The notes beneath the pieces were generated by a model, which worked only from the letters and a program-made list of their open reading frames with translations, was not told the DNA's origin and searched no databases. This document shows positions 1 through 45,444 of a DNA stretch of 45,444 nucleotides, one piece after another (position 1 is the first letter of the stretch; each line of letters begins with the position of its first letter). The DNA lies in NCBI RefSeq assembly GCF_900111995.1, contig NZ_FOKF01000037.1:1-45444 (forward strand), given 5' to 3'. Origin of the DNA: Collimonas sp. OK607. GTDB taxonomy: Bacteria; Pseudomonadota; Gammaproteobacteria; Burkholderiales; Burkholderiaceae_D. The translations under genes were made by a program, and so were the position numbers.

Positions 1-66
1 CTCATGCATGCAACTGACAATTCAAAATCATTAGCCCTTTGATTTTTATCGATTATTTGAGGGGAA

Positions 67-83
67 GGGTCAGACTCTGACCC
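67..83. repeat. Short inverted repeat, REP-like core
   Basis: GGGTCAGA (67-74) and TCTGACCC (76-83) form a perfect 8-bp palindrome around one base. The core GGGTCAGA/TCTGACCC is the same as in the arms of the larger hairpin at 9819-9874, so this looks like a collapsed or solo copy of that repeat family. It lies about 30 bp before the first gene. No other gene-like signal is seen in bases 1-105. Confidence 0.6.
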
Positions 84-111
84 CATTTAACTATTTTCGT
101 CGAAATTGGAT

Positions 112-1524
112 ATGAAAAAGACCGAATTTCTGGATGCTTGCCGGAGCGCTATTGGTGCCGCACACGTTCTTACGGATGAAGCCGACAAGGCTGCTTATCT
201 AACCGATCAGCGTCAGCGTTACACCGGCACGGCGCTGGCCGTGGTTAAACCAGCCGACACAGCCGAAGTCGCAGCAATAGTAAAACTCTGCGCCAAATTC
301 CAGACCCCCATTGTCCCCCAAGGCGGCAACACCGGCCTGGTGCTAGGCAGCGTCCCAGACCAAAGCGGCCAAGCGATCGTCCTATCGCTCAAGCGCCTCA
401 ACAAGATCCGCGCCGTGGACCCACTCAACCACACCATCACCGCCGAAGCCGGCTGCATCCTCCAACACATCCAGGAAGCCGCCGCCGCAGAACAACGCCT
501 GCTCCCCCTATCGCTCGCAGCAGAAGGCAGCTGCACCATAGGCGGCAACCTCTCCACCAACGCCGGCGGCACCGCAGTACTCCGCTACGGCAACACCCGC
601 GAACTCTGCCTCGGACTGGAAGTAGTCACCGCCCAAGGCGAAATCCTGCACGGCCTGCGCGGACTACGCAAAGACAACACTGGCTACGGCCTGCGCGACC
701 TGTTCATCGGCGCCGAAGGCACGCTAGGCATCATCACCGCAGCTGTGCTAAAGATATTTCCACAGCCAAAAGTCCAACTGACCGCGCTAGCGGCAGTCCA
801 GACCCCGGCCGACGCCCTACGCCTGCTAAGCCTGGCGCAAGACCGCTGCGGCGCCACCCTGACCGGATTCGAATTAATGTCCGACCTGTGCCTGCAACTG
901 GTAGCCAGGCATTTCCCGCAATTGCCATTTCCCTTCGCAGAGCACCACCCGCACTATGTACTCCTGGAACTATCTGACAGCGAACCCGCACCCCATGCCA
1001 GTACGCTACTAGAAGCAGTTATCGGCGATGCGCTAGAACAAAAGATTTGCCAGGATGCCGTACTTGCCACTTCTACCGCCCAGTCACGCGCCCTGTGGCA
1101 ACTGCGCGAAAGCATATCCGAGGCGCAAGCCAAGGAAGGCAAGAATATCAAGCACGACATCTCGCTACCGATTTCCCGCATCGCCGAATTCATCAGCGTC
1201 ACCGACGCCCTGTTGCAAGAACATTTCCCCGGTTGCCGCAACGTCACTTTCGGCCATCTGGGAGACGGCAACCTGCATTACAACGTCTCGCCGCCCGTCG
1301 CTATTTCCCCCGACCAATTCATAGAACGGCAAGCCGACATCAACCGCCTGGTGCACGACAGCGTCGACCGCATGAACGGCTCGATCTCGGCCGAACACGG
1401 ACTCGGCGCCCTCAAGCGCGACGAAATCCTGCGCTACAAATCTCCGGTGGAAATTGCGCTGATGAAAACCATCAAACAGGCGCTCGACCCATTGAACCTG
1501 ATGAATCCAGGCAAGGTAATCTGA
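112..1524 (+). CDS. FAD-linked D-2-hydroxyacid dehydrogenase (GlcD/D2HGDH-like)
   Basis: 470 aa from the ATG at 112; an in-frame TTG at 106 would add two residues, and neither start has a clear Shine-Dalgarno sequence. The N-terminal half is a PCMH/VAO-type FAD-binding domain: PQGGNTGLV around residue 70 and KDNTGYGLRDLFIGAEGTLG near 190-210. The C-terminal half is the FAD-oxidase C domain with GHLGDGNLHYN and ISAEHGLGALKRDEI. The protein ends in the family-typical LDPLNLMNPGK. Family members oxidise D-2-hydroxyacids such as D-lactate, glycolate or D-2-hydroxyglutarate and pass electrons to a quinone or flavoprotein. There is no GlcE/GlcF partner beside it, so a single-subunit D2HGDH/D-lactate-dehydrogenase-like enzyme is more likely than glycolate oxidase. 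The substrate cannot be read from sequence. Confidence 0.88.
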   Translation: MKKTEFLDACRSAIGAAHVLTDEADKAAYLTDQRQRYTGTALAVVKPADTAEVAAIVKLCAKFQTPIVPQGGNTGLVLGSVPDQSGQAIVLSLKRLNKIRAVDPLNHTITAEAGCILQHIQEAAAAEQRLLPLSLAAEGSCTIGGNLSTNAGGTAVLRYGNTRELCLGLEVVTAQGEILHGLRGLRKDNTGYGLRDLFIGAEGTLGIITAAVLKIFPQPKVQLTALAAVQTPADALRLLSLAQDRCGATLTGFELMSDLCLQLVARHFPQLPFPFAEHHPHYVLLELSDSEPAPHASTLLEAVIGDALEQKICQDAVLATSTAQSRALWQLRESISEAQAKEGKNIKHDISLPISRIAEFISVTDALLQEHFPGCRNVTFGHLGDGNLHYNVSPPVAISPDQFIERQADINRLVHDSVDRMNGSISAEHGLGALKRDEILRYKSPVEIALMKTIKQALDPLNLMNPGKVI

Positions 1525-1572
1525 TTCACCAAACAACTTCCCAACCTGTCGATATTGCCGAATTACAATCTG

Positions 1573-1626
1573 TTACACCGCCCTTGTATGCGCGGACCGC
1601 TAACCAAGCGTTAATTAGCGGTGTAA
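1573..1626. promoter_or_regulatory. Leader with two mutually exclusive stems before the DUF1800 gene
   Basis: The segment TTAGCGGTGTAA (1615-1626) can pair in two ways. Bases 1618-1626 pair perfectly over 9 bp with TTACACCGC (1573-1581), or bases 1615-1622 pair over 8 bp with ACCGCTAA (1596-1603). The two pairings share bases and exclude each other. The DUF1800 ribosome-binding site (AAGGTGG, 1641-1647) follows 15 nt later. It could be a dyad operator rather than an RNA switch; the sequence alone does not decide. Confidence 0.45.
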
Positions 1627-1650
1627 GCCGAAAATTGCATAAGGTGGAAC

Positions 1651-3177
1651 ATGTCGACAATAAGAAACCCTGGTGTGCTATCGATCGCCGTGCTGCTGGG
1701 CAGCCTGGCAACGCTTAACGCCAATGCGCAAAATGCCCAGCCACCGCTGAACAACTCGGAAAAAGCGCTACATGTCCTGAACCGGCTGGCCTACGGCCCC
1801 CGTCCCGGCGACGTCGATGCAGTCAGGCACATAGGCATCAAGCGCTATATCGAGCAGCAGTTGAATCCCGACAGCGTGCCAATGCCAGCCGACCTGACCG
1901 ATAAACTATCAACCTTATCGACTTATCAACTGACATCGTCCCAGCTTTACCAGCAGTACGGCCCGCCATCCTTCCCTCCCAATACCGCCACTCCTGAAGA
2001 AAAGAACATGGCGCGCCAGCGCGCCAACAAGGAAATCACACCTCAGGTGCATTTTGCCCGCCTATGGCAAGCCACCGAAAGCCCGCGTCAGTTACAGGAA
2101 GTAATGACCGAATTCTGGTTCAATCATTTCAACGTCTTCGAAGGCAAGGAATGGGTACGCTACTGGGACGGCGAATATGAAAAAGACGTATTGCGGCCCA
2201 ACGCACTCGGCAATTTCCGCCAGCTGCTGGGCGCGGTTGCCCACCATCCGGCAATGTTGTATTACCTCGATAACTGGCTGAGCAGCGGCGTCGACACACC
2301 TGAAGCCAAAGGCCGCTTTAAAGGACTCAACGAAAATTACGGCCGTGAATTGCTGGAGCTGCATACCATGGGGGTCGACAGCGGCTACACCCAGGCCGAC
2401 GTGATTTCCCTGGCGCGTATCCTGACCGGCTGGACCATCGATCAAAAAGGCATGAAAGACGGCCAGCCGGGATTCGTCTTCAACCCGCGCCGCCATGATT
2501 TCGGCGATAAAGTATTCCTCGGCCAGACCATCAAAGGAAGTGGCTATCAGGAAGGCGAGCAGGCGCTCGATATCCTGGCCCGTCACCCCGCCACCGCGCA
2601 CTTCGTTGCCGCCAAACTGGTCCGGTATTTTGTTTCGGACCAGCCCGAACCGGTGCTGACCGAGAAACTGGCGCGCCGCTTCCTGAGCAGCAACGGCGAC
2701 ATCAAGGCAGTACTCCATACCTTGTTCGACAGCCCCGAATTCTGGGCCCGCAGCAATTACCAGACCCAATTCAAGACCCCGTATCAATACGTGGTGTCGT
2801 CGCTACGAGCAACCGCAACGCCGGTGCTCAACGTTAAACCGATTGACGGTGCGTTGAATCAGCTCGGCCAGCCGCTATACGGCTGGCTGACCCCGGAAGG
2901 CTATAAATTTTCCGAAGAAGCGTGGCTCAATCCGGATGCCCTGCTACGCCGCATCAATTTCGTCAACAGCCTGAGCAACGGCAAATCGCCGATAGCCCGC
3001 AGCGAAACACCGGCTCCGGCTGGCGGGCCCGTCTACGGCACCCCCATCGACCCACAGCAACTGATACAAACCCTGACCCCGACGCTGGCGCCCTACAGCC
3101 TCAGCACCATCAGTACCGCACCAGCCAACTTGCAGGTCGGCCTGATACTTGGCAGTCCTGATTTCATGAAAAGATAG
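1651..3177 (+). CDS. DUF1800 family exported protein
   Basis: 508 aa, ATG start preceded by AAGGTGG at 1641-1647. The N-terminus has a Sec-type signal peptide, with a hydrophobic run at about residues 9-22 and likely cleavage after ANA (about residue 26). The body carries DUF1800 hallmarks: HVLNRLAYGPRPGD near residue 42, a TEFWFNHFNVF block near residue 150, and GRELLELHTMGVDSGYTQ near 231-248. The family is exported but its biochemistry is unknown to me. The stop is followed 17 nt later by the DUF1501 gene on the same strand. Such pairs recur across bacteria, so the two probably act together. Confidence 0.9.
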   Translation: MSTIRNPGVLSIAVLLGSLATLNANAQNAQPPLNNSEKALHVLNRLAYGPRPGDVDAVRHIGIKRYIEQQLNPDSVPMPADLTDKLSTLSTYQLTSSQLYQQYGPPSFPPNTATPEEKNMARQRANKEITPQVHFARLWQATESPRQLQEVMTEFWFNHFNVFEGKEWVRYWDGEYEKDVLRPNALGNFRQLLGAVAHHPAMLYYLDNWLSSGVDTPEAKGRFKGLNENYGRELLELHTMGVDSGYTQADVISLARILTGWTIDQKGMKDGQPGFVFNPRRHDFGDKVFLGQTIKGSGYQEGEQALDILARHPATAHFVAAKLVRYFVSDQPEPVLTEKLARRFLSSNGDIKAVLHTLFDSPEFWARSNYQTQFKTPYQYVVSSLRATATPVLNVKPIDGALNQLGQPLYGWLTPEGYKFSEEAWLNPDALLRRINFVNSLSNGKSPIARSETPAPAGGPVYGTPIDPQQLIQTLTPTLAPYSLSTISTAPANLQVGLILGSPDFMKR

Positions 3178-3194
3178 CCCATCGGAGCCCTGTT

Positions 3195-4535
3195 ATGAAC
3201 CGTCGTGATTTCATCCGCCATCTCGGCTTGAGCACCAGTGGCGCGATCCTGATTCCAGTCGGCTTGTCCGGTTGCGTGGTGGCGCCTGCCACCAAACCGC
3301 AAGCTAAAGCCAAGGCGCCCCCGATCGCCACGGCCGTCGTCAGCGACAGCCCGCTATCGTATGGCAGCCCGTTGCAACGCGCTCATGCCGCGGGCGACGG
3401 CACGCCGCGCATGATCGTGGTGTTCCTGCGTGGCGCGGTGGATGGCTTGAACGTGGTGGTGCCGCATGGTGATCACAACTATTACAAGGCACGGCCGGGG
3501 ATTGCCGTATCGCGCCCCGGAACGCAAAACGGCGCGATCGACCTGACCGGTTATTTCGGCCTCCATCCGGCATTGCAAGCACTCCAGCCATATTGGGACG
3601 GCGGCCAGCTGGCCTTCATTCACGCCTCGGGATCGCCCGACATGTCGCGCTCTCATTTTGAAGCGCAGGATTACATGGAAACCGGGACGCCGGGAGAACA
3701 CAACACCCGCGATGGCTGGATGAATCGGATGCTTGGCGTGATGCCGGCATTGGCATCGCCGATGCAAGCTTTGACCCTGGGCGAATCGGTACCGCGCATC
3801 CTGACTGGTAAGGCGGTAGTCGCCAACATGCCAACCGGCCGCGATGCCACCCGGCCAACCCTGATCGACCGTCCTGAGGTCAACCAGGCTTATGCCGCGC
3901 TCTATGCGCAAGATGCAGTTCTTGGCAAAACCTATCGCGACGGCATTTCGGCACGCAAGGAATTGATGGCCGACGCCAGCAGCACCGAGCAAAAGGCGGC
4001 CAATAACGGCGCGCCGCTGCCAAATGGTTTATCGATCGACACTTCCCGCCTGGGCCGCCTGATGCGCAGCAATCCCGACATCCGGCTCGGCTTTATCGCC
4101 GTCGGCGGCTGGGATACCCATGCCAACCAGGGCAACGGCAACGGCCAGCTGGCCAATCGCCTGCGACCGCTGGCCGACGGCCTTACTACGCTGGCGCGCG
4201 AACTCGGGCCGGCCTTTAACGATACAGTGATTGTGGTCATGTCGGAATTCGGCCGCACCTTCCGCGAAAACGGCAACGGCGGCACCGATCACGGTCACGG
4301 CAACGCCATGTGGCTGTTAGGCGGCAATGTCCGCGGCCGCAGCATTTACGGTCAATGGCCAGGCATCGACGACAAGTCGCTCAACGAAGGCCGCGATCTG
4401 GCTGTCACCACCGACTTCCGCGCAGTGCTGGCCACGCTGGCGGAAAAACACATGCGGATCGGCGATCCGGCCATGCAAAAACTGTTTCCGCAATATGGCG
4501 CAGGCAATGCCCACGCGTTGAATTTTCTGGTGTAA
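3195..4535 (+). CDS. DUF1501 family protein with Tat signal
   Basis: 446 aa. The start ATG has CGGAG (3183-3187) upstream. The N-terminus MNRRDFIRHLGLSTSG is a twin-arginine signal (RRDFI) followed by a hydrophobic stretch ending LSGC, so it is probably exported folded and possibly retained as a lipoprotein. DUF1501 features include MIVVFLRGAVDGLNVVVPHG near residue 73, a DMSRSHFEAQDYMETG block, GGWDTHANQGNG near residue 305, and VVMSEFGRTFRENGNGGTDH near 348-367. The Asp/His-rich motifs suit a metal-dependent, alkaline-phosphatase/sulfatase-like fold, but that is family-level inference. It is the downstream partner of the DUF1800 gene and converges with the algR-like gene 11 nt away. Confidence 0.9.
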   Translation: MNRRDFIRHLGLSTSGAILIPVGLSGCVVAPATKPQAKAKAPPIATAVVSDSPLSYGSPLQRAHAAGDGTPRMIVVFLRGAVDGLNVVVPHGDHNYYKARPGIAVSRPGTQNGAIDLTGYFGLHPALQALQPYWDGGQLAFIHASGSPDMSRSHFEAQDYMETGTPGEHNTRDGWMNRMLGVMPALASPMQALTLGESVPRILTGKAVVANMPTGRDATRPTLIDRPEVNQAYAALYAQDAVLGKTYRDGISARKELMADASSTEQKAANNGAPLPNGLSIDTSRLGRLMRSNPDIRLGFIAVGGWDTHANQGNGNGQLANRLRPLADGLTTLARELGPAFNDTVIVVMSEFGRTFRENGNGGTDHGHGNAMWLLGGNVRGRSIYGQWPGIDDKSLNEGRDLAVTTDFRAVLATLAEKHMRIGDPAMQKLFPQYGAGNAHALNFLV

Positions 4536-4546
4536 ACAGTAGGAAA

Positions 4547-5341
4547 TCAGCGCACCAGCGCCTTGATCTCCGCCAACTGCCGTCGTGAGATCGGCAGGCG
4601 ATGGTCGATGTCGCGCAAGATGACTTGCCACACTTCCTGCGGCTTCTCGCCATCGCTGTCGCTGTCCGTGATGTGCATGACGCGCTCGACGCCGCTGATA
4701 GCGTTACGCGCCACCAGCGCATTGCGATGCACGCGCACAAAGTACACCGCCAGCTCTTCTTCGATCGACACCAGTGAATCCTCGATCAGGTATTCCTTGC
4801 TCTTGGTACGTAGCGTGACGTATTTCAATTCGGCTTTCAGATACAGCACTTCCGCCATCGGCACCAGCGACATGCGACCCCGCTCCTGCACTGCAAAATG
4901 CTGGCGCGGCAAGCCTGTGACGGCCGGCGGCGCAGCCACTGACGCCGCTTGCGTATGCTGCCGCACGCGGCTGGCGCGCGTGATGGCTTGCGCCAACCGT
5001 GTTGCGCGCACCGGCTTGAGCAGATAATCGAAAGCCTGCACATCGAATGCGCTCAAGGCGTAATCGTCATAGGCGGTCACGAAAATAATCAGCGGCGGCT
5101 CGGTACCGCCGGCGTTGCGGATCAGTTGTTCGGCCAGTTGCAGACCACTCATGCCGGGCATTTGCACATCCAGTAAAACCAGGTCCGGCGCAGTCGCCCG
5201 TATGCCTTCCAGCGCGGTCTCCGCATGGCCGGCTTCGCCCACCAGGTAATGCGGGCAGTCGGCCACGATGTCGGATAGCAGCGTGCTTAATCTGGCGCGC
5301 GCCGGCGCTTCATCATCGACGATAAATATGCGAGGGATCAT
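4547..5341 (-). CDS. algR: LytTR-type response regulator, AlgR-like
   Basis: 264 aa. The receiver domain spans residues 1-120, with acidic pocket D9/D10, phospho-acceptor D58 (LLDVQMPG) and K109 (LLKPV). A linker follows, then a LytTR DNA-binding domain (about residues 150-255) with LKAELKYVTL and VRVHRNALV. It would bind DNA when phosphorylated by the kinase encoded just upstream on the same strand (54-nt gap). The order argH, kinase, regulator matches the argH-algZ(fimS)-algR arrangement of Pseudomonas. In betaproteobacteria the targets of such pairs differ from alginate control, so the symbol marks orthology-like position and not function. No clear Shine-Dalgarno is seen before the ATG. 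Confidence 0.85.
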   Translation of the reverse strand: MIPRIFIVDDEAPARARLSTLLSDIVADCPHYLVGEAGHAETALEGIRATAPDLVLLDVQMPGMSGLQLAEQLIRNAGGTEPPLIIFVTAYDDYALSAFDVQAFDYLLKPVRATRLAQAITRASRVRQHTQAASVAAPPAVTGLPRQHFAVQERGRMSLVPMAEVLYLKAELKYVTLRTKSKEYLIEDSLVSIEEELAVYFVRVHRNALVARNAISGVERVMHITDSDSDGEKPQEVWQVILRDIDHRLPISRRQLAEIKALVR

Positions 5342-5395
5342 GGAATTAGAGAGAGTATCCGCACTGTTGTTTTTAGTTGATTTTTATTCACTGCT

Positions 5396-6502
5396 TTACT
5401 GCTTGGCCAGGGCCGCTTTGACATACGGAAAACTGGCGCGCACTTCAAACTGGCCGAGCTTGGTGGTGGTAGTCAATTGCGCTTCGACATCGTACAGCAA
5501 CGACAGCCGCTCGCGGATATTCTCCAGCGCCATCTGATTCCCTTCAGGCAGCGCAGCGACGCCTTTACCGCTGTATGGATTGTAAGGATTGGTGATGATG
5601 ATTTCAATCCGTTCCAGCGAATGACTTAGCTGGATCCGGATCAGGGCCGGCTCAGTGCTCGGCTCCACCCCATAATGGACGGCGTTTTCTATCAAAGGCT
5701 GCAACAGCAAGGTCGGAATCTGCGCCCGGAAAATCACTTCATCGCTGATGCCTGCGCGCTCCCATTGCACCTTCAGGCGCTCGCCAAGACGTATTTTTTC
5801 TATCGACAGGTATTGCCTGCACAGGCGGATTTCCTTTTCCAACGTGGTCATGGCGCGGCCATCGCGCATCAGGACGCGGATCAGATCCGCCAGATCTTCC
5901 AGCGCCGCCTCGGCCCGGCGTGGCTCGGTCCGGATCAGCGACAACACGGCATTCAGGCTGTTAAACAAAAAGTGCGGCCGAATCCGTGCCTGCAAGGCTT
6001 GCAACCGGGCTTCCACCAGCACAGGAGAAAAAGCTTTGGCGCGCAGCTCGAAATAGTGTTGCAGCGCGCCGCCGAACAACGCCGCCACAAATGCGGCAAG
6101 CGGCGTGCCGCCGGTTGCGCTCAGATGAGAAAAGCCGCTGAGAAACCAGTCGAAACCAGACAACAGCCGGATTACCGCAATCGTCACCAGCGCCGGCACC
6201 AGCCAGCATGACAAGCGCTGCGCAAACAAAGAAAAACGCAAAGGAAAACGGTCGGCAAGCCGATGCAAACCGCACAATATCGACAGCGACAGGAAACAGG
6301 CAGGTTCGATCAGCATGGCCGACTCGACAAAGCTGTTGAGCGCAACCATCACGCTATCGCTGTGCAGCAGCAGCGCCGCCATGACGGCCAGATTAACCGC
6401 GATCAGCGCGCGAAACACCACGCCCAGGTTGCAGCCATCGGGAATCACAACGGTATTCGGCTGCTGCGCTTGCGCGGTGTCTGCGATCTGGTCGTTGGGC
6501 AT
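5396..6502 (-). CDS. algZ: Sensor histidine kinase of the LytS/AlgZ (FimS) type
   Basis: 368 aa. Four to five hydrophobic segments lie in residues 28-150 (integral sensor region without a large periplasmic loop). The His_kinase domain follows with RIRPHFLFNSLN, phospho-acceptor H177. A HATPase_c domain has N-box IENAVHYG and the degenerate glycine box GNQMALENIRERL typical of AlgZ-like kinases. It sits in the inner membrane and should phosphorylate the adjacent LytTR regulator. The gene is divergent from argH, and the roughly 200 nt between the two starts must carry both promoters. Confidence 0.85.
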   Translation of the reverse strand: MPNDQIADTAQAQQPNTVVIPDGCNLGVVFRALIAVNLAVMAALLLHSDSVMVALNSFVESAMLIEPACFLSLSILCGLHRLADRFPLRFSLFAQRLSCWLVPALVTIAVIRLLSGFDWFLSGFSHLSATGGTPLAAFVAALFGGALQHYFELRAKAFSPVLVEARLQALQARIRPHFLFNSLNAVLSLIRTEPRRAEAALEDLADLIRVLMRDGRAMTTLEKEIRLCRQYLSIEKIRLGERLKVQWERAGISDEVIFRAQIPTLLLQPLIENAVHYGVEPSTEPALIRIQLSHSLERIEIIITNPYNPYSGKGVAALPEGNQMALENIRERLSLLYDVEAQLTTTTKLGQFEVRASFPYVKAALAKQ

Positions 6503-6634
6503 GAAGGGAAATTAGTTATCTGAACAGCAATTAACGGTTGTTTTAAGGTATTTTCCTGAGACCGGCAGATGCCAGCGACATGCATCTGCGCGCCGAGATT
6601 CAACCATAAAAGCAGGTTTTCAGGAGCGGTGATT

Positions 6635-6703
6635 TATAATCGCATAATTCATTGCTATCCCAACGCACGATTCAATACCCGATTCAATACTTGGTTCAAT
6701 ACA
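6635..6703 (+). promoter_or_regulatory. argH leader: candidate -10 and three 12-bp direct repeats
   Basis: A TATAAT hexamer lies at 6635-6640; no good -35 is visible 17 bp upstream. Three contiguous 12-bp imperfect repeats follow: CGATTCAATACC (6668-6679), CGATTCAATACT (6680-6691) and TGGTTCAATACA (6692-6703). They end 5 nt before the argH ATG, leaving no recognisable Shine-Dalgarno. The repeats could be operator half-sites or a translational-control element, or simply a slippage product. Confidence 0.45.
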
Positions 6704-6708
6704 TAATT

Positions 6709-8103
6709 ATGACAGCACAACTCTCAAAAAAAGGCGAAGCCTGGTCGGCTCGTTTCTCAGAACCGGTCTCTGATCTGGTCAAACGCTACACTGCCTCGGT
6801 ATTTTTCGACAAGCGCCTGGCCGCAGTCGATATCCAGGGTTCGCTTGCCCATGCCGAGATGCTGGCATATCAAAAAATCATCAGCGCCGACGACTATGCG
6901 GCCATCCAGAAAGGCATGAGCCAGATCCAGGGCGAAATCGACGCCGGCAAATTTGAATGGCTGCTGGATCTGGAAGACGTTCACCTGAACATCGAAAAGC
7001 GCCTGACCGAACTGGTTGGCGATGCCGGCAAACGCCTGCATACCGGCCGTTCGCGCAATGACCAGGTTGCAACAGACATCCGCCTCTACCTTCGCGGCGC
7101 CATCGACGACATCAGCGGCTTGCTGCGCGAACTGCGCCTGGCCCTGCTGGATCTGGCGGAACAGCACGCCGACACCATCCTGCCCGGCTTCACTCACATG
7201 CAGGTAGCACAGCCGATCACCTTCGGCCATCACGTGTTGGCGTATGTGGAAATGTTCGGGCGCGATGCCGAGCGCATGCAGGATTGCCGCAAGCGCGTCA
7301 ACCGTCTGCCGCTGGGCGCCGCCGCACTGGCCGGCACCACTTTCCCTATCGATCGCCAACGCGTGGCGACCACCCTCGGCTTCGACGACGTTTGCCGCAA
7401 TTCGCTGGATGCAGTCTCGGATCGCGATTTTGCGATTGAATTCTGCGCCGCCGCCGCGCTGGTGATGACCCACATCTCGCGCATGTCGGAAGAACTGGTG
7501 ATCTGGATGAGCCCGCGCATCGGCTTCATCGACATCGCCGACCGCTTCTGCACCGGCTCCTCGATCATGCCGCAAAAGAAAAATCCCGACGTGCCGGAAC
7601 TGGCGCGCGGCAAGACCGGCCGCGTCAACGGCCATCTGATTGCCTTGCTGACCCTGATGAAAGGCCAGCCGCTGGCCTACAACAAGGACAACCAGGAAGA
7701 CAAGGAACCGTTGTTCGACACCGTCGATACCCTGACCGACACGCTGCGCATCTTTGCCGATATGGCGCGCGGTATCAGCGTCAAGCCGGAAGCGATGCGC
7801 GCCGCCGCCCTGCAAGGCTACGCCACAGCCACCGACCTGGCCGACTATCTGGTCAAGAAAGGCCTGCCTTTCCGCGATGCCCACGAAGCCGTGGCACGCG
7901 CCGTGCGCAGCTGCGTCGACCAGGCTTGCGACCTGAGCGATTTGTCGCTGGATCAATTGCGCGCATTCTCGCCGTTGATCGAGGACGATATTTTCGAGGT
8001 GTTGACACTGGAAGGTTCGGTGGCGGCACGCGATCATATCGGCGGCACCGCCCCGCGCCAGGTGCGCCTGGCAATCCAGCATCTGCGTCAGCAACTGGGC
8101 TGA
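6709..8103 (+). CDS. argH: Argininosuccinate lyase
   Basis: 464 aa from the ATG at 6709. An in-frame TTG at 6652 would add 19 repeat-encoded residues and is unlikely. The enzyme cleaves argininosuccinate to arginine and fumarate, the last step of arginine biosynthesis, in the cytosol as a tetramer. Visible features are [20 protein letters not shown] at the N-terminus, [13 protein letters not shown] near residue 110 and the fumarate-lyase signature [16 protein letters not shown] near residue 282. Length is normal for the family. It is divergent from the algZ-like gene. A hairpin at 8143-8167 follows the stop. Confidence 0.97.
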
Positions 8104-8142
8104 TTCAAACTCGGATTCGGTCTCTGATTTAATCTTCAAGAC

Positions 8143-8167
8143 GATGGGAAGCGCCATGCTTCCCATC
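8143..8167 (+). terminator. Hairpin downstream of argH
   Basis: GATGGGAAGC (8143-8152) pairs perfectly with GCTTCCCATC (8158-8167) around a 5-nt loop. No real U-tract follows, so termination would be weak or Rho-assisted. Confidence 0.5.
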
Positions 8168-8516
8168 ATGCAAATTTGGCATAAGGTACCCGGCAGAAAT
8201 TCCCGTCGCCGAGTATAATTGCCCAAAAACACGCAATATCTCTCCATAATCGACCAAAAGTCGTCACCCCTCCGCGTAAAACATCCGCTTTACCTGGCTC
8301 GTGAGTAATATGTGTGCCAGGAATTTCTGACCGAAAATCCCTTATACTTTGTTCAATTTTGGTGCATCCACCCAGCACGCGCCGAAATAAAAACGCTAGC
8401 TGCTAGCTGATCTCTTACTTCATAATGCTTTTCGGCCGTAGCTGACCCTGTCCGCTGCTGCCTGGAGACATGCGGTAAGTCATCGCTCAAAAAAACGGTA
8501 CCTGGAGGATTTATAA
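8168..8516. other. Noncoding leader of livK
   Basis: About 350 nt with no convincing gene. It contains a TATAAT at 8214-8219 and a TATACT at 8343-8348, neither with a good -35, and a near-palindromic GCTAGCTGCTAGC around 8394-8407. A long untranslated leader or a distal promoter for livK is likely. No known riboswitch was recognised. Confidence 0.35.
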
Positions 8517-9674
8517 ATGCGAGTCAAAACATTCCTGAAAACACTCCCTTTGCTGATGCTTGCCGCCGGCCTGGGCAGTTCCGCACATGCGGCCGACGTC
8601 AAGCTCGGCCTGGCCGCGGCGCTGACCGGACCAGCCGCCAAATACGGCGTCGCCATCAAGAACGGCTTTTCACTTGCCGCCGATGAAGTCAATGCTGCCG
8701 GCGGCGTTAGCGGTAACAAGCTGCAATTGATCATCGAAGATGAACAAGGCAAAAAAGAAGAAGCAATCAACGTCTTCAAGAAACTGATTTTCAAGGACAA
8801 GGTTTTGCTGGTATTCGGCCCGACCCTGTCCAACTCGGCATTCGCAGCCGACCCGATCGCCAATGCTGCCAAAGTAGTAGCGTTCGGCACCAGCAATACT
8901 GCTGACGGCATCACTGCCATGGGCCCGTTCACCTTCCGCAACTCCGTCATGGAAGCCGACGTTCTGCCAGTCACCACACGTGCTGCGGTCAAGCATTTCG
9001 GCATCAAGAAGGTCGCCATCATTTACGGTAACGACGACGCTTTCACCAAGAGCGGCTACGACGTTTTCAAGGGAACACTGGCGGATCAGAAGATTCCAGT
9101 CACCACCACTGAAGCGTATGCCAAAGGCGACGTCGATTTCAAGGCGCAGCTGACCAAGATCAAAGCATCGAATCCAGATGCCATCGTTTGCTCTTGCCTG
9201 ACTGAAGAAGCGGCCAACATCATCCTGCAAACCCGCGCGCTGGGCATGAAGCAGCCGTTCATCGGCGGCAACGGCCTGAACTCGCCGAAGCTGTTTGATA
9301 TCGCTAAAGGCGCTGGCGACGACACCATCATGGGCAGCCCTTGGTCGTCCGAAAACCTGACGCCGGCCAACAAGGCTTTCATGGCCGCCTACAAAGCTAA
9401 ATTCGGCAGTGATCCGGACCAGTTCGCGGCGCAAGCTTATGATGCTTTGCATGTTGTTGCCGCTGCCTTGAAGAACGTCAAGCTGAGTGGTGCGATTGAT
9501 AAGGATCGGATTGCTTTGCAGCAGGCTTTGCCGGCAGTGACGATTGACGGCGCGACAGGCAAATTTGCATTCCGCAAGGCGCCGGCAGTGGCCGGCAAGG
9601 AAGTCGGCTACGACGCGCAACAGGAAGCGATTGTGAATATTGCCAAGGGCGGCAAGTTCATATTGCTGAAGTAA
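8517..9674 (+). CDS. livK: Branched-chain amino acid ABC transporter, substrate-binding protein
   Basis: 385 aa. The ATG at 8517 is preceded by TGGAGGA (8503-8509), a strong ribosome-binding site. A Sec signal peptide covers residues 1-25 (hydrophobic core, cleavage near AHAADVK). The body is a type-I periplasmic binding protein of the Leu/Ile/Val-binding class, with LGLAAALTGPAAKYG, GVSGNKLQLIIEDEQG and a two-lobe length typical for LivJ/K. It should deliver a branched-chain amino acid, or a related amide or urea-like ligand, to LivHM. The ligand is not certain, because an AmiS-type gene closes the cluster. A 239-nt gap with two repeat hairpins separates it from livH. Confidence 0.88.
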   Translation: MRVKTFLKTLPLLMLAAGLGSSAHAADVKLGLAAALTGPAAKYGVAIKNGFSLAADEVNAAGGVSGNKLQLIIEDEQGKKEEAINVFKKLIFKDKVLLVFGPTLSNSAFAADPIANAAKVVAFGTSNTADGITAMGPFTFRNSVMEADVLPVTTRAAVKHFGIKKVAIIYGNDDAFTKSGYDVFKGTLADQKIPVTTTEAYAKGDVDFKAQLTKIKASNPDAIVCSCLTEEAANIILQTRALGMKQPFIGGNGLNSPKLFDIAKGAGDDTIMGSPWSSENLTPANKAFMAAYKAKFGSDPDQFAAQAYDALHVVAAALKNVKLSGAIDKDRIALQQALPAVTIDGATGKFAFRKAPAVAGKEVGYDAQQEAIVNIAKGGKFILLK

Positions 9675-9688
9675 CAGAGTCTCTAGTC

Positions 9689-9747
9689 AATTGGGGACAG
9701 AGTTTAAGAGTCGCCGCAGCGCGACGAATTACTCTGTCCCCAATTGA
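9689..9747. repeat. REP-like hairpin 1 in the livK-livH gap
   Basis: The 16-bp arms are perfect: CAATTGGGGACAGAGT (9689-9704) and ACTCTGTCCCCAATTG (9732-9747). Nested inside is a second stem, GTCGC (9711-9715) with GCGAC (9722-9726). The TTGGGGNCAGAGT core is a motif I associate with REP-type repeats mobilised by RAYT transposases in proteobacteria. No RAYT gene is in the window. Confidence 0.8.
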
Positions 9748-9818
9748 CGGCGTCCGAAGAAAGAATGCCGTTATTGCACTACACAGACCGCAAAGACGTG
9801 TACTCCGTGGCCCGTTAA

Positions 9819-9874
9819 TTGGGGTCAGAGTAATTTACGACGATACTGCTGTCGTAAAAAAACTCTGACCCCAA
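9819..9874. repeat. REP-like hairpin 2 in the livK-livH gap
   Basis: TTGGGGTCAGAGT (9819-9831) pairs perfectly with ACTCTGACCCCAA (9862-9874), and the nested stem TTTACGAC (9834-9841) pairs with GTCGTAAA (9851-9858). The architecture matches hairpin 1 (long outer arm, short inner stem) but the core differs by one base (GTC against GAC). The two copies are 71 bp apart, a BIME-like pair. Confidence 0.8.
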
Positions 9875-9913
9875 ATAACTACATTTGCGGCTGATTTTTA
9901 GAAAAAAACCTCC

Positions 9914-10795
9914 ATGCTTGAACAACAACTCATCAACGCCCTTTCGCTGGGCAGCGTCTATGCGCTGTTTGCCTTGGGTTTCACGCTGGTCTTCGGCGTG
10001 CTGGGCGTGATCAATTTATCGCACGGCGCCATTTTCATGCTTGGCAGTTACGCGGCGTTGCTGCTGGTGGAACATCTGGCGCTGCCACTTTGGCTGGCGA
10101 TGCTGGCGGCAATGCTGGTGTCCGGCCTGATCGGCTTGCTGGTCGACTATCTGGTGCTGAAGCCGCTGCGTGCTCGCAACGCCCCCCATCTGGCGCCAAT
10201 GATCGCCACCATCGGCGTCGCCACCATCCTCACCAGCCTGGCGCAAGGCATGTTCGGCGCTGAAAACAAACGCTTCCCGGTCGGCACCATTCCGGAAGAG
10301 AGCTATAACTGGGGCCATCTGCATGTCACCGCGGTGCAAATCGGCATCGTCCTGATTTCCTTCATCCTGATGCTGGTGCTGCTGGCGGTGATGCGCCGCA
10401 CCCAGCTCGGCCGCGCCTTGCGCGCGATTGCCGAATCGCCGAAGGCAGCATACCTGCTCGGCATCAATGTCGAAGGCCTGTTCTACCTGACTTCATTCGC
10501 CGCTGCCGCGCTGGGTGGCGCCGCCGGCGTACTGGTCGGCCTGTCGTTCAACGCGATTACGCCATTCATGGGCCAGCCGATGCTGCACAAAGGCATCGCC
10601 GTCATCATCTTGGGCGGCATGGGCGACATTCGCGGCGCCATGATTGCCGGCCTGTTCCTCGGTTTCGCCGAGGTGCTGACGGTAGCCTATATTTCCAGCG
10701 ATTTCCGCGACGCCGTAGGTTTCGGATTGCTGTTTCTGATTTTACTGGTCAAGCCTTCCGGCATGTTTGGCAAAGTACTGGAAAGGAAGGCCTGA
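9914..10795 (+). CDS. livH: Branched-chain amino acid ABC transporter permease LivH
   Basis: 293 aa inner-membrane protein with about eight hydrophobic segments. It has LivH-family landmarks: QQLINALSLGSVYALFALG at the N-terminus, GVINLSHGAIFMLGSYAAL, RALRAIAESPKAAYLLGIN (the EAA-like loop that contacts the ATPases) and a C-terminal GGMGDIRGAMIAGLFLG. It forms the translocation pore with LivM. Transcription of livHMGF is tightly coupled: the next ATG starts one base after the livH stop. Confidence 0.92.
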   Translation: MLEQQLINALSLGSVYALFALGFTLVFGVLGVINLSHGAIFMLGSYAALLLVEHLALPLWLAMLAAMLVSGLIGLLVDYLVLKPLRARNAPHLAPMIATIGVATILTSLAQGMFGAENKRFPVGTIPEESYNWGHLHVTAVQIGIVLISFILMLVLLAVMRRTQLGRALRAIAESPKAAYLLGINVEGLFYLTSFAAAALGGAAGVLVGLSFNAITPFMGQPMLHKGIAVIILGGMGDIRGAMIAGLFLGFAEVLTVAYISSDFRDAVGFGLLFLILLVKPSGMFGKVLERKA

Positions 10796-10796
10796 C

Positions 10797-11705
10797 ATGA
10801 CCGAACTGCTTACAACTGTCGGCGCGGCCGGCTTTCTGGACTGGTGGGATGGCTTCTGGTCGACCTACAACACCGTCATTTTCAGTCTCGGTGTCAACGC
10901 CATGCTGGCGCTTTCGATTTACGTTACGCTGTCGTGCGGCCTGCTGTCCTTGGCCAATGCAGCGTTCATGGGTATCGGTGCTTATGCCGCCTCGCTGATC
11001 AGCATGCAGACTGGCCTACCGTTTCCGGTAGCGCTGGCAATCGGCGGCGCATTGCCGGCGCTGGTGGCGCTGATCATCGGGATTCCGACCTTGCGCTTGT
11101 CCGGCGTCTATCTGGCGATGGCGACCCTCGGTTTCGGCGAGGTGGTCCGCGTCGTGGTGCTCAACATGGATATCACCGGCGGCCCGCTCGGCTTGAACGG
11201 CATCCCGTTGAAAACCGAATGGTGGCACATCGTGTTGCTGCTGGCGCTCACCCTGTACATCCTGGCTCGCATCCGCCGCTCGAAAATCGGCCGGGCTTTC
11301 GAAGCCATCAAGGAAGATGAAGTTGCGGCGCGCCTGATGGGCGTCAATGTCGCCGGCTACAAGCTGCTGGCGTTTGTCATCGGCGCCGCCATTGCCGGCG
11401 TGGCCGGTGGCCTCAACGCTCACTACACCTTCACCATCGGCCCCGGCAACTACGCTTTCGAAAACGCCGTCGAGATCCTGACCATGGCCGTGTTCGGCGG
11501 CACCAGTACCCTGATCGGCCCGACCATCGGCGGTATGGTGCTGACGCTGTTGCCGGAAGCGCTACGCGATTTCAACAGTTACCGCTCAGTCGTCAACGGC
11601 TTGATCCTGGTGCTGGTGATCCTGTATCTGCCGAAAGGCATCTGGGACCCGCGTCGGATCCGCGCATTTTTCCAGCGTAAAGCGCAAGCTGGAGGAAGTA
11701 AATAA
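10797..11705 (+). CDS. livM: Branched-chain amino acid ABC transporter permease LivM
   Basis: 302 aa from the ATG at 10797, one base after the livH stop. An upstream in-frame TTG at 10767 would overlap livH and is not favoured. It has multiple membrane spans and the LivM signatures LSCGLLSLANAAFMGIGAYA, GFGEVVRVVVLNMDITGGPLG near residue 113, and a cytoplasmic AFEAIKEDEVAARLMGVN loop. It pairs with LivH. The C-terminus ends in a basic tail. The stop overlaps the livG start by one base (TAATG). Confidence 0.92.
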   Translation: MTELLTTVGAAGFLDWWDGFWSTYNTVIFSLGVNAMLALSIYVTLSCGLLSLANAAFMGIGAYAASLISMQTGLPFPVALAIGGALPALVALIIGIPTLRLSGVYLAMATLGFGEVVRVVVLNMDITGGPLGLNGIPLKTEWWHIVLLLALTLYILARIRRSKIGRAFEAIKEDEVAARLMGVNVAGYKLLAFVIGAAIAGVAGGLNAHYTFTIGPGNYAFENAVEILTMAVFGGTSTLIGPTIGGMVLTLLPEALRDFNSYRSVVNGLILVLVILYLPKGIWDPRRIRAFFQRKAQAGGSK

Positions 11706-12466
11706 TGCTGCAACTCAAAAACATCAGCAAGAACTTTGGCGGCCTGCAGGTTCTGCAAGACGTCAATTTCAATGTTCCGCAGGGCGGTATCTTCGGTTTG
11801 ATCGGTCCTAACGGCGCCGGCAAGACCACCGTATTCAACCTGATCACCGGTTTGCTGCGTGCTTCCGGCGGCGCGATCGAATTCGACGGCCAAGACATCG
11901 GCAAGGTAGCACCGCATAAGATCACCGAACGCGGCATCGCCCGCACGTTCCAGAACATCCGTGTTTTCAAGGAAATGACCTTGCTGGAAAACGTGGTGGT
12001 CGGCATGCACGATCATATGCACTATGGCTTCGGCAGCCTGCTGCTCAACCTTGGCGGCTTCAGAAAGATTGAAGCCCAGGCGCGCGAGCGGGCGTTGGAA
12101 TTATTATCCTGGGTGCGTTTGGACCATAAGGCGCAGATGCTCGCCGACAGCCTCTCCTATGGCGAACAGCGCAAGCTGGAATTCGCCCGGGCGCTGGCGA
12201 CCAAGCCGAAACTGTTGCTGCTCGACGAACCAGTCGCGGGTATGAATCCCGCCGAAAAAACCGAGCTGATGACGGAGATCCTGAACATCAAGCAACGCGG
12301 CTTCAGCATCTTCATGATCGAACACGATATGCGTTTCGTGATGGGCCTGTGCGACCGCATCGCGGTGCTCAATTTCGGCCGCATCATCGCCGAAGGCAGC
12401 CCCGACCAGATCAGGAATAACCAGGAAGTGATTGAAGCCTACCTGGGCAAGGAAGACGCAGAATGA
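11705..12466 (+). CDS. livG: Branched-chain amino acid ABC transporter ATPase LivG
   Basis: 253 aa. Walker A is GPNGAGKTT (about residue 37). The LivG-specific insert GIARTFQNIRVFKEMT follows, then signature LSYGEQRKLEFARAL, Walker B KLLLLDEPVAGMNP and H-loop FMIEHDMRFVM. It hydrolyses ATP on the cytosolic face as a dimer with LivF. It overlaps livM by one base and livF by four (ATGA), implying translational coupling. Confidence 0.94.
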   Translation: MLQLKNISKNFGGLQVLQDVNFNVPQGGIFGLIGPNGAGKTTVFNLITGLLRASGGAIEFDGQDIGKVAPHKITERGIARTFQNIRVFKEMTLLENVVVGMHDHMHYGFGSLLLNLGGFRKIEAQARERALELLSWVRLDHKAQMLADSLSYGEQRKLEFARALATKPKLLLLDEPVAGMNPAEKTELMTEILNIKQRGFSIFMIEHDMRFVMGLCDRIAVLNFGRIIAEGSPDQIRNNQEVIEAYLGKEDAE

Positions 12467-13200
12467 AGGCCGAAGCGAACATGAACAAGACACCGATTCT
12501 GCAAGTGCAGGACCTGGCGGTTTCATACGGCCATATCGAAGCGGTCAAAGGCATCGACCTGACGCTCAACGAAGGCGAAATCACGGCACTGGTAGGCGCC
12601 AACGGCGCCGGCAAAAGCACTGCCCTGCTCGCCATCTCCGGCCTGCTGAAACCGATCCGCGGACAAGTGCTGTTCGGCCAGCGAGATCTGACCAGACTAT
12701 CGCCGCACAAGATCGTCCAGAGCGGCGTGGTACAGGTAGCAGAAGGCCGCGCCACGCTCACCACCCTGAGCATCGCCGAAAACCTGGCGCTGGGCGCGTA
12801 CACCCGCAAGGACAAGGCGCAGATCGCCCAGGATCTCGAGTGGGTGTATTCCCTGTTCCCGGTACTGCAACGACGCAAGGATGGCCTGGCCGGCAACCTG
12901 TCCGGCGGCGAACAGCAGATGCTGGCCATCGGCCGTGCATTGATGGCCAAGCCGCGTGTACTGTTGCTGGATGAACCGTCGATGGGACTGGCGCCGTTGC
13001 TGGTGCAAGAGATTTTCCGCATCGTCCAGGAAATCAACCGCACCGGTTTGACGATTCTGCTTGTCGAACAAAACGTCCGGCAAGCGCTACGCATCGCCCA
13101 GCGCGGCTACGTGCTGGAAACCGGCAAGATCGTGCTGGCTGACAGCGGCAGCAACTTGCTGAACAATCCCAAGGTGCTGGAAGCGTATCTGGGCGGTTGA
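12463..13200 (+). CDS. livF: Branched-chain amino acid ABC transporter ATPase LivF
   Basis: 245 aa from the ATG at 12463 that overlaps the livG stop; a second ATG at 12481 gives 239 aa and is equally plausible. Walker A is GANGAGKST, the signature is LSGGEQQMLAIGRALMAKP, Walker B is VLLLDEPSMGLAP and the H-loop is LLVEQNVRQAL. The GRATLTTLSIAENL segment is LivF-typical. It is the last gene of livHMGF and is followed by a terminator-like stem at 13237-13260. Confidence 0.94.
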   Translation: MKAEANMNKTPILQVQDLAVSYGHIEAVKGIDLTLNEGEITALVGANGAGKSTALLAISGLLKPIRGQVLFGQRDLTRLSPHKIVQSGVVQVAEGRATLTTLSIAENLALGAYTRKDKAQIAQDLEWVYSLFPVLQRRKDGLAGNLSGGEQQMLAIGRALMAKPRVLLLDEPSMGLAPLLVQEIFRIVQEINRTGLTILLVEQNVRQALRIAQRGYVLETGKIVLADSGSNLLNNPKVLEAYLGG

Positions 13201-13236
13201 GCCCCCGGGCATTAAACCTATCCAGCACCCGAATTC

Positions 13237-13260
13237 AAGGCCAATATTCATATTGGCCTT
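13237..13260 (+). terminator. Terminator-like stem after livF
   Basis: AAGGCCAATAT (13237-13247) and ATATTGGCCTT (13250-13260) form a perfect 11-bp inverted repeat with a very short loop, followed by a T-rich ATTCATTT. It separates the liv operon from amiS, probably partially. Confidence 0.6.
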
Positions 13261-13362
13261 ATTCATTTCCGGCATACCTGAATATATGTGAACCGGGTAT
13301 CTTCCCTGCAAATTCGGAAAATCCGACAAAACTATCGATAGTCTTACAGAAGGAAATAAACC

Positions 13363-13851
13363 ATGTTGGGCATTGCTCTACTGTTCATCGGCGCAGTGCT
13401 GGTCGTCAATGGCGTCGGCTTGACCGGCCGCATCGAGGCGCGTGAAAATGCCGTCTTCAACTTCCTGGTCGGCATCCTGGCGCTATTCATCAGTTTGCTG
13501 GGCCTGGTCCGTAGCGTTGACAATGCAGGTTACCTCAGCACCGCGGCGGGCCTGCTGTTTGCCTTCACTTACCTATATCTGGCAGTGGTGCAATGGAAAG
13601 GCATGAACGGCAAAGGATTGGGCTGGTATTGCCTGTTTGTCGCCATCAATACCTTGCCGATGGCGTGGCTGGCAGTGAACCAGGATATCCGCTCTACCGT
13701 GATGTGGCTGGCCTGGGGTGCACTGTGGTTCTTGTTTTTCCTGGCTATGGCGCTTCAAAAAAGCATTCGGTCGCTGGGCCCCATCACCGCAATTATCGGC
13801 ATTTTTTCATGCTGGATCCCGGGATTTCTAATGCTGACCGGCCGCTGGTAA
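13363..13851 (+). CDS. amiS: AmiS/UreI family transporter
   Basis: 162 aa with six hydrophobic segments, the expected size for the family. The N-terminus MLGIALLFIGAVLVVNGVGL and the central GKGLGWYCLFVAINTLPMAW are AmiS/UreI-like. Start ATG with GAAGGAAATAA upstream (about 13349-13359). AmiS/UreI proteins are inner-membrane channels for urea or short-chain amides and usually lie beside an amidase or urease gene. None is present here. The immediate upstream neighbours are livHMGF, so it may share a nitrogen-uptake role with that transporter. Gene symbol by family resemblance only. Confidence 0.8.
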   Translation: MLGIALLFIGAVLVVNGVGLTGRIEARENAVFNFLVGILALFISLLGLVRSVDNAGYLSTAAGLLFAFTYLYLAVVQWKGMNGKGLGWYCLFVAINTLPMAWLAVNQDIRSTVMWLAWGALWFLFFLAMALQKSIRSLGPITAIIGIFSCWIPGFLMLTGRW

Positions 13852-13854
13852 ACA

Positions 13855-13878
13855 TGGGCAGTTACTGCAGGCTGCCCA
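13855..13878. terminator. Convergent hairpin between amiS and the Spy-like gene
   Basis: TGGGCAG (13855-13861) pairs with CTGCCCA (13872-13878) around a 10-nt loop, 4 nt after the amiS stop and 24 nt beyond the 3' end of the opposing gene. There is no U-tract on either strand. Confidence 0.4.
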
Positions 13879-13901
13879 AAACCAGCCAATCACGCATGCT
13901 A

Positions 13902-14462
13902 CTACATGGTGCCACCACCGCCATTTGCCCCACCCATGCCGCCCATGCCCTTACCATGCCCCTTGCCAGATGGTTTGTCCTTGCCAACCACTGAGCTCGG
14001 CGCACAAGATACGTTATCTACGCGCACCAGGCGATCCGCCAGGAACAAGCGAACCGCCTGCCGCTGCTGATCGTCCAGCGCGTCGTTCATGGTCAGCCAC
14101 AGCTCGCGCAACTGGCGCCCTTCCTGCGCAGCTAATCCGGATTCAGTATCAATCGCTGCCGACAACTGCCGCAAATCGATTGCCGGATCCTTGAGACCGT
14201 TGCTCATATTGGCTTGCAGATCGTGTTGTCGCTTTTCCCTGTCGCTGAGGATAGTGCGCGCCTTGGTTTCCAGCTGGCGCCATAAAGTCTGTTGATTCGC
14301 GTTCAGATGCAACTCGTCCTTCACCCCGCCGGCCGCCGACAATACGTCCTCCGCATGAAAATCCATCACCGGCGCTGCCAGCGCTGAGGATGCCAGCCCC
14401 AAGCTGAACAAAGCTGCGAGCGAACCCAGCTTCAAAACGGATAACAACTGCTTGGCGTGCAT
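13902..14462 (-). CDS. Spy/CpxP-like (LTxxQ-type) periplasmic protein with Gly/Met-rich tail
   Basis: 186 aa. The Sec signal peptide covers residues 1-29 (hydrophobic, ending ALA-A). The mature part is helical and charged, with two degenerate LTxxQ-type motifs: LHLNANQQTLW near residue 52 and LDDQQRQAVRLFLAD near residue 130. The last 25 residues are almost only Gly, Lys, His and Met. Spy/CpxP proteins are periplasmic chaperones or stress sensors; the weak motif match makes this a family-level guess. GGAG lies upstream of the ATG. It is divergent from the ABC-2 operon. Confidence 0.55.
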   Translation of the reverse strand: MHAKQLLSVLKLGSLAALFSLGLASSALAAPVMDFHAEDVLSAAGGVKDELHLNANQQTLWRQLETKARTILSDREKRQHDLQANMSNGLKDPAIDLRQLSAAIDTESGLAAQEGRQLRELWLTMNDALDDQQRQAVRLFLADRLVRVDNVSCAPSSVVGKDKPSGKGHGKGMGGMGGANGGGGTM

Positions 14463-14663
14463 AACAATCTCCAGTAGATAAATCAGCTATTTAACCGGAG
14501 TTGCCGCGCCAGCGAGGCAGGTGAATCATTTGGTAACAGCTAGCCACGGTTTGATACACGATGTTGCGGGGCGCAATTTGTCGCGTATTCTTTTCGCACA
14601 TTGCTTTATTATTAGCAGCTTGCATTGCTGTCATGCTCCCTACGTCACCTTATTGACTGATTA

Positions 14664-15635
14664 ATGGATCGATTCAATCACATGATAAAAATCTCCGGCC
14701 TTACCTTCGATTACCCCGGTCACCGCGCTTTGCATCAGGTCTGCCTGCAGGTCGAAGCTGGTAGCGTGACTGCGCTGGTCGGCTCTAACGGCGCCGGCAA
14801 AACCACGCTGATGCGCTGCATTGCGGGCCTGGAAACTCCGCTTTCCGGTTCGATCAGCGTGGCCGGCATGGATGTGCTGGAACAGCCGCGTGAAGTACAT
14901 CGGATCATGGGTTACCTGTCCGATTTCTATGGTTTGTATCAAGCGCTTACCGTGGCGCAGTGTTTTGAATATGCGGCCGCCGCCCAAGGTTTGCCGGCAT
15001 CTGCGGTCCCGCAGGCGATCCAGACTACCGCGCAGCAACTGGGACTGACAGAACGCCTGCAACAGACCTGCGACAAGCTGTCGCGCGGCTTGCGGCAGCG
15101 TGTCGCCATCGGCCAGGCCATCATTCACAATCCGAAAATCCTGCTGCTGGATGAACCGGCATCCGGCCTCGACCCGGAAGCGCGCGCCAGCCTGGCTGGA
15201 CTGTTTCGACAGTTGCAAGCGCGGGGCATGACGCTGCTGGTGTCGTCGCATATCCTGGCGGAACTGGATGAATATTCGACCCATATGCTAGCTTTACGCG
15301 ATGGCAAAGTACTGGAATATCGCGCTCTGGAGCACGACAACACCGAACACGCTCGACACAAATCGCTGCGGATCACCCTGGCCCAAGCCAATCCCAGCTT
15401 GCCCGCGCAACTGGCTACCGAGCCGTCCGTGCAGATAATCGCCTGTGACGAGCGTAGCGCCGATTTCGTCTTCAGCGGTGACGAGCACGCCCAGGCGGCA
15501 TTGCTGGCGCGCCTGATTGCCGGTGGGCTGACGGTCGCCAGCTTTGCCGATCAAAAGGAAAATCTGCAGCAATCGTATCTGCGCTCAGTCGCCAGCTATG
15601 AAAATAACGGACAAACCGCCAGGAGCGCAACATGA
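14664..15635 (+). CDS. ABC-2 type exporter ATP-binding protein
   Basis: 323 aa from the ATG at 14664; an internal ATG at 14682 (MIKISGLTF) is an equally good start and neither has a clear ribosome-binding site. Walker A is GSNGAGKTTLM, the signature is LSRGLRQRVAIGQA, Walker B is ILLLDEPASGLDPEAR and the H-loop is LVSSHILAELDEY. The 100-residue C-terminal extension is typical of CcmA/DrrA-like exporters. It overlaps the permease gene (ATGA), so the two form one exporter. The substrate is unknown. Confidence 0.88.
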   Translation: MDRFNHMIKISGLTFDYPGHRALHQVCLQVEAGSVTALVGSNGAGKTTLMRCIAGLETPLSGSISVAGMDVLEQPREVHRIMGYLSDFYGLYQALTVAQCFEYAAAAQGLPASAVPQAIQTTAQQLGLTERLQQTCDKLSRGLRQRVAIGQAIIHNPKILLLDEPASGLDPEARASLAGLFRQLQARGMTLLVSSHILAELDEYSTHMLALRDGKVLEYRALEHDNTEHARHKSLRITLAQANPSLPAQLATEPSVQIIACDERSADFVFSGDEHAQAALLARLIAGGLTVASFADQKENLQQSYLRSVASYENNGQTARSAT

Positions 15636-16951
15636 TCAATCCTGAATTCAAACGTAACCTGTGGTTGCAGTTTTCCTTTCATCGCCTGATTGCCATGCCG
15701 GCCATCCTGGGATTGATTTTTTTCGCATTCAGCATCGCCAGCAATAATTTCCCTGGCGGCCTGCCACTGGACAGCATAGCGCTGATCTTGTTTGGCGGGA
15801 TCGTCTGCCTGTGGGGAACCCGCAGCGCCAGCAGCGCCGTGATCGATGAAATCCGCGACAAAACCTGGGACCAGCAACGCATGAGCGCGCTCAATCCCTG
15901 GACCATGACCTGGGGCAAGCTGTTCGGCGCTACTGCTTTCAACTGGTATGGCGGCGTTCTTTGCTTTCTGGTATTCGTGGTCGCCGCACTGACGCGAGAG
16001 GATGCCATGACATTTACCAGCATCTTGACGCTGATAGCCCTGGGCATACTGATGCATGCAGCGACGATTTCCCTGAACCTGCACTTGATGCGCAGCGACA
16101 TCCGCGCCGTGCAGCGTGGCGGCATTGCCTGGGCAGTGGTACTGATGGTTTTTCTGTTCGCACCACGCTTGCGCTCTGGAGTGGACGCTTCCGTTCTCTG
16201 GTGGGGACAGCCGTTTGCGTATAGCGCGTTTCTGCTGGCCAGCACGATATTCTTTGCCGCCTTCGCTGTATTTGCGGCATGGCGCAGTATGAGCAGCGCG
16301 CTGCAGATCACGACCGTTCCCTGGGCCTGGCCACTGGCTTGCTGCCTGCTGGCAGTCTATGTCGCCGGCTTTACCGACGGCGCGGGGCTGCTGTGGATTG
16401 CCCTGCTGTTCTCAATGTCCATGACCTACGCGGCGCTATTCTCGGAAGAAAACGACATCGCACTCTGGCAACGTGTCATTGCCAGGGCAAAGGCTGGCAA
16501 TTGGCATGGTCTGTTCCGCAATTTGCCAATCTGGCCAACTACGCTGGTCTTGAGTTTCTGTTTTGCGTTGCTGCTGCAGTTCAGTAATGGCGAAGACCTG
16601 CCATTCAAGCTGCCGGCAACCATCGCCAGCCTGTCGTTCCTGGCCTTGACGCTCGCTCTGATGCTGTTACGCGACTGCTGCGTCTACCTGTTCTTCGCCT
16701 TTTCCGGCAAGAGCAATCGAGTCGGCGCCACCACCATCTTGTATCTGGCGCTCATCAATGGTTTGTTGCCGTTCCTGAGCAAGATGATGGGATTGAAATC
16801 CCTGTCCATATTCTTCATGCCCCTGCATATCGGCAATGGCTGGGTGATGCTTGGCATAGCAGCGCTGCACGCCTTGCTGGCTTTGGCGCTGTTAGGCTGG
16901 CGTTGGCGGCAGCAAGCCTTGAAGGACGACTTGCTGCCGCAAACTTCTTAA
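15632..16951 (+). CDS. ABC-2 type exporter membrane protein
   Basis: 439 aa with about ten to twelve hydrophobic segments, including LIAMPAILGLIFFAFSIA, a cluster between residues 165 and 270, and C-terminal segments near 320-425. An IDEIRDKTWDQQRMSALNPW segment near residue 72 resembles the cytoplasmic coupling region of ABC-2 permeases. The start overlaps the ATPase stop, so translation is coupled. I do not recognise a specific substrate class. It ends before a large inverted repeat shared with the convergent tal gene. Confidence 0.75.
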   Translation: MINPEFKRNLWLQFSFHRLIAMPAILGLIFFAFSIASNNFPGGLPLDSIALILFGGIVCLWGTRSASSAVIDEIRDKTWDQQRMSALNPWTMTWGKLFGATAFNWYGGVLCFLVFVVAALTREDAMTFTSILTLIALGILMHAATISLNLHLMRSDIRAVQRGGIAWAVVLMVFLFAPRLRSGVDASVLWWGQPFAYSAFLLASTIFFAAFAVFAAWRSMSSALQITTVPWAWPLACCLLAVYVAGFTDGAGLLWIALLFSMSMTYAALFSEENDIALWQRVIARAKAGNWHGLFRNLPIWPTTLVLSFCFALLLQFSNGEDLPFKLPATIASLSFLALTLALMLLRDCCVYLFFAFSGKSNRVGATTILYLALINGLLPFLSKMMGLKSLSIFFMPLHIGNGWVMLGIAALHALLALALLGWRWRQQALKDDLLPQTS

Positions 16952-16967
16952 GCTAAGAACGGGACCT

Positions 16968-17094
16968 CGTAGGGTGGGCACGCCTTTGTACCCACGCGTG
17001 AACTCACTTCACGTGCATGCCTATTTCCATGCCACGAGGGTCTGTACTCCGGATATCGCGGTCCGCGTGGGCACAAAAGCGTGCCCACCCTACG
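16968..17094. repeat. Large inverted repeat between convergent operons
   Basis: The 31-bp arms at 16968-16998 and 17064-17094 are inverted and differ at only two positions. Each begins (outer side) CGTAGGGTGGGCACGC and ends CCCACGCG, with a 65-bp centre. This motif is one I have seen as a dispersed intergenic repeat in many proteobacteria. It fills the gap between the ABC-2 operon and tal and could act as a bidirectional transcription stop. Confidence 0.8.
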
Positions 17095-17102
17095 CAGGCG
17101 GT

Positions 17103-18074
17103 TTAAGCTGAAACGCGCGCCGATGCCAGCAAACCCTCGATGATCTTATCGAGCTTGACCGCATCGGCAGCAAAACCGCGTATCCCTTCGGCCAGTTTTT
17201 CGGTCGCCATTGCGTCTTCATTGAGCGCATAGCGGAAACTCGCTTCGTCGTAACTGACAGCTTGCAGGTCGGCGTCAGCGGCAGCGTTCTTATCCAATGC
17301 AAGCGGCAAGGCGGTGTCGCTGGTTTGCAACTGCGCCAGCAAGTCCGGACTGATAGTGAGCAGATCGCAACCTGCAAGCGCAGCGATCTGGCCGACGTTG
17401 CGGAAGCTGGCGCCCATTACTTCCGTTTCAATTCCAAAGTGTTTGTAATAACTGTAGATCTGCGCCACCGACTTGACGCCAGGATCGTTCGAGAGCGTGT
17501 TGGCGGATTCGTCCCAGGCGCTGCCGGCGGATTTTTTGTACCAGTCGTAGATGCGGCCGACGAAGGGCGAGATCAGGCGTACCTTGGCGGCGCCGCAGGC
17601 AACCGCCTGGCAGAATGCAAACAGCAACGTCAGGTTGCAACGGATGCCTTCGCGCTCCAGGATAGCCGCGGCCTGAATCCCTTCCCAGGTCGAGGCGATC
17701 TTGATCAATACCCTCTCGCGGCCGATACCGGCAGCTTCATATAAAGCCATGATGCGGCGCGCCCGGGCAACCGTGGCCGCCGTATCGAAACTGAGTCGCG
17801 CATCGACTTCGGTAGACACCCGGCCCGGCACCACTTGCAGAATCTCCAGGCCAAACCGCACCAGCACCTGGTCGACGATCTGGTCCAGCGCGCTGTCGGC
17901 ATGGGCTGCGACAGTTTCCGCCAGCAACGGCGCGTAATCGGCTTGCTGGACTGCTTTCAGGATCAACGATGGATTAGTGGTAGCGTCGCGTGGCTTGAAT
18001 TGCGCCAGTTGTTTGAAATTTCCGGTGTCGGCCACTACTGTAGTGTATTGCTTGAGCTGGTCCAGCTGATTCAT
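17103..18074 (-). CDS. tal: Transaldolase
   Basis: 323 aa, the TalB length. The enzyme transfers a dihydroxyacetone unit between sedoheptulose-7-phosphate and glyceraldehyde-3-phosphate in the non-oxidative pentose phosphate pathway (cytosol). Visible are VVADTGNF near residue 13 (catalytic Asp), [12 protein letters not shown] near residue 30, and the Schiff-base lysine K125 in [15 protein letters not shown]. It is the last gene of the minus-strand sugar operon, 53 nt after xylB, which suits disposal of xylulose-5-phosphate. Confidence 0.95.
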
Positions 18075-18127
18075 GGTTCATGTCCTTTTAGGAAACAGAT
18101 TAAATAATTTACAAGAATTCAGTCATT

Positions 18128-19612
18128 TCAATTATGCAGGGCTTGCGCCGCCGCGAACAATCCGCGGAATTTCTGGTAACGCGCTTGCAGCATCTCTTGC
18201 TGTGCAGCGGCAGGAACGAAGCGTTCCTTTACCGGCATGCCTTGGCCCGGCAAGTCACGACCACGGCCATATGCCAGGAAACCCAGCTTGGCAGCGCCGA
18301 TGCAGGCGCTGAGTTCACTGCCCGACAAGGTGCAAATCTCCCTGTCGAGAATGTTCGATAACAATTGCGCCCAATAGTTGCTGCGAGCGCCACCGCCGAC
18401 CAATGAACACTGGCCTACCACCGCTCCTGCCGATTGCACCGCATGCATAGCATCGAGCAGGCCGAAACCAACGCCCTCCAGCACTGCGTAGCCGAGCATC
18501 GCCGGTGTCGTGTCATGCGCCAGATTCATGAATCCACCGCGCAGCAACGGATCGTTGTGCGGCGTGCGTTCGCCGGCAAGATAGGGCAAGAACAAGGGTG
18601 TCGCTACGGGAGCCGACTGCGTGAGCGGCAAGCGTTCTTCTACCAGCTGCAGCAAAGTTTGCTCATTGACCTGCCCCAGCAGCTGGGTAACCCACCGCAG
18701 GCAACTGGCGCCGGCCAGCATCGCACCCATGGTGTACCAGCGCTGCGGCAGCGCATGGCAGAAGCTGTGCACTGCGCTGGCCGGATTGCCGGCCACCCGA
18801 TCGGTAATGGCGACAATCGCGGCGCTGGTGCCAAGCGTGACAAACGCCTGGCCAGTGTCAATCGCACCGATGCCGACTGCCGATACCGGATTGTCACCGC
18901 CACCACCAGCCACCGGCACCGGCTGTTGCAATGCCAATAATGATGCCGCAGAAGCACTCAAATTAGCCGACGACGCCGAGCCCTCCACCAACCGCGGCAT
19001 CTGCGTCAACTCAAGCCCGGTAGCCTGCAGCATAGGTTCAAACCAGTCGCGCTTGCGCACATCCAGCCAGAGCGTACCGGCGGCGTCGGAGACATCGCTG
19101 ATGCGCTCGCCTGTTAAACGCAAACGTAAATAATCCTTGGGCGACAATACACAGGAAATTTGGCTGAATACTTGCGGCTCATGCTCACGCAGCCATAGCA
19201 GCTTGGGAGCGGTCAGGCCGGCCATCGGCAGACTGCCAGTGACATCGGCAAACTCGGGATGTTCATGGCCCAGCAATTGCGCCTGCGCCATGGCGCGCGA
19301 ATCATCCCATAGGATCGCAGGTCGCAACACCTGATCGCTTTGGTCCAACAATACGGCGCCATGCATCTGCCCTGACAAGCCGATGCAACGGACTCTGGCA
19401 TACGCATCCGGTTGCTGCTGCCTTAGCTGATGCAAAGCCGCCAGGCAGGCCTGCCACCAGTCGTCCGGGTTTTGCTCGGACCAGCCGGCTTGCGGCCGCG
19501 AAATGTTCAATCGGACTCCTGCATGCGTCAACACCGCACCGCTTTCGTCCAGCAATATCGCTTTCAGTTCCGACGTACCGAGATCTATCCCGAGTGAGAT
19601 GGGATTACCCAT
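18128..19612 (-). CDS. xylB: Xylulokinase
   Basis: 494 aa FGGY-family kinase. The N-terminal ATPase lobe starts SLGIDLGTSELKAI, GLSGQMHGAVLLD follows near residue 81, then WDDSRA. The C-terminal lobe has the catalytic region VAGGGGDNPVSAVG and the FGGY-C motif GGGARSNYWAQLLSNIL. It phosphorylates D-xylulose to xylulose-5-phosphate. It lies between the LacI gene (55-nt gap) and tal. No isomerase or polyol dehydrogenase is in the operon, so the ketose must be made elsewhere or imported. Confidence 0.92.
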   Translation of the reverse strand: MGNPISLGIDLGTSELKAILLDESGAVLTHAGVRLNISRPQAGWSEQNPDDWWQACLAALHQLRQQQPDAYARVRCIGLSGQMHGAVLLDQSDQVLRPAILWDDSRAMAQAQLLGHEHPEFADVTGSLPMAGLTAPKLLWLREHEPQVFSQISCVLSPKDYLRLRLTGERISDVSDAAGTLWLDVRKRDWFEPMLQATGLELTQMPRLVEGSASSANLSASAASLLALQQPVPVAGGGGDNPVSAVGIGAIDTGQAFVTLGTSAAIVAITDRVAGNPASAVHSFCHALPQRWYTMGAMLAGASCLRWVTQLLGQVNEQTLLQLVEERLPLTQSAPVATPLFLPYLAGERTPHNDPLLRGGFMNLAHDTTPAMLGYAVLEGVGFGLLDAMHAVQSAGAVVGQCSLVGGGARSNYWAQLLSNILDREICTLSGSELSACIGAAKLGFLAYGRGRDLPGQGMPVKERFVPAAAQQEMLQARYQKFRGLFAAAQALHN

Positions 19613-19667
19613 AAATATCCATTTCTAAATTTCTCAATTTCTAACGCCGGTTCAAATCAAGAAGGTA

Positions 19668-20666
19668 TCAAAGACAGCCGCAGGAGTTACGGACGCGCAG
19701 CGTCGGCGCCAGCCGCACCGTCTGTTTTTTCCCTTCAGGCGTTTCAATCCGCTTCATCAACAGCTTGACTGCCCGCGTTCCCAATTCCTTGACCGGCTGC
19801 GCCATCACTGTCAGGCGCGGAATAAAGAAATCGGCCCAGTCGAAATCGTCGAAGCCAACTAGGGCGATCTGCTCCGGCACATCAATCTTTGCATCGCGCA
19901 GGGCATGCATGGCGCCGATGGTCATCAGGTTATTGGCAGTCATGATGGCGGTCGGCGGCTCTGTCAGCGCCAGCAGCTGGCGGGTTGCCTGCCGTGCCGG
20001 CTCGCTGCTGGATTCACCGCTAACCTGCAGCGCCGGGTCGAACGGCAGGCCGACAGCATCCAGCGCGGCGCGATAACCTTCAATCCGTTCATCGGTAGTA
20101 GGCAGGCCGACGCTGCCGGAAATCAGTGCGATGCGCTTGTGGCCATGCTGGATCAAATGGCTGACCAGTTCCTGCGACGACTTCTTGTTTTCCACGCCGA
20201 CCTGGTCGAATCCCTGCGTCACCAGCCGGTCGACCAGCACCGCCGGGATCTCGTTGGTGCGCAGATATTCCAGCGCCAGGTGCTGCGGATCGGCGGACGG
20301 CGCCAGCAGGATGCCGTCAACCCGCCGATGATGCAGCGCCTTGACCGCGCGCAGCTCTTGCTCTGGATCGTCGCGGGTATCGACATACAGCATCATGATG
20401 CCGTGCTTGGCGCATTCGGTTTCGATGGCGTGCACGGTTTCGCTGAAATAATGATTGGAGAGCGCGGAAATCGCCACGCCGATGGTGTTCGATGTCGAGC
20501 GCGCCAGCGAGCGCGCCAAAGTATTGGGTATGTAGCCAAGCTCCTGGATTGCCGCCTCCACCGCACGCACCGTAGCCGGCCGCACCTTGCGCGTACCGTT
20601 CAAGACATGCGAGACCGTCGAAGTCGATACCTTCGCGATTCTTGCGACATCATCCATCGTAGCCAA
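19668..20666 (-). CDS. LacI family transcriptional regulator
   Basis: 332 aa. The N-terminal HTH reads MATMDDVARIAKVSTSTVSHVLNG, with a reading head (T, S, H at the DNA-contacting positions) like PurR and RbsR. The hinge helix LARSLARS follows, then a periplasmic-binding-protein-like effector domain. It is probably the local repressor of the operon in which it is embedded, responding to the transported sugar or a phosphorylated product. PurR-type heads read GCAA half-sites, which matches the doubled GCAAGCGCTTGC upstream of the operon. Confidence 0.92.
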   Translation of the reverse strand: MATMDDVARIAKVSTSTVSHVLNGTRKVRPATVRAVEAAIQELGYIPNTLARSLARSTSNTIGVAISALSNHYFSETVHAIETECAKHGIMMLYVDTRDDPEQELRAVKALHHRRVDGILLAPSADPQHLALEYLRTNEIPAVLVDRLVTQGFDQVGVENKKSSQELVSHLIQHGHKRIALISGSVGLPTTDERIEGYRAALDAVGLPFDPALQVSGESSSEPARQATRQLLALTEPPTAIMTANNLMTIGAMHALRDAKIDVPEQIALVGFDDFDWADFFIPRLTVMAQPVKELGTRAVKLLMKRIETPEGKKQTVRLAPTLRVRNSCGCL

Positions 20667-20737
20667 TTTTTGTCCCCTTTTTATGCTTTAAACCGGCGGC
20701 CGCGAATAACGTCGCTTCGACAGCCGCCTTGCCAACA

Positions 20738-21682
20738 TTACCGCTGACTGGACCAACCTTTATAAGTAGCGACATTATCATGGGTAATCAGCATCGGTGT
20801 CAGCAGCACGACAGGCTTGGCCGGCCGCTTGCCGTTCAGTATGTCATAGCCGATGGCAACCGCGTCCTGCGCCTGGGCCCAAGGGTCCTGGCTGGAGGAA
20901 GCCTGGATCGAGGTTTCCGACTTCAGCGCCGCTTCGATATCCGGTGCACCGTCGACCGAAGTAATGACGATGCCCTTGCGCTTCAGCTGCTTGGCGGCGA
21001 GATCGCTGCCGATCGCTTGCGGATCGTTGATGGTGAATAAACCGTCGATTTTCGGGAAGCGAGTCAGATAGCCTTGCATGGCGTTCAAGCCACCTTCGCG
21101 CGAACCCTTGCCATCCTGATCGTCCGACAATACCTTGATGCCTGGCGCTGCGGCGAATACCGTCTTGCAGCCCTTGACCCTGTCGATCACGGCAGTGACT
21201 TGCGGCCCGTTCTGGATAATCACGTTGCCCTTGCCGCCTAGTTTATCGACCAGGTATTTACAGGCCAGCCGGCCAGCCATTTCGTTATCGGTCTGTACCG
21301 TAGCGTCAACGCCCTTGGCGCCAACATCCACCGCCACCACCACAATCCCCGCCTTCTGCGCTTTCTTGATGGCCGGTTCGATGGCGACCGGATCGGTGGC
21401 ATTCAGCAAAATCAGGTCGACCCCCGCTGAAATGAAATTATCGATCTGTGTAAACTGTTTGCTCAGATCATAGTCGGCCGACACCGCGGTAACCTTGGCG
21501 TTCGGATTGATTTGCAGGGCTTTTGCCTTGGCGCCGTTGGCCAGCGTCACAAAATAAGGATTGCCTAGCGAACCGACGGTGATGCCGACCGATTTCAGTT
21601 CACGCGCCTGGGCCGGAGCCGACAGGGTCAGCGCTAAAGTGAGCGGAATTGATACCAATGCCGCGTGAGCGATTTTTTTCAT
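20738..21682 (-). CDS. Sugar ABC transporter substrate-binding protein (RbsB/XylF-like)
   Basis: 314 aa. The Sec signal peptide is residues 1-26 (cleavage after AQA). The Peripla_BP_4 fold shows VGITVGSLGNPYFVTLANGA, DLILLNATDPVAIEPAI, VVVAVDVGAKGVDATVQTDN and FTINDPQAIGSDLAAKQL. It captures a monosaccharide or polyol in the periplasm and delivers it to the permease encoded just upstream. AGGAGAT precedes the ATG. Given xylB and tal, a pentose or pentitol is the likely ligand, but ligand-contact residues cannot be assigned here. Confidence 0.88.
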   Translation of the reverse strand: MKKIAHAALVSIPLTLALTLSAPAQARELKSVGITVGSLGNPYFVTLANGAKAKALQINPNAKVTAVSADYDLSKQFTQIDNFISAGVDLILLNATDPVAIEPAIKKAQKAGIVVVAVDVGAKGVDATVQTDNEMAGRLACKYLVDKLGGKGNVIIQNGPQVTAVIDRVKGCKTVFAAAPGIKVLSDDQDGKGSREGGLNAMQGYLTRFPKIDGLFTINDPQAIGSDLAAKQLKRKGIVITSVDGAPDIEAALKSETSIQASSSQDPWAQAQDAVAIGYDILNGKRPAKPVVLLTPMLITHDNVATYKGWSSQR

Positions 21683-21775
21683 GATGCACTTATCTCCTGT
21701 TACTGGTCATATAAAAATCCCTGCGCAACGACCAGCTTGTCGCGCCCGGTTGGTCTGTAAATCGATTTATCAACA

Positions 21776-22774
21776 TCAAGTACGCGCACCCGATTGCCGA
21801 TAGCGGTCAAGCGCCACCGCACCGATAATCACGATGCCCTTGATGATGTATTGCCAGATATCGGAAACGCCAAGCAGCACCAGGCCGTTGGTCAGCACCG
21901 CGATGATTAGCGCACCGATCAGGGTGCCGCCGATGGAGCCGACACCGCCGGTAAAGCTGGTGCCACCCAAGATCACCGCCGCGATCGCATCCAGCTCATA
22001 GGATTGCCCCAGTTGCAGGCCGTTGGCGGCAGACAGGCGCGAGGCCGTCATCACCGCGCCCAGGCCGGCCAGCAAGCCGGACACCGAATACACGAACAGC
22101 AACACCTTCCACACCTTGATGCCTGACAAGCGCGCTGCCTCGTGATTGCCGCCAACCGCATAGATCTGCACACCGATCACGGTCCGGCGCAGGATGAACC
22201 AGGAAACCGCCACCACCAGCAAGGCGATGATGACCAGCCACGGCACGCCCAGTACCGAGTCGTTACCGATGAATGCGAACGGCAATTCCGGATTGAAAAC
22301 GGTCTTGTCATCTGCCAGCAAACGCGCCAGGCCGCGCATCGCGGTCAAGGCGCCGAGCGTGACGATGAACGGCGGCAGCCGCATGAAGGCAATCAACACG
22401 CCGTTGGTCAATCCCAGCAACAGGCCGAAGCCAATCCCTGCTGCAATCCCCAGCATGCCGAATTGCGGCGAAAGCGAAGCCAGCATGGCTACCACTGCCG
22501 ACGCCGCCAAAATTGCGCCGACCGACAAATCGATGCCGGCAGTCAGGATCACGAAGGTCATGCCCGCAGCGAGGACGATATTTACCGAGGCTTGCTGGGT
22601 GATGATCGACAGGTTCTGCACCGTGAAGAAATTTTCGCTCATCAGGGCAAAACCCAGGACCAGCAACAACAGCACCGGCAGCATGCCGACGGTGCGTAAC
22701 AGATTGCGCATTTGTTCGCGCTTGCCGACTGCAACGGCGGCGCCGCTAATGCTACTGAGGCTTGCTTGTTCCAT
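21776..22774 (-). CDS. Sugar ABC transporter permease (RbsC-like)
   Basis: 332 aa from the ATG at 22774, chosen because AAGGAG lies 9 nt upstream of it. Upstream in-frame starts (for example 22804) lack such a site, and the longest reading frame overlaps the ATPase gene. It is a BPD_transp_2 family membrane protein with about eight to ten spans, including ITQQASVNIVLAAGMTFVIL, TAGIDLSVGAILAASAVVAM and AVILGGTSFTGGVGSIGGTL, all RbsC-type landmarks. It forms the pore of the importer with the dual ATPase encoded 52 nt upstream. Confidence 0.92.
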   Translation of the reverse strand: MEQASLSSISGAAVAVGKREQMRNLLRTVGMLPVLLLLVLGFALMSENFFTVQNLSIITQQASVNIVLAAGMTFVILTAGIDLSVGAILAASAVVAMLASLSPQFGMLGIAAGIGFGLLLGLTNGVLIAFMRLPPFIVTLGALTAMRGLARLLADDKTVFNPELPFAFIGNDSVLGVPWLVIIALLVVAVSWFILRRTVIGVQIYAVGGNHEAARLSGIKVWKVLLFVYSVSGLLAGLGAVMTASRLSAANGLQLGQSYELDAIAAVILGGTSFTGGVGSIGGTLIGALIIAVLTNGLVLLGVSDIWQYIIKGIVIIGAVALDRYRQSGART

Positions 22775-22826
22775 GATTTTTGTCTCCTTGCTATTCTGAT
22801 TCATGATTTCAATACTGGACAGATGT

Positions 22827-24377
22827 TCAGGCTGCTTGTGGTTCGACCTGCTGGGCGCCGGTGGCCAGTTCGATGATGTTTTCCTGGCTGATTTCACGCC
22901 CTGAATGACCACCCAGCTCCGCCACCAGCTCACCTTCACGCATCACCAGTACGCGATCCGAAGTACCGACGATTTCCGGCAGCTCGCTGGAAATCACCAC
23001 CACCCCGATACCGGCTTGCGCCAGCTCGTTGATGATCCGGTAGATCTCAGATTTGGCGCCGATGTCGACACCGCGCGTCGGCTCATCCAGGATCAGCACA
23101 TGCGGCTTGATTTCCAGCAGACGCGCCAGCAATACTTTTTGTTGATTACCGCCCGACAGCGCACCGACGTTGATATTCGGAGAGGCAACCCGGATCGCCA
23201 GCGACTTGATGGCCTCGCTGGCACGTTGCGCGCCGCGACGGCGATTCAGCACGCCGCCATAACTGGCATCGGGCACACAAGCGCAGACATTGATGTTGTC
23301 GCGCACGCTCATATCCAGGAACAAGCCCTGTGATTTACGATCCTCGGTCAGATACACCACGCCGGCGCGGATCGCATCGACCGGGCCACGCAGCGATGCC
23401 ACCGCCTTGCCGGCCACTTCAAGCGTGCCGGAAATCCGCGGATCGGCGCCAAAAATCAGACGTGCCAGTTCGGTACGGCCGGCGCCGACCAGGCCGGCGA
23501 CGCCCAGCACTTCGCCCGCATGCAGATCGAAACTGCAACCTCGAACCCGGCGGCCATCGGCCATATCGCGCACCCGCATGACGACATTGCCGGGATCGTA
23601 AGGCGCATGTTCTTTCTTGTAGAAACCGGACAGATCGCGTCCAACCATCATTTTTACCAGCGCTTCGGCCGACAAATCCTCGCGCGCCAGCATGCCGACG
23701 TGCTTGCCATCGCGCAGTACCGAGACCCGGTCCGAAAGCTCATATATTTCAGCCATCCGATGGCTGATATAGACAATCGCCAAACCCTCCTGGCGCAATT
23801 GCCTGATCAAAGCAAATAGACGATCAGTCTCACGCGAAGACAGCGGCGTAGTCGGCTCATCCATCACCAGGATCCTGGCGTGGGCATGGATCGCCCGCGC
23901 AATTTCCACCAGTTGACGCTCCGCGATCGACAAGGTGCTGACCTTGGTCTGCGGTTTGAAATCGGCGCCCAGGCGGTTCAATACATCCACACAACCTGCC
24001 TCCATCGCCTTGCGGTCGACAGTCCAGCTGCGCCCGCGCAGTTCACGGCCGAGATAGATGTTCTCCGCCACGCTCAGGTTCGGGCACAAGCTCAGTTCCT
24101 GATAGATGACGGCGACACCGTGCTCCTTGGCGGCACGCGGGCCGTAACTGGCCACCCGCTGGCCGTCGATGCGGATCTCGCCGCCGGCATCGGCCTGATG
24201 GGCGCCCGACAGGACTTTCATCAGCGTCGACTTGCCGGCGCCGTTCTCGCCCATCAAGGCATGGACTTCGCCGGCAAATACGGTCAGGTCGACCTCCTTC
24301 AGCACCTTCAAGCCGCTGAAGGTCTTGGAGATGCCGCGCATCTCGAGAATCGGTGTTGCGCCTGATTCAGGTTTCAT
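22827..24377 (-). CDS. Sugar ABC transporter dual ATP-binding protein (RbsA/XylG-like)
   Basis: 516 aa with two fused ABC domains. The N-terminal domain is canonical: Walker [17 protein letters not shown], signature [15 protein letters not shown], Walker [16 protein letters not shown]. The second domain has a degenerate Walker A ([16 protein letters not shown]) but a canonical signature ([15 protein letters not shown]) and Walker B ([11 protein letters not shown]), as is normal for RbsA/AraG/XylG. It is the first gene of the six-gene operon. About 300 nt of upstream sequence carries the candidate operator and promoter. Confidence 0.93.
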
Positions 24378-24673
24378 GAGTAGCCCCTAAATTTGACTGA
24401 TCGATCATTTTTTATAAAAACGATCACATGGATAAAACAGTTCGTATGGCCGGATGAAAATATTGCAAACCAATTAACAAAATATTTCCGTCGGCAATTT
24501 CTGTATTGCGAGCGATCGTTCAATCTCGGTTTTTGAGAGAGGTGTGGAACGAGGCCGTAGCGCCTCTATGGGATGCGGGATATTCATTTGTCTCCTTGCG
24601 TATTTGTTTTTACCTGGGTAGCGCAACTGCCGGACAACTGCCGAGCTAGTTATAACGACCTGATTTGCGATCA
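24378..24673. other. 5' leader of the sugar operon
   Basis: No convincing gene is seen in this stretch. Near the ATG a dyad (GATC at 24403-24406 and 24422-24425 flanking an A/T palindrome centred near 24414) could be a second operator or part of a promoter. A short TTG-initiated reading frame of 66 codons on the minus strand (24474-24674) resembles nothing I know. Confidence 0.35.
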
Positions 24674-24713
24674 ATATTAGATGAAAGCAAGCGCTTGCGC
24701 AAGCGCTTGCTTT
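24674..24713 (-). promoter_or_regulatory. Doubled LacI-type operator overlapping a candidate promoter
   Basis: Two abutting perfect 12-bp palindromes GCAAGCGCTTGC (24687-24698 and 24699-24710) lie inside a 30-bp perfect palindrome (24684-24713). On the minus strand a -35-like TTGCGC (plus 24697-24702) and a -10-like TAATAT (plus 24674-24679) are spaced exactly 17 bp apart, so the palindromes cover the -35 and spacer. The GCAA..CG..TTGC pattern suits a PurR/RbsR-like LacI reading head, as in the LacI protein of this operon. A run of T follows the palindrome on the plus strand, but no plus-strand gene ends here. Confidence 0.65.
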
Positions 24714-24744
24714 TTTTGATATTTACACAACATAAATGATGGAG

Positions 24745-24773
24745 GAAAAAAAACACCTCCGCGAAGGAGGTGT
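24745..24773 (-). terminator. Rho-independent terminator of pmbA
   Basis: On the minus strand ACACCTCC and GGAGGTGT (plus 24766-24773 and 24753-24760) form a stem around a short loop containing TTCG, followed by about eight T residues (plus 24745-24752). It lies 61 nt after the pmbA stop and separates it from the sugar operon. Confidence 0.9.
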
Positions 24774-24833
24774 CGGATACAGCTCCGGGTAACCGCTAAA
24801 ACCGCTTGGCGCAGAGTGTCGGAATACCCTCGA

Positions 24834-26198
24834 TCAGTTCCCTGCCACGGTCATGCTTTCAATCAGCACCGAGCCGGTTTGCTTGGTGCCGCGAATCAGC
24901 GTATCGGCGCCGATCGCAACGATTTGCGCCAGCATGTCTTTCATGTTGCCGGCAATCGTGATTTCCTCGACCGGATATTGGATCACACCCTTTTCAACCC
25001 AGTAACCGGAGGCACCGCGCGAATAATCGCCGGTGACATAGTTGACGCCTTGCCCCATCAATTCCGTCACCAGCAAGCCGGTATCGAGCTTCTTCAGCAT
25101 CGCCTTGAAATCATCCGAAGACTTGGTGAGCGAAGAAGTGATGCTCAGGTTATGCGAGCCACCGGAATTGCCGGTAGTTTTCATGCCCAGCTTGCGTGCC
25201 GAATAGGTCGACAGGAAATACCCCTGCACTACACCATCCTTGACCACATCGCGGCGCTGCGTCTTGACGCCCTCTTCATCGAACGGCGCCGAACCCACTG
25301 CGCCGATAACGTGCGGATCTTCCACAATCTGGATATGCGGCGCAAATACCGACTTGCCCAGCGAATCCAGCAAGAAGGTCGACTTGCGATACAACGCACC
25401 GCCCGACACCGCTTGCACGAAAGCCCCCAGCAAGCCTGCCGCCAATGGCGCTTCGAACAGTACCGGACACTTGCGGGTATCCAGCTGACGCGCGTTTAGC
25501 CGCGCCAACGCACGCTCTGCGGCGTAACGGCCGATTGCTTCCGGCTTGGCCAGCTGCTTCGCATCGCGCATCGACGAATACCAGTCGTCGCGCTGCATCT
25601 TACTGCCCTTGCCAGCGATAGGCGCGACCGAAATGGTGTGCCGCGAAAATGGATAGCCACCCATGAAACCACGCGAATTGGCGCTGACAAAGTGCGATTG
25701 CTGGGCGTAGACGCCGGCGCCCTCGCTATTAGTGATACGTTTATCAACGGCAAATGCTGCCGCTTCGCAACGTTTTGCCAGCTCAACCGCCTCTTCGGCA
25801 GAAATCAGCCACGGTGAGCACAGTTTCAAATCCAGTGGATTCATTTCCATAGTATCAACATCCGGCAAGCCGGCACAATCATCCTCCGCGGTAAAGCGGG
25901 CGATGTTGTACGCCGCTTCGACCGTGTCTTGCAGGGCTTTTGCCGAAAAATCGGAGGTGCTGGCATTGCCGCGCCGGGTATGGCCTTCCTCGCCCAGGTA
26001 GACGGTGACGCCCATCCCTTTGTCCTTGTTTTGCTCGATGGTTTCGACGCTGCCCTTGCGCACGCCCACCGACAAACCGCTGCCTTCGCTGATTTCAACG
26101 GCGGCGCCGGAAGCGCCTTTTTCCCGTGCATAGCGCAAAACGTCCTGCGCAAGTTGTTGCAATTGCTCTTGGCTATGTATGAATACGGAATCGCTCAT
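24834..26198 (-). CDS. pmbA: Metalloprotease PmbA (TldE)
   Basis: 454 aa, family-typical length. It has an N-terminal domain with GASGAAVEISEGSGLSVGVR and a C-terminal domain with GAVGSAPFDEEGVKTQRRDV, TGNSGGSHNLSIT and YSRGASGYWVEKGVIQYPVE. PmbA/TldE is the partner of TldD in a cytosolic metalloprotease that trims unfolded peptides and matures microcin-like or LEG-type peptides. PmbA lacks the metal site itself. TldD is not in the window. The gene is divergent from darP with 76 nt between the starts, and has its own terminator at 24745-24773. Confidence 0.93.
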   Translation of the reverse strand: MSDSVFIHSQEQLQQLAQDVLRYAREKGASGAAVEISEGSGLSVGVRKGSVETIEQNKDKGMGVTVYLGEEGHTRRGNASTSDFSAKALQDTVEAAYNIARFTAEDDCAGLPDVDTMEMNPLDLKLCSPWLISAEEAVELAKRCEAAAFAVDKRITNSEGAGVYAQQSHFVSANSRGFMGGYPFSRHTISVAPIAGKGSKMQRDDWYSSMRDAKQLAKPEAIGRYAAERALARLNARQLDTRKCPVLFEAPLAAGLLGAFVQAVSGGALYRKSTFLLDSLGKSVFAPHIQIVEDPHVIGAVGSAPFDEEGVKTQRRDVVKDGVVQGYFLSTYSARKLGMKTTGNSGGSHNLSITSSLTKSSDDFKAMLKKLDTGLLVTELMGQGVNYVTGDYSRGASGYWVEKGVIQYPVEEITIAGNMKDMLAQIVAIGADTLIRGTKQTGSVLIESMTVAGN

Positions 26199-26274
26199 GG
26201 GTCGGTTTTCTTCGAAAAAGGTATAAAACGGTTATCATAGCAGTCGTTTACAGTATGGAAGTACCCTTAACATC

Positions 26275-26883
26275 ATGCCAAATCCCAATCGTGGCTCCTG
26301 CGGCTTTCAGTCCAGTGAGTTCGAACAAGAATACGATCGCCCCTCAAAGTCCCAGCTCAAGCGCGAGATGACTGCATTGCAGAAGCTCGGCGAAGAGCTG
26401 ATTGCCGAATCGCGCGACCGCGTAAAGCGGGTGCCGATGCCGGAAGATGTGCGCGACGCCATCCTCGAGTGCCAGCAAATCAAGGATCACGAAGGACGCC
26501 GCCGCCAGACTCAGTACGTAGGCAAGAAGATGCGTACGCTGGAGCCGCACGAAATCGCCGAAATCCAGAAAACCCTGGATAGCTGGAGAGGTTTGTCGAA
26601 AGCCGATACCGCCGCCATGCACGCGCTGGAACGCCACCGCGACCGCCTGCTGAAGGACGATAACGCGCTGACCGAATTGCTGGCGCAGCATCCGGAACTG
26701 GACGTGCAGCACATCCGCACTCTGATCCGCAATGGCCGCAAGGAACAAGCCGAGAACAAGCCGCCTAAGGCTTATCGCGAAATTTTCCAGTTGCTGAAGC
26801 AATTGCAAAAACCTTCGGCCGACCGGGATGGCGAGGACGACAGCGAGCACGAGGACGATGGCGACGAAGACCAGCACAATTAA
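26275..26883 (+). CDS. darP: Ribosome-associated protein DarP/YjgA (DUF615)
   Basis: 202 aa. DUF615 landmarks are RPSKSQLKREMTALQKLGEE near residue 23, a VPMPEDVRDAILECQQI segment, RRRQTQYVGKKMR and LRKEQ-like ending KPPKAYREIFQLLKQL. In E. coli the protein binds the late 50S subunit and aids its assembly. The C-terminal 25 residues are highly acidic (Asp/Glu repeats). pmbA and darP/yjgA adjacency is conserved in proteobacteria, supporting the call. The mog start lies 4 nt after the stop. Confidence 0.93.
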   Translation: MPNPNRGSCGFQSSEFEQEYDRPSKSQLKREMTALQKLGEELIAESRDRVKRVPMPEDVRDAILECQQIKDHEGRRRQTQYVGKKMRTLEPHEIAEIQKTLDSWRGLSKADTAAMHALERHRDRLLKDDNALTELLAQHPELDVQHIRTLIRNGRKEQAENKPPKAYREIFQLLKQLQKPSADRDGEDDSEHEDDGDEDQHN

Positions 26884-26887
26884 TACG

Positions 26888-27505
26888 ATGGGCGCAACTA
26901 ATCCTGAACCGAAGCAAAGCTTGAAGATCGGCCTGGTGTCGGTTTCGGACCGCGCCAGCACCGGTGTTTATCAGGATCAAGGTATCCCTGCCCTGCAAGA
27001 CTGGCTGGCGACGGCGCTCACCAGTCCGTGGGAAGTCGAGACCCGCCTGATTGCCGACGAACGCGCGCTGATCGAGCAAACCTTGATTGAGTTAGCTGAT
27101 AAACATCATTGCGACCTGGTGCTGACCACCGGCGGCACCGGCCCTGCCCGGCGCGATGTGACGCCGGAAGCAACGCTGGCGGTCGCCACCAAGGAAATGC
27201 CAGGTTTTGGCGAACAGATGCGGCAGATCAGCCTGCAATTCGTGCCTACGGCGATCCTGTCGCGGCAGGTCGCGGTGATACGCGAGAGTGCCGACCATGC
27301 GGCCCTGATCCTGAACCTGCCAGGCCAGCCGAAAGCCATCAAGGAAACCCTGGAAGGCTTGAAAGATGCCGACGGCAAGCAGAAAGTATCCGGCATTTTT
27401 GCTGCGGTGCCTTACTGCATCGATTTGATCGGTGGTCCGTATATCGAAACCGACGAAGCGGTCTGCAAGGCATTCCGGCCGAAATCGGCGATCAAACCAG
27501 CGTAG
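26888..27505 (+). CDS. mog: Molybdopterin adenylyltransferase Mog
   Basis: 205 aa from the ATG at 26888; a longer frame starting at 26828 would overlap darP. The MoaB/Mog fold shows IGLVSVSDRASTGVYQDQG, LTTGGTGPARRDVTPEATL (adenylyl-transfer loop), EMPGFGEQMRQISL and NLPGQPKAIKETLEG, close to E. coli MogA. It adenylates molybdopterin before molybdenum insertion in molybdenum cofactor synthesis (cytosol). The 4-nt spacing to darP indicates co-transcription. Confidence 0.95.
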   Translation: MGATNPEPKQSLKIGLVSVSDRASTGVYQDQGIPALQDWLATALTSPWEVETRLIADERALIEQTLIELADKHHCDLVLTTGGTGPARRDVTPEATLAVATKEMPGFGEQMRQISLQFVPTAILSRQVAVIRESADHAALILNLPGQPKAIKETLEGLKDADGKQKVSGIFAAVPYCIDLIGGPYIETDEAVCKAFRPKSAIKPA

Positions 27506-27558
27506 CCGGCGCGGGCAAACCCTCCTTTCCTTACCCAACTTTTTTGCGAACAGCACCC

Positions 27559-28602
27559 ATGTTGCCAGCGGTCGCCTCCAAACCCTGCATTGCCCGAGCA
27601 TTGCTCCTGCCGCTATTGATGCTGGCGCTGAGCTCGCCCCTACCCTTGCTGGCGCAAACCCAAACTTTGCGCCTGACCAATGAGTATCCGGCGACCTCGA
27701 TCACTGCCGCTGCCGATTTGCAGTTTACCGCCAACGTCAAATTACTGGCGGGCGACGCACTCGCCATCAGCACTGAGCAGGAAGCACTGAACCCGTTCAA
27801 GGGCAGCGCCCAGGTCAGCGCAGTGAGCGAAGGCAAGGTCGAAATGGCCACGCTATTTGCCGGCATCGTGGGCGCCAGCGATCCTTTCTTCTTGCTGTCT
27901 TCACTGCCGTTCACGGTAAATAATTTTGACGATGCCAAGGCGCTCGCCGGTTGCTCGCAGCCTGCTGTTGAGCAGCATCTGAGCAAACTCAACGCGCACC
28001 TGCTGTACGTCACGCCGTGGCCGCCGTCCGGTATCTGGTCGGCGGCGCCATTGACTGATCTGGCGGCTTTGAAGGCGCTGCGGATTCGCACCTACGACGA
28101 AAATAGCCGCGCTGTATTTGAGCAGGTCGGTGCGCACAGCGTGAATTTACCGTTTTCGGCGGTTCCACCCAAACTGGCTGCCGGTGAGTTGAACGCCGTA
28201 CTGTCATCAGGCGACGGCGGCGCCGGTAACCGCTTGTGGGAACAGCTGGGCAATTTCAGCGCCGTCAGCTATTCGATTCCGCTGAGTTACACCGTCATCA
28301 ACCAGGAGGTCTGGCAGCGGTTGAAACCGGAACAGCAGGCGATACTGACTGAAGCCGCCAAACGTACCGCAGCCGGTTCCTGGAGCAACGTCAAGGATCG
28401 CATTGCCAGCAATTACGCACGCATGCGCGAGCATAAAATGACGCTGAATCTGGCGCCTGCGCAAGAGATACAAGACAGTCTGCGCAGCGCTGCAAGAAGC
28501 CAGGTTTCGGCCTGGCAGCAAAAGGCCAATGCCACCGATATCGTCGAACTCTGCCTCACGGGCGCGTCACAAGCTTCACAAGCGTCGCAAGCGTCTAAAT
28601 AG
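27559..28602 (+). CDS. Orphan TRAP-type (DctP-like) substrate-binding protein
   Basis: 347 aa from the ATG at 27559. In-frame starts further upstream lie inside mog and give an unrelated N-terminus. A Sec signal peptide covers residues 1-33 (hydrophobic core, cleavage after LAQ). The DctP fold follows: LRLTNEYPATSITAAADLQF, GKVEMATLFAGIVGASDPFF, ALRIRTYDENSRAVFEQVGA and LNAVLSSGDGG near residue 215. No DctQ/DctM membrane genes are nearby, so it must use a distant TRAP complex, act as a sensor, or be a remnant. The C-terminus ends in ASQ repeats. Confidence 0.8.
   Translation: MLPAVASKPCIARALLLPLLMLALSSPLPLLAQTQTLRLTNEYPATSITAAADLQFTANVKLLAGDALAISTEQEALNPFKGSAQVSAVSEGKVEMATLFAGIVGASDPFFLLSSLPFTVNNFDDAKALAGCSQPAVEQHLSKLNAHLLYVTPWPPSGIWSAAPLTDLAALKALRIRTYDENSRAVFEQVGAHSVNLPFSAVPPKLAAGELNAVLSSGDGGAGNRLWEQLGNFSAVSYSIPLSYTVINQEVWQRLKPEQQAILTEAAKRTAAGSWSNVKDRIASNYARMREHKMTLNLAPAQEIQDSLRSAARSQVSAWQQKANATDIVELCLTGASQASQASQASK
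28564..28599 (+). repeat. 9-bp tandem repeat at the 3' end of the TRAP gene
   Basis: About four copies of a GCGTCACAA-like unit encode the C-terminal A-S-Q repeats of the DctP-like protein, ending ASQASQASK. This is typical of replication slippage. Confidence 0.6.
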
Positions 28603-28651
28603 ACCGGCAGCCAGCACCGATTAATCATCCACTCTCTATCCGGAACACCTA

Positions 28652-29320
28652 ATGTCAAGCACTCTCGAAACCCTGGAAATCGCCACCTCCGAAACACCGA
28701 CCGCCGCCGTCATCTGGATGCACGGCCTCGGCGCCGACGGCTCCGATTTTGTACCGATCGTGAAAGAACTGGATCTGACCGGCTGTCCCGGCATCCGCTT
28801 CGTTTTCCCGAGTGCGCCGGCGATACCGGTGACCATCAACAATGGCTATGTGATGCCGGCCTGGTACGACATCCTGACTACCGATCTGATCCGCCGCGAA
28901 GACGAAGCCGGCTTGCGCAAATCGCAAACTGAAATCGAAGCCTTGATCGCGCAACAGATCGCACTCGGGATTGCAGCCGACAAAATCGTCATCGCCGGTT
29001 TTTCACAAGGTTGCGCGATGGCGCTGCAAACCGGTTTGCGTTATCCGCAAAAATTGGCTGGCCTGATGTGCCTGTCCGGTTACCTGCCGCTGAGCGACAA
29101 GACGGCCGAAGAACGCAATGCCGCCAACCAGGACACGCCGATTTTCCAGGCGCATGGCCGTGGCGATCCGGTCGTGCTGATCGACCGCGCAGAAAAATCG
29201 CGCGACTTGCTCAAGCAACTCGGCTATCAGGTTGAATGGCATGAATACATGATGCCGCATTCGGTGTGCGCGGAAGAGGTTGAAGATATCGGTAACTGGT
29301 TGCGCCGTGTGTTGGCATAA
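28652..29320 (+). CDS. Serine carboxylesterase/phospholipase family hydrolase
   Basis: 222 aa alpha/beta hydrolase of the Abhydrolase_2 family (Pseudomonas EstB-like, related to acyl-protein thioesterases). The oxyanion-hole region is IWMHGLGADGSDF (residues 21-33). The catalytic triad is S118 in GFSQG, D172 in HGRGDPVV and H203 in MMPHSV. It hydrolyses carboxylic esters of short to medium acyl chains in the cytosol; there is no signal peptide. It ends before a bidirectional terminator shared with copZ. Confidence 0.92.
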   Translation: MSSTLETLEIATSETPTAAVIWMHGLGADGSDFVPIVKELDLTGCPGIRFVFPSAPAIPVTINNGYVMPAWYDILTTDLIRREDEAGLRKSQTEIEALIAQQIALGIAADKIVIAGFSQGCAMALQTGLRYPQKLAGLMCLSGYLPLSDKTAEERNAANQDTPIFQAHGRGDPVVLIDRAEKSRDLLKQLGYQVEWHEYMMPHSVCAEEVEDIGNWLRRVLA

Positions 29321-29353
29321 TTCGGCATAAAACACGCTGCAGCACCAACCCAT

Positions 29354-29384
29354 AAAAAAGCCCGCATTGCATGCGGGCTTTTTT
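29354..29384. terminator. Bidirectional Rho-independent terminator
   Basis: A GCCCGCAT/ATGCGGGC stem with a 3-nt TGC loop is flanked by six A on the left (29354-29359) and six T on the right (29379-29384). It can stop transcription from both the esterase gene (plus) and copZ (minus), which converge here. Confidence 0.93.
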
Positions 29385-29395
29385 CTCGGCAAAAT

Positions 29396-29593
29396 TTATT
29401 TCACCTGCGGCGTATAACCGGCATCCGTGATCGCTTCAGCAAGCTCGTCCGCAGTTGCGCTGCTCTCAACTGACACGGTCCGCCCTTCTATCTTGATATC
29501 CACCTTGGCGTTTGCATCAACACCAGCGATGGCTTTGGTAATGCGGCCGGCGCAATGGCCGCAAGTCATGTCCTGCACATTGAATTCGATCAT
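29396..29593 (-). CDS. copZ: Copper chaperone CopZ (HMA domain)
   Basis: 65 aa, one heavy-metal-associated domain with the DMTCGHC copper-binding loop (Cys at residues 11 and 14) and the beta-alpha-beta pattern ending DAGYTPQVK. It binds Cu(I) in the cytosol and passes it to CopA. CGGAGCAGG lies upstream of the ATG. It has its own CueR-type promoter at 29637-29667, so it is co-regulated with copA although on the opposite strand and separated from it by the AA_synth-family gene. Confidence 0.93.
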   Translation of the reverse strand: MIEFNVQDMTCGHCAGRITKAIAGVDANAKVDIKIEGRTVSVESSATADELAEAITDAGYTPQVK

Positions 29594-29636
29594 TTTCCTG
29601 CTCCGTCTTGAATAGATTGGTTAGGTACCGGTATCA

Positions 29637-29667
29637 ACTATAGACCTTCCCATCATGGCAAGGTCAA
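29637..29667 (-). promoter_or_regulatory. CueR-type copper-responsive promoter of copZ
   Basis: On the minus strand -35 TTGACC (plus 29662-29667) and -10 TATAGT (plus 29637-29642) are 19 bp apart, the overlong spacing used by MerR-family activators. The spacer holds the dyad ACCTTCC (29644-29650) and GCAAGGT (29658-29664), one mismatch from perfect. It shares its core CATCATG centre with the copA promoter. Confidence 0.9.
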
Positions 29668-29730
29668 GCCCTAATTGACGCAATACGAAAAGCAAACGAT
29701 CCAAACCCGCTGCAGGGCATCGCGAGCGAC

Positions 29731-30336
29731 TTAGTTCAAGCCGTTCTTGCCTTCGATTTCATTGGCTTTCAAACCACCCAGGCGCGCATGCAGGCGGCCA
29801 CGTGTCGCCACTGCAAACGCCACCACGATTTCGTCCGCGTTAGGTGCATCGAAGAATTGAGTAGTCACAGTGTCGTAGTGCGATGGCACATACAAGGCAT
29901 TCTTGTGGGCCAGCGGAATATCGAGTTCAGTACCCGGTACGCCGCGCTTGCCCGACGATGGAATCCAGGCCTTGCCGCCGCCGATGGCTTCGCGGATAGG
30001 CATTACCATGGCTGGCGTCAGGAAGGCATTGCCGTGCTCGTATTCGCCGCCGATACCGACGATGCAAGCCTTGCCGTAGCTTTCCACCTGGTCTTGGCCC
30101 AGCGCGGCGACAATGCGACGGCCGAACTCATGGCCGAGCGCAGGTGAATTAGCCAGGATCAGTTCCAGGTTTTCGCTGAAACGCCCGGCATAGGGATTGT
30201 GGATGGCTGCGGCGATCACGATCTTGCGCAACAAGCTTCCATCGGCCAGCACGCCGTTTTCATTGGCCAGGGTGTCGTCGATCTGGGTGTACCACTTGCG
30301 GATATGATAATTTTCGAAATTGGCTGGTTTGGTCAT
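29731..30336 (-). CDS. AA_synth family (DUF1185) protein
   Basis: 201 aa. The sequence follows the Pfam 'amino acid synthesis' family: RKIVIAAAIHNPYAGRFSEN near residue 37, GHEFGRRIVAALGQ, VESYGKACIVGIGGEYEHG, KAWIPSSGKRGVPGTELDIP and PNADEIVVAFAVATRGRLHA. The family's function is poorly defined; in other bacteria it is often found with catabolic genes. Its position between copZ and copA looks incidental. An operator-like dyad over a candidate -10 lies at 30375-30396. Confidence 0.8.
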   Translation of the reverse strand: MTKPANFENYHIRKWYTQIDDTLANENGVLADGSLLRKIVIAAAIHNPYAGRFSENLELILANSPALGHEFGRRIVAALGQDQVESYGKACIVGIGGEYEHGNAFLTPAMVMPIREAIGGGKAWIPSSGKRGVPGTELDIPLAHKNALYVPSHYDTVTTQFFDAPNADEIVVAFAVATRGRLHARLGGLKANEIEGKNGLN

Positions 30337-30374
30337 GAGGGATTCCCGGCTAGTTGATGAGCGTTGATGATTTT

Positions 30375-30396
30375 AGTATACAAAATTCGTGTACAT
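30375..30396 (-). promoter_or_regulatory. Operator-like dyad and candidate -10 of the AA_synth gene
   Basis: GTATAC (30376-30381) and TGTACA (30390-30395) are two 6-bp palindromes spaced 8 bp apart. On the minus strand the first overlaps a -10-like TATACT (plus 30375-30380). GTATAC/TGTACA elements are typical of GntR-family operators, but no GntR gene is nearby. Confidence 0.4.
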
Positions 30397-30491
30397 TAAT
30401 TATAACGCACTTGTTCCCCTTGCCGTATAGCCCATTACATATAAGCAGTAGAGGTTTTGGCAGCACAAAAGGCGAACTGTTAAAATTGTGC

Positions 30492-30522
30492 TTGACCTTC
30501 CCATCATGGGAAGGCTGATCAT
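30492..30522 (+). promoter_or_regulatory. CueR-type copper-responsive promoter of copA
   Basis: -35 TTGACC (30492-30497) and a weak -10 GATCAT (30517-30522) are separated by 19 bp. The spacer carries the dyad ACCTTCC (30495-30501) and GGAAGGC (30509-30515). It is nearly identical to the copZ promoter on the opposite strand, as expected if one CueR controls both. Confidence 0.9.
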
Positions 30523-30554
30523 GCATTATCCCCACTCGTCAAGTTGAGCCCATC

Positions 30555-33008
30555 ATGAGCAGCGCCGGCACCATACAAGCAACTCAAGCAACCCAGACGA
30601 CAGAATTCCAATTAGCGATCGACGGCATGACCTGCGCATCGTGCGTCTCCCATGTCGAAAAAGCATTGCGCAAAGTTGCCGGCGTACGTGGGGTCAGCGT
30701 TAACCTGGCGACCGAACTGGCGACCGTGCAAGCCGATGACGCAAACACCATCGGGCCGCTGGTCGCCGCGGTGGAAAAAGCCGGCTACCAGGTCAGGCAG
30801 CAGGAATTAACGCTGGATATCGAGGGTATGAGTTGCGCTTCCTGCGTCAGCCGGGTGGAAAAGGCACTGCACAAAGTGGCCGGCGTACAAACCGTCGCCG
30901 TCAATCTGGCCAGCGAGAAAGCCACGCTGACTACTGCCGGCGTGGTGCCTGTCGCCAAATTGATAGCCGCAATCAAGGCTGCCGGCTATGAAGCCTCGTT
31001 ACCAAAGCCCGCACTAGAAGCATCGGCAAGCATGCGTCCATTGCCGAGCTGGTGGCCGGTCGCCGTTGCTGCGCTGTTTACCCTGCCTCTCGTCCTGCCG
31101 ATGCTACTGATGCCCTTCGGCGGCAGCTGGGCCCTGCCTGGCTGGTGGCAACTGGCGCTGGCGACGCCGGTACAGTTCTGGCTCGGTGCGCGTTTCTATC
31201 GCGCCGGCTGGCGCGCCCTGAAGGCCGGCACCGGCAATATGGATTTGCTGGTGGCGCTAGGCACCAGCGCTGCTTATGGGTTATCGCTGTATTTGCTGCT
31301 GACGGCCGCACATGGCGCGATGGCGCATCTGTACTTCGAAGCATCGGCGGCGGTGATCACGCTGGTGCTGCTCGGAAAATGGCTGGAAACCCGCGCCAAA
31401 CGCCAGACCGCCGACGCCATCCGCGCCTTGAATGCGCTGCGTCCGGAACGTGCCACCGTACGGCGCGACGGCGTTGACCGCGAGATCGCCATCGCCGACC
31501 TGCAGATCAACGATCTGGTGGTGGTGCGTGCCGGCGAACGCATCGCGGTTGACGGCCTGGTGGTGGAGGGTCATAGCCAGGTCGACGAATCCTTGTTGAC
31601 CGGCGAGAGCCTGCCGGTAGAAAAACAACTGCACGACCGGGTAACCGCCGGCGCCATCAACGGCGCAGGTTTGCTGCTGGTGACCACCACCGCAATCGGC
31701 GCCGAAACCACATTGGCCCGCATCATCCGCATGGTGGAGCATGCGCAAGCCGCCAAAGCGCCGATCCAGCGCCTGGTAGACCAGGTCAGCGCGGTCTTCG
31801 TGCCGGTGGTCCTGCTAATCGCCGCCGTAACCCTGCTGGGTTGGGGCTTGAGCAGCGGCGACTGGCAGCAAGCCTTGCTCAACGCAGTGGCAGTGCTGGT
31901 GATCGCTTGCCCATGCGCACTGGGACTGGCGACGCCGACAGCGATCATGGCCGGCACCGGGATCGCCGCCCGTTTCGGCATCTTGATCAAGGATGCGGAA
32001 GCGCTCGAAATCGCCCATCGCATCAATGTCGTGGCCTTCGACAAAACCGGTACCTTGACGGTCGGGCATCCGACTTTGCTGGCCTTGCTGCCCCGCGCAC
32101 AAGACGCAACCGCCAGCGACGACTTGCTGACACTTGCCGCTGCTGTGCAACGCGGCAGCGAACATCCGCTGGCGCGCGCAGTCATCGCCGCCGCAGATAA
32201 AAAAGAATTACCAGCGTCACTCAACGCGAGCAAGGTGCAAAGCGTCGCCGGACGCGGCGTGCAAGCTACTGTCGGCGATCGGCAATGTTATCTGGGTAGC
32301 TCGCGCTGGATGCAGGAACTGGGCGTCGACCTCGGGACATTGGTAAACGAAGCCAGGACGCTGGAAGCTGAAGGCCGTACCGTTTCCTGGCTCGCCACCG
32401 AAGATAATGGCAAATTACTGCTCAATGGCTTGCTGGCTTTCGGCGACGAAATCAAGCCGACCGCCAGGGTGGCGATCCAGCAATTGCAACAACGTTCGAT
32501 CCGGGTTGCCATGCTGAGCGGCGATAACCACGGCAGCGCCAACGCCGTCGGCCGGCAGCTGGGAATCACCGAGGTCCATGCAGAAATCCTGCCGGGTGAA
32601 AAAGCCAGGGTGATCACCGATCTCAAATCCGGCGCCGCCGTGGTCGCCATGGTCGGCGACGGCATCAACGATGCGCCGGCGCTGGCTGCCGCCGATGTCG
32701 GCATCGCCATGTCGACCGGCACCGATGTCGCCATGCAGGCCGCCGGCATCACGCTGATGCGCGGCGATCCGGGTCTGGTCGCGGATGCTATCGATATCTC
32801 GCGCCGCACTTACAACAAGATCCGTCAGAACCTGTTCTGGGCTTTCATCTACAACCTGATCGGCATTCCGCTGGCGGCACTGGGCTACCTGAATCCAGTG
32901 CTGGCCGGTGCGGCGATGGCGTTCAGCAGCGTCAGCGTGGTCAGCAACGCCCTGCTGCTGCGCCGCTGGCGGCCTTCATCTTTCAAGGGAACTCCACATG
33001 TCGACTAA
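30555..33008 (+). CDS. copA: Cu(I)-translocating P1B-type ATPase CopA
   Basis: 817 aa inner-membrane copper exporter. Two N-terminal HMA domains carry GMTCASC (24-30) and GMSCASC (91-97). Eight transmembrane segments follow, with the ion-binding CPC (C452-C454). The cytosolic loop carries the phosphorylation motif DKTGTLT (D496), the HP motif SEHPLARAV and the hinge [10 protein letters not shown] (from 701). It pumps Cu(I) from cytosol to periplasm using ATP, fed by CopZ. A CueR-type promoter lies 33 nt upstream of the ATG. The last 11 bases overlap cueR. Confidence 0.96.
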
Positions 33009-33402
33009 TGCAATGAATATCGGCGACGCCGCACAGGCTTCAGGCGTTTCGGCCAAAATGATACGGCACTATGAAGAAACCGGCCTGATCCCGAAAGCCA
33101 GCCGCAGCGACGGCGGCTACCGTACTTATGCCGAACGCGATATCCATCTGCTGCGTTTTATCCGCCAGGGCCGCTTGCTGGGATTTTCGATGAAACAGAT
33201 TGCCGAGCTGATCGGCCTCTGGCTGGATCAGTCGCGCCCCAGCAGCAAAGTGAAGCAACTGGCGCTGGACCATATCACTGAATTAGACGAAAAGATCAAG
33301 GAGTTGCAAGCCATGAAAGCCACGCTGGAACAATTGGCCTGCCATTGTCACGGCGATGCGCGGCCCGATTGCCCGATTCTTGAAGGCCTGGCCAGGCAGT
33401 AG
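32998..33402 (+). CDS. cueR: Copper-responsive MerR-family activator CueR
   Basis: 134 aa from the ATG at 32998 (AAGGGA upstream). It overlaps the end of copA by 11 nt; a later ATG at 33013 is possible. The winged HTH starts [26 protein letters not shown] and a long dimerisation helix follows. The metal loop CHGDARPDC has two cysteines with seven residues between them, as in CueR, plus an extra CHCH upstream. It twists the 19-bp-spacer promoters of copZ and copA when Cu(I) binds. Encoded at the 3' end of copA, it is autoregulated through the copA promoter. Confidence 0.93.
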
Positions 33403-33423
33403 CCAAACAGCTGCATTAAGTAA

Positions 33424-33452
33424 CATGAATCAATGCTAGAATCCCATTCATG
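33424..33452 (+). promoter_or_regulatory. Inverted repeat and -10 abutting the DUF2946-like start
   Basis: CATGAAT (33424-33430) and ATTCATG (33446-33452) are perfect inverted arms, the second containing the start codon. TAGAAT (33437-33442) sits between them, seven bases before the ATG, so transcription from it would begin at or next to the start codon (leaderless). No clear -35 is seen. Confidence 0.4.
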
Positions 33453-33842
33453 TTTGCCATGAACCAACTCAGAAACCTGCTGATTTTATTGCTGGCGCTG
33501 ACGCTCCCGATACAGGGATATGCAGCGGCGGCGATGGTTTTTTGCGCCTCGGAAAAGGCCACCGCCGTCAGCGATGATGCCGCAATGGCGCATCATATGC
33601 ATGCGCAAAATGCAGACGTGCCGTCCAAGGCTCAACACGGCAATCTTGAACACTCATCGCACGACAAAAATTCAAGCTCCTGCAGCTCCTGCGCGGCTTG
33701 CTGCGTAGGTGTGATTCCCATGCAGTCGGCATTATCGGCAGCGCAACCGTTCCCCCCCATGCATTTCACGCAGTTTCCACTTTCAGGTTTTGTCGGCTAC
33801 ACCCCGGAAAACCCCGAACGACCGCCCTCAGTCCTCGCGTAA
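33450..33842 (+). CDS. DUF2946-like Cys/His-rich small exported protein (CruR-like)
   Basis: 130 aa; the ATG at 33459 is an alternative start. A signal peptide covers about residues 1-27. A His-rich stretch (HHMHAQ near 48, HSSHDK near 68) leads to CSSCAACC (C78, C81, C84, C85). The C-terminus ends in a PERPP motif that recalls DUF2946 proteins. In Bordetella a DUF2946 upstream ORF (CruR) senses copper through its cysteines and controls translation and transcription of the next genes. Here the gene directly precedes the tolC-oxidase run with paired hairpins between, so the same role is plausible. A simple copper-binding periplasmic protein is the alternative. Confidence 0.6.
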   Translation: MFAMNQLRNLLILLLALTLPIQGYAAAAMVFCASEKATAVSDDAAMAHHMHAQNADVPSKAQHGNLEHSSHDKNSSSCSSCAACCVGVIPMQSALSAAQPFPPMHFTQFPLSGFVGYTPENPERPPSVLA

Positions 33843-33852
33843 CACTCCCAAC

Positions 33853-33950
33853 TCAAACGTCTTGCCGCCCGACCGGGATCGGCAAGTTTGATTGATGGGC
33901 CATGCTCTGGCTACGTCTGCCGCGTGTCTTTGACCGTGGCCTCACGGCAG
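33853..33950 (+). promoter_or_regulatory. Attenuator-like hairpins between the DUF2946-like gene and tolC
   Basis: Stem A: CTTGCCG (33861-33867) pairs with CGGCAAG (33880-33886), extended by TCAAA (33853-33857) with TTTGA (33887-33891) across a 3-nt bulge. Downstream, CACGGCAG (33943-33950) can pair with CTGCCG plus CGTG (33917 onward, one bulge), or its first five bases can pair with CCGTG (33934-33938). These two pairings exclude each other. No U-tract is present, so Rho or translational control is more likely than intrinsic termination. Confidence 0.5.
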
Positions 33951-33987
33951 CCAGGCATTGCTCCATTGTTCGGCTAACGAGGACATC

Positions 33988-35400
33988 ATGTTCATTTTTT
34001 TACGCAGGCGCATGCTGCCTGCCGCGTTGCTGGTCGCCCTGACCGGTTGCGCCAGCTTGAGCGCCGATCACGGTTTTGGCGAAGTCAGCGAGGTTACCAA
34101 ACAACGGCTGGGACAAGCCCCGGCTCAGCCGCGCTCCGAACAGGAACACAGCGAAGCGCGGGATACCGTTCAGAAACTGCTGCAACAGCCGCTCACAGCC
34201 GATGCTGCGGTACAAATCGCCTTGCTCAACAACCGCAACCTGCAAGCCGATTATCAGGAACTCGGGATTGCCGAAGCAAATTTGGTGCAAGCCAGCCGTT
34301 TGCCGAATCCCGGCTTCAGCTTCGGCCGCACCCGCAGCGGCGACAATCTCAAGATAGACCGCAGCTTTTCGATGGCGCTCATGGGCCTGCTGGTGCTGCC
34401 GACGAGTTCGAAAATCGAACAACGCCAGTTCGAGGTCAGCAAATTGACGACTGTCAATCGTATCCTGCAGGTAGCCGCCGAGACCCGCAGCGCTTATTAC
34501 CAAAGTGTTGCGGCTAACCAGAGCATTACCTATCAGGAGCAAGTCGAAAGCGCCGCAGCAGCTGGCAGCGAACTGGCCGGCAAGATGGCTAAGGCTGGTA
34601 ATTTCAATCAATTGGAACTGGCGCGCGAACAAGCGTTTCATGCCGACGCTGTGACGCAATTGACGCGCTCGCGCCAGCAGGCAGTGGTCGCACGTGAACA
34701 GTTGATCCGGCTGCTGGGCCTCGGTTCTGCGCAAATTACATTGCAACTGCCGCCGCGTTTGCCGGAACTGCCAGCCCAGCGTCCCTCTTTGCAAGATGCT
34801 GAGAATCTCGCCATGGCGCAGCGGCTGGACATCGCTGCCGCCAAACTGGAAGTCGAAGGCTTGCAGGCAACGCTGGGATTGAATCAGGCTACCCGCTTCA
34901 TCAATGTGCTGGACCTGGCGTACCTGCATAACTCCGAACCAGGCATCCCACATGAAACCGGCTATCAAATCAGTCTTGAAATCCCCTTGTTCGACTGGGG
35001 TGGCGCACGCATTGCCAAATCGGAAGCGATCTATATGCAAGCTGCGCATCGTCTCGCGGCCACCGCCGTGGATGCCCAGTCGCAGGTACGCGTTGCCTAT
35101 CAGGGCTACCAGAGTGCCTACGATCTGGCGCGGCACTACAACGATCAGGTGGTGCCCTTGCGCAAGCGGGTGTCGGATGAATATCTGCTGCGCTACAACG
35201 GCATGCTGTCCAGCGTATTCGAACTATTGGCCGATGCCCGTGAACAAGCCAATGCGGTCAATGCCGCCATCGACGCCAACCGCAATTTCTGGCTGGCAGA
35301 CAGCGAGATGCAACTGGCGCTCGGCGGTTCTCTGCCAATCTCTACACCTGCACCGTCATCTTCGCCTGCGCCCGCAAAACCACAAGGAAAACAACCATGA
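33988..35400 (+). CDS. TolC-family outer-membrane lipoprotein of the copper island
   Basis: 470 aa from the ATG at 33988 (CGAGGAC upstream); a longer frame at 33958 lacks a ribosome-binding site. The N-terminus MFIFLRRRMLPAALLVALTGC is a lipoprotein signal with C21 as the likely lipidated residue. Two TolC-type repeats follow, with AVQIALLNNRNLQADYQELG near residue 70 and PLFDWGGARIAKSEA near 330, and long coiled-coil regions. The tail is Ala/Pro-rich. No RND pump or membrane-fusion gene accompanies it. It overlaps the multicopper oxidase by four bases (ATGA), so the two are translated together. Confidence 0.85.
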   Translation: MFIFLRRRMLPAALLVALTGCASLSADHGFGEVSEVTKQRLGQAPAQPRSEQEHSEARDTVQKLLQQPLTADAAVQIALLNNRNLQADYQELGIAEANLVQASRLPNPGFSFGRTRSGDNLKIDRSFSMALMGLLVLPTSSKIEQRQFEVSKLTTVNRILQVAAETRSAYYQSVAANQSITYQEQVESAAAAGSELAGKMAKAGNFNQLELAREQAFHADAVTQLTRSRQQAVVAREQLIRLLGLGSAQITLQLPPRLPELPAQRPSLQDAENLAMAQRLDIAAAKLEVEGLQATLGLNQATRFINVLDLAYLHNSEPGIPHETGYQISLEIPLFDWGGARIAKSEAIYMQAAHRLAATAVDAQSQVRVAYQGYQSAYDLARHYNDQVVPLRKRVSDEYLLRYNGMLSSVFELLADAREQANAVNAAIDANRNFWLADSEMQLALGGSLPISTPAPSSSPAPAKPQGKQP

Positions 35401-36725
35401 AGCACTTATCACGACGCGCCTTTTTGCAAGGCTCGGCGCTGGCGGTCAGCGCTACCGCCGTCAGCCGGATCGGCGCCGCCAGCCTGCCGGAAGCCGTATT
35501 GCAAACCCAAGCCAGCACCCAGCCTCCGCTTAGTCCCGCCAACGGCCGCCCTTATCAACCGGTTGTCACCTTGAACGGCTGGACGCTGCCGTGGCGCATG
35601 AATAATGGCGTCAAGGAATTCCATCTGGTGGCAGAGCCGGTAGTGCGCGAAATCGCGCCCGGCATGAAAGCCAATCTGTGGGGTTACAACGGCCAGAGCC
35701 CGGGGCCGACGATCGAGGTAGTGGAAGGCGACCGGGTGCGGATTTTCGTGACCAACAAATTGCCGGAACATACCTCCGTGCACTGGCACGGCCAGCGTTT
35801 GCCGAATGGCATGGATGGCGTCACCGGCCTGACCCAGCCGGGTATCTCGCCCGGCAAGACTTTCGTCTATGAATTCGTGGCGCGCCGTGCCGGCACGTTC
35901 ATGTACCACCCGCATGCCGATGAAATGGTGCAGATGGCGATGGGCATGATGGGCTTCTGGATTACCCATCCGAAAGACCCGTCGCTGATGCGGGTCGACC
36001 GCGATTTCGTGTTCTTGCTGAACGCCTATGACATCGAACCTGGCGCCGCTACACCCAGGGTCAATCAAATGACCGACTTCAACCTGTGGACCTGGAACAG
36101 CCGCGCCTTTCCCGGCATCGATCCGCTGGTGGTGCGACAGCATGACCGGGTCCGGATCCGGGTCGGCAACCTGACCATGACCAACCACCCTATCCACCTG
36201 CACGGCCACGAATTCGTGGTGACCGGCACCGATGGCGGCTGGACTCCACCGGCCAGCCGCTGGCCGGAAGTCAGCACCGATATCGCCGTCGGCCAGATGC
36301 GCGCGATTGAATTCGACGCCAGCGAGCCAGGCGACTGGGCGTTGCATTGCCATAAATCGCATCACACCATGAATGCCATGGGCCACGAGGTGCCGACCAT
36401 GATCGGCGTCGACCAGAAATCGGTATTGAAAAAAATCAACCGGCTGATTCCCGACTACATGGTGATGGGTGACAAAGGCGGCTCGATGGGCGATATGGAA
36501 ATGCCACTGCCAGACAACACCCTGCCGATGATGAGCGGCGCCGGCCCGTTCGGGGGGATTGAAATGGGCGGCATGTTTACTACGATGAAGGTACGCAAAG
36601 GCCTCGCCAGCAACGATTACAAAGATCCCGGCTGGTACAAGCATCCGGCCGGCACTGTCGCCTATGAGTGGAAAGGCGGTGATGCCGCGATGCCAGCCGC
36701 CACCCGGGCGCCTGATCGAATTTAA
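35397..36725 (+). CDS. Periplasmic multicopper oxidase (CopA/CueO-type)
   Basis: 442 aa with a Tat signal (SRRAFLQG at residues 5-12), so it is exported folded. Copper sites are HWHG (129-132), HPH (171-173), HPIHLHGHEF (264-273) and HCHKSHHTMNAMGH (317-330), which supply the T1 Cys-His-Met and the trinuclear centre. It probably oxidises Cu(I) to the less toxic Cu(II). About 110 residues follow the last site, rich in Met and Gly (near 355-398), an unusual C-terminal extension that may bind Cu(I). It is translationally coupled to the TolC-family gene. Confidence 0.9.
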   Translation: MKHLSRRAFLQGSALAVSATAVSRIGAASLPEAVLQTQASTQPPLSPANGRPYQPVVTLNGWTLPWRMNNGVKEFHLVAEPVVREIAPGMKANLWGYNGQSPGPTIEVVEGDRVRIFVTNKLPEHTSVHWHGQRLPNGMDGVTGLTQPGISPGKTFVYEFVARRAGTFMYHPHADEMVQMAMGMMGFWITHPKDPSLMRVDRDFVFLLNAYDIEPGAATPRVNQMTDFNLWTWNSRAFPGIDPLVVRQHDRVRIRVGNLTMTNHPIHLHGHEFVVTGTDGGWTPPASRWPEVSTDIAVGQMRAIEFDASEPGDWALHCHKSHHTMNAMGHEVPTMIGVDQKSVLKKINRLIPDYMVMGDKGGSMGDMEMPLPDNTLPMMSGAGPFGGIEMGGMFTTMKVRKGLASNDYKDPGWYKHPAGTVAYEWKGGDAAMPAATRAPDRI

Positions 36726-36788
36726 TTGAACCCGGCTTCCGCGCCGAAGCACACCGATATTTTATTTTTTAACGAAAAGGATATTTCC

Positions 36789-37274
36789 ATGAAATCCATA
36801 TTAATTGCATCAGTTCTGGCTTTATCGCTGTTATCCCTCAATGCCTTCGCCCACGACGAACCAGAACACAGTGTCGCCACCGAAAAACAGGACGGACATG
36901 CGGCTGCATTAGGTAAACCCGGGGTTGCCGGAAACGTAACGAAAACCATGAACGTCGACATGAACGACACGATGCGTTTCACGCCTGCGACCATCTCGGT
37001 CAAGCGTGGTGAAACCGTCAAATTCATCGTCAAGAATTCCGGCAAGCTAAAGCACGAAATGGTTCTTGGTTCTGTCGATGAATTGAAGGAGCACGCGGCC
37101 ATGATGGCGAAATTCCCGGAAATGGAACATTCCGATCCAAATCAGGTATCGGTTGAACCCGGTAAAACCGGCGAGCTGATCTGGCAATTTGGCAAAGCCG
37201 GCACATTTGAATTCGCCTGCCTGGAGCCGGGACATTTTGAAGCTGGCATGCGCGGAAACATCATCGTTAAATAA
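36789..37274 (+). CDS. Cupredoxin domain protein
   Basis: 161 aa from the ATG at 36789, preceded by AAAAGGA (36773-36779); a longer frame to 36726 is not favoured. The signal peptide is residues 1-21 (cleavage after AFA). A His-rich linker precedes a cupredoxin fold with type-1 copper ligands H89 (KLKHEM), C144 and H149 (ACLEPGHF) and M154. It is a periplasmic copper carrier or electron donor. Position right after the multicopper oxidase (63 nt) suggests it passes copper or electrons to it. Confidence 0.9.
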   Translation: MKSILIASVLALSLLSLNAFAHDEPEHSVATEKQDGHAAALGKPGVAGNVTKTMNVDMNDTMRFTPATISVKRGETVKFIVKNSGKLKHEMVLGSVDELKEHAAMMAKFPEMEHSDPNQVSVEPGKTGELIWQFGKAGTFEFACLEPGHFEAGMRGNIIVK

Positions 37275-37309
37275 TATTTTTCAACCGGATATACAACAAA
37301 GGAATTCTC

Positions 37310-37642
37310 ATGAAAACAAGTTCCGTTCTATTTGCGGCACTCGCCTTGACGTTAACCGCTTCGTTTAACTTGCCGCTTTCGGCGGTAGCTGCCGAGGAAA
37401 TCAAGCCCGCTGACACAGCGGCCATGTCGGCCGGAGAAGTGAGAAAAATCGATAAAGAGGCAGGCAAGATTACGATCAAGCATGGTCCATTGGTGAACCT
37501 GGATATGCCGCCGATGACGATGGTGTTTCGTGTTAAAGACCCGGCGATGCTGGATCAGGTAAAGCCCGGCGACAAGATAAATTTTGTCGTGGAAAAGACT
37601 AACGGCACCTTGACCGTCACTCAGATGCAGGCTGGCGATTGA
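37310..37642 (+). CDS. cusF: CusF-like periplasmic copper-binding protein, copy 1
   Basis: 110 aa. The signal peptide is residues 1-28 (cleavage after AVA). The CusF OB-like fold contains H58, M69 and M71 at the spacing of E. coli CusF H36, M47 and M49 (H+11, H+13). The position of the CusF tryptophan (H+8) is M66. So the capping aromatic of the Cu(I) site is replaced by methionine. It should shuttle Cu(I) or Ag(I) in the periplasm. It is the last gene of the TolC-oxidase-cupredoxin-CusF run; an AAGGAA ribosome-binding site lies upstream. Confidence 0.88.
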   Translation: MKTSSVLFAALALTLTASFNLPLSAVAAEEIKPADTAAMSAGEVRKIDKEAGKITIKHGPLVNLDMPPMTMVFRVKDPAMLDQVKPGDKINFVVEKTNGTLTVTQMQAGD

Positions 37643-37752
37643 GATTTATCAGCACATGAGACGATGGACATCAGAGTGAATATAATGTTCTGCATCACGC
37701 TGCAAGTAAGGCTGTACATCCCCGCGCCGACAACGCCACAGAACAGGACATC

Positions 37753-38844
37753 ATGAACGCCACATACAAGATCGCCATACTTGCCGGCGACGGCATCGGC
37801 AAGGAGGTCATGCCAGAAGGCCTGCGCGTGATCAAAGCCGCCGCAAAACGCTTTGGCATCACGCTCGAAATGACGGAATTCGACTGGGCCAGTTGCGATT
37901 ACTACGCACAAACCGGCAGCATGATGCCGGAGGACTGGAAGGCGCAACTGGCCGGGATGGATGCTATTTATTTCGGCGCGGTCGGCTGGCCCGTCATCGT
38001 CCCCGATCACATATCCTTATGGGGATCGTTGCTGAAATTCCGTCGCGAATTCGACCAATACATCAACCTGCGCCCGGCACAGACTTTCGAAGGCGTGCGC
38101 AGTCCGCTGGCGGGACGTGGCGCGGGCGACATCGACATGATGATCGTGCGTGAAAACACGGAAGGAGAATACTCATCGGTCGGCGGCATCATGTACGAAG
38201 GCACGCCGCACGAGATCGTCATGCAGCAGGCCGTGTTTTCGCGCCGCGGCACCGAGCGCGTACTCAAGTATGCATTCGACCTTGCCAGGACCCGCGCCCG
38301 CAAACACGTCACCGTGGCCACCAAAAGCAACGGCATTTCGATTTCCATGCCCTGGTGGGATGCCAGGGCAGCGGAAGTCGCCGGCACCTACCCGGATATC
38401 ACCTGGGACAAGCAGCACATCGATATCCTGTGCGCCCGTTTCGTACTGCAGCCGCAACGCTTCGACGTGGTGGTCGCCTCCAATCTGTTCGGCGACATCC
38501 TGTCCGACCTGGGACCGGCATGTACCGGCACTATCGGCCTGGCGCCATCGGCCAACCTGAATCCGGAGCGCAATTTCCCGTCGCTGTTTGAGCCGGTACA
38601 TGGTTCCGCACCCGACATCTACGGCAAGAATATCGCCAATCCGGTGGCGATGATCTGGTCCGGCGCCATGATGCTAGATTTCCTTACCAACAGCAGCGGT
38701 GCGGGCCGGGAAGCACATGACGCCATCGTCGCCGCGATCAAGTCAGTGCTGGCAAGTGGGCCGCATACACCCGACCTGGGTGGAAATGCCTCTACCACCG
38801 AGATGGGGCAAGCTATCGCTCGCCTGATCGGCGATACTGCATGA
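37753..38844 (+). CDS. Tartrate dehydrogenase/decarboxylase (TtuC/DmlA-like)
   Basis: 363 aa, isocitrate/isopropylmalate dehydrogenase fold. NAD-binding and substrate motifs: AILAGDGIGKEV (7-18), a VGWPVIVPDHISLWG block near residue 77, DIDMMIVRENTEGEYSSVGG near 117, and the family signature NLFGDILSDLGPACTGTIGL near 246. The enzyme oxidises D-malate or tartrate with NAD and a divalent metal. A TATAAT at 37681-37686 may be its -10. It has no visible link with copper and sits between two cusF-like genes. Confidence 0.88.
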   Translation: MNATYKIAILAGDGIGKEVMPEGLRVIKAAAKRFGITLEMTEFDWASCDYYAQTGSMMPEDWKAQLAGMDAIYFGAVGWPVIVPDHISLWGSLLKFRREFDQYINLRPAQTFEGVRSPLAGRGAGDIDMMIVRENTEGEYSSVGGIMYEGTPHEIVMQQAVFSRRGTERVLKYAFDLARTRARKHVTVATKSNGISISMPWWDARAAEVAGTYPDITWDKQHIDILCARFVLQPQRFDVVVASNLFGDILSDLGPACTGTIGLAPSANLNPERNFPSLFEPVHGSAPDIYGKNIANPVAMIWSGAMMLDFLTNSSGAGREAHDAIVAAIKSVLASGPHTPDLGGNASTTEMGQAIARLIGDTA

Positions 38845-39154
38845 CGGGATCCTGAAATTCACGGAGTCGTCACGGAGTCATGTCGGCGATGGCGCGTTTC
38901 GTAATGAGGCGCGCCAGAGAGATGACGAGTGAAATATTTCAAAAAAGTGTCACTTTGGCATTTCGTAACGAGCTGTAAAAAACCGGTACTTTTTGCCCGC
39001 AATAATGGAGTATCAACATCTCCCGGCGAGGCGTCGGCACTGCGACGCTTGATATGCACCCCCATCGCCCCCATATGCATCAAGTCATCCTGGAAAGCCT
39101 TATGCCATCCAAGTAATGCGATATTGAATCACCCAGTTTGAAAGGACTCTGACC
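38845..39154. other. Noncoding gap with small repeats between ttuC-like and cusF copy 2
   Basis: No gene is supported here. It holds two tandem 11-bp units TCACGGAGTC(G/A) (38859-38869, 38870-38880), a GCGTCG/CGACGC hairpin (39031-39048), and loosely repeated TTTCGTAA(T/C)GAG segments (near 38898 and 38962). An AAAGGAC ribosome-binding site lies just before the next ATG. Confidence 0.45.
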
Positions 39155-39502
39155 ATGCAATACCTGCAGATAATCGTCATCCTCACCACATTAATCATTG
39201 GCCTGCCCCTGAGCAGCATGGCAGCCAACAGCGACAACACCGAGATGCAAACCACGCCGGCAGACCAGACCGCGCTGCCGATGGTGGCCGGAGAAATACG
39301 CAAGGTAGATAGCGGCACCGGCAAGATCACCATCAAGCATGCAGAAATCCCCAACTTCGGCATGCCGGCCATGACCATGCTGTACAAAGCTGGCGATCCG
39401 GTCATGCTGGAACAGTTCAAGGCTGGCGACAAGATCGAGTTTGCCGTCGATAAGGTTGACGGTGCGTTGACTATAGTCAGCCTGGAATTGGCTAATCGAT
39501 AA
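39155..39502 (+). CDS. cusF: CusF-like periplasmic copper-binding protein, copy 2
   Basis: 115 aa. The signal peptide is residues 1-24 (cleavage near MAA-N). H62, M73 and M75 sit at CusF spacing (H+11, H+13) and the tryptophan position (H+8) is M70, the same change as in copy 1. IRKVDSGTGKITIKH and GDKIEFAVDKVDG align with copy 1, so the two are paralogues. It is cut off from the rest of the copper run by the tartrate-dehydrogenase gene and is probably expressed separately. Confidence 0.88.
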   Translation: MQYLQIIVILTTLIIGLPLSSMAANSDNTEMQTTPADQTALPMVAGEIRKVDSGTGKITIKHAEIPNFGMPAMTMLYKAGDPVMLEQFKAGDKIEFAVDKVDGALTIVSLELANR

Positions 39503-39532
39503 GCGGCGAAACTGCCGAGGAGATTGCCGTCG

Positions 39533-40048
39533 TTACTGACGGCGATTGACTATCCTGATCTCCGCCGGCTCGCCGTTTTGCGGTACCACTTCGAGCGACA
39601 CCACCGGCCCCTTGCGCGGATCATGCTGAAACGTGATCCGGATTTTCTGCGCGTTCTCTATCCCTGCAAAATCGCGGACCAGTATCCGCGTCACATTGGG
39701 CAATTCTTCCGAACCCAGCGCAAAAGCATCGCTCTCGTTTTGCTGCTCCGAGGCGACGTGGCCGTTTTTATAAACGCAGACGATGGCTTGTGCCGGGTCG
39801 ATACCGTTACTCATCAGGAATGAGTCGTTGACCAGAAACAAGGCCGGCGGGATCCTGGCGATGTCGATCTGGCTGATATCTGGCCAGTCGTTCTTGGTAA
39901 TCACTTTACCGCCGGGATAATACCTGGCGACAAATTGATCGCCCATGCAGGGCAGATGTCCGGCCGCCGCTTCTGCGTGTTGCAACAGTCCTTGCACGTC
40001 GCCGGGTTCGAACTCGACCGTAATTGTTGGTGTAAGCATATTTGTCAT
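39533..40048 (-). CDS. Hypothetical protein
   Basis: 171 aa; the ATG at 40039 would give a form three residues shorter. No signal peptide or membrane segment is seen, so it is probably cytosolic. I recognise no family. Visible features are a mixed alpha/beta composition, a QGLLQHAEAAAGHLPCMG segment near residue 19, and a C-terminus rich in Pro, Arg and Glu (PQNGEPAEIRIVNRRQ). It is divergent from argA with about 97 nt between the starts. Confidence 0.6.
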   Translation of the reverse strand: MTNMLTPTITVEFEPGDVQGLLQHAEAAAGHLPCMGDQFVARYYPGGKVITKNDWPDISQIDIARIPPALFLVNDSFLMSNGIDPAQAIVCVYKNGHVASEQQNESDAFALGSEELPNVTRILVRDFAGIENAQKIRITFQHDPRKGPVVSLEVVPQNGEPAEIRIVNRRQ

Positions 40049-40132
40049 GCCCGGATTATCGCATTGCGGACGACGCTGCGGTCACTTCGCGATACACCGC
40101 CACCCTACCCGCTGCCCCCAGCCATTTCCCCT

Positions 40133-40138
40133 TATAAT
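40133..40138 (+). promoter_or_regulatory. argA -10 box, candidate leaderless start
   Basis: A perfect TATAAT ends seven bases before the argA ATG (40146). Transcription would start at or next to the start codon. No Shine-Dalgarno is visible in the intervening GTGCGGC. The -35 region (about 40110-40115) is not recognisable. Confidence 0.5.
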
Positions 40139-40145
40139 GTGCGGC

Positions 40146-41456
40146 ATGGAAAATCCCAATGAATTCGTACAATGGCTGCGCTCGGTCGCACCCTATATCC
40201 ATGCCTTTCGCGGCAAGACCTTTGTTGTCGCCTTTCCGGGCGAACTGGTCACCGCCGGCGCCTTGCCGGTGCTGGCGCAAGACTTGTCGCTGCTGCATGC
40301 GCTTGGCATCAAGGTGGTTATTGTGCACGGCTCCCGACCGCAGGTCGAAGAGCAGCTGGCGCTGCGTAACGTAGAAGCGCGTTTTCACAACGGTTTGCGG
40401 ATTACCGATACGGCTGCGCTGGAATGCGCCAAGGAAGCTGCAGGCGAACTGCGCCTGGATATCGAAGCTGCCTTCAGCCAGGGCTTGCCCAACACGCCGA
40501 TGGCGCATGCCGCGATTCGTATCATTTCTGGCAACTTTGTCACTGCCCGTCCGCTGGGCGTGATCGACGGCGCCGACCTGCAGTTGACCGGCGTGGTACG
40601 TAAGATCGACTACGACACTATCCATCCAATCCTCAACGCCGGCGGCCTGGTATTGCTGTCGCCGCTGGGCTTTTCGCCGACTGGCGAAGCTTTCAACCTG
40701 ACCATGGAAGACGTGGCGGTCGCGGCGGCAATCTCGCTGCGCGCCGAAAAGCTGATTTTCATCAGCGAAACACCGTTGATGAAAGACGCCGGCGAGACTG
40801 AAATCCGCGAGTTGTCCTCGCACCAGGCACAAGCTGTATTGGACAGCGGTTGCCTGCCGGCCGATTCCGCCTTCTATCTGCAGCACGCGATCAAGGCCTG
40901 TAACGCCGGCGTGCCGCGCGCCCACGTGGTGCCGTTCGCCACCGACGGTTCGGTCTTGCTGGAATTGTTTACCCACGATGGCGTGGGCACCATGATTTCC
41001 TACGAAAACCTGGAAAGCCTGCGCGAAGCCACGATTGAAGACGTCGGCGGTATCCTGAAACTGATCGAACCGCTGGAAAACGATGGCACCCTGGTCAAAC
41101 GCGGCCGTGAACTGATCGAACGCGAGATTCATTACTTCTCGGTCATCGAACATGACGGCGTGATCTTCGGCTGCGCTGCCCTATATCCTTTCCCGACCGA
41201 AAAAATGGCGGAAATGGCTTGCCTCACGGTCAATCCGGAAGTCCAGGCGCAGGGCGACGGCGAGCGTATCCTGAAACATATGGAAAGCCGGGCGCGTGCG
41301 GCAGGCTTCACCAAGCTGTTCGTGCTGACTACCCGTACCTCGCACTGGTTCCTGCGGCGCGGCTTCGTCCACGCCACCGTCGACGACCTGCCGAAGGATC
41401 GCCAGCACATGTATAACTGGCAACGGAAATCGCTGGTATTGATCAAGACGCTATAA
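40146..41456 (+). CDS. argA: N-acetylglutamate synthase
   Basis: 436 aa from the ATG at 40146. A longer frame to 39945 overlaps the divergent gene, and the in-frame ATG at 40137 lies inside the -10 box. The N-terminal amino-acid-kinase-like domain has FRGKTFVVAFPGELV near residue 19 and KVVIVHGSRPQVEEQL near 56. The C-terminal GNAT domain (about 290-436) has AALYPFPTEKMAEMACL and TRTSHWFLRRGF. It makes N-acetylglutamate from glutamate and acetyl-CoA, the first step of arginine synthesis, and is feedback-inhibited by arginine in this family. Length matches E. coli ArgA. Confidence 0.94.
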   Translation: MENPNEFVQWLRSVAPYIHAFRGKTFVVAFPGELVTAGALPVLAQDLSLLHALGIKVVIVHGSRPQVEEQLALRNVEARFHNGLRITDTAALECAKEAAGELRLDIEAAFSQGLPNTPMAHAAIRIISGNFVTARPLGVIDGADLQLTGVVRKIDYDTIHPILNAGGLVLLSPLGFSPTGEAFNLTMEDVAVAAAISLRAEKLIFISETPLMKDAGETEIRELSSHQAQAVLDSGCLPADSAFYLQHAIKACNAGVPRAHVVPFATDGSVLLELFTHDGVGTMISYENLESLREATIEDVGGILKLIEPLENDGTLVKRGRELIEREIHYFSVIEHDGVIFGCAALYPFPTEKMAEMACLTVNPEVQAQGDGERILKHMESRARAAGFTKLFVLTTRTSHWFLRRGFVHATVDDLPKDRQHMYNWQRKSLVLIKTL

Positions 41457-41565
41457 AATCAAAACCTTAAGTCAAAACCCGGCCCCGGTCGAACTATCCC
41501 CTATTCAATTGATCTTACAAGCGAGCAGCTAACACAGCAGCTCGCAACATCTACAAGGAAAAACC

Positions 41566-41838
41566 ATGGCACGTACCATTCATTGCATCAAACTGGACAA
41601 AGAGGCTGAAGGCCTGGACTTCCCGCCGTATCCGGGCGAGCTGGGCAAGCGCATCTATGAAAGCGTGTCGAAAGAAGCCTGGGCCGGCTGGCTCAAGCAC
41701 CAGACCATGCTGGTCAATGAAAACCGCCTGAACCTGGCCGATGTGCGGGCCCGCAAATATCTGGCGACGCAGATGGAAAAGCACTTCTTCGGCGACGGCG
41801 CCGATGCAGCTACCGGCTACGTGCCTCCGACCGAATAA
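41566..41838 (+). CDS. yggX: Fe(2+)-trafficking/oxidative-damage protection protein YggX
   Basis: 90 aa, family-typical length. It has [20 protein letters not shown] with the conserved C7, [18 protein letters not shown], and [19 protein letters not shown]. In enterics YggX protects iron-sulfur clusters from oxidative damage in the cytosol. An AAGGAAAAA ribosome-binding site precedes the ATG. A GCGAGC/GCTCGC stem (41521-41545) lies in the argA-yggX gap. Confidence 0.95.
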
Positions 41839-41878
41839 GCAACCGCTCCAGAATATCTCTCCTCCCGCCTACCTCTGT

Positions 41879-41905
41879 GGCAAAATAAGCAAGATTTATT
41901 TTGCC
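41879..41905 (+). terminator. Hairpin between yggX and the M16 gene
   Basis: GGCAAAATAA (41879-41888) and TTATTTTGCC (41896-41905) form a perfect 10-bp stem with a 7-nt loop, 40 nt after the yggX stop. It is A/T rich and lacks a trailing U-tract, so termination is uncertain. Confidence 0.45.
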
Positions 41906-41975
41906 TGGGGTAGCATCCCATTGCGGGCCAATGCGCCGCAACCCAGCCTGGATTCAAGTAATTATCCTTAACCGG

Positions 41976-41989
41976 ATATACGCGTATAT
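41976..41989. promoter_or_regulatory. 14-bp perfect palindrome before the M16 gene
   Basis: ATATACGCGTATAT is fully self-complementary and ends 35 nt before the M16 start codon. It could be a repressor site or part of a promoter. No family can be assigned from the site alone. Confidence 0.4.
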
Positions 41990-42024
41990 TTATCGATTCA
42001 CCTTCCCCACAGATCGGAAATTTC

Positions 42025-44781
42025 ATGCATCTATTCCGTAAACGCCCTTGGTCCAATCGCCTTTTGTCTTGCTTGCTGGCTACCGCCTGCGGCATCGGCT
42101 TCACCGGCATCACAGAAGCGGCAACCGCCCTTCCGGCCGGCGTGACCCAGGGTCCGTCCGCTGAAGGCATCACCGAATACCAGTTTGCCAACGGCTTCAA
42201 AGTCTTGCTGTTTCCCGACTCCTCCAAGCCTACGGTAACCGTCAACATGACTTACCTGGTCGGATCGCGTTTCGAGAATTACGGCGAAACCGGCATGGCG
42301 CATTTGCTGGAACACTTGATGTTCAAGGGCACTCCGACCCATCCTTCGATTCCCAAGGATTTCAGCCAGCGCGGCATGTCGTTCAACGGCACCACCAATG
42401 TCGACCGCACCAATTACTATGAAATATTCCAGGCCGGCGACGACAACCTGAAATGGGCGATCAACATGGAAGCCGATCGCATGCTGCATTCGTTTATCGC
42501 CAGGAAAGACCTCGATAGCGAAATGACCGTGGTGCGCAACGAATACGAACAGGGCGAGAACTCGCCGTTCGGCGTTCTGATCAAGCGCCTGCAGGGAGTG
42601 GCATACGATTGGCACAACTACGGCAAGCCGACCATCGGCAACCGCAGCGATATCGAAAACGTCAAGATAGAAAATCTGCAAGCCTTTTATAAAACCTACT
42701 ATCAGCCGGACAACGCGGTGCTGCTGATCGCCGGCAAATTCGACCCGGCCAAGACCCTGGCCTGGGTCAACCAGGCCTTCGGCAAACTGCCGAAGCCGAC
42801 CCGCAAGATGCGCGATTTCTGGACCGTGGAACCGACCCAGGACGGCGAACGCAGCGTGACCATACGGCGCCAGGGCGACGTGCAGATCGTTGCTGTAGCC
42901 TACAAGATTCCAAGCGAACTGCATCCTGACAGCGATGCCCTGTCCTACGCTGGAACGATTCTGGCAGACACTCCCAACGGCCGCCTGCATAAATCGCTGG
43001 TGGAAACCGGCAAAGCTACAGCCGTGTTTAATTACGAGATGACAGGTTATGCGCCCGGCCTGGAAATCATTGCCGCAGTAGTCAAGAAAGGCGAGCCGAT
43101 CGAACCGGTACGGCAAGCCTTGATCGACGGTGTCGAGCAATTTGCAAAAACCCCGCCAACGCCAGAAGAAATGGAACGTGTCCGCCTGGCGAATGCCAAC
43201 AGCTTTGAAAAACTGTTGAACGACCATCAACGCGTCGGCGTCGCCATGTCCAGCACGATTGCACTAGGCGACTGGCGTTTGCTGTTCCTCGGCCGCGACC
43301 GTTCCAACAAGGTTACCTCGGCACAAGTGGCGACAGCCGCAGCACACTACTTCACTCGCGATAACCGCACCGTCGGCATGTTCTTGCCGGAAGATCAGCT
43401 GCAACGCGCCGATGTGCCGGCAGCGCCAAGCGTGGCTGAACTGCTCAAAGACTACAAGCCACAGCAAGCGATCGCTGACGGCGAAGCGTTCGATCCATCA
43501 CAAGCCAATATCGATGCTCGTACCCAGCGCTCGCAGGTAGGCGGTTTGAAACTCGCCTTGTTGCCGAAAAAGACCCGCGGCGAAACCGTCTCGGTCAAGC
43601 TGAACTTGCAATGGGGCGATGAAAAAACCCTGTTTGGCAAAAAGACTGCATCCGAATTGGCGGATGCCATGCTGATGCGCGGCAGCAGCACACTAACGCG
43701 CGAGCAGCTGGCCGACGAGTTTTCCAAACTCAAGATCAGCGGCAGCCTGACGCAATTCCAGACCACGCGCAGCAACCTGCCCGCCGCCTTGAAACTGGTC
43801 GCCAGCGTACTCAAGCAACCGCGCTTCGATCCAGCCGAATTCGATCGCCTGCGCAAGGAATCCCTGGTCAGCCTGGAAGCATCGCGCAACGAGCCGAACA
43901 CGCTGGCAGCCGAAGCCATCGCCCAGCACTTCAACAAATATCCGCAAGGCCACTGGCTGGCAGCGCAAAGCGTAGATCAGCAAATCGCCGCAATCCAGGC
44001 CACCACCCTGGCTGATGTCAGCGCCTTCCATCACGATTTCTATGGCGCCTCGCAAGGCGAATTGGCCATCGTCGGCGATTTCGACGTCGCGGCAGTCACC
44101 AAGGTAGTCCAGGACGAGTTCGGCACATGGAAAAGCGCGGCGCCATACCAGCGCGTGATCCGGCAGAATTTCGATGTGGCGCCACTGCAGAAAACCATCA
44201 ATTCCCCAGACAAGGAAAATGGCTTTTACGTAGCGCGTGAGAACCTCGACATGCGTGACGACGATGCCGATTATCCGGCAATGATGGTAGCCAATTACCT
44301 GTTCGGCGGCGGCAGTTTGAAATCCCGGTTGATGGACAGAGTGCGTCAAAAAGAAGGCCTCTCCTACGGCATCGGTTCATCGGTAGACATCAACGCCATC
44401 AGCCGCGCCGCCAGGTTCTCGGTACAAGCCATAGCCGCACCGCAAAACCTGGGCAGGGTTGATGCTGCAGTCAAGGAAGAGCTGTCACGCGCACTCAAGG
44501 ACGGTTTCAGCGCCGACGAACTAGCCCGCGCCAAGTCCGGCATCCTGCAAGAAAACCAACGCGCCCGCGCCCAAGACAGCGCCCTCAGCGCCGGCTGGGC
44601 CAGGTTGCTCGACCTCAACCGCACCTTCGCCTGGAGCAAACAGATCGAAGACAAGATCAGCGCCCTGACGGTAGAGCAAGTCAACGAAGTGTTCCGCAAA
44701 CACATTGATCCCGCCAAACTGAGCGTGGTGATTGTGCGTGATGAAGCAAAGGCAAATACTGCCGTGGCGGTGAAACCTTAA
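42025..44781 (+). CDS. M16 family zinc metallopeptidase, two-module
   Basis: 918 aa. A signal peptide covers about residues 11-32 (cleavage near TEA-A), so the protein acts in the periplasm. The first module carries the inverted zinc motif HLLEH (93-97) and the third ligand E173, 76 residues on, as in pitrilysin-type peptidases. The second half repeats the M16 fold without a zinc motif but with GGGSLKSRLMDRVRQKEGLSYG, the substrate-binding R/Y element of the inactive module. It is a peptide-degrading enzyme of the pitrilysin/PqqL-like class; the substrate is unknown. A strong terminator follows. Confidence 0.92.
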   Translation: MHLFRKRPWSNRLLSCLLATACGIGFTGITEAATALPAGVTQGPSAEGITEYQFANGFKVLLFPDSSKPTVTVNMTYLVGSRFENYGETGMAHLLEHLMFKGTPTHPSIPKDFSQRGMSFNGTTNVDRTNYYEIFQAGDDNLKWAINMEADRMLHSFIARKDLDSEMTVVRNEYEQGENSPFGVLIKRLQGVAYDWHNYGKPTIGNRSDIENVKIENLQAFYKTYYQPDNAVLLIAGKFDPAKTLAWVNQAFGKLPKPTRKMRDFWTVEPTQDGERSVTIRRQGDVQIVAVAYKIPSELHPDSDALSYAGTILADTPNGRLHKSLVETGKATAVFNYEMTGYAPGLEIIAAVVKKGEPIEPVRQALIDGVEQFAKTPPTPEEMERVRLANANSFEKLLNDHQRVGVAMSSTIALGDWRLLFLGRDRSNKVTSAQVATAAAHYFTRDNRTVGMFLPEDQLQRADVPAAPSVAELLKDYKPQQAIADGEAFDPSQANIDARTQRSQVGGLKLALLPKKTRGETVSVKLNLQWGDEKTLFGKKTASELADAMLMRGSSTLTREQLADEFSKLKISGSLTQFQTTRSNLPAALKLVASVLKQPRFDPAEFDRLRKESLVSLEASRNEPNTLAAEAIAQHFNKYPQGHWLAAQSVDQQIAAIQATTLADVSAFHHDFYGASQGELAIVGDFDVAAVTKVVQDEFGTWKSAAPYQRVIRQNFDVAPLQKTINSPDKENGFYVARENLDMRDDDADYPAMMVANYLFGGGSLKSRLMDRVRQKEGLSYGIGSSVDINAISRAARFSVQAIAAPQNLGRVDAAVKEELSRALKDGFSADELARAKSGILQENQRARAQDSALSAGWARLLDLNRTFAWSKQIEDKISALTVEQVNEVFRKHIDPAKLSVVIVRDEAKANTAVAVKP

Positions 44782-44794
44782 GAGTCAGGCAACT

Positions 44795-44855
44795 CAAAAA
44801 AGCCGCTGTCGTGTTCGCAATTAAATGTGCGAACACGGCGGCGGCTTTTTTTTTT
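44795..44855 (+). terminator. Strong Rho-independent terminator after the M16 gene
   Basis: A long stem pairs GCCGC plus GTGTTCGCA (44802-44819) with TGCGAACAC plus GCGGC (44828-44845), flanked by an A-run on the left and about eleven T on the right (44846-44856). Confidence 0.93.
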
Positions 44856-44859
44856 GCTG

Positions 44860-44943
44860 TTGACGTTGATGTTGCCGTTGAATTGGCTTTTGAAGTTGCC
44901 GTTGAATTGGCTTTTGAAGTTGCCGTTGCAGTGGCTTTTGACG
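44860..44943. repeat. 24-bp tandem repeat, 3.5 copies
   Basis: The unit beginning GTTGCCGTTGAATTGGCTTT occurs at 44872-44895 and exactly again at 44896-44919, with a third copy (44920-44943) differing at three bases and a half copy at 44860-44871. On the minus strand it reads as an in-frame FKSQFNGN peptide repeat. Both strands are open through it, which is expected for a repeat of 24 (divisible by 3) and does not prove coding. Confidence 0.85.
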
Positions 44944-45202
44944 TGCCTTCCGCATGGGGACGCTGCCAAATGTGGCCTCGGGAATTGTGGGGGAACATGT
45001 TTGAGCGCAGCGAGTTGGTCTTTCCACCCGATTGGCACGTGACACATTTGGGAACCTGACCGAAGGGAAGGCAGTGGCTTTGCGGTCGCCTTTTCTTTGC
45101 TTACTTTCTTTTGGCCGGGCCGCGCAGGCGAAGCAAAAGAAATGGAATGGACGCCTCCCCCTCAGGGGCGAAGCTGACAAGACGGGATGGAATTCGGAAG
45201 GC
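44944..45202. other. Repeat-like intergenic element without a supported gene
   Basis: It contains an inverted pair TTTCTTTTG (45107-45115) and CAAAAGAAA (45134-45142), and the sequence around 45086-45115 (CGCCTTTTCTTTGCTTACTT) is one I recognise as a dispersed intergenic motif in proteobacteria. A small minus-strand frame runs through 44821-45306 but has low-complexity sequence and resembles only anonymous predicted peptides. Confidence 0.4.
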
Positions 45203-45274
45203 GGGTTCTCGCTGTCAACGGCATCATTGTGCCAAAGTAGAGGTTCGCAAAAACCACTTAAGACAGGAGAACCC
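45203..45274 (+). promoter_or_regulatory. Long-range stem sequestering the IS110 transposase ribosome-binding site
   Basis: GGGTTCTC (45203-45210) pairs with GAGAACCC (45267-45274), and CTGTC (45212-45216) pairs with GACAG (45262-45266) across a single bulged G. The 3' arm contains the AGGAGA ribosome-binding site (45265-45270). The 45-nt loop holds a further GGCA/TGCC hairpin (45220-45233). It may be a translational lock, part of a bridge RNA, or the element end. Confidence 0.55.
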
Positions 45275-45277
45275 GAA

Positions 45278-45444
45278 ATGAAGAATACCGTAATTGGTGT
45301 TGACATTGCAAAGACTGTTTTTCAGTTGCATTGGGTGGAAACAGAGACCGGCGAGATCAGGAGCAAGCAGCTCAAACGGGCTGGTTTTCTGTCCCATTTT
45401 GCCAATCTGGCACCTTGCCTGATTGGCATGGAAGCCTGCGGTGG
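45278..45444 (+). mobile_element. IS110-family transposase, 5' part (cut by window end)
   Basis: 55 codons are visible: MKNTVIGVDIAKTVFQLHWV starts the RuvC-like DEDD catalytic domain (first Asp in GVDIAKTVF). The segment ending FANLAPCLIGMEACGG carries the catalytic Glu region (MEACGG) of IS110/IS1111 transposases. AGGAGA lies 7 nt before the ATG. The frame is open to the last base, so the gene continues beyond the window. IS110 transposases use a bridge RNA encoded in a noncoding end of the element. The left boundary cannot be placed from this sequence. Confidence 0.9.

Follow-up and report, generated by a model that had tools for sequence, protein, structure and literature searches.

In Rhodobacter capsulatus, copper induces the multicopper oxidase CutO by opening the Shine-Dalgarno (SD) sequence of its gene, under the control of the leader CutF. 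The available part of that report (PMC9973294) reports that the genes found most often downstream of CutF-like genes encode outer membrane efflux proteins, states that copper regulation of copA requires copL in cis, and describes CzcI as devoid of the C-terminal proline motif. In Bordetella pertussis, according to the accessible sections of the CruR paper (PMC9426467), copper represses a TonB-dependent transporter (bfrG) through Rho, and the gap separating leader and target is held incompatible with translational coupling; the words Shine-Dalgarno and hairpin are absent from the main text (PMC9426467). CruR arrest has been mapped with the two proline codons of RAPP in the P and A sites, RAPP and RGPP giving the most robust arrest (PMC12992588, as far as the available text goes). 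For both CruR and CutF, the available texts report a spacing of 45 residues from the Cys motif to the C-terminal motif.

We analysed a window of 45,444 nucleotides (the whole stretch of DNA under study) from Collimonas sp. OK607, in which copA, cueR, a 130-aa upstream ORF (uORF), tolC and the genes for a multicopper oxidase, a cupredoxin and CusF follow one another in this order. copA and cueR lie directly upstream of the uORF, on the same strand. The uORF occupies positions 33450-33842 of the forward strand, which carries all features given below, and its nearest named relatives are in Collimonas sp. OK307, C. antrihumi, Collimonas sp. OK242 and C. humicola. Profile matches confirmed the gene identities proposed in a preliminary description of this DNA: a TolC-family outer membrane protein, the presumed target (33988-35400; PF02321 OEP, E 5.8e-24), a multicopper oxidase (35397-36725; PF07732 and PF07731, under the TIGR01480 cut-off), a CopI-like cupredoxin (36789-37274; PF00127, and NF051440 with E 4.2e-37, under its cut-off) and a CusF-like periplasmic copper protein (37310-37642; PF11604, E 2.9e-30). 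The mechanical ORF list starts tolC at TTG 33958; we prefer ATG 33988, since it has an SD in GAGG at 33979-33982, and the uORF-tolC gap is then 145 nt, the length already proposed. Between 33300 and 34100, no Rfam family matched up to E 1 and no intrinsic terminator was detected.

The uORF had been described as DUF2946-like, with a profile search suggested as a check. This search gave 16.0 bits (E 0.021) against a gathering cut-off of 23.7 for PF11162, and we reject the membership; the DUF2946 search of the same genome found a single gene, on another contig. The best curated matches are CzcI (NF045614, 39.8 bits for a cut-off of 100) and CopL (NF033807, 26.9 bits for a cut-off of 40), both nearly full-length, weak and under their cut-offs. 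Matches to the uORF protein occur in 125 of the 195 genomes of the host family, and matches to the DUF2946 profile in 157 of them; in the window genome the two kinds of match are different genes. A search for relatives on plasmids gave no match.

The motifs noted in the preliminary description, CSSCAACC and PERPP, are both in place. The codons of the first, a putative copper site (C78-C85, with cysteines at 78, 81, 84 and 85), are at 33681-33704, and those of R124-P125-P126, the putative arrest motif (ERPP), at 33819-33827. Among 34 aligned relatives, the invariant residues are P20, C32, C78, R124, P125 and P126. In a wider set of 99 loci, mainly relatives whose match reached the C-terminus of the uORF (two duplicates removed), the C-terminal region contains RPP in 94 cases and RP[PD] in 98, and CxxC was found in 84 when sought solely 26-59 residues before the arginine. 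The distance from the first cysteine to the arginine of RPP is nearly fixed in these 84 loci (46.7 +/- 1.0 residues, range 44-49; 46 in the window), while the signal-peptide core, located by a crude hydrophobic window, lies 78 +/- 13.6 residues from the Cys motif. A distance fixed at this one place alone is what the geometry of ribosome and translocon would demand.

Compared with the published rules for CutF-like genes, the window protein has 130 residues (fewer than 150 expected), Pro-Pro at 125-126 (within the 15 C-terminal residues) and a same-strand gene 145 nt downstream (less than 1000 nt); its signal-peptide-like N-terminus was judged from the sequence only, and masking of the downstream SD by RNA structure is a prediction, described below. 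The features expected of CruR fit less closely: the motif is ERPP, with R124 directly before P125-P126, instead of RAPP, and 42 residues separate C81 from R124, which is similar to, yet outside, the 45 within one or two residues from CxxC to RAPP. The uORF is real and conserved; its product, probably exported, is nearer to CzcI, CopL and CutF-like leaders than to CruR.

An extended -10 element, TGCTAGAAT, can be read at 33434-33442, ending 7 nt before the uORF ATG at 33450. Starts could be placed for 87 of the 99 loci, and 65 of these have a -10-like hexamer 6-8 nt before the ATG, as against a mean of 2.4 and a maximum of 8 in mononucleotide shuffles; the window itself falls outside the 65, its second ATG having been taken as start. 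None of the 87 loci has an SD-like motif before the uORF, and a scan for the classical -35/-10 consensus returned no promoter. We predict that the uORF mRNA is leaderless and, in the window, transcribed from a promoter with no visible -35 or CueR box. By eye, several CruR-type loci look similar. A 9-bp inverted repeat around the -10 (33422-33430/33446-33454) was considered as an operator and rejected, as it is not kept in relatives.

The 145-nt gap folds more stably than expected (z -3.56; none of 200 shuffles as stable). The strong stem placed earlier at 33853-33891 was recovered as a stem-loop, SL1, at 33854-33890; it is kept in nine Collimonas sequences with the same uORF type, where 83% and 95% of the cells of its two helices are paired. 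Two of its pairs show changes on both sides, a number that 40 of 500 shuffles also reach when the whole Collimonas structure is tested. The two mutually exclusive stems that were to form the switch (33917-33926 or 33934-33938 with 33943-33950, spanning 33917-33950) can be drawn in the window sequence but are not conserved: one or both arms are deleted in OK307 (L003), L008 and L043, and OK307 lacks the stems even though its uORF is 90% identical to that of the window. We rejected them as a switch; on this comparison, they are lineage-specific.

Including the last uORF codons in the fold adds a helix that encloses the whole gap. The sequence GTCCTCG at 33831-33837, within codons for Val, Leu and Ala, is a perfect 7-bp complement of CGAGGAC at 33978-33984, the tolC SD region, whose SD has a computed unpaired probability of 0.05. 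The helix is present in both the MFE and the centroid structure of 33822-33996 (z -4.26; none of 200 shuffles as stable). When a longer sequence is folded, competition from a local hairpin over the ATG lowers the probability of the helix in the window to about one third; over the nine Collimonas loci, this probability ranges from 0.32 to 0.99. RNAalifold, which was not told of the helix, recovered it in the consensus of three alignments: the nine Collimonas sequences (A2), 13 sequences of a second Burkholderiaceae group (A3) and ten of a third (A4). These alignments were hand-picked, and A3 and A4 were chosen after single-sequence folds and duplexes had been seen, which biases them toward pairing. 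In the nine Collimonas sequences the tail helix is conserved, with no both-sided changes. In A3, 91.6% of helix cells are paired, falling to 28-46% after sliding by 1-3 columns, and four helix pairs show both-sided changes, with a covariation score that none of 500 shuffles reached; this result is favoured by the structure having been derived from the same sequences. Our prediction is that the conserved RNA element is this long-range helix between the last codons of the uORF and the tolC SD. The preliminary description makes no mention of the 7-bp complement.

One locus alone would be unremarkable. Among 56 gene pairs of the same genome (crude ORF calls; mean -6.5), three reach -13.3 or lower, the window pair being one of them, so that two of the 55 other pairs score at least as well. 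It is the recurrence of the pairing, between the SD and the last codons and stop region of the leader before it, that constitutes evidence. In the host family, 89 of the 99 loci could be used, ten having no qualifying start within 330 nt, and each uORF tail paired with its own SD at -10.2 kcal/mol on average, versus -7.9 kcal/mol for mismatched combinations, with none of 5000 permutations as good. None was as good either after clustering at 70% identity (59 clusters); 67 of 5000 were with 50% single-linkage (19 clusters), and with 45% single-linkage (7 clusters) the signal was not significant (738 of 5000). Taking one locus for each of 20 genera gave a mean z of -4.0, with p <0.05 in 200 of 200 resamplings, on genus labels that, here and in the counts by genus below, were transcribed manually from the search output; for three Herbaspirillum loci and one Duganella locus the assignment was by inference. 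The mean z became -5.4 when the 16 loci from other families were added, two loci of one outside genome then counting as two groups.

These 16 loci, out of 30 collected in other families, gave -9.6 versus -7.7 kcal/mol for mismatched pairs (7 of 5000 permutations) and a mean z of -3.4 over 15 genome groups, in which the two loci of the same genome were merged. A further 21 of 29 loci from across the phylum, none of them in the host family and some of them CopL-family genes, gave -10.2 versus -8.0 (0 of 5000), and a mean z of -3.3 by genus (15 groups). The complementarity is also seen at CruR-type loci, defined by the DUF2946 profile: the 22 of 30 that could be used gave -10.1 versus -7.0 (0 of 5000), and, in the six genera that they cover, one locus per genus gave a mean z of -3.4. 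The predicted RNA lock is conserved and appears to reach beyond the host family.

Several controls locate the signal. For 49 pairs of neighbouring genes in 25 of the same loci, the mean energy was -4.5, versus -10.9 for the uORF. When the uORF window was moved 9 to 105 nt upstream, the duplex weakened from -10.2 to between -8.25 and -6.4, and moving the SD window gave values from -3.3 to -8.6, the latter 24 nt upstream of the SD. In 63 of the 89 loci, the helix lies within -14 to -11 relative to both the stop and the start codon, over gaps of 55 to 265 nt. Permutations restricted by register were marginal only (317 and 271 of 5000), most of the pairs being invariant and the rows having been selected by register. 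The residue after RPP was observed to vary with the SD flank, Thr, Ser or Leu codons (ACC, TCC, CTC) facing GGTAA, GGAAA or GAGAG, respectively (L052, L072, L102), and tail-SD pairing may explain why this residue changes between lineages.

The pairing has exceptions, that is, loci where the matched duplex is no better than the mean of the same tail with mismatched partners. They number 17 of 89 in the family (L006, itself a Collimonas, L011, L013, L014, L016, L036, L050, L051, L053, L056, L064, L065, L068, L080, L097, L098 and L104), 6 of 16 in other families, 5 of 21 in the phylum-wide set and 4 of 22 among CruR-type loci. Eight loci of one genus have a CueR-type box at the uORF promoter and no tail-SD helix (mean energy -6.0, versus -10.6 for the other 81). 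The contrast is suggestive, but it comes from a single lineage.

We propose, with somewhat better than even confidence, that the uORF is a cis-acting copper leader of the CutF/CopL type, in which copper-prolonged arrest would open the tail-SD lock on tolC. When a ribosome finishes the uORF, the tail would reach over the 145-nt gap, pair with the SD of tolC and close this gene, with SL1 and the other hairpins looped out. The nascent chain, emerging through SecYEG, would bind copper at the Cys cluster, and the ribosome carrying the copper-bound chain would pause with Pro-Pro in the P and A sites. By analogy with CruR, the P site would be at 33822-33824, so that the anti-SD would span +9 to +15 and fall within the ribosome footprint or at its border. 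A paused footprint extending to about +15 from the P-site codon would cover 33831-33837, the lock could not form, and tolC and the following genes would be translated. With arrest holding the lock open, copper would induce the operon post-transcriptionally, the promoter itself being apparently leaderless. The most likely sign is that copper prolongs arrest and opens tolC, as with CutF and opposite to CruR; this sign is suggested by analogy with CutF and CopL and by the detoxification gene set. Because the arginine of ERPP immediately precedes Pro-Pro, one position closer than in RAPP, the arrest strength measured for CruR cannot be transferred to it. The general idea of a Cys-rich uORF switch, as put forward in the preliminary description, in which the nascent peptide and its arrest-like C-terminal motif govern a copper operon in cis, is backed by comparison; its DUF2946 and alternative-stem components have to be abandoned.

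Does helix opening require an arrested ribosome? Over 85 loci, the average opening cost of the SD fell from 5.16 to 4.17 kcal/mol when an arrested ribosome (-15 to +17) was modelled, a figure uncorrected for kinship, and a control block placed 50 nt upstream left it at 5.17. With upstream sequence trimmed, the mean cost was 5.17 in the free state and 3.72 on arrest. In a separate version of the footprint test over the 85 loci, the unpaired probability changed only weakly (0.16 to 0.20). In the model, a terminating ribosome brought the cost down just as far as arrest did (4.10 versus 4.17), a result in favour of an alternative, plain translational coupling: any ribosome finishing the uORF would melt the helix, the peptide would be disposable or chaperone-like, and copper would be sensed only by CueR or another transcriptional regulator. 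The position of copA and cueR, directly upstream on the same strand and possibly cotranscribed, fits such a scheme. However, it leaves unexplained the near-invariant RPP and its fixed distance to the Cys cluster, as well as the absence of the helix in the sole genus with a CueR box (eight loci, -6.0 versus -10.6), and we consider it unlikely, though the strongest of the alternatives. The window itself shows no drop in cost on arrest (5.3 to 5.6, or 4.6 to 5.0 with trimmed upstream sequence), and the nine Collimonas loci no significant fall relative to the free state (p 0.25). The modelled thermodynamic case for an arrest-opened lock may be called fair for the group and poor for its window member.

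The sign of the response could also be reversed. As in CruR, ERPP would arrest the ribosome without copper, copper would relieve the arrest, and Rho would stop transcription before tolC, so that the operon would be repressed. The build is similar, with CxxC, a C-terminal Arg/Pro-Pro motif and a gap of 145 nt for 162 nt in B. pertussis, and the complementarity shared by the CruR-type loci means that the SD could close, and Rho act, once arrest is lost. Yet the genes are those of copper detoxification, adjoining copA and cueR, and both CopL and CutF act positively before copper oxidases; repression by copper is a little less probable still than coupling. Finally, the signal-peptide-like N-terminus, the richness in Cys and His and the copper operon would suit a periplasmic copper chaperone acting in trans, as was first proposed for CutF (PMC8456105, in its available part), the RNA complementarity being incidental. 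This we judge very unlikely: cutF and copL fail to complement in trans, and the complementarity exceeds that of mismatched, shifted and same-locus controls. Copper-prolonged arrest, opening a tail-SD lock in cis, is the reading that we retain.

Is the same device at work in all these leaders? CutF-, CopL- and CruR-type leaders may share an often leaderless uORF whose post-arrest codons and stop region form an anti-SD, with an arrested ribosome holding open a long-range lock across gaps that run from about 55 to 390 nt. Whether copper prolongs the arrest or relieves it would then be the only difference between operons that copper induces and operons that it represses, and Rho termination at CruR would follow SD closure. 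We regard this generalization as tentative, its chances being somewhat below even. A conserved pairing of leader tail and SD would span long gaps and bring together the reports on CutF, CopL and CruR; if the complementarity at CruR-type loci is real, Rho-dependent termination at CruR would be linked to SD closure. In the available parts of the literature on CruR, CutF and arrest peptides, we found neither an anti-SD in the last codons of a leader nor a leaderless leader.

Among described systems, the nearest published precedent is CutF, where copper turns expression on, and not CruR, which the preliminary description had taken as its model and whose motif is RAPP rather than ERPP. Like CutF (PMC9973294, available part), the window protein is a presumably exported leader with a Cys motif and a C-terminal Pro motif, located in cis before a multicopper oxidase; in both cases RNA structure would mask the downstream SD and copper turn expression on, the masking being predicted here and the sign drawn by analogy. 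As far as the accessible text goes, CutF differs in its CxxxC, its PEPEGPPPRL end and a stem-loop in a 40-bp intergenic region, as against ERPP and a 145-nt gap. In the window, tolC is the first target, and the anti-SD is part of the uORF itself, in its last codons, although the cutO stem-loop might overlap the end of cutF. The earlier suggestion that the gene set differs from the one reported is weak, because efflux proteins are known next to CutF-like genes and CutO is itself a multicopper oxidase. CruR (PMC9426467, available sections) shares with the window a leader with CxxC, a C-terminal Arg/Pro-Pro motif, a long gap and a copper operon; it differs by its DUF2946 family, its RAPP, a dispensable signal peptide and repression by copper through Rho. 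CopL of Xanthomonas (NF033807) and CzcI of Cupriavidus (NF045614) are similar to the window protein, at scores under the curated cut-offs in both cases. In SecM-secA and related monitoring arrest peptides, according to the part available (PMC10987492), arrest near the end of the uORF likewise disrupts an SD-masking structure, but it is protein translocation, not metal, that is sensed. Set beside these systems, the window uORF is conserved and belongs, on sequence comparison, to a known kind of copper leader peptide, and the feature that it adds is a predicted, conserved lock between the leader's tail and the SD of its target.

The leader, a 130-aa Cys-rich ORF (33450-33842) lying directly before tolC, has an extended -10 element immediately 5' of its ATG (33434-33450), and no Shine-Dalgarno (SD) sequence was found in the region upstream of the ORF in its relatives. 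Judged from sequence, the leader peptides as a group look leaderless. Elsewhere in the same genome lie a DUF2946 gene (G000:C46:51347-51685, L001) and a second, weak relative of the leader (G000:C52:2985-3149, L157). A relative at G045:C11:84549-84947 is possibly a copy in decay, since its match is interrupted by two in-frame stops. Two CusF-like genes (37310-37642 and 39155-39502) enclose an ORF (37753-38844) that we presume, from its appearance, to resemble an isocitrate/tartrate dehydrogenase.

Many relatives (L021, L023, L028, L030, L052, L072 and similar loci) carry an additional ORF of at least 80 codons between leader and tolC; at such loci, the predicted helix between the leader's last codons (33831-33837 in the window) and the SD region of the next gene (33978-33984, that of tolC, in the window) was scored on the SD of the intervening ORF. 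This helix is absent from L055, L056, L063, L065, L067, L082, L086 and L092, all from one genus, where the leader promoter contains a CueR-type box and the Cys motif is altered to CSNHGAC or similar. The pattern looks as though, in that genus, regulation of transcription had taken over from the RNA lock.

In the CruR-type loci retrieved with the DUF2946 profile (L159-L188), named after the copper leader of Bordetella pertussis, the leader's last codons are likewise complementary to the SD of the following gene, with up to 11 contiguous pairs in L178, and the genes that follow encode TonB-dependent receptors, among others.
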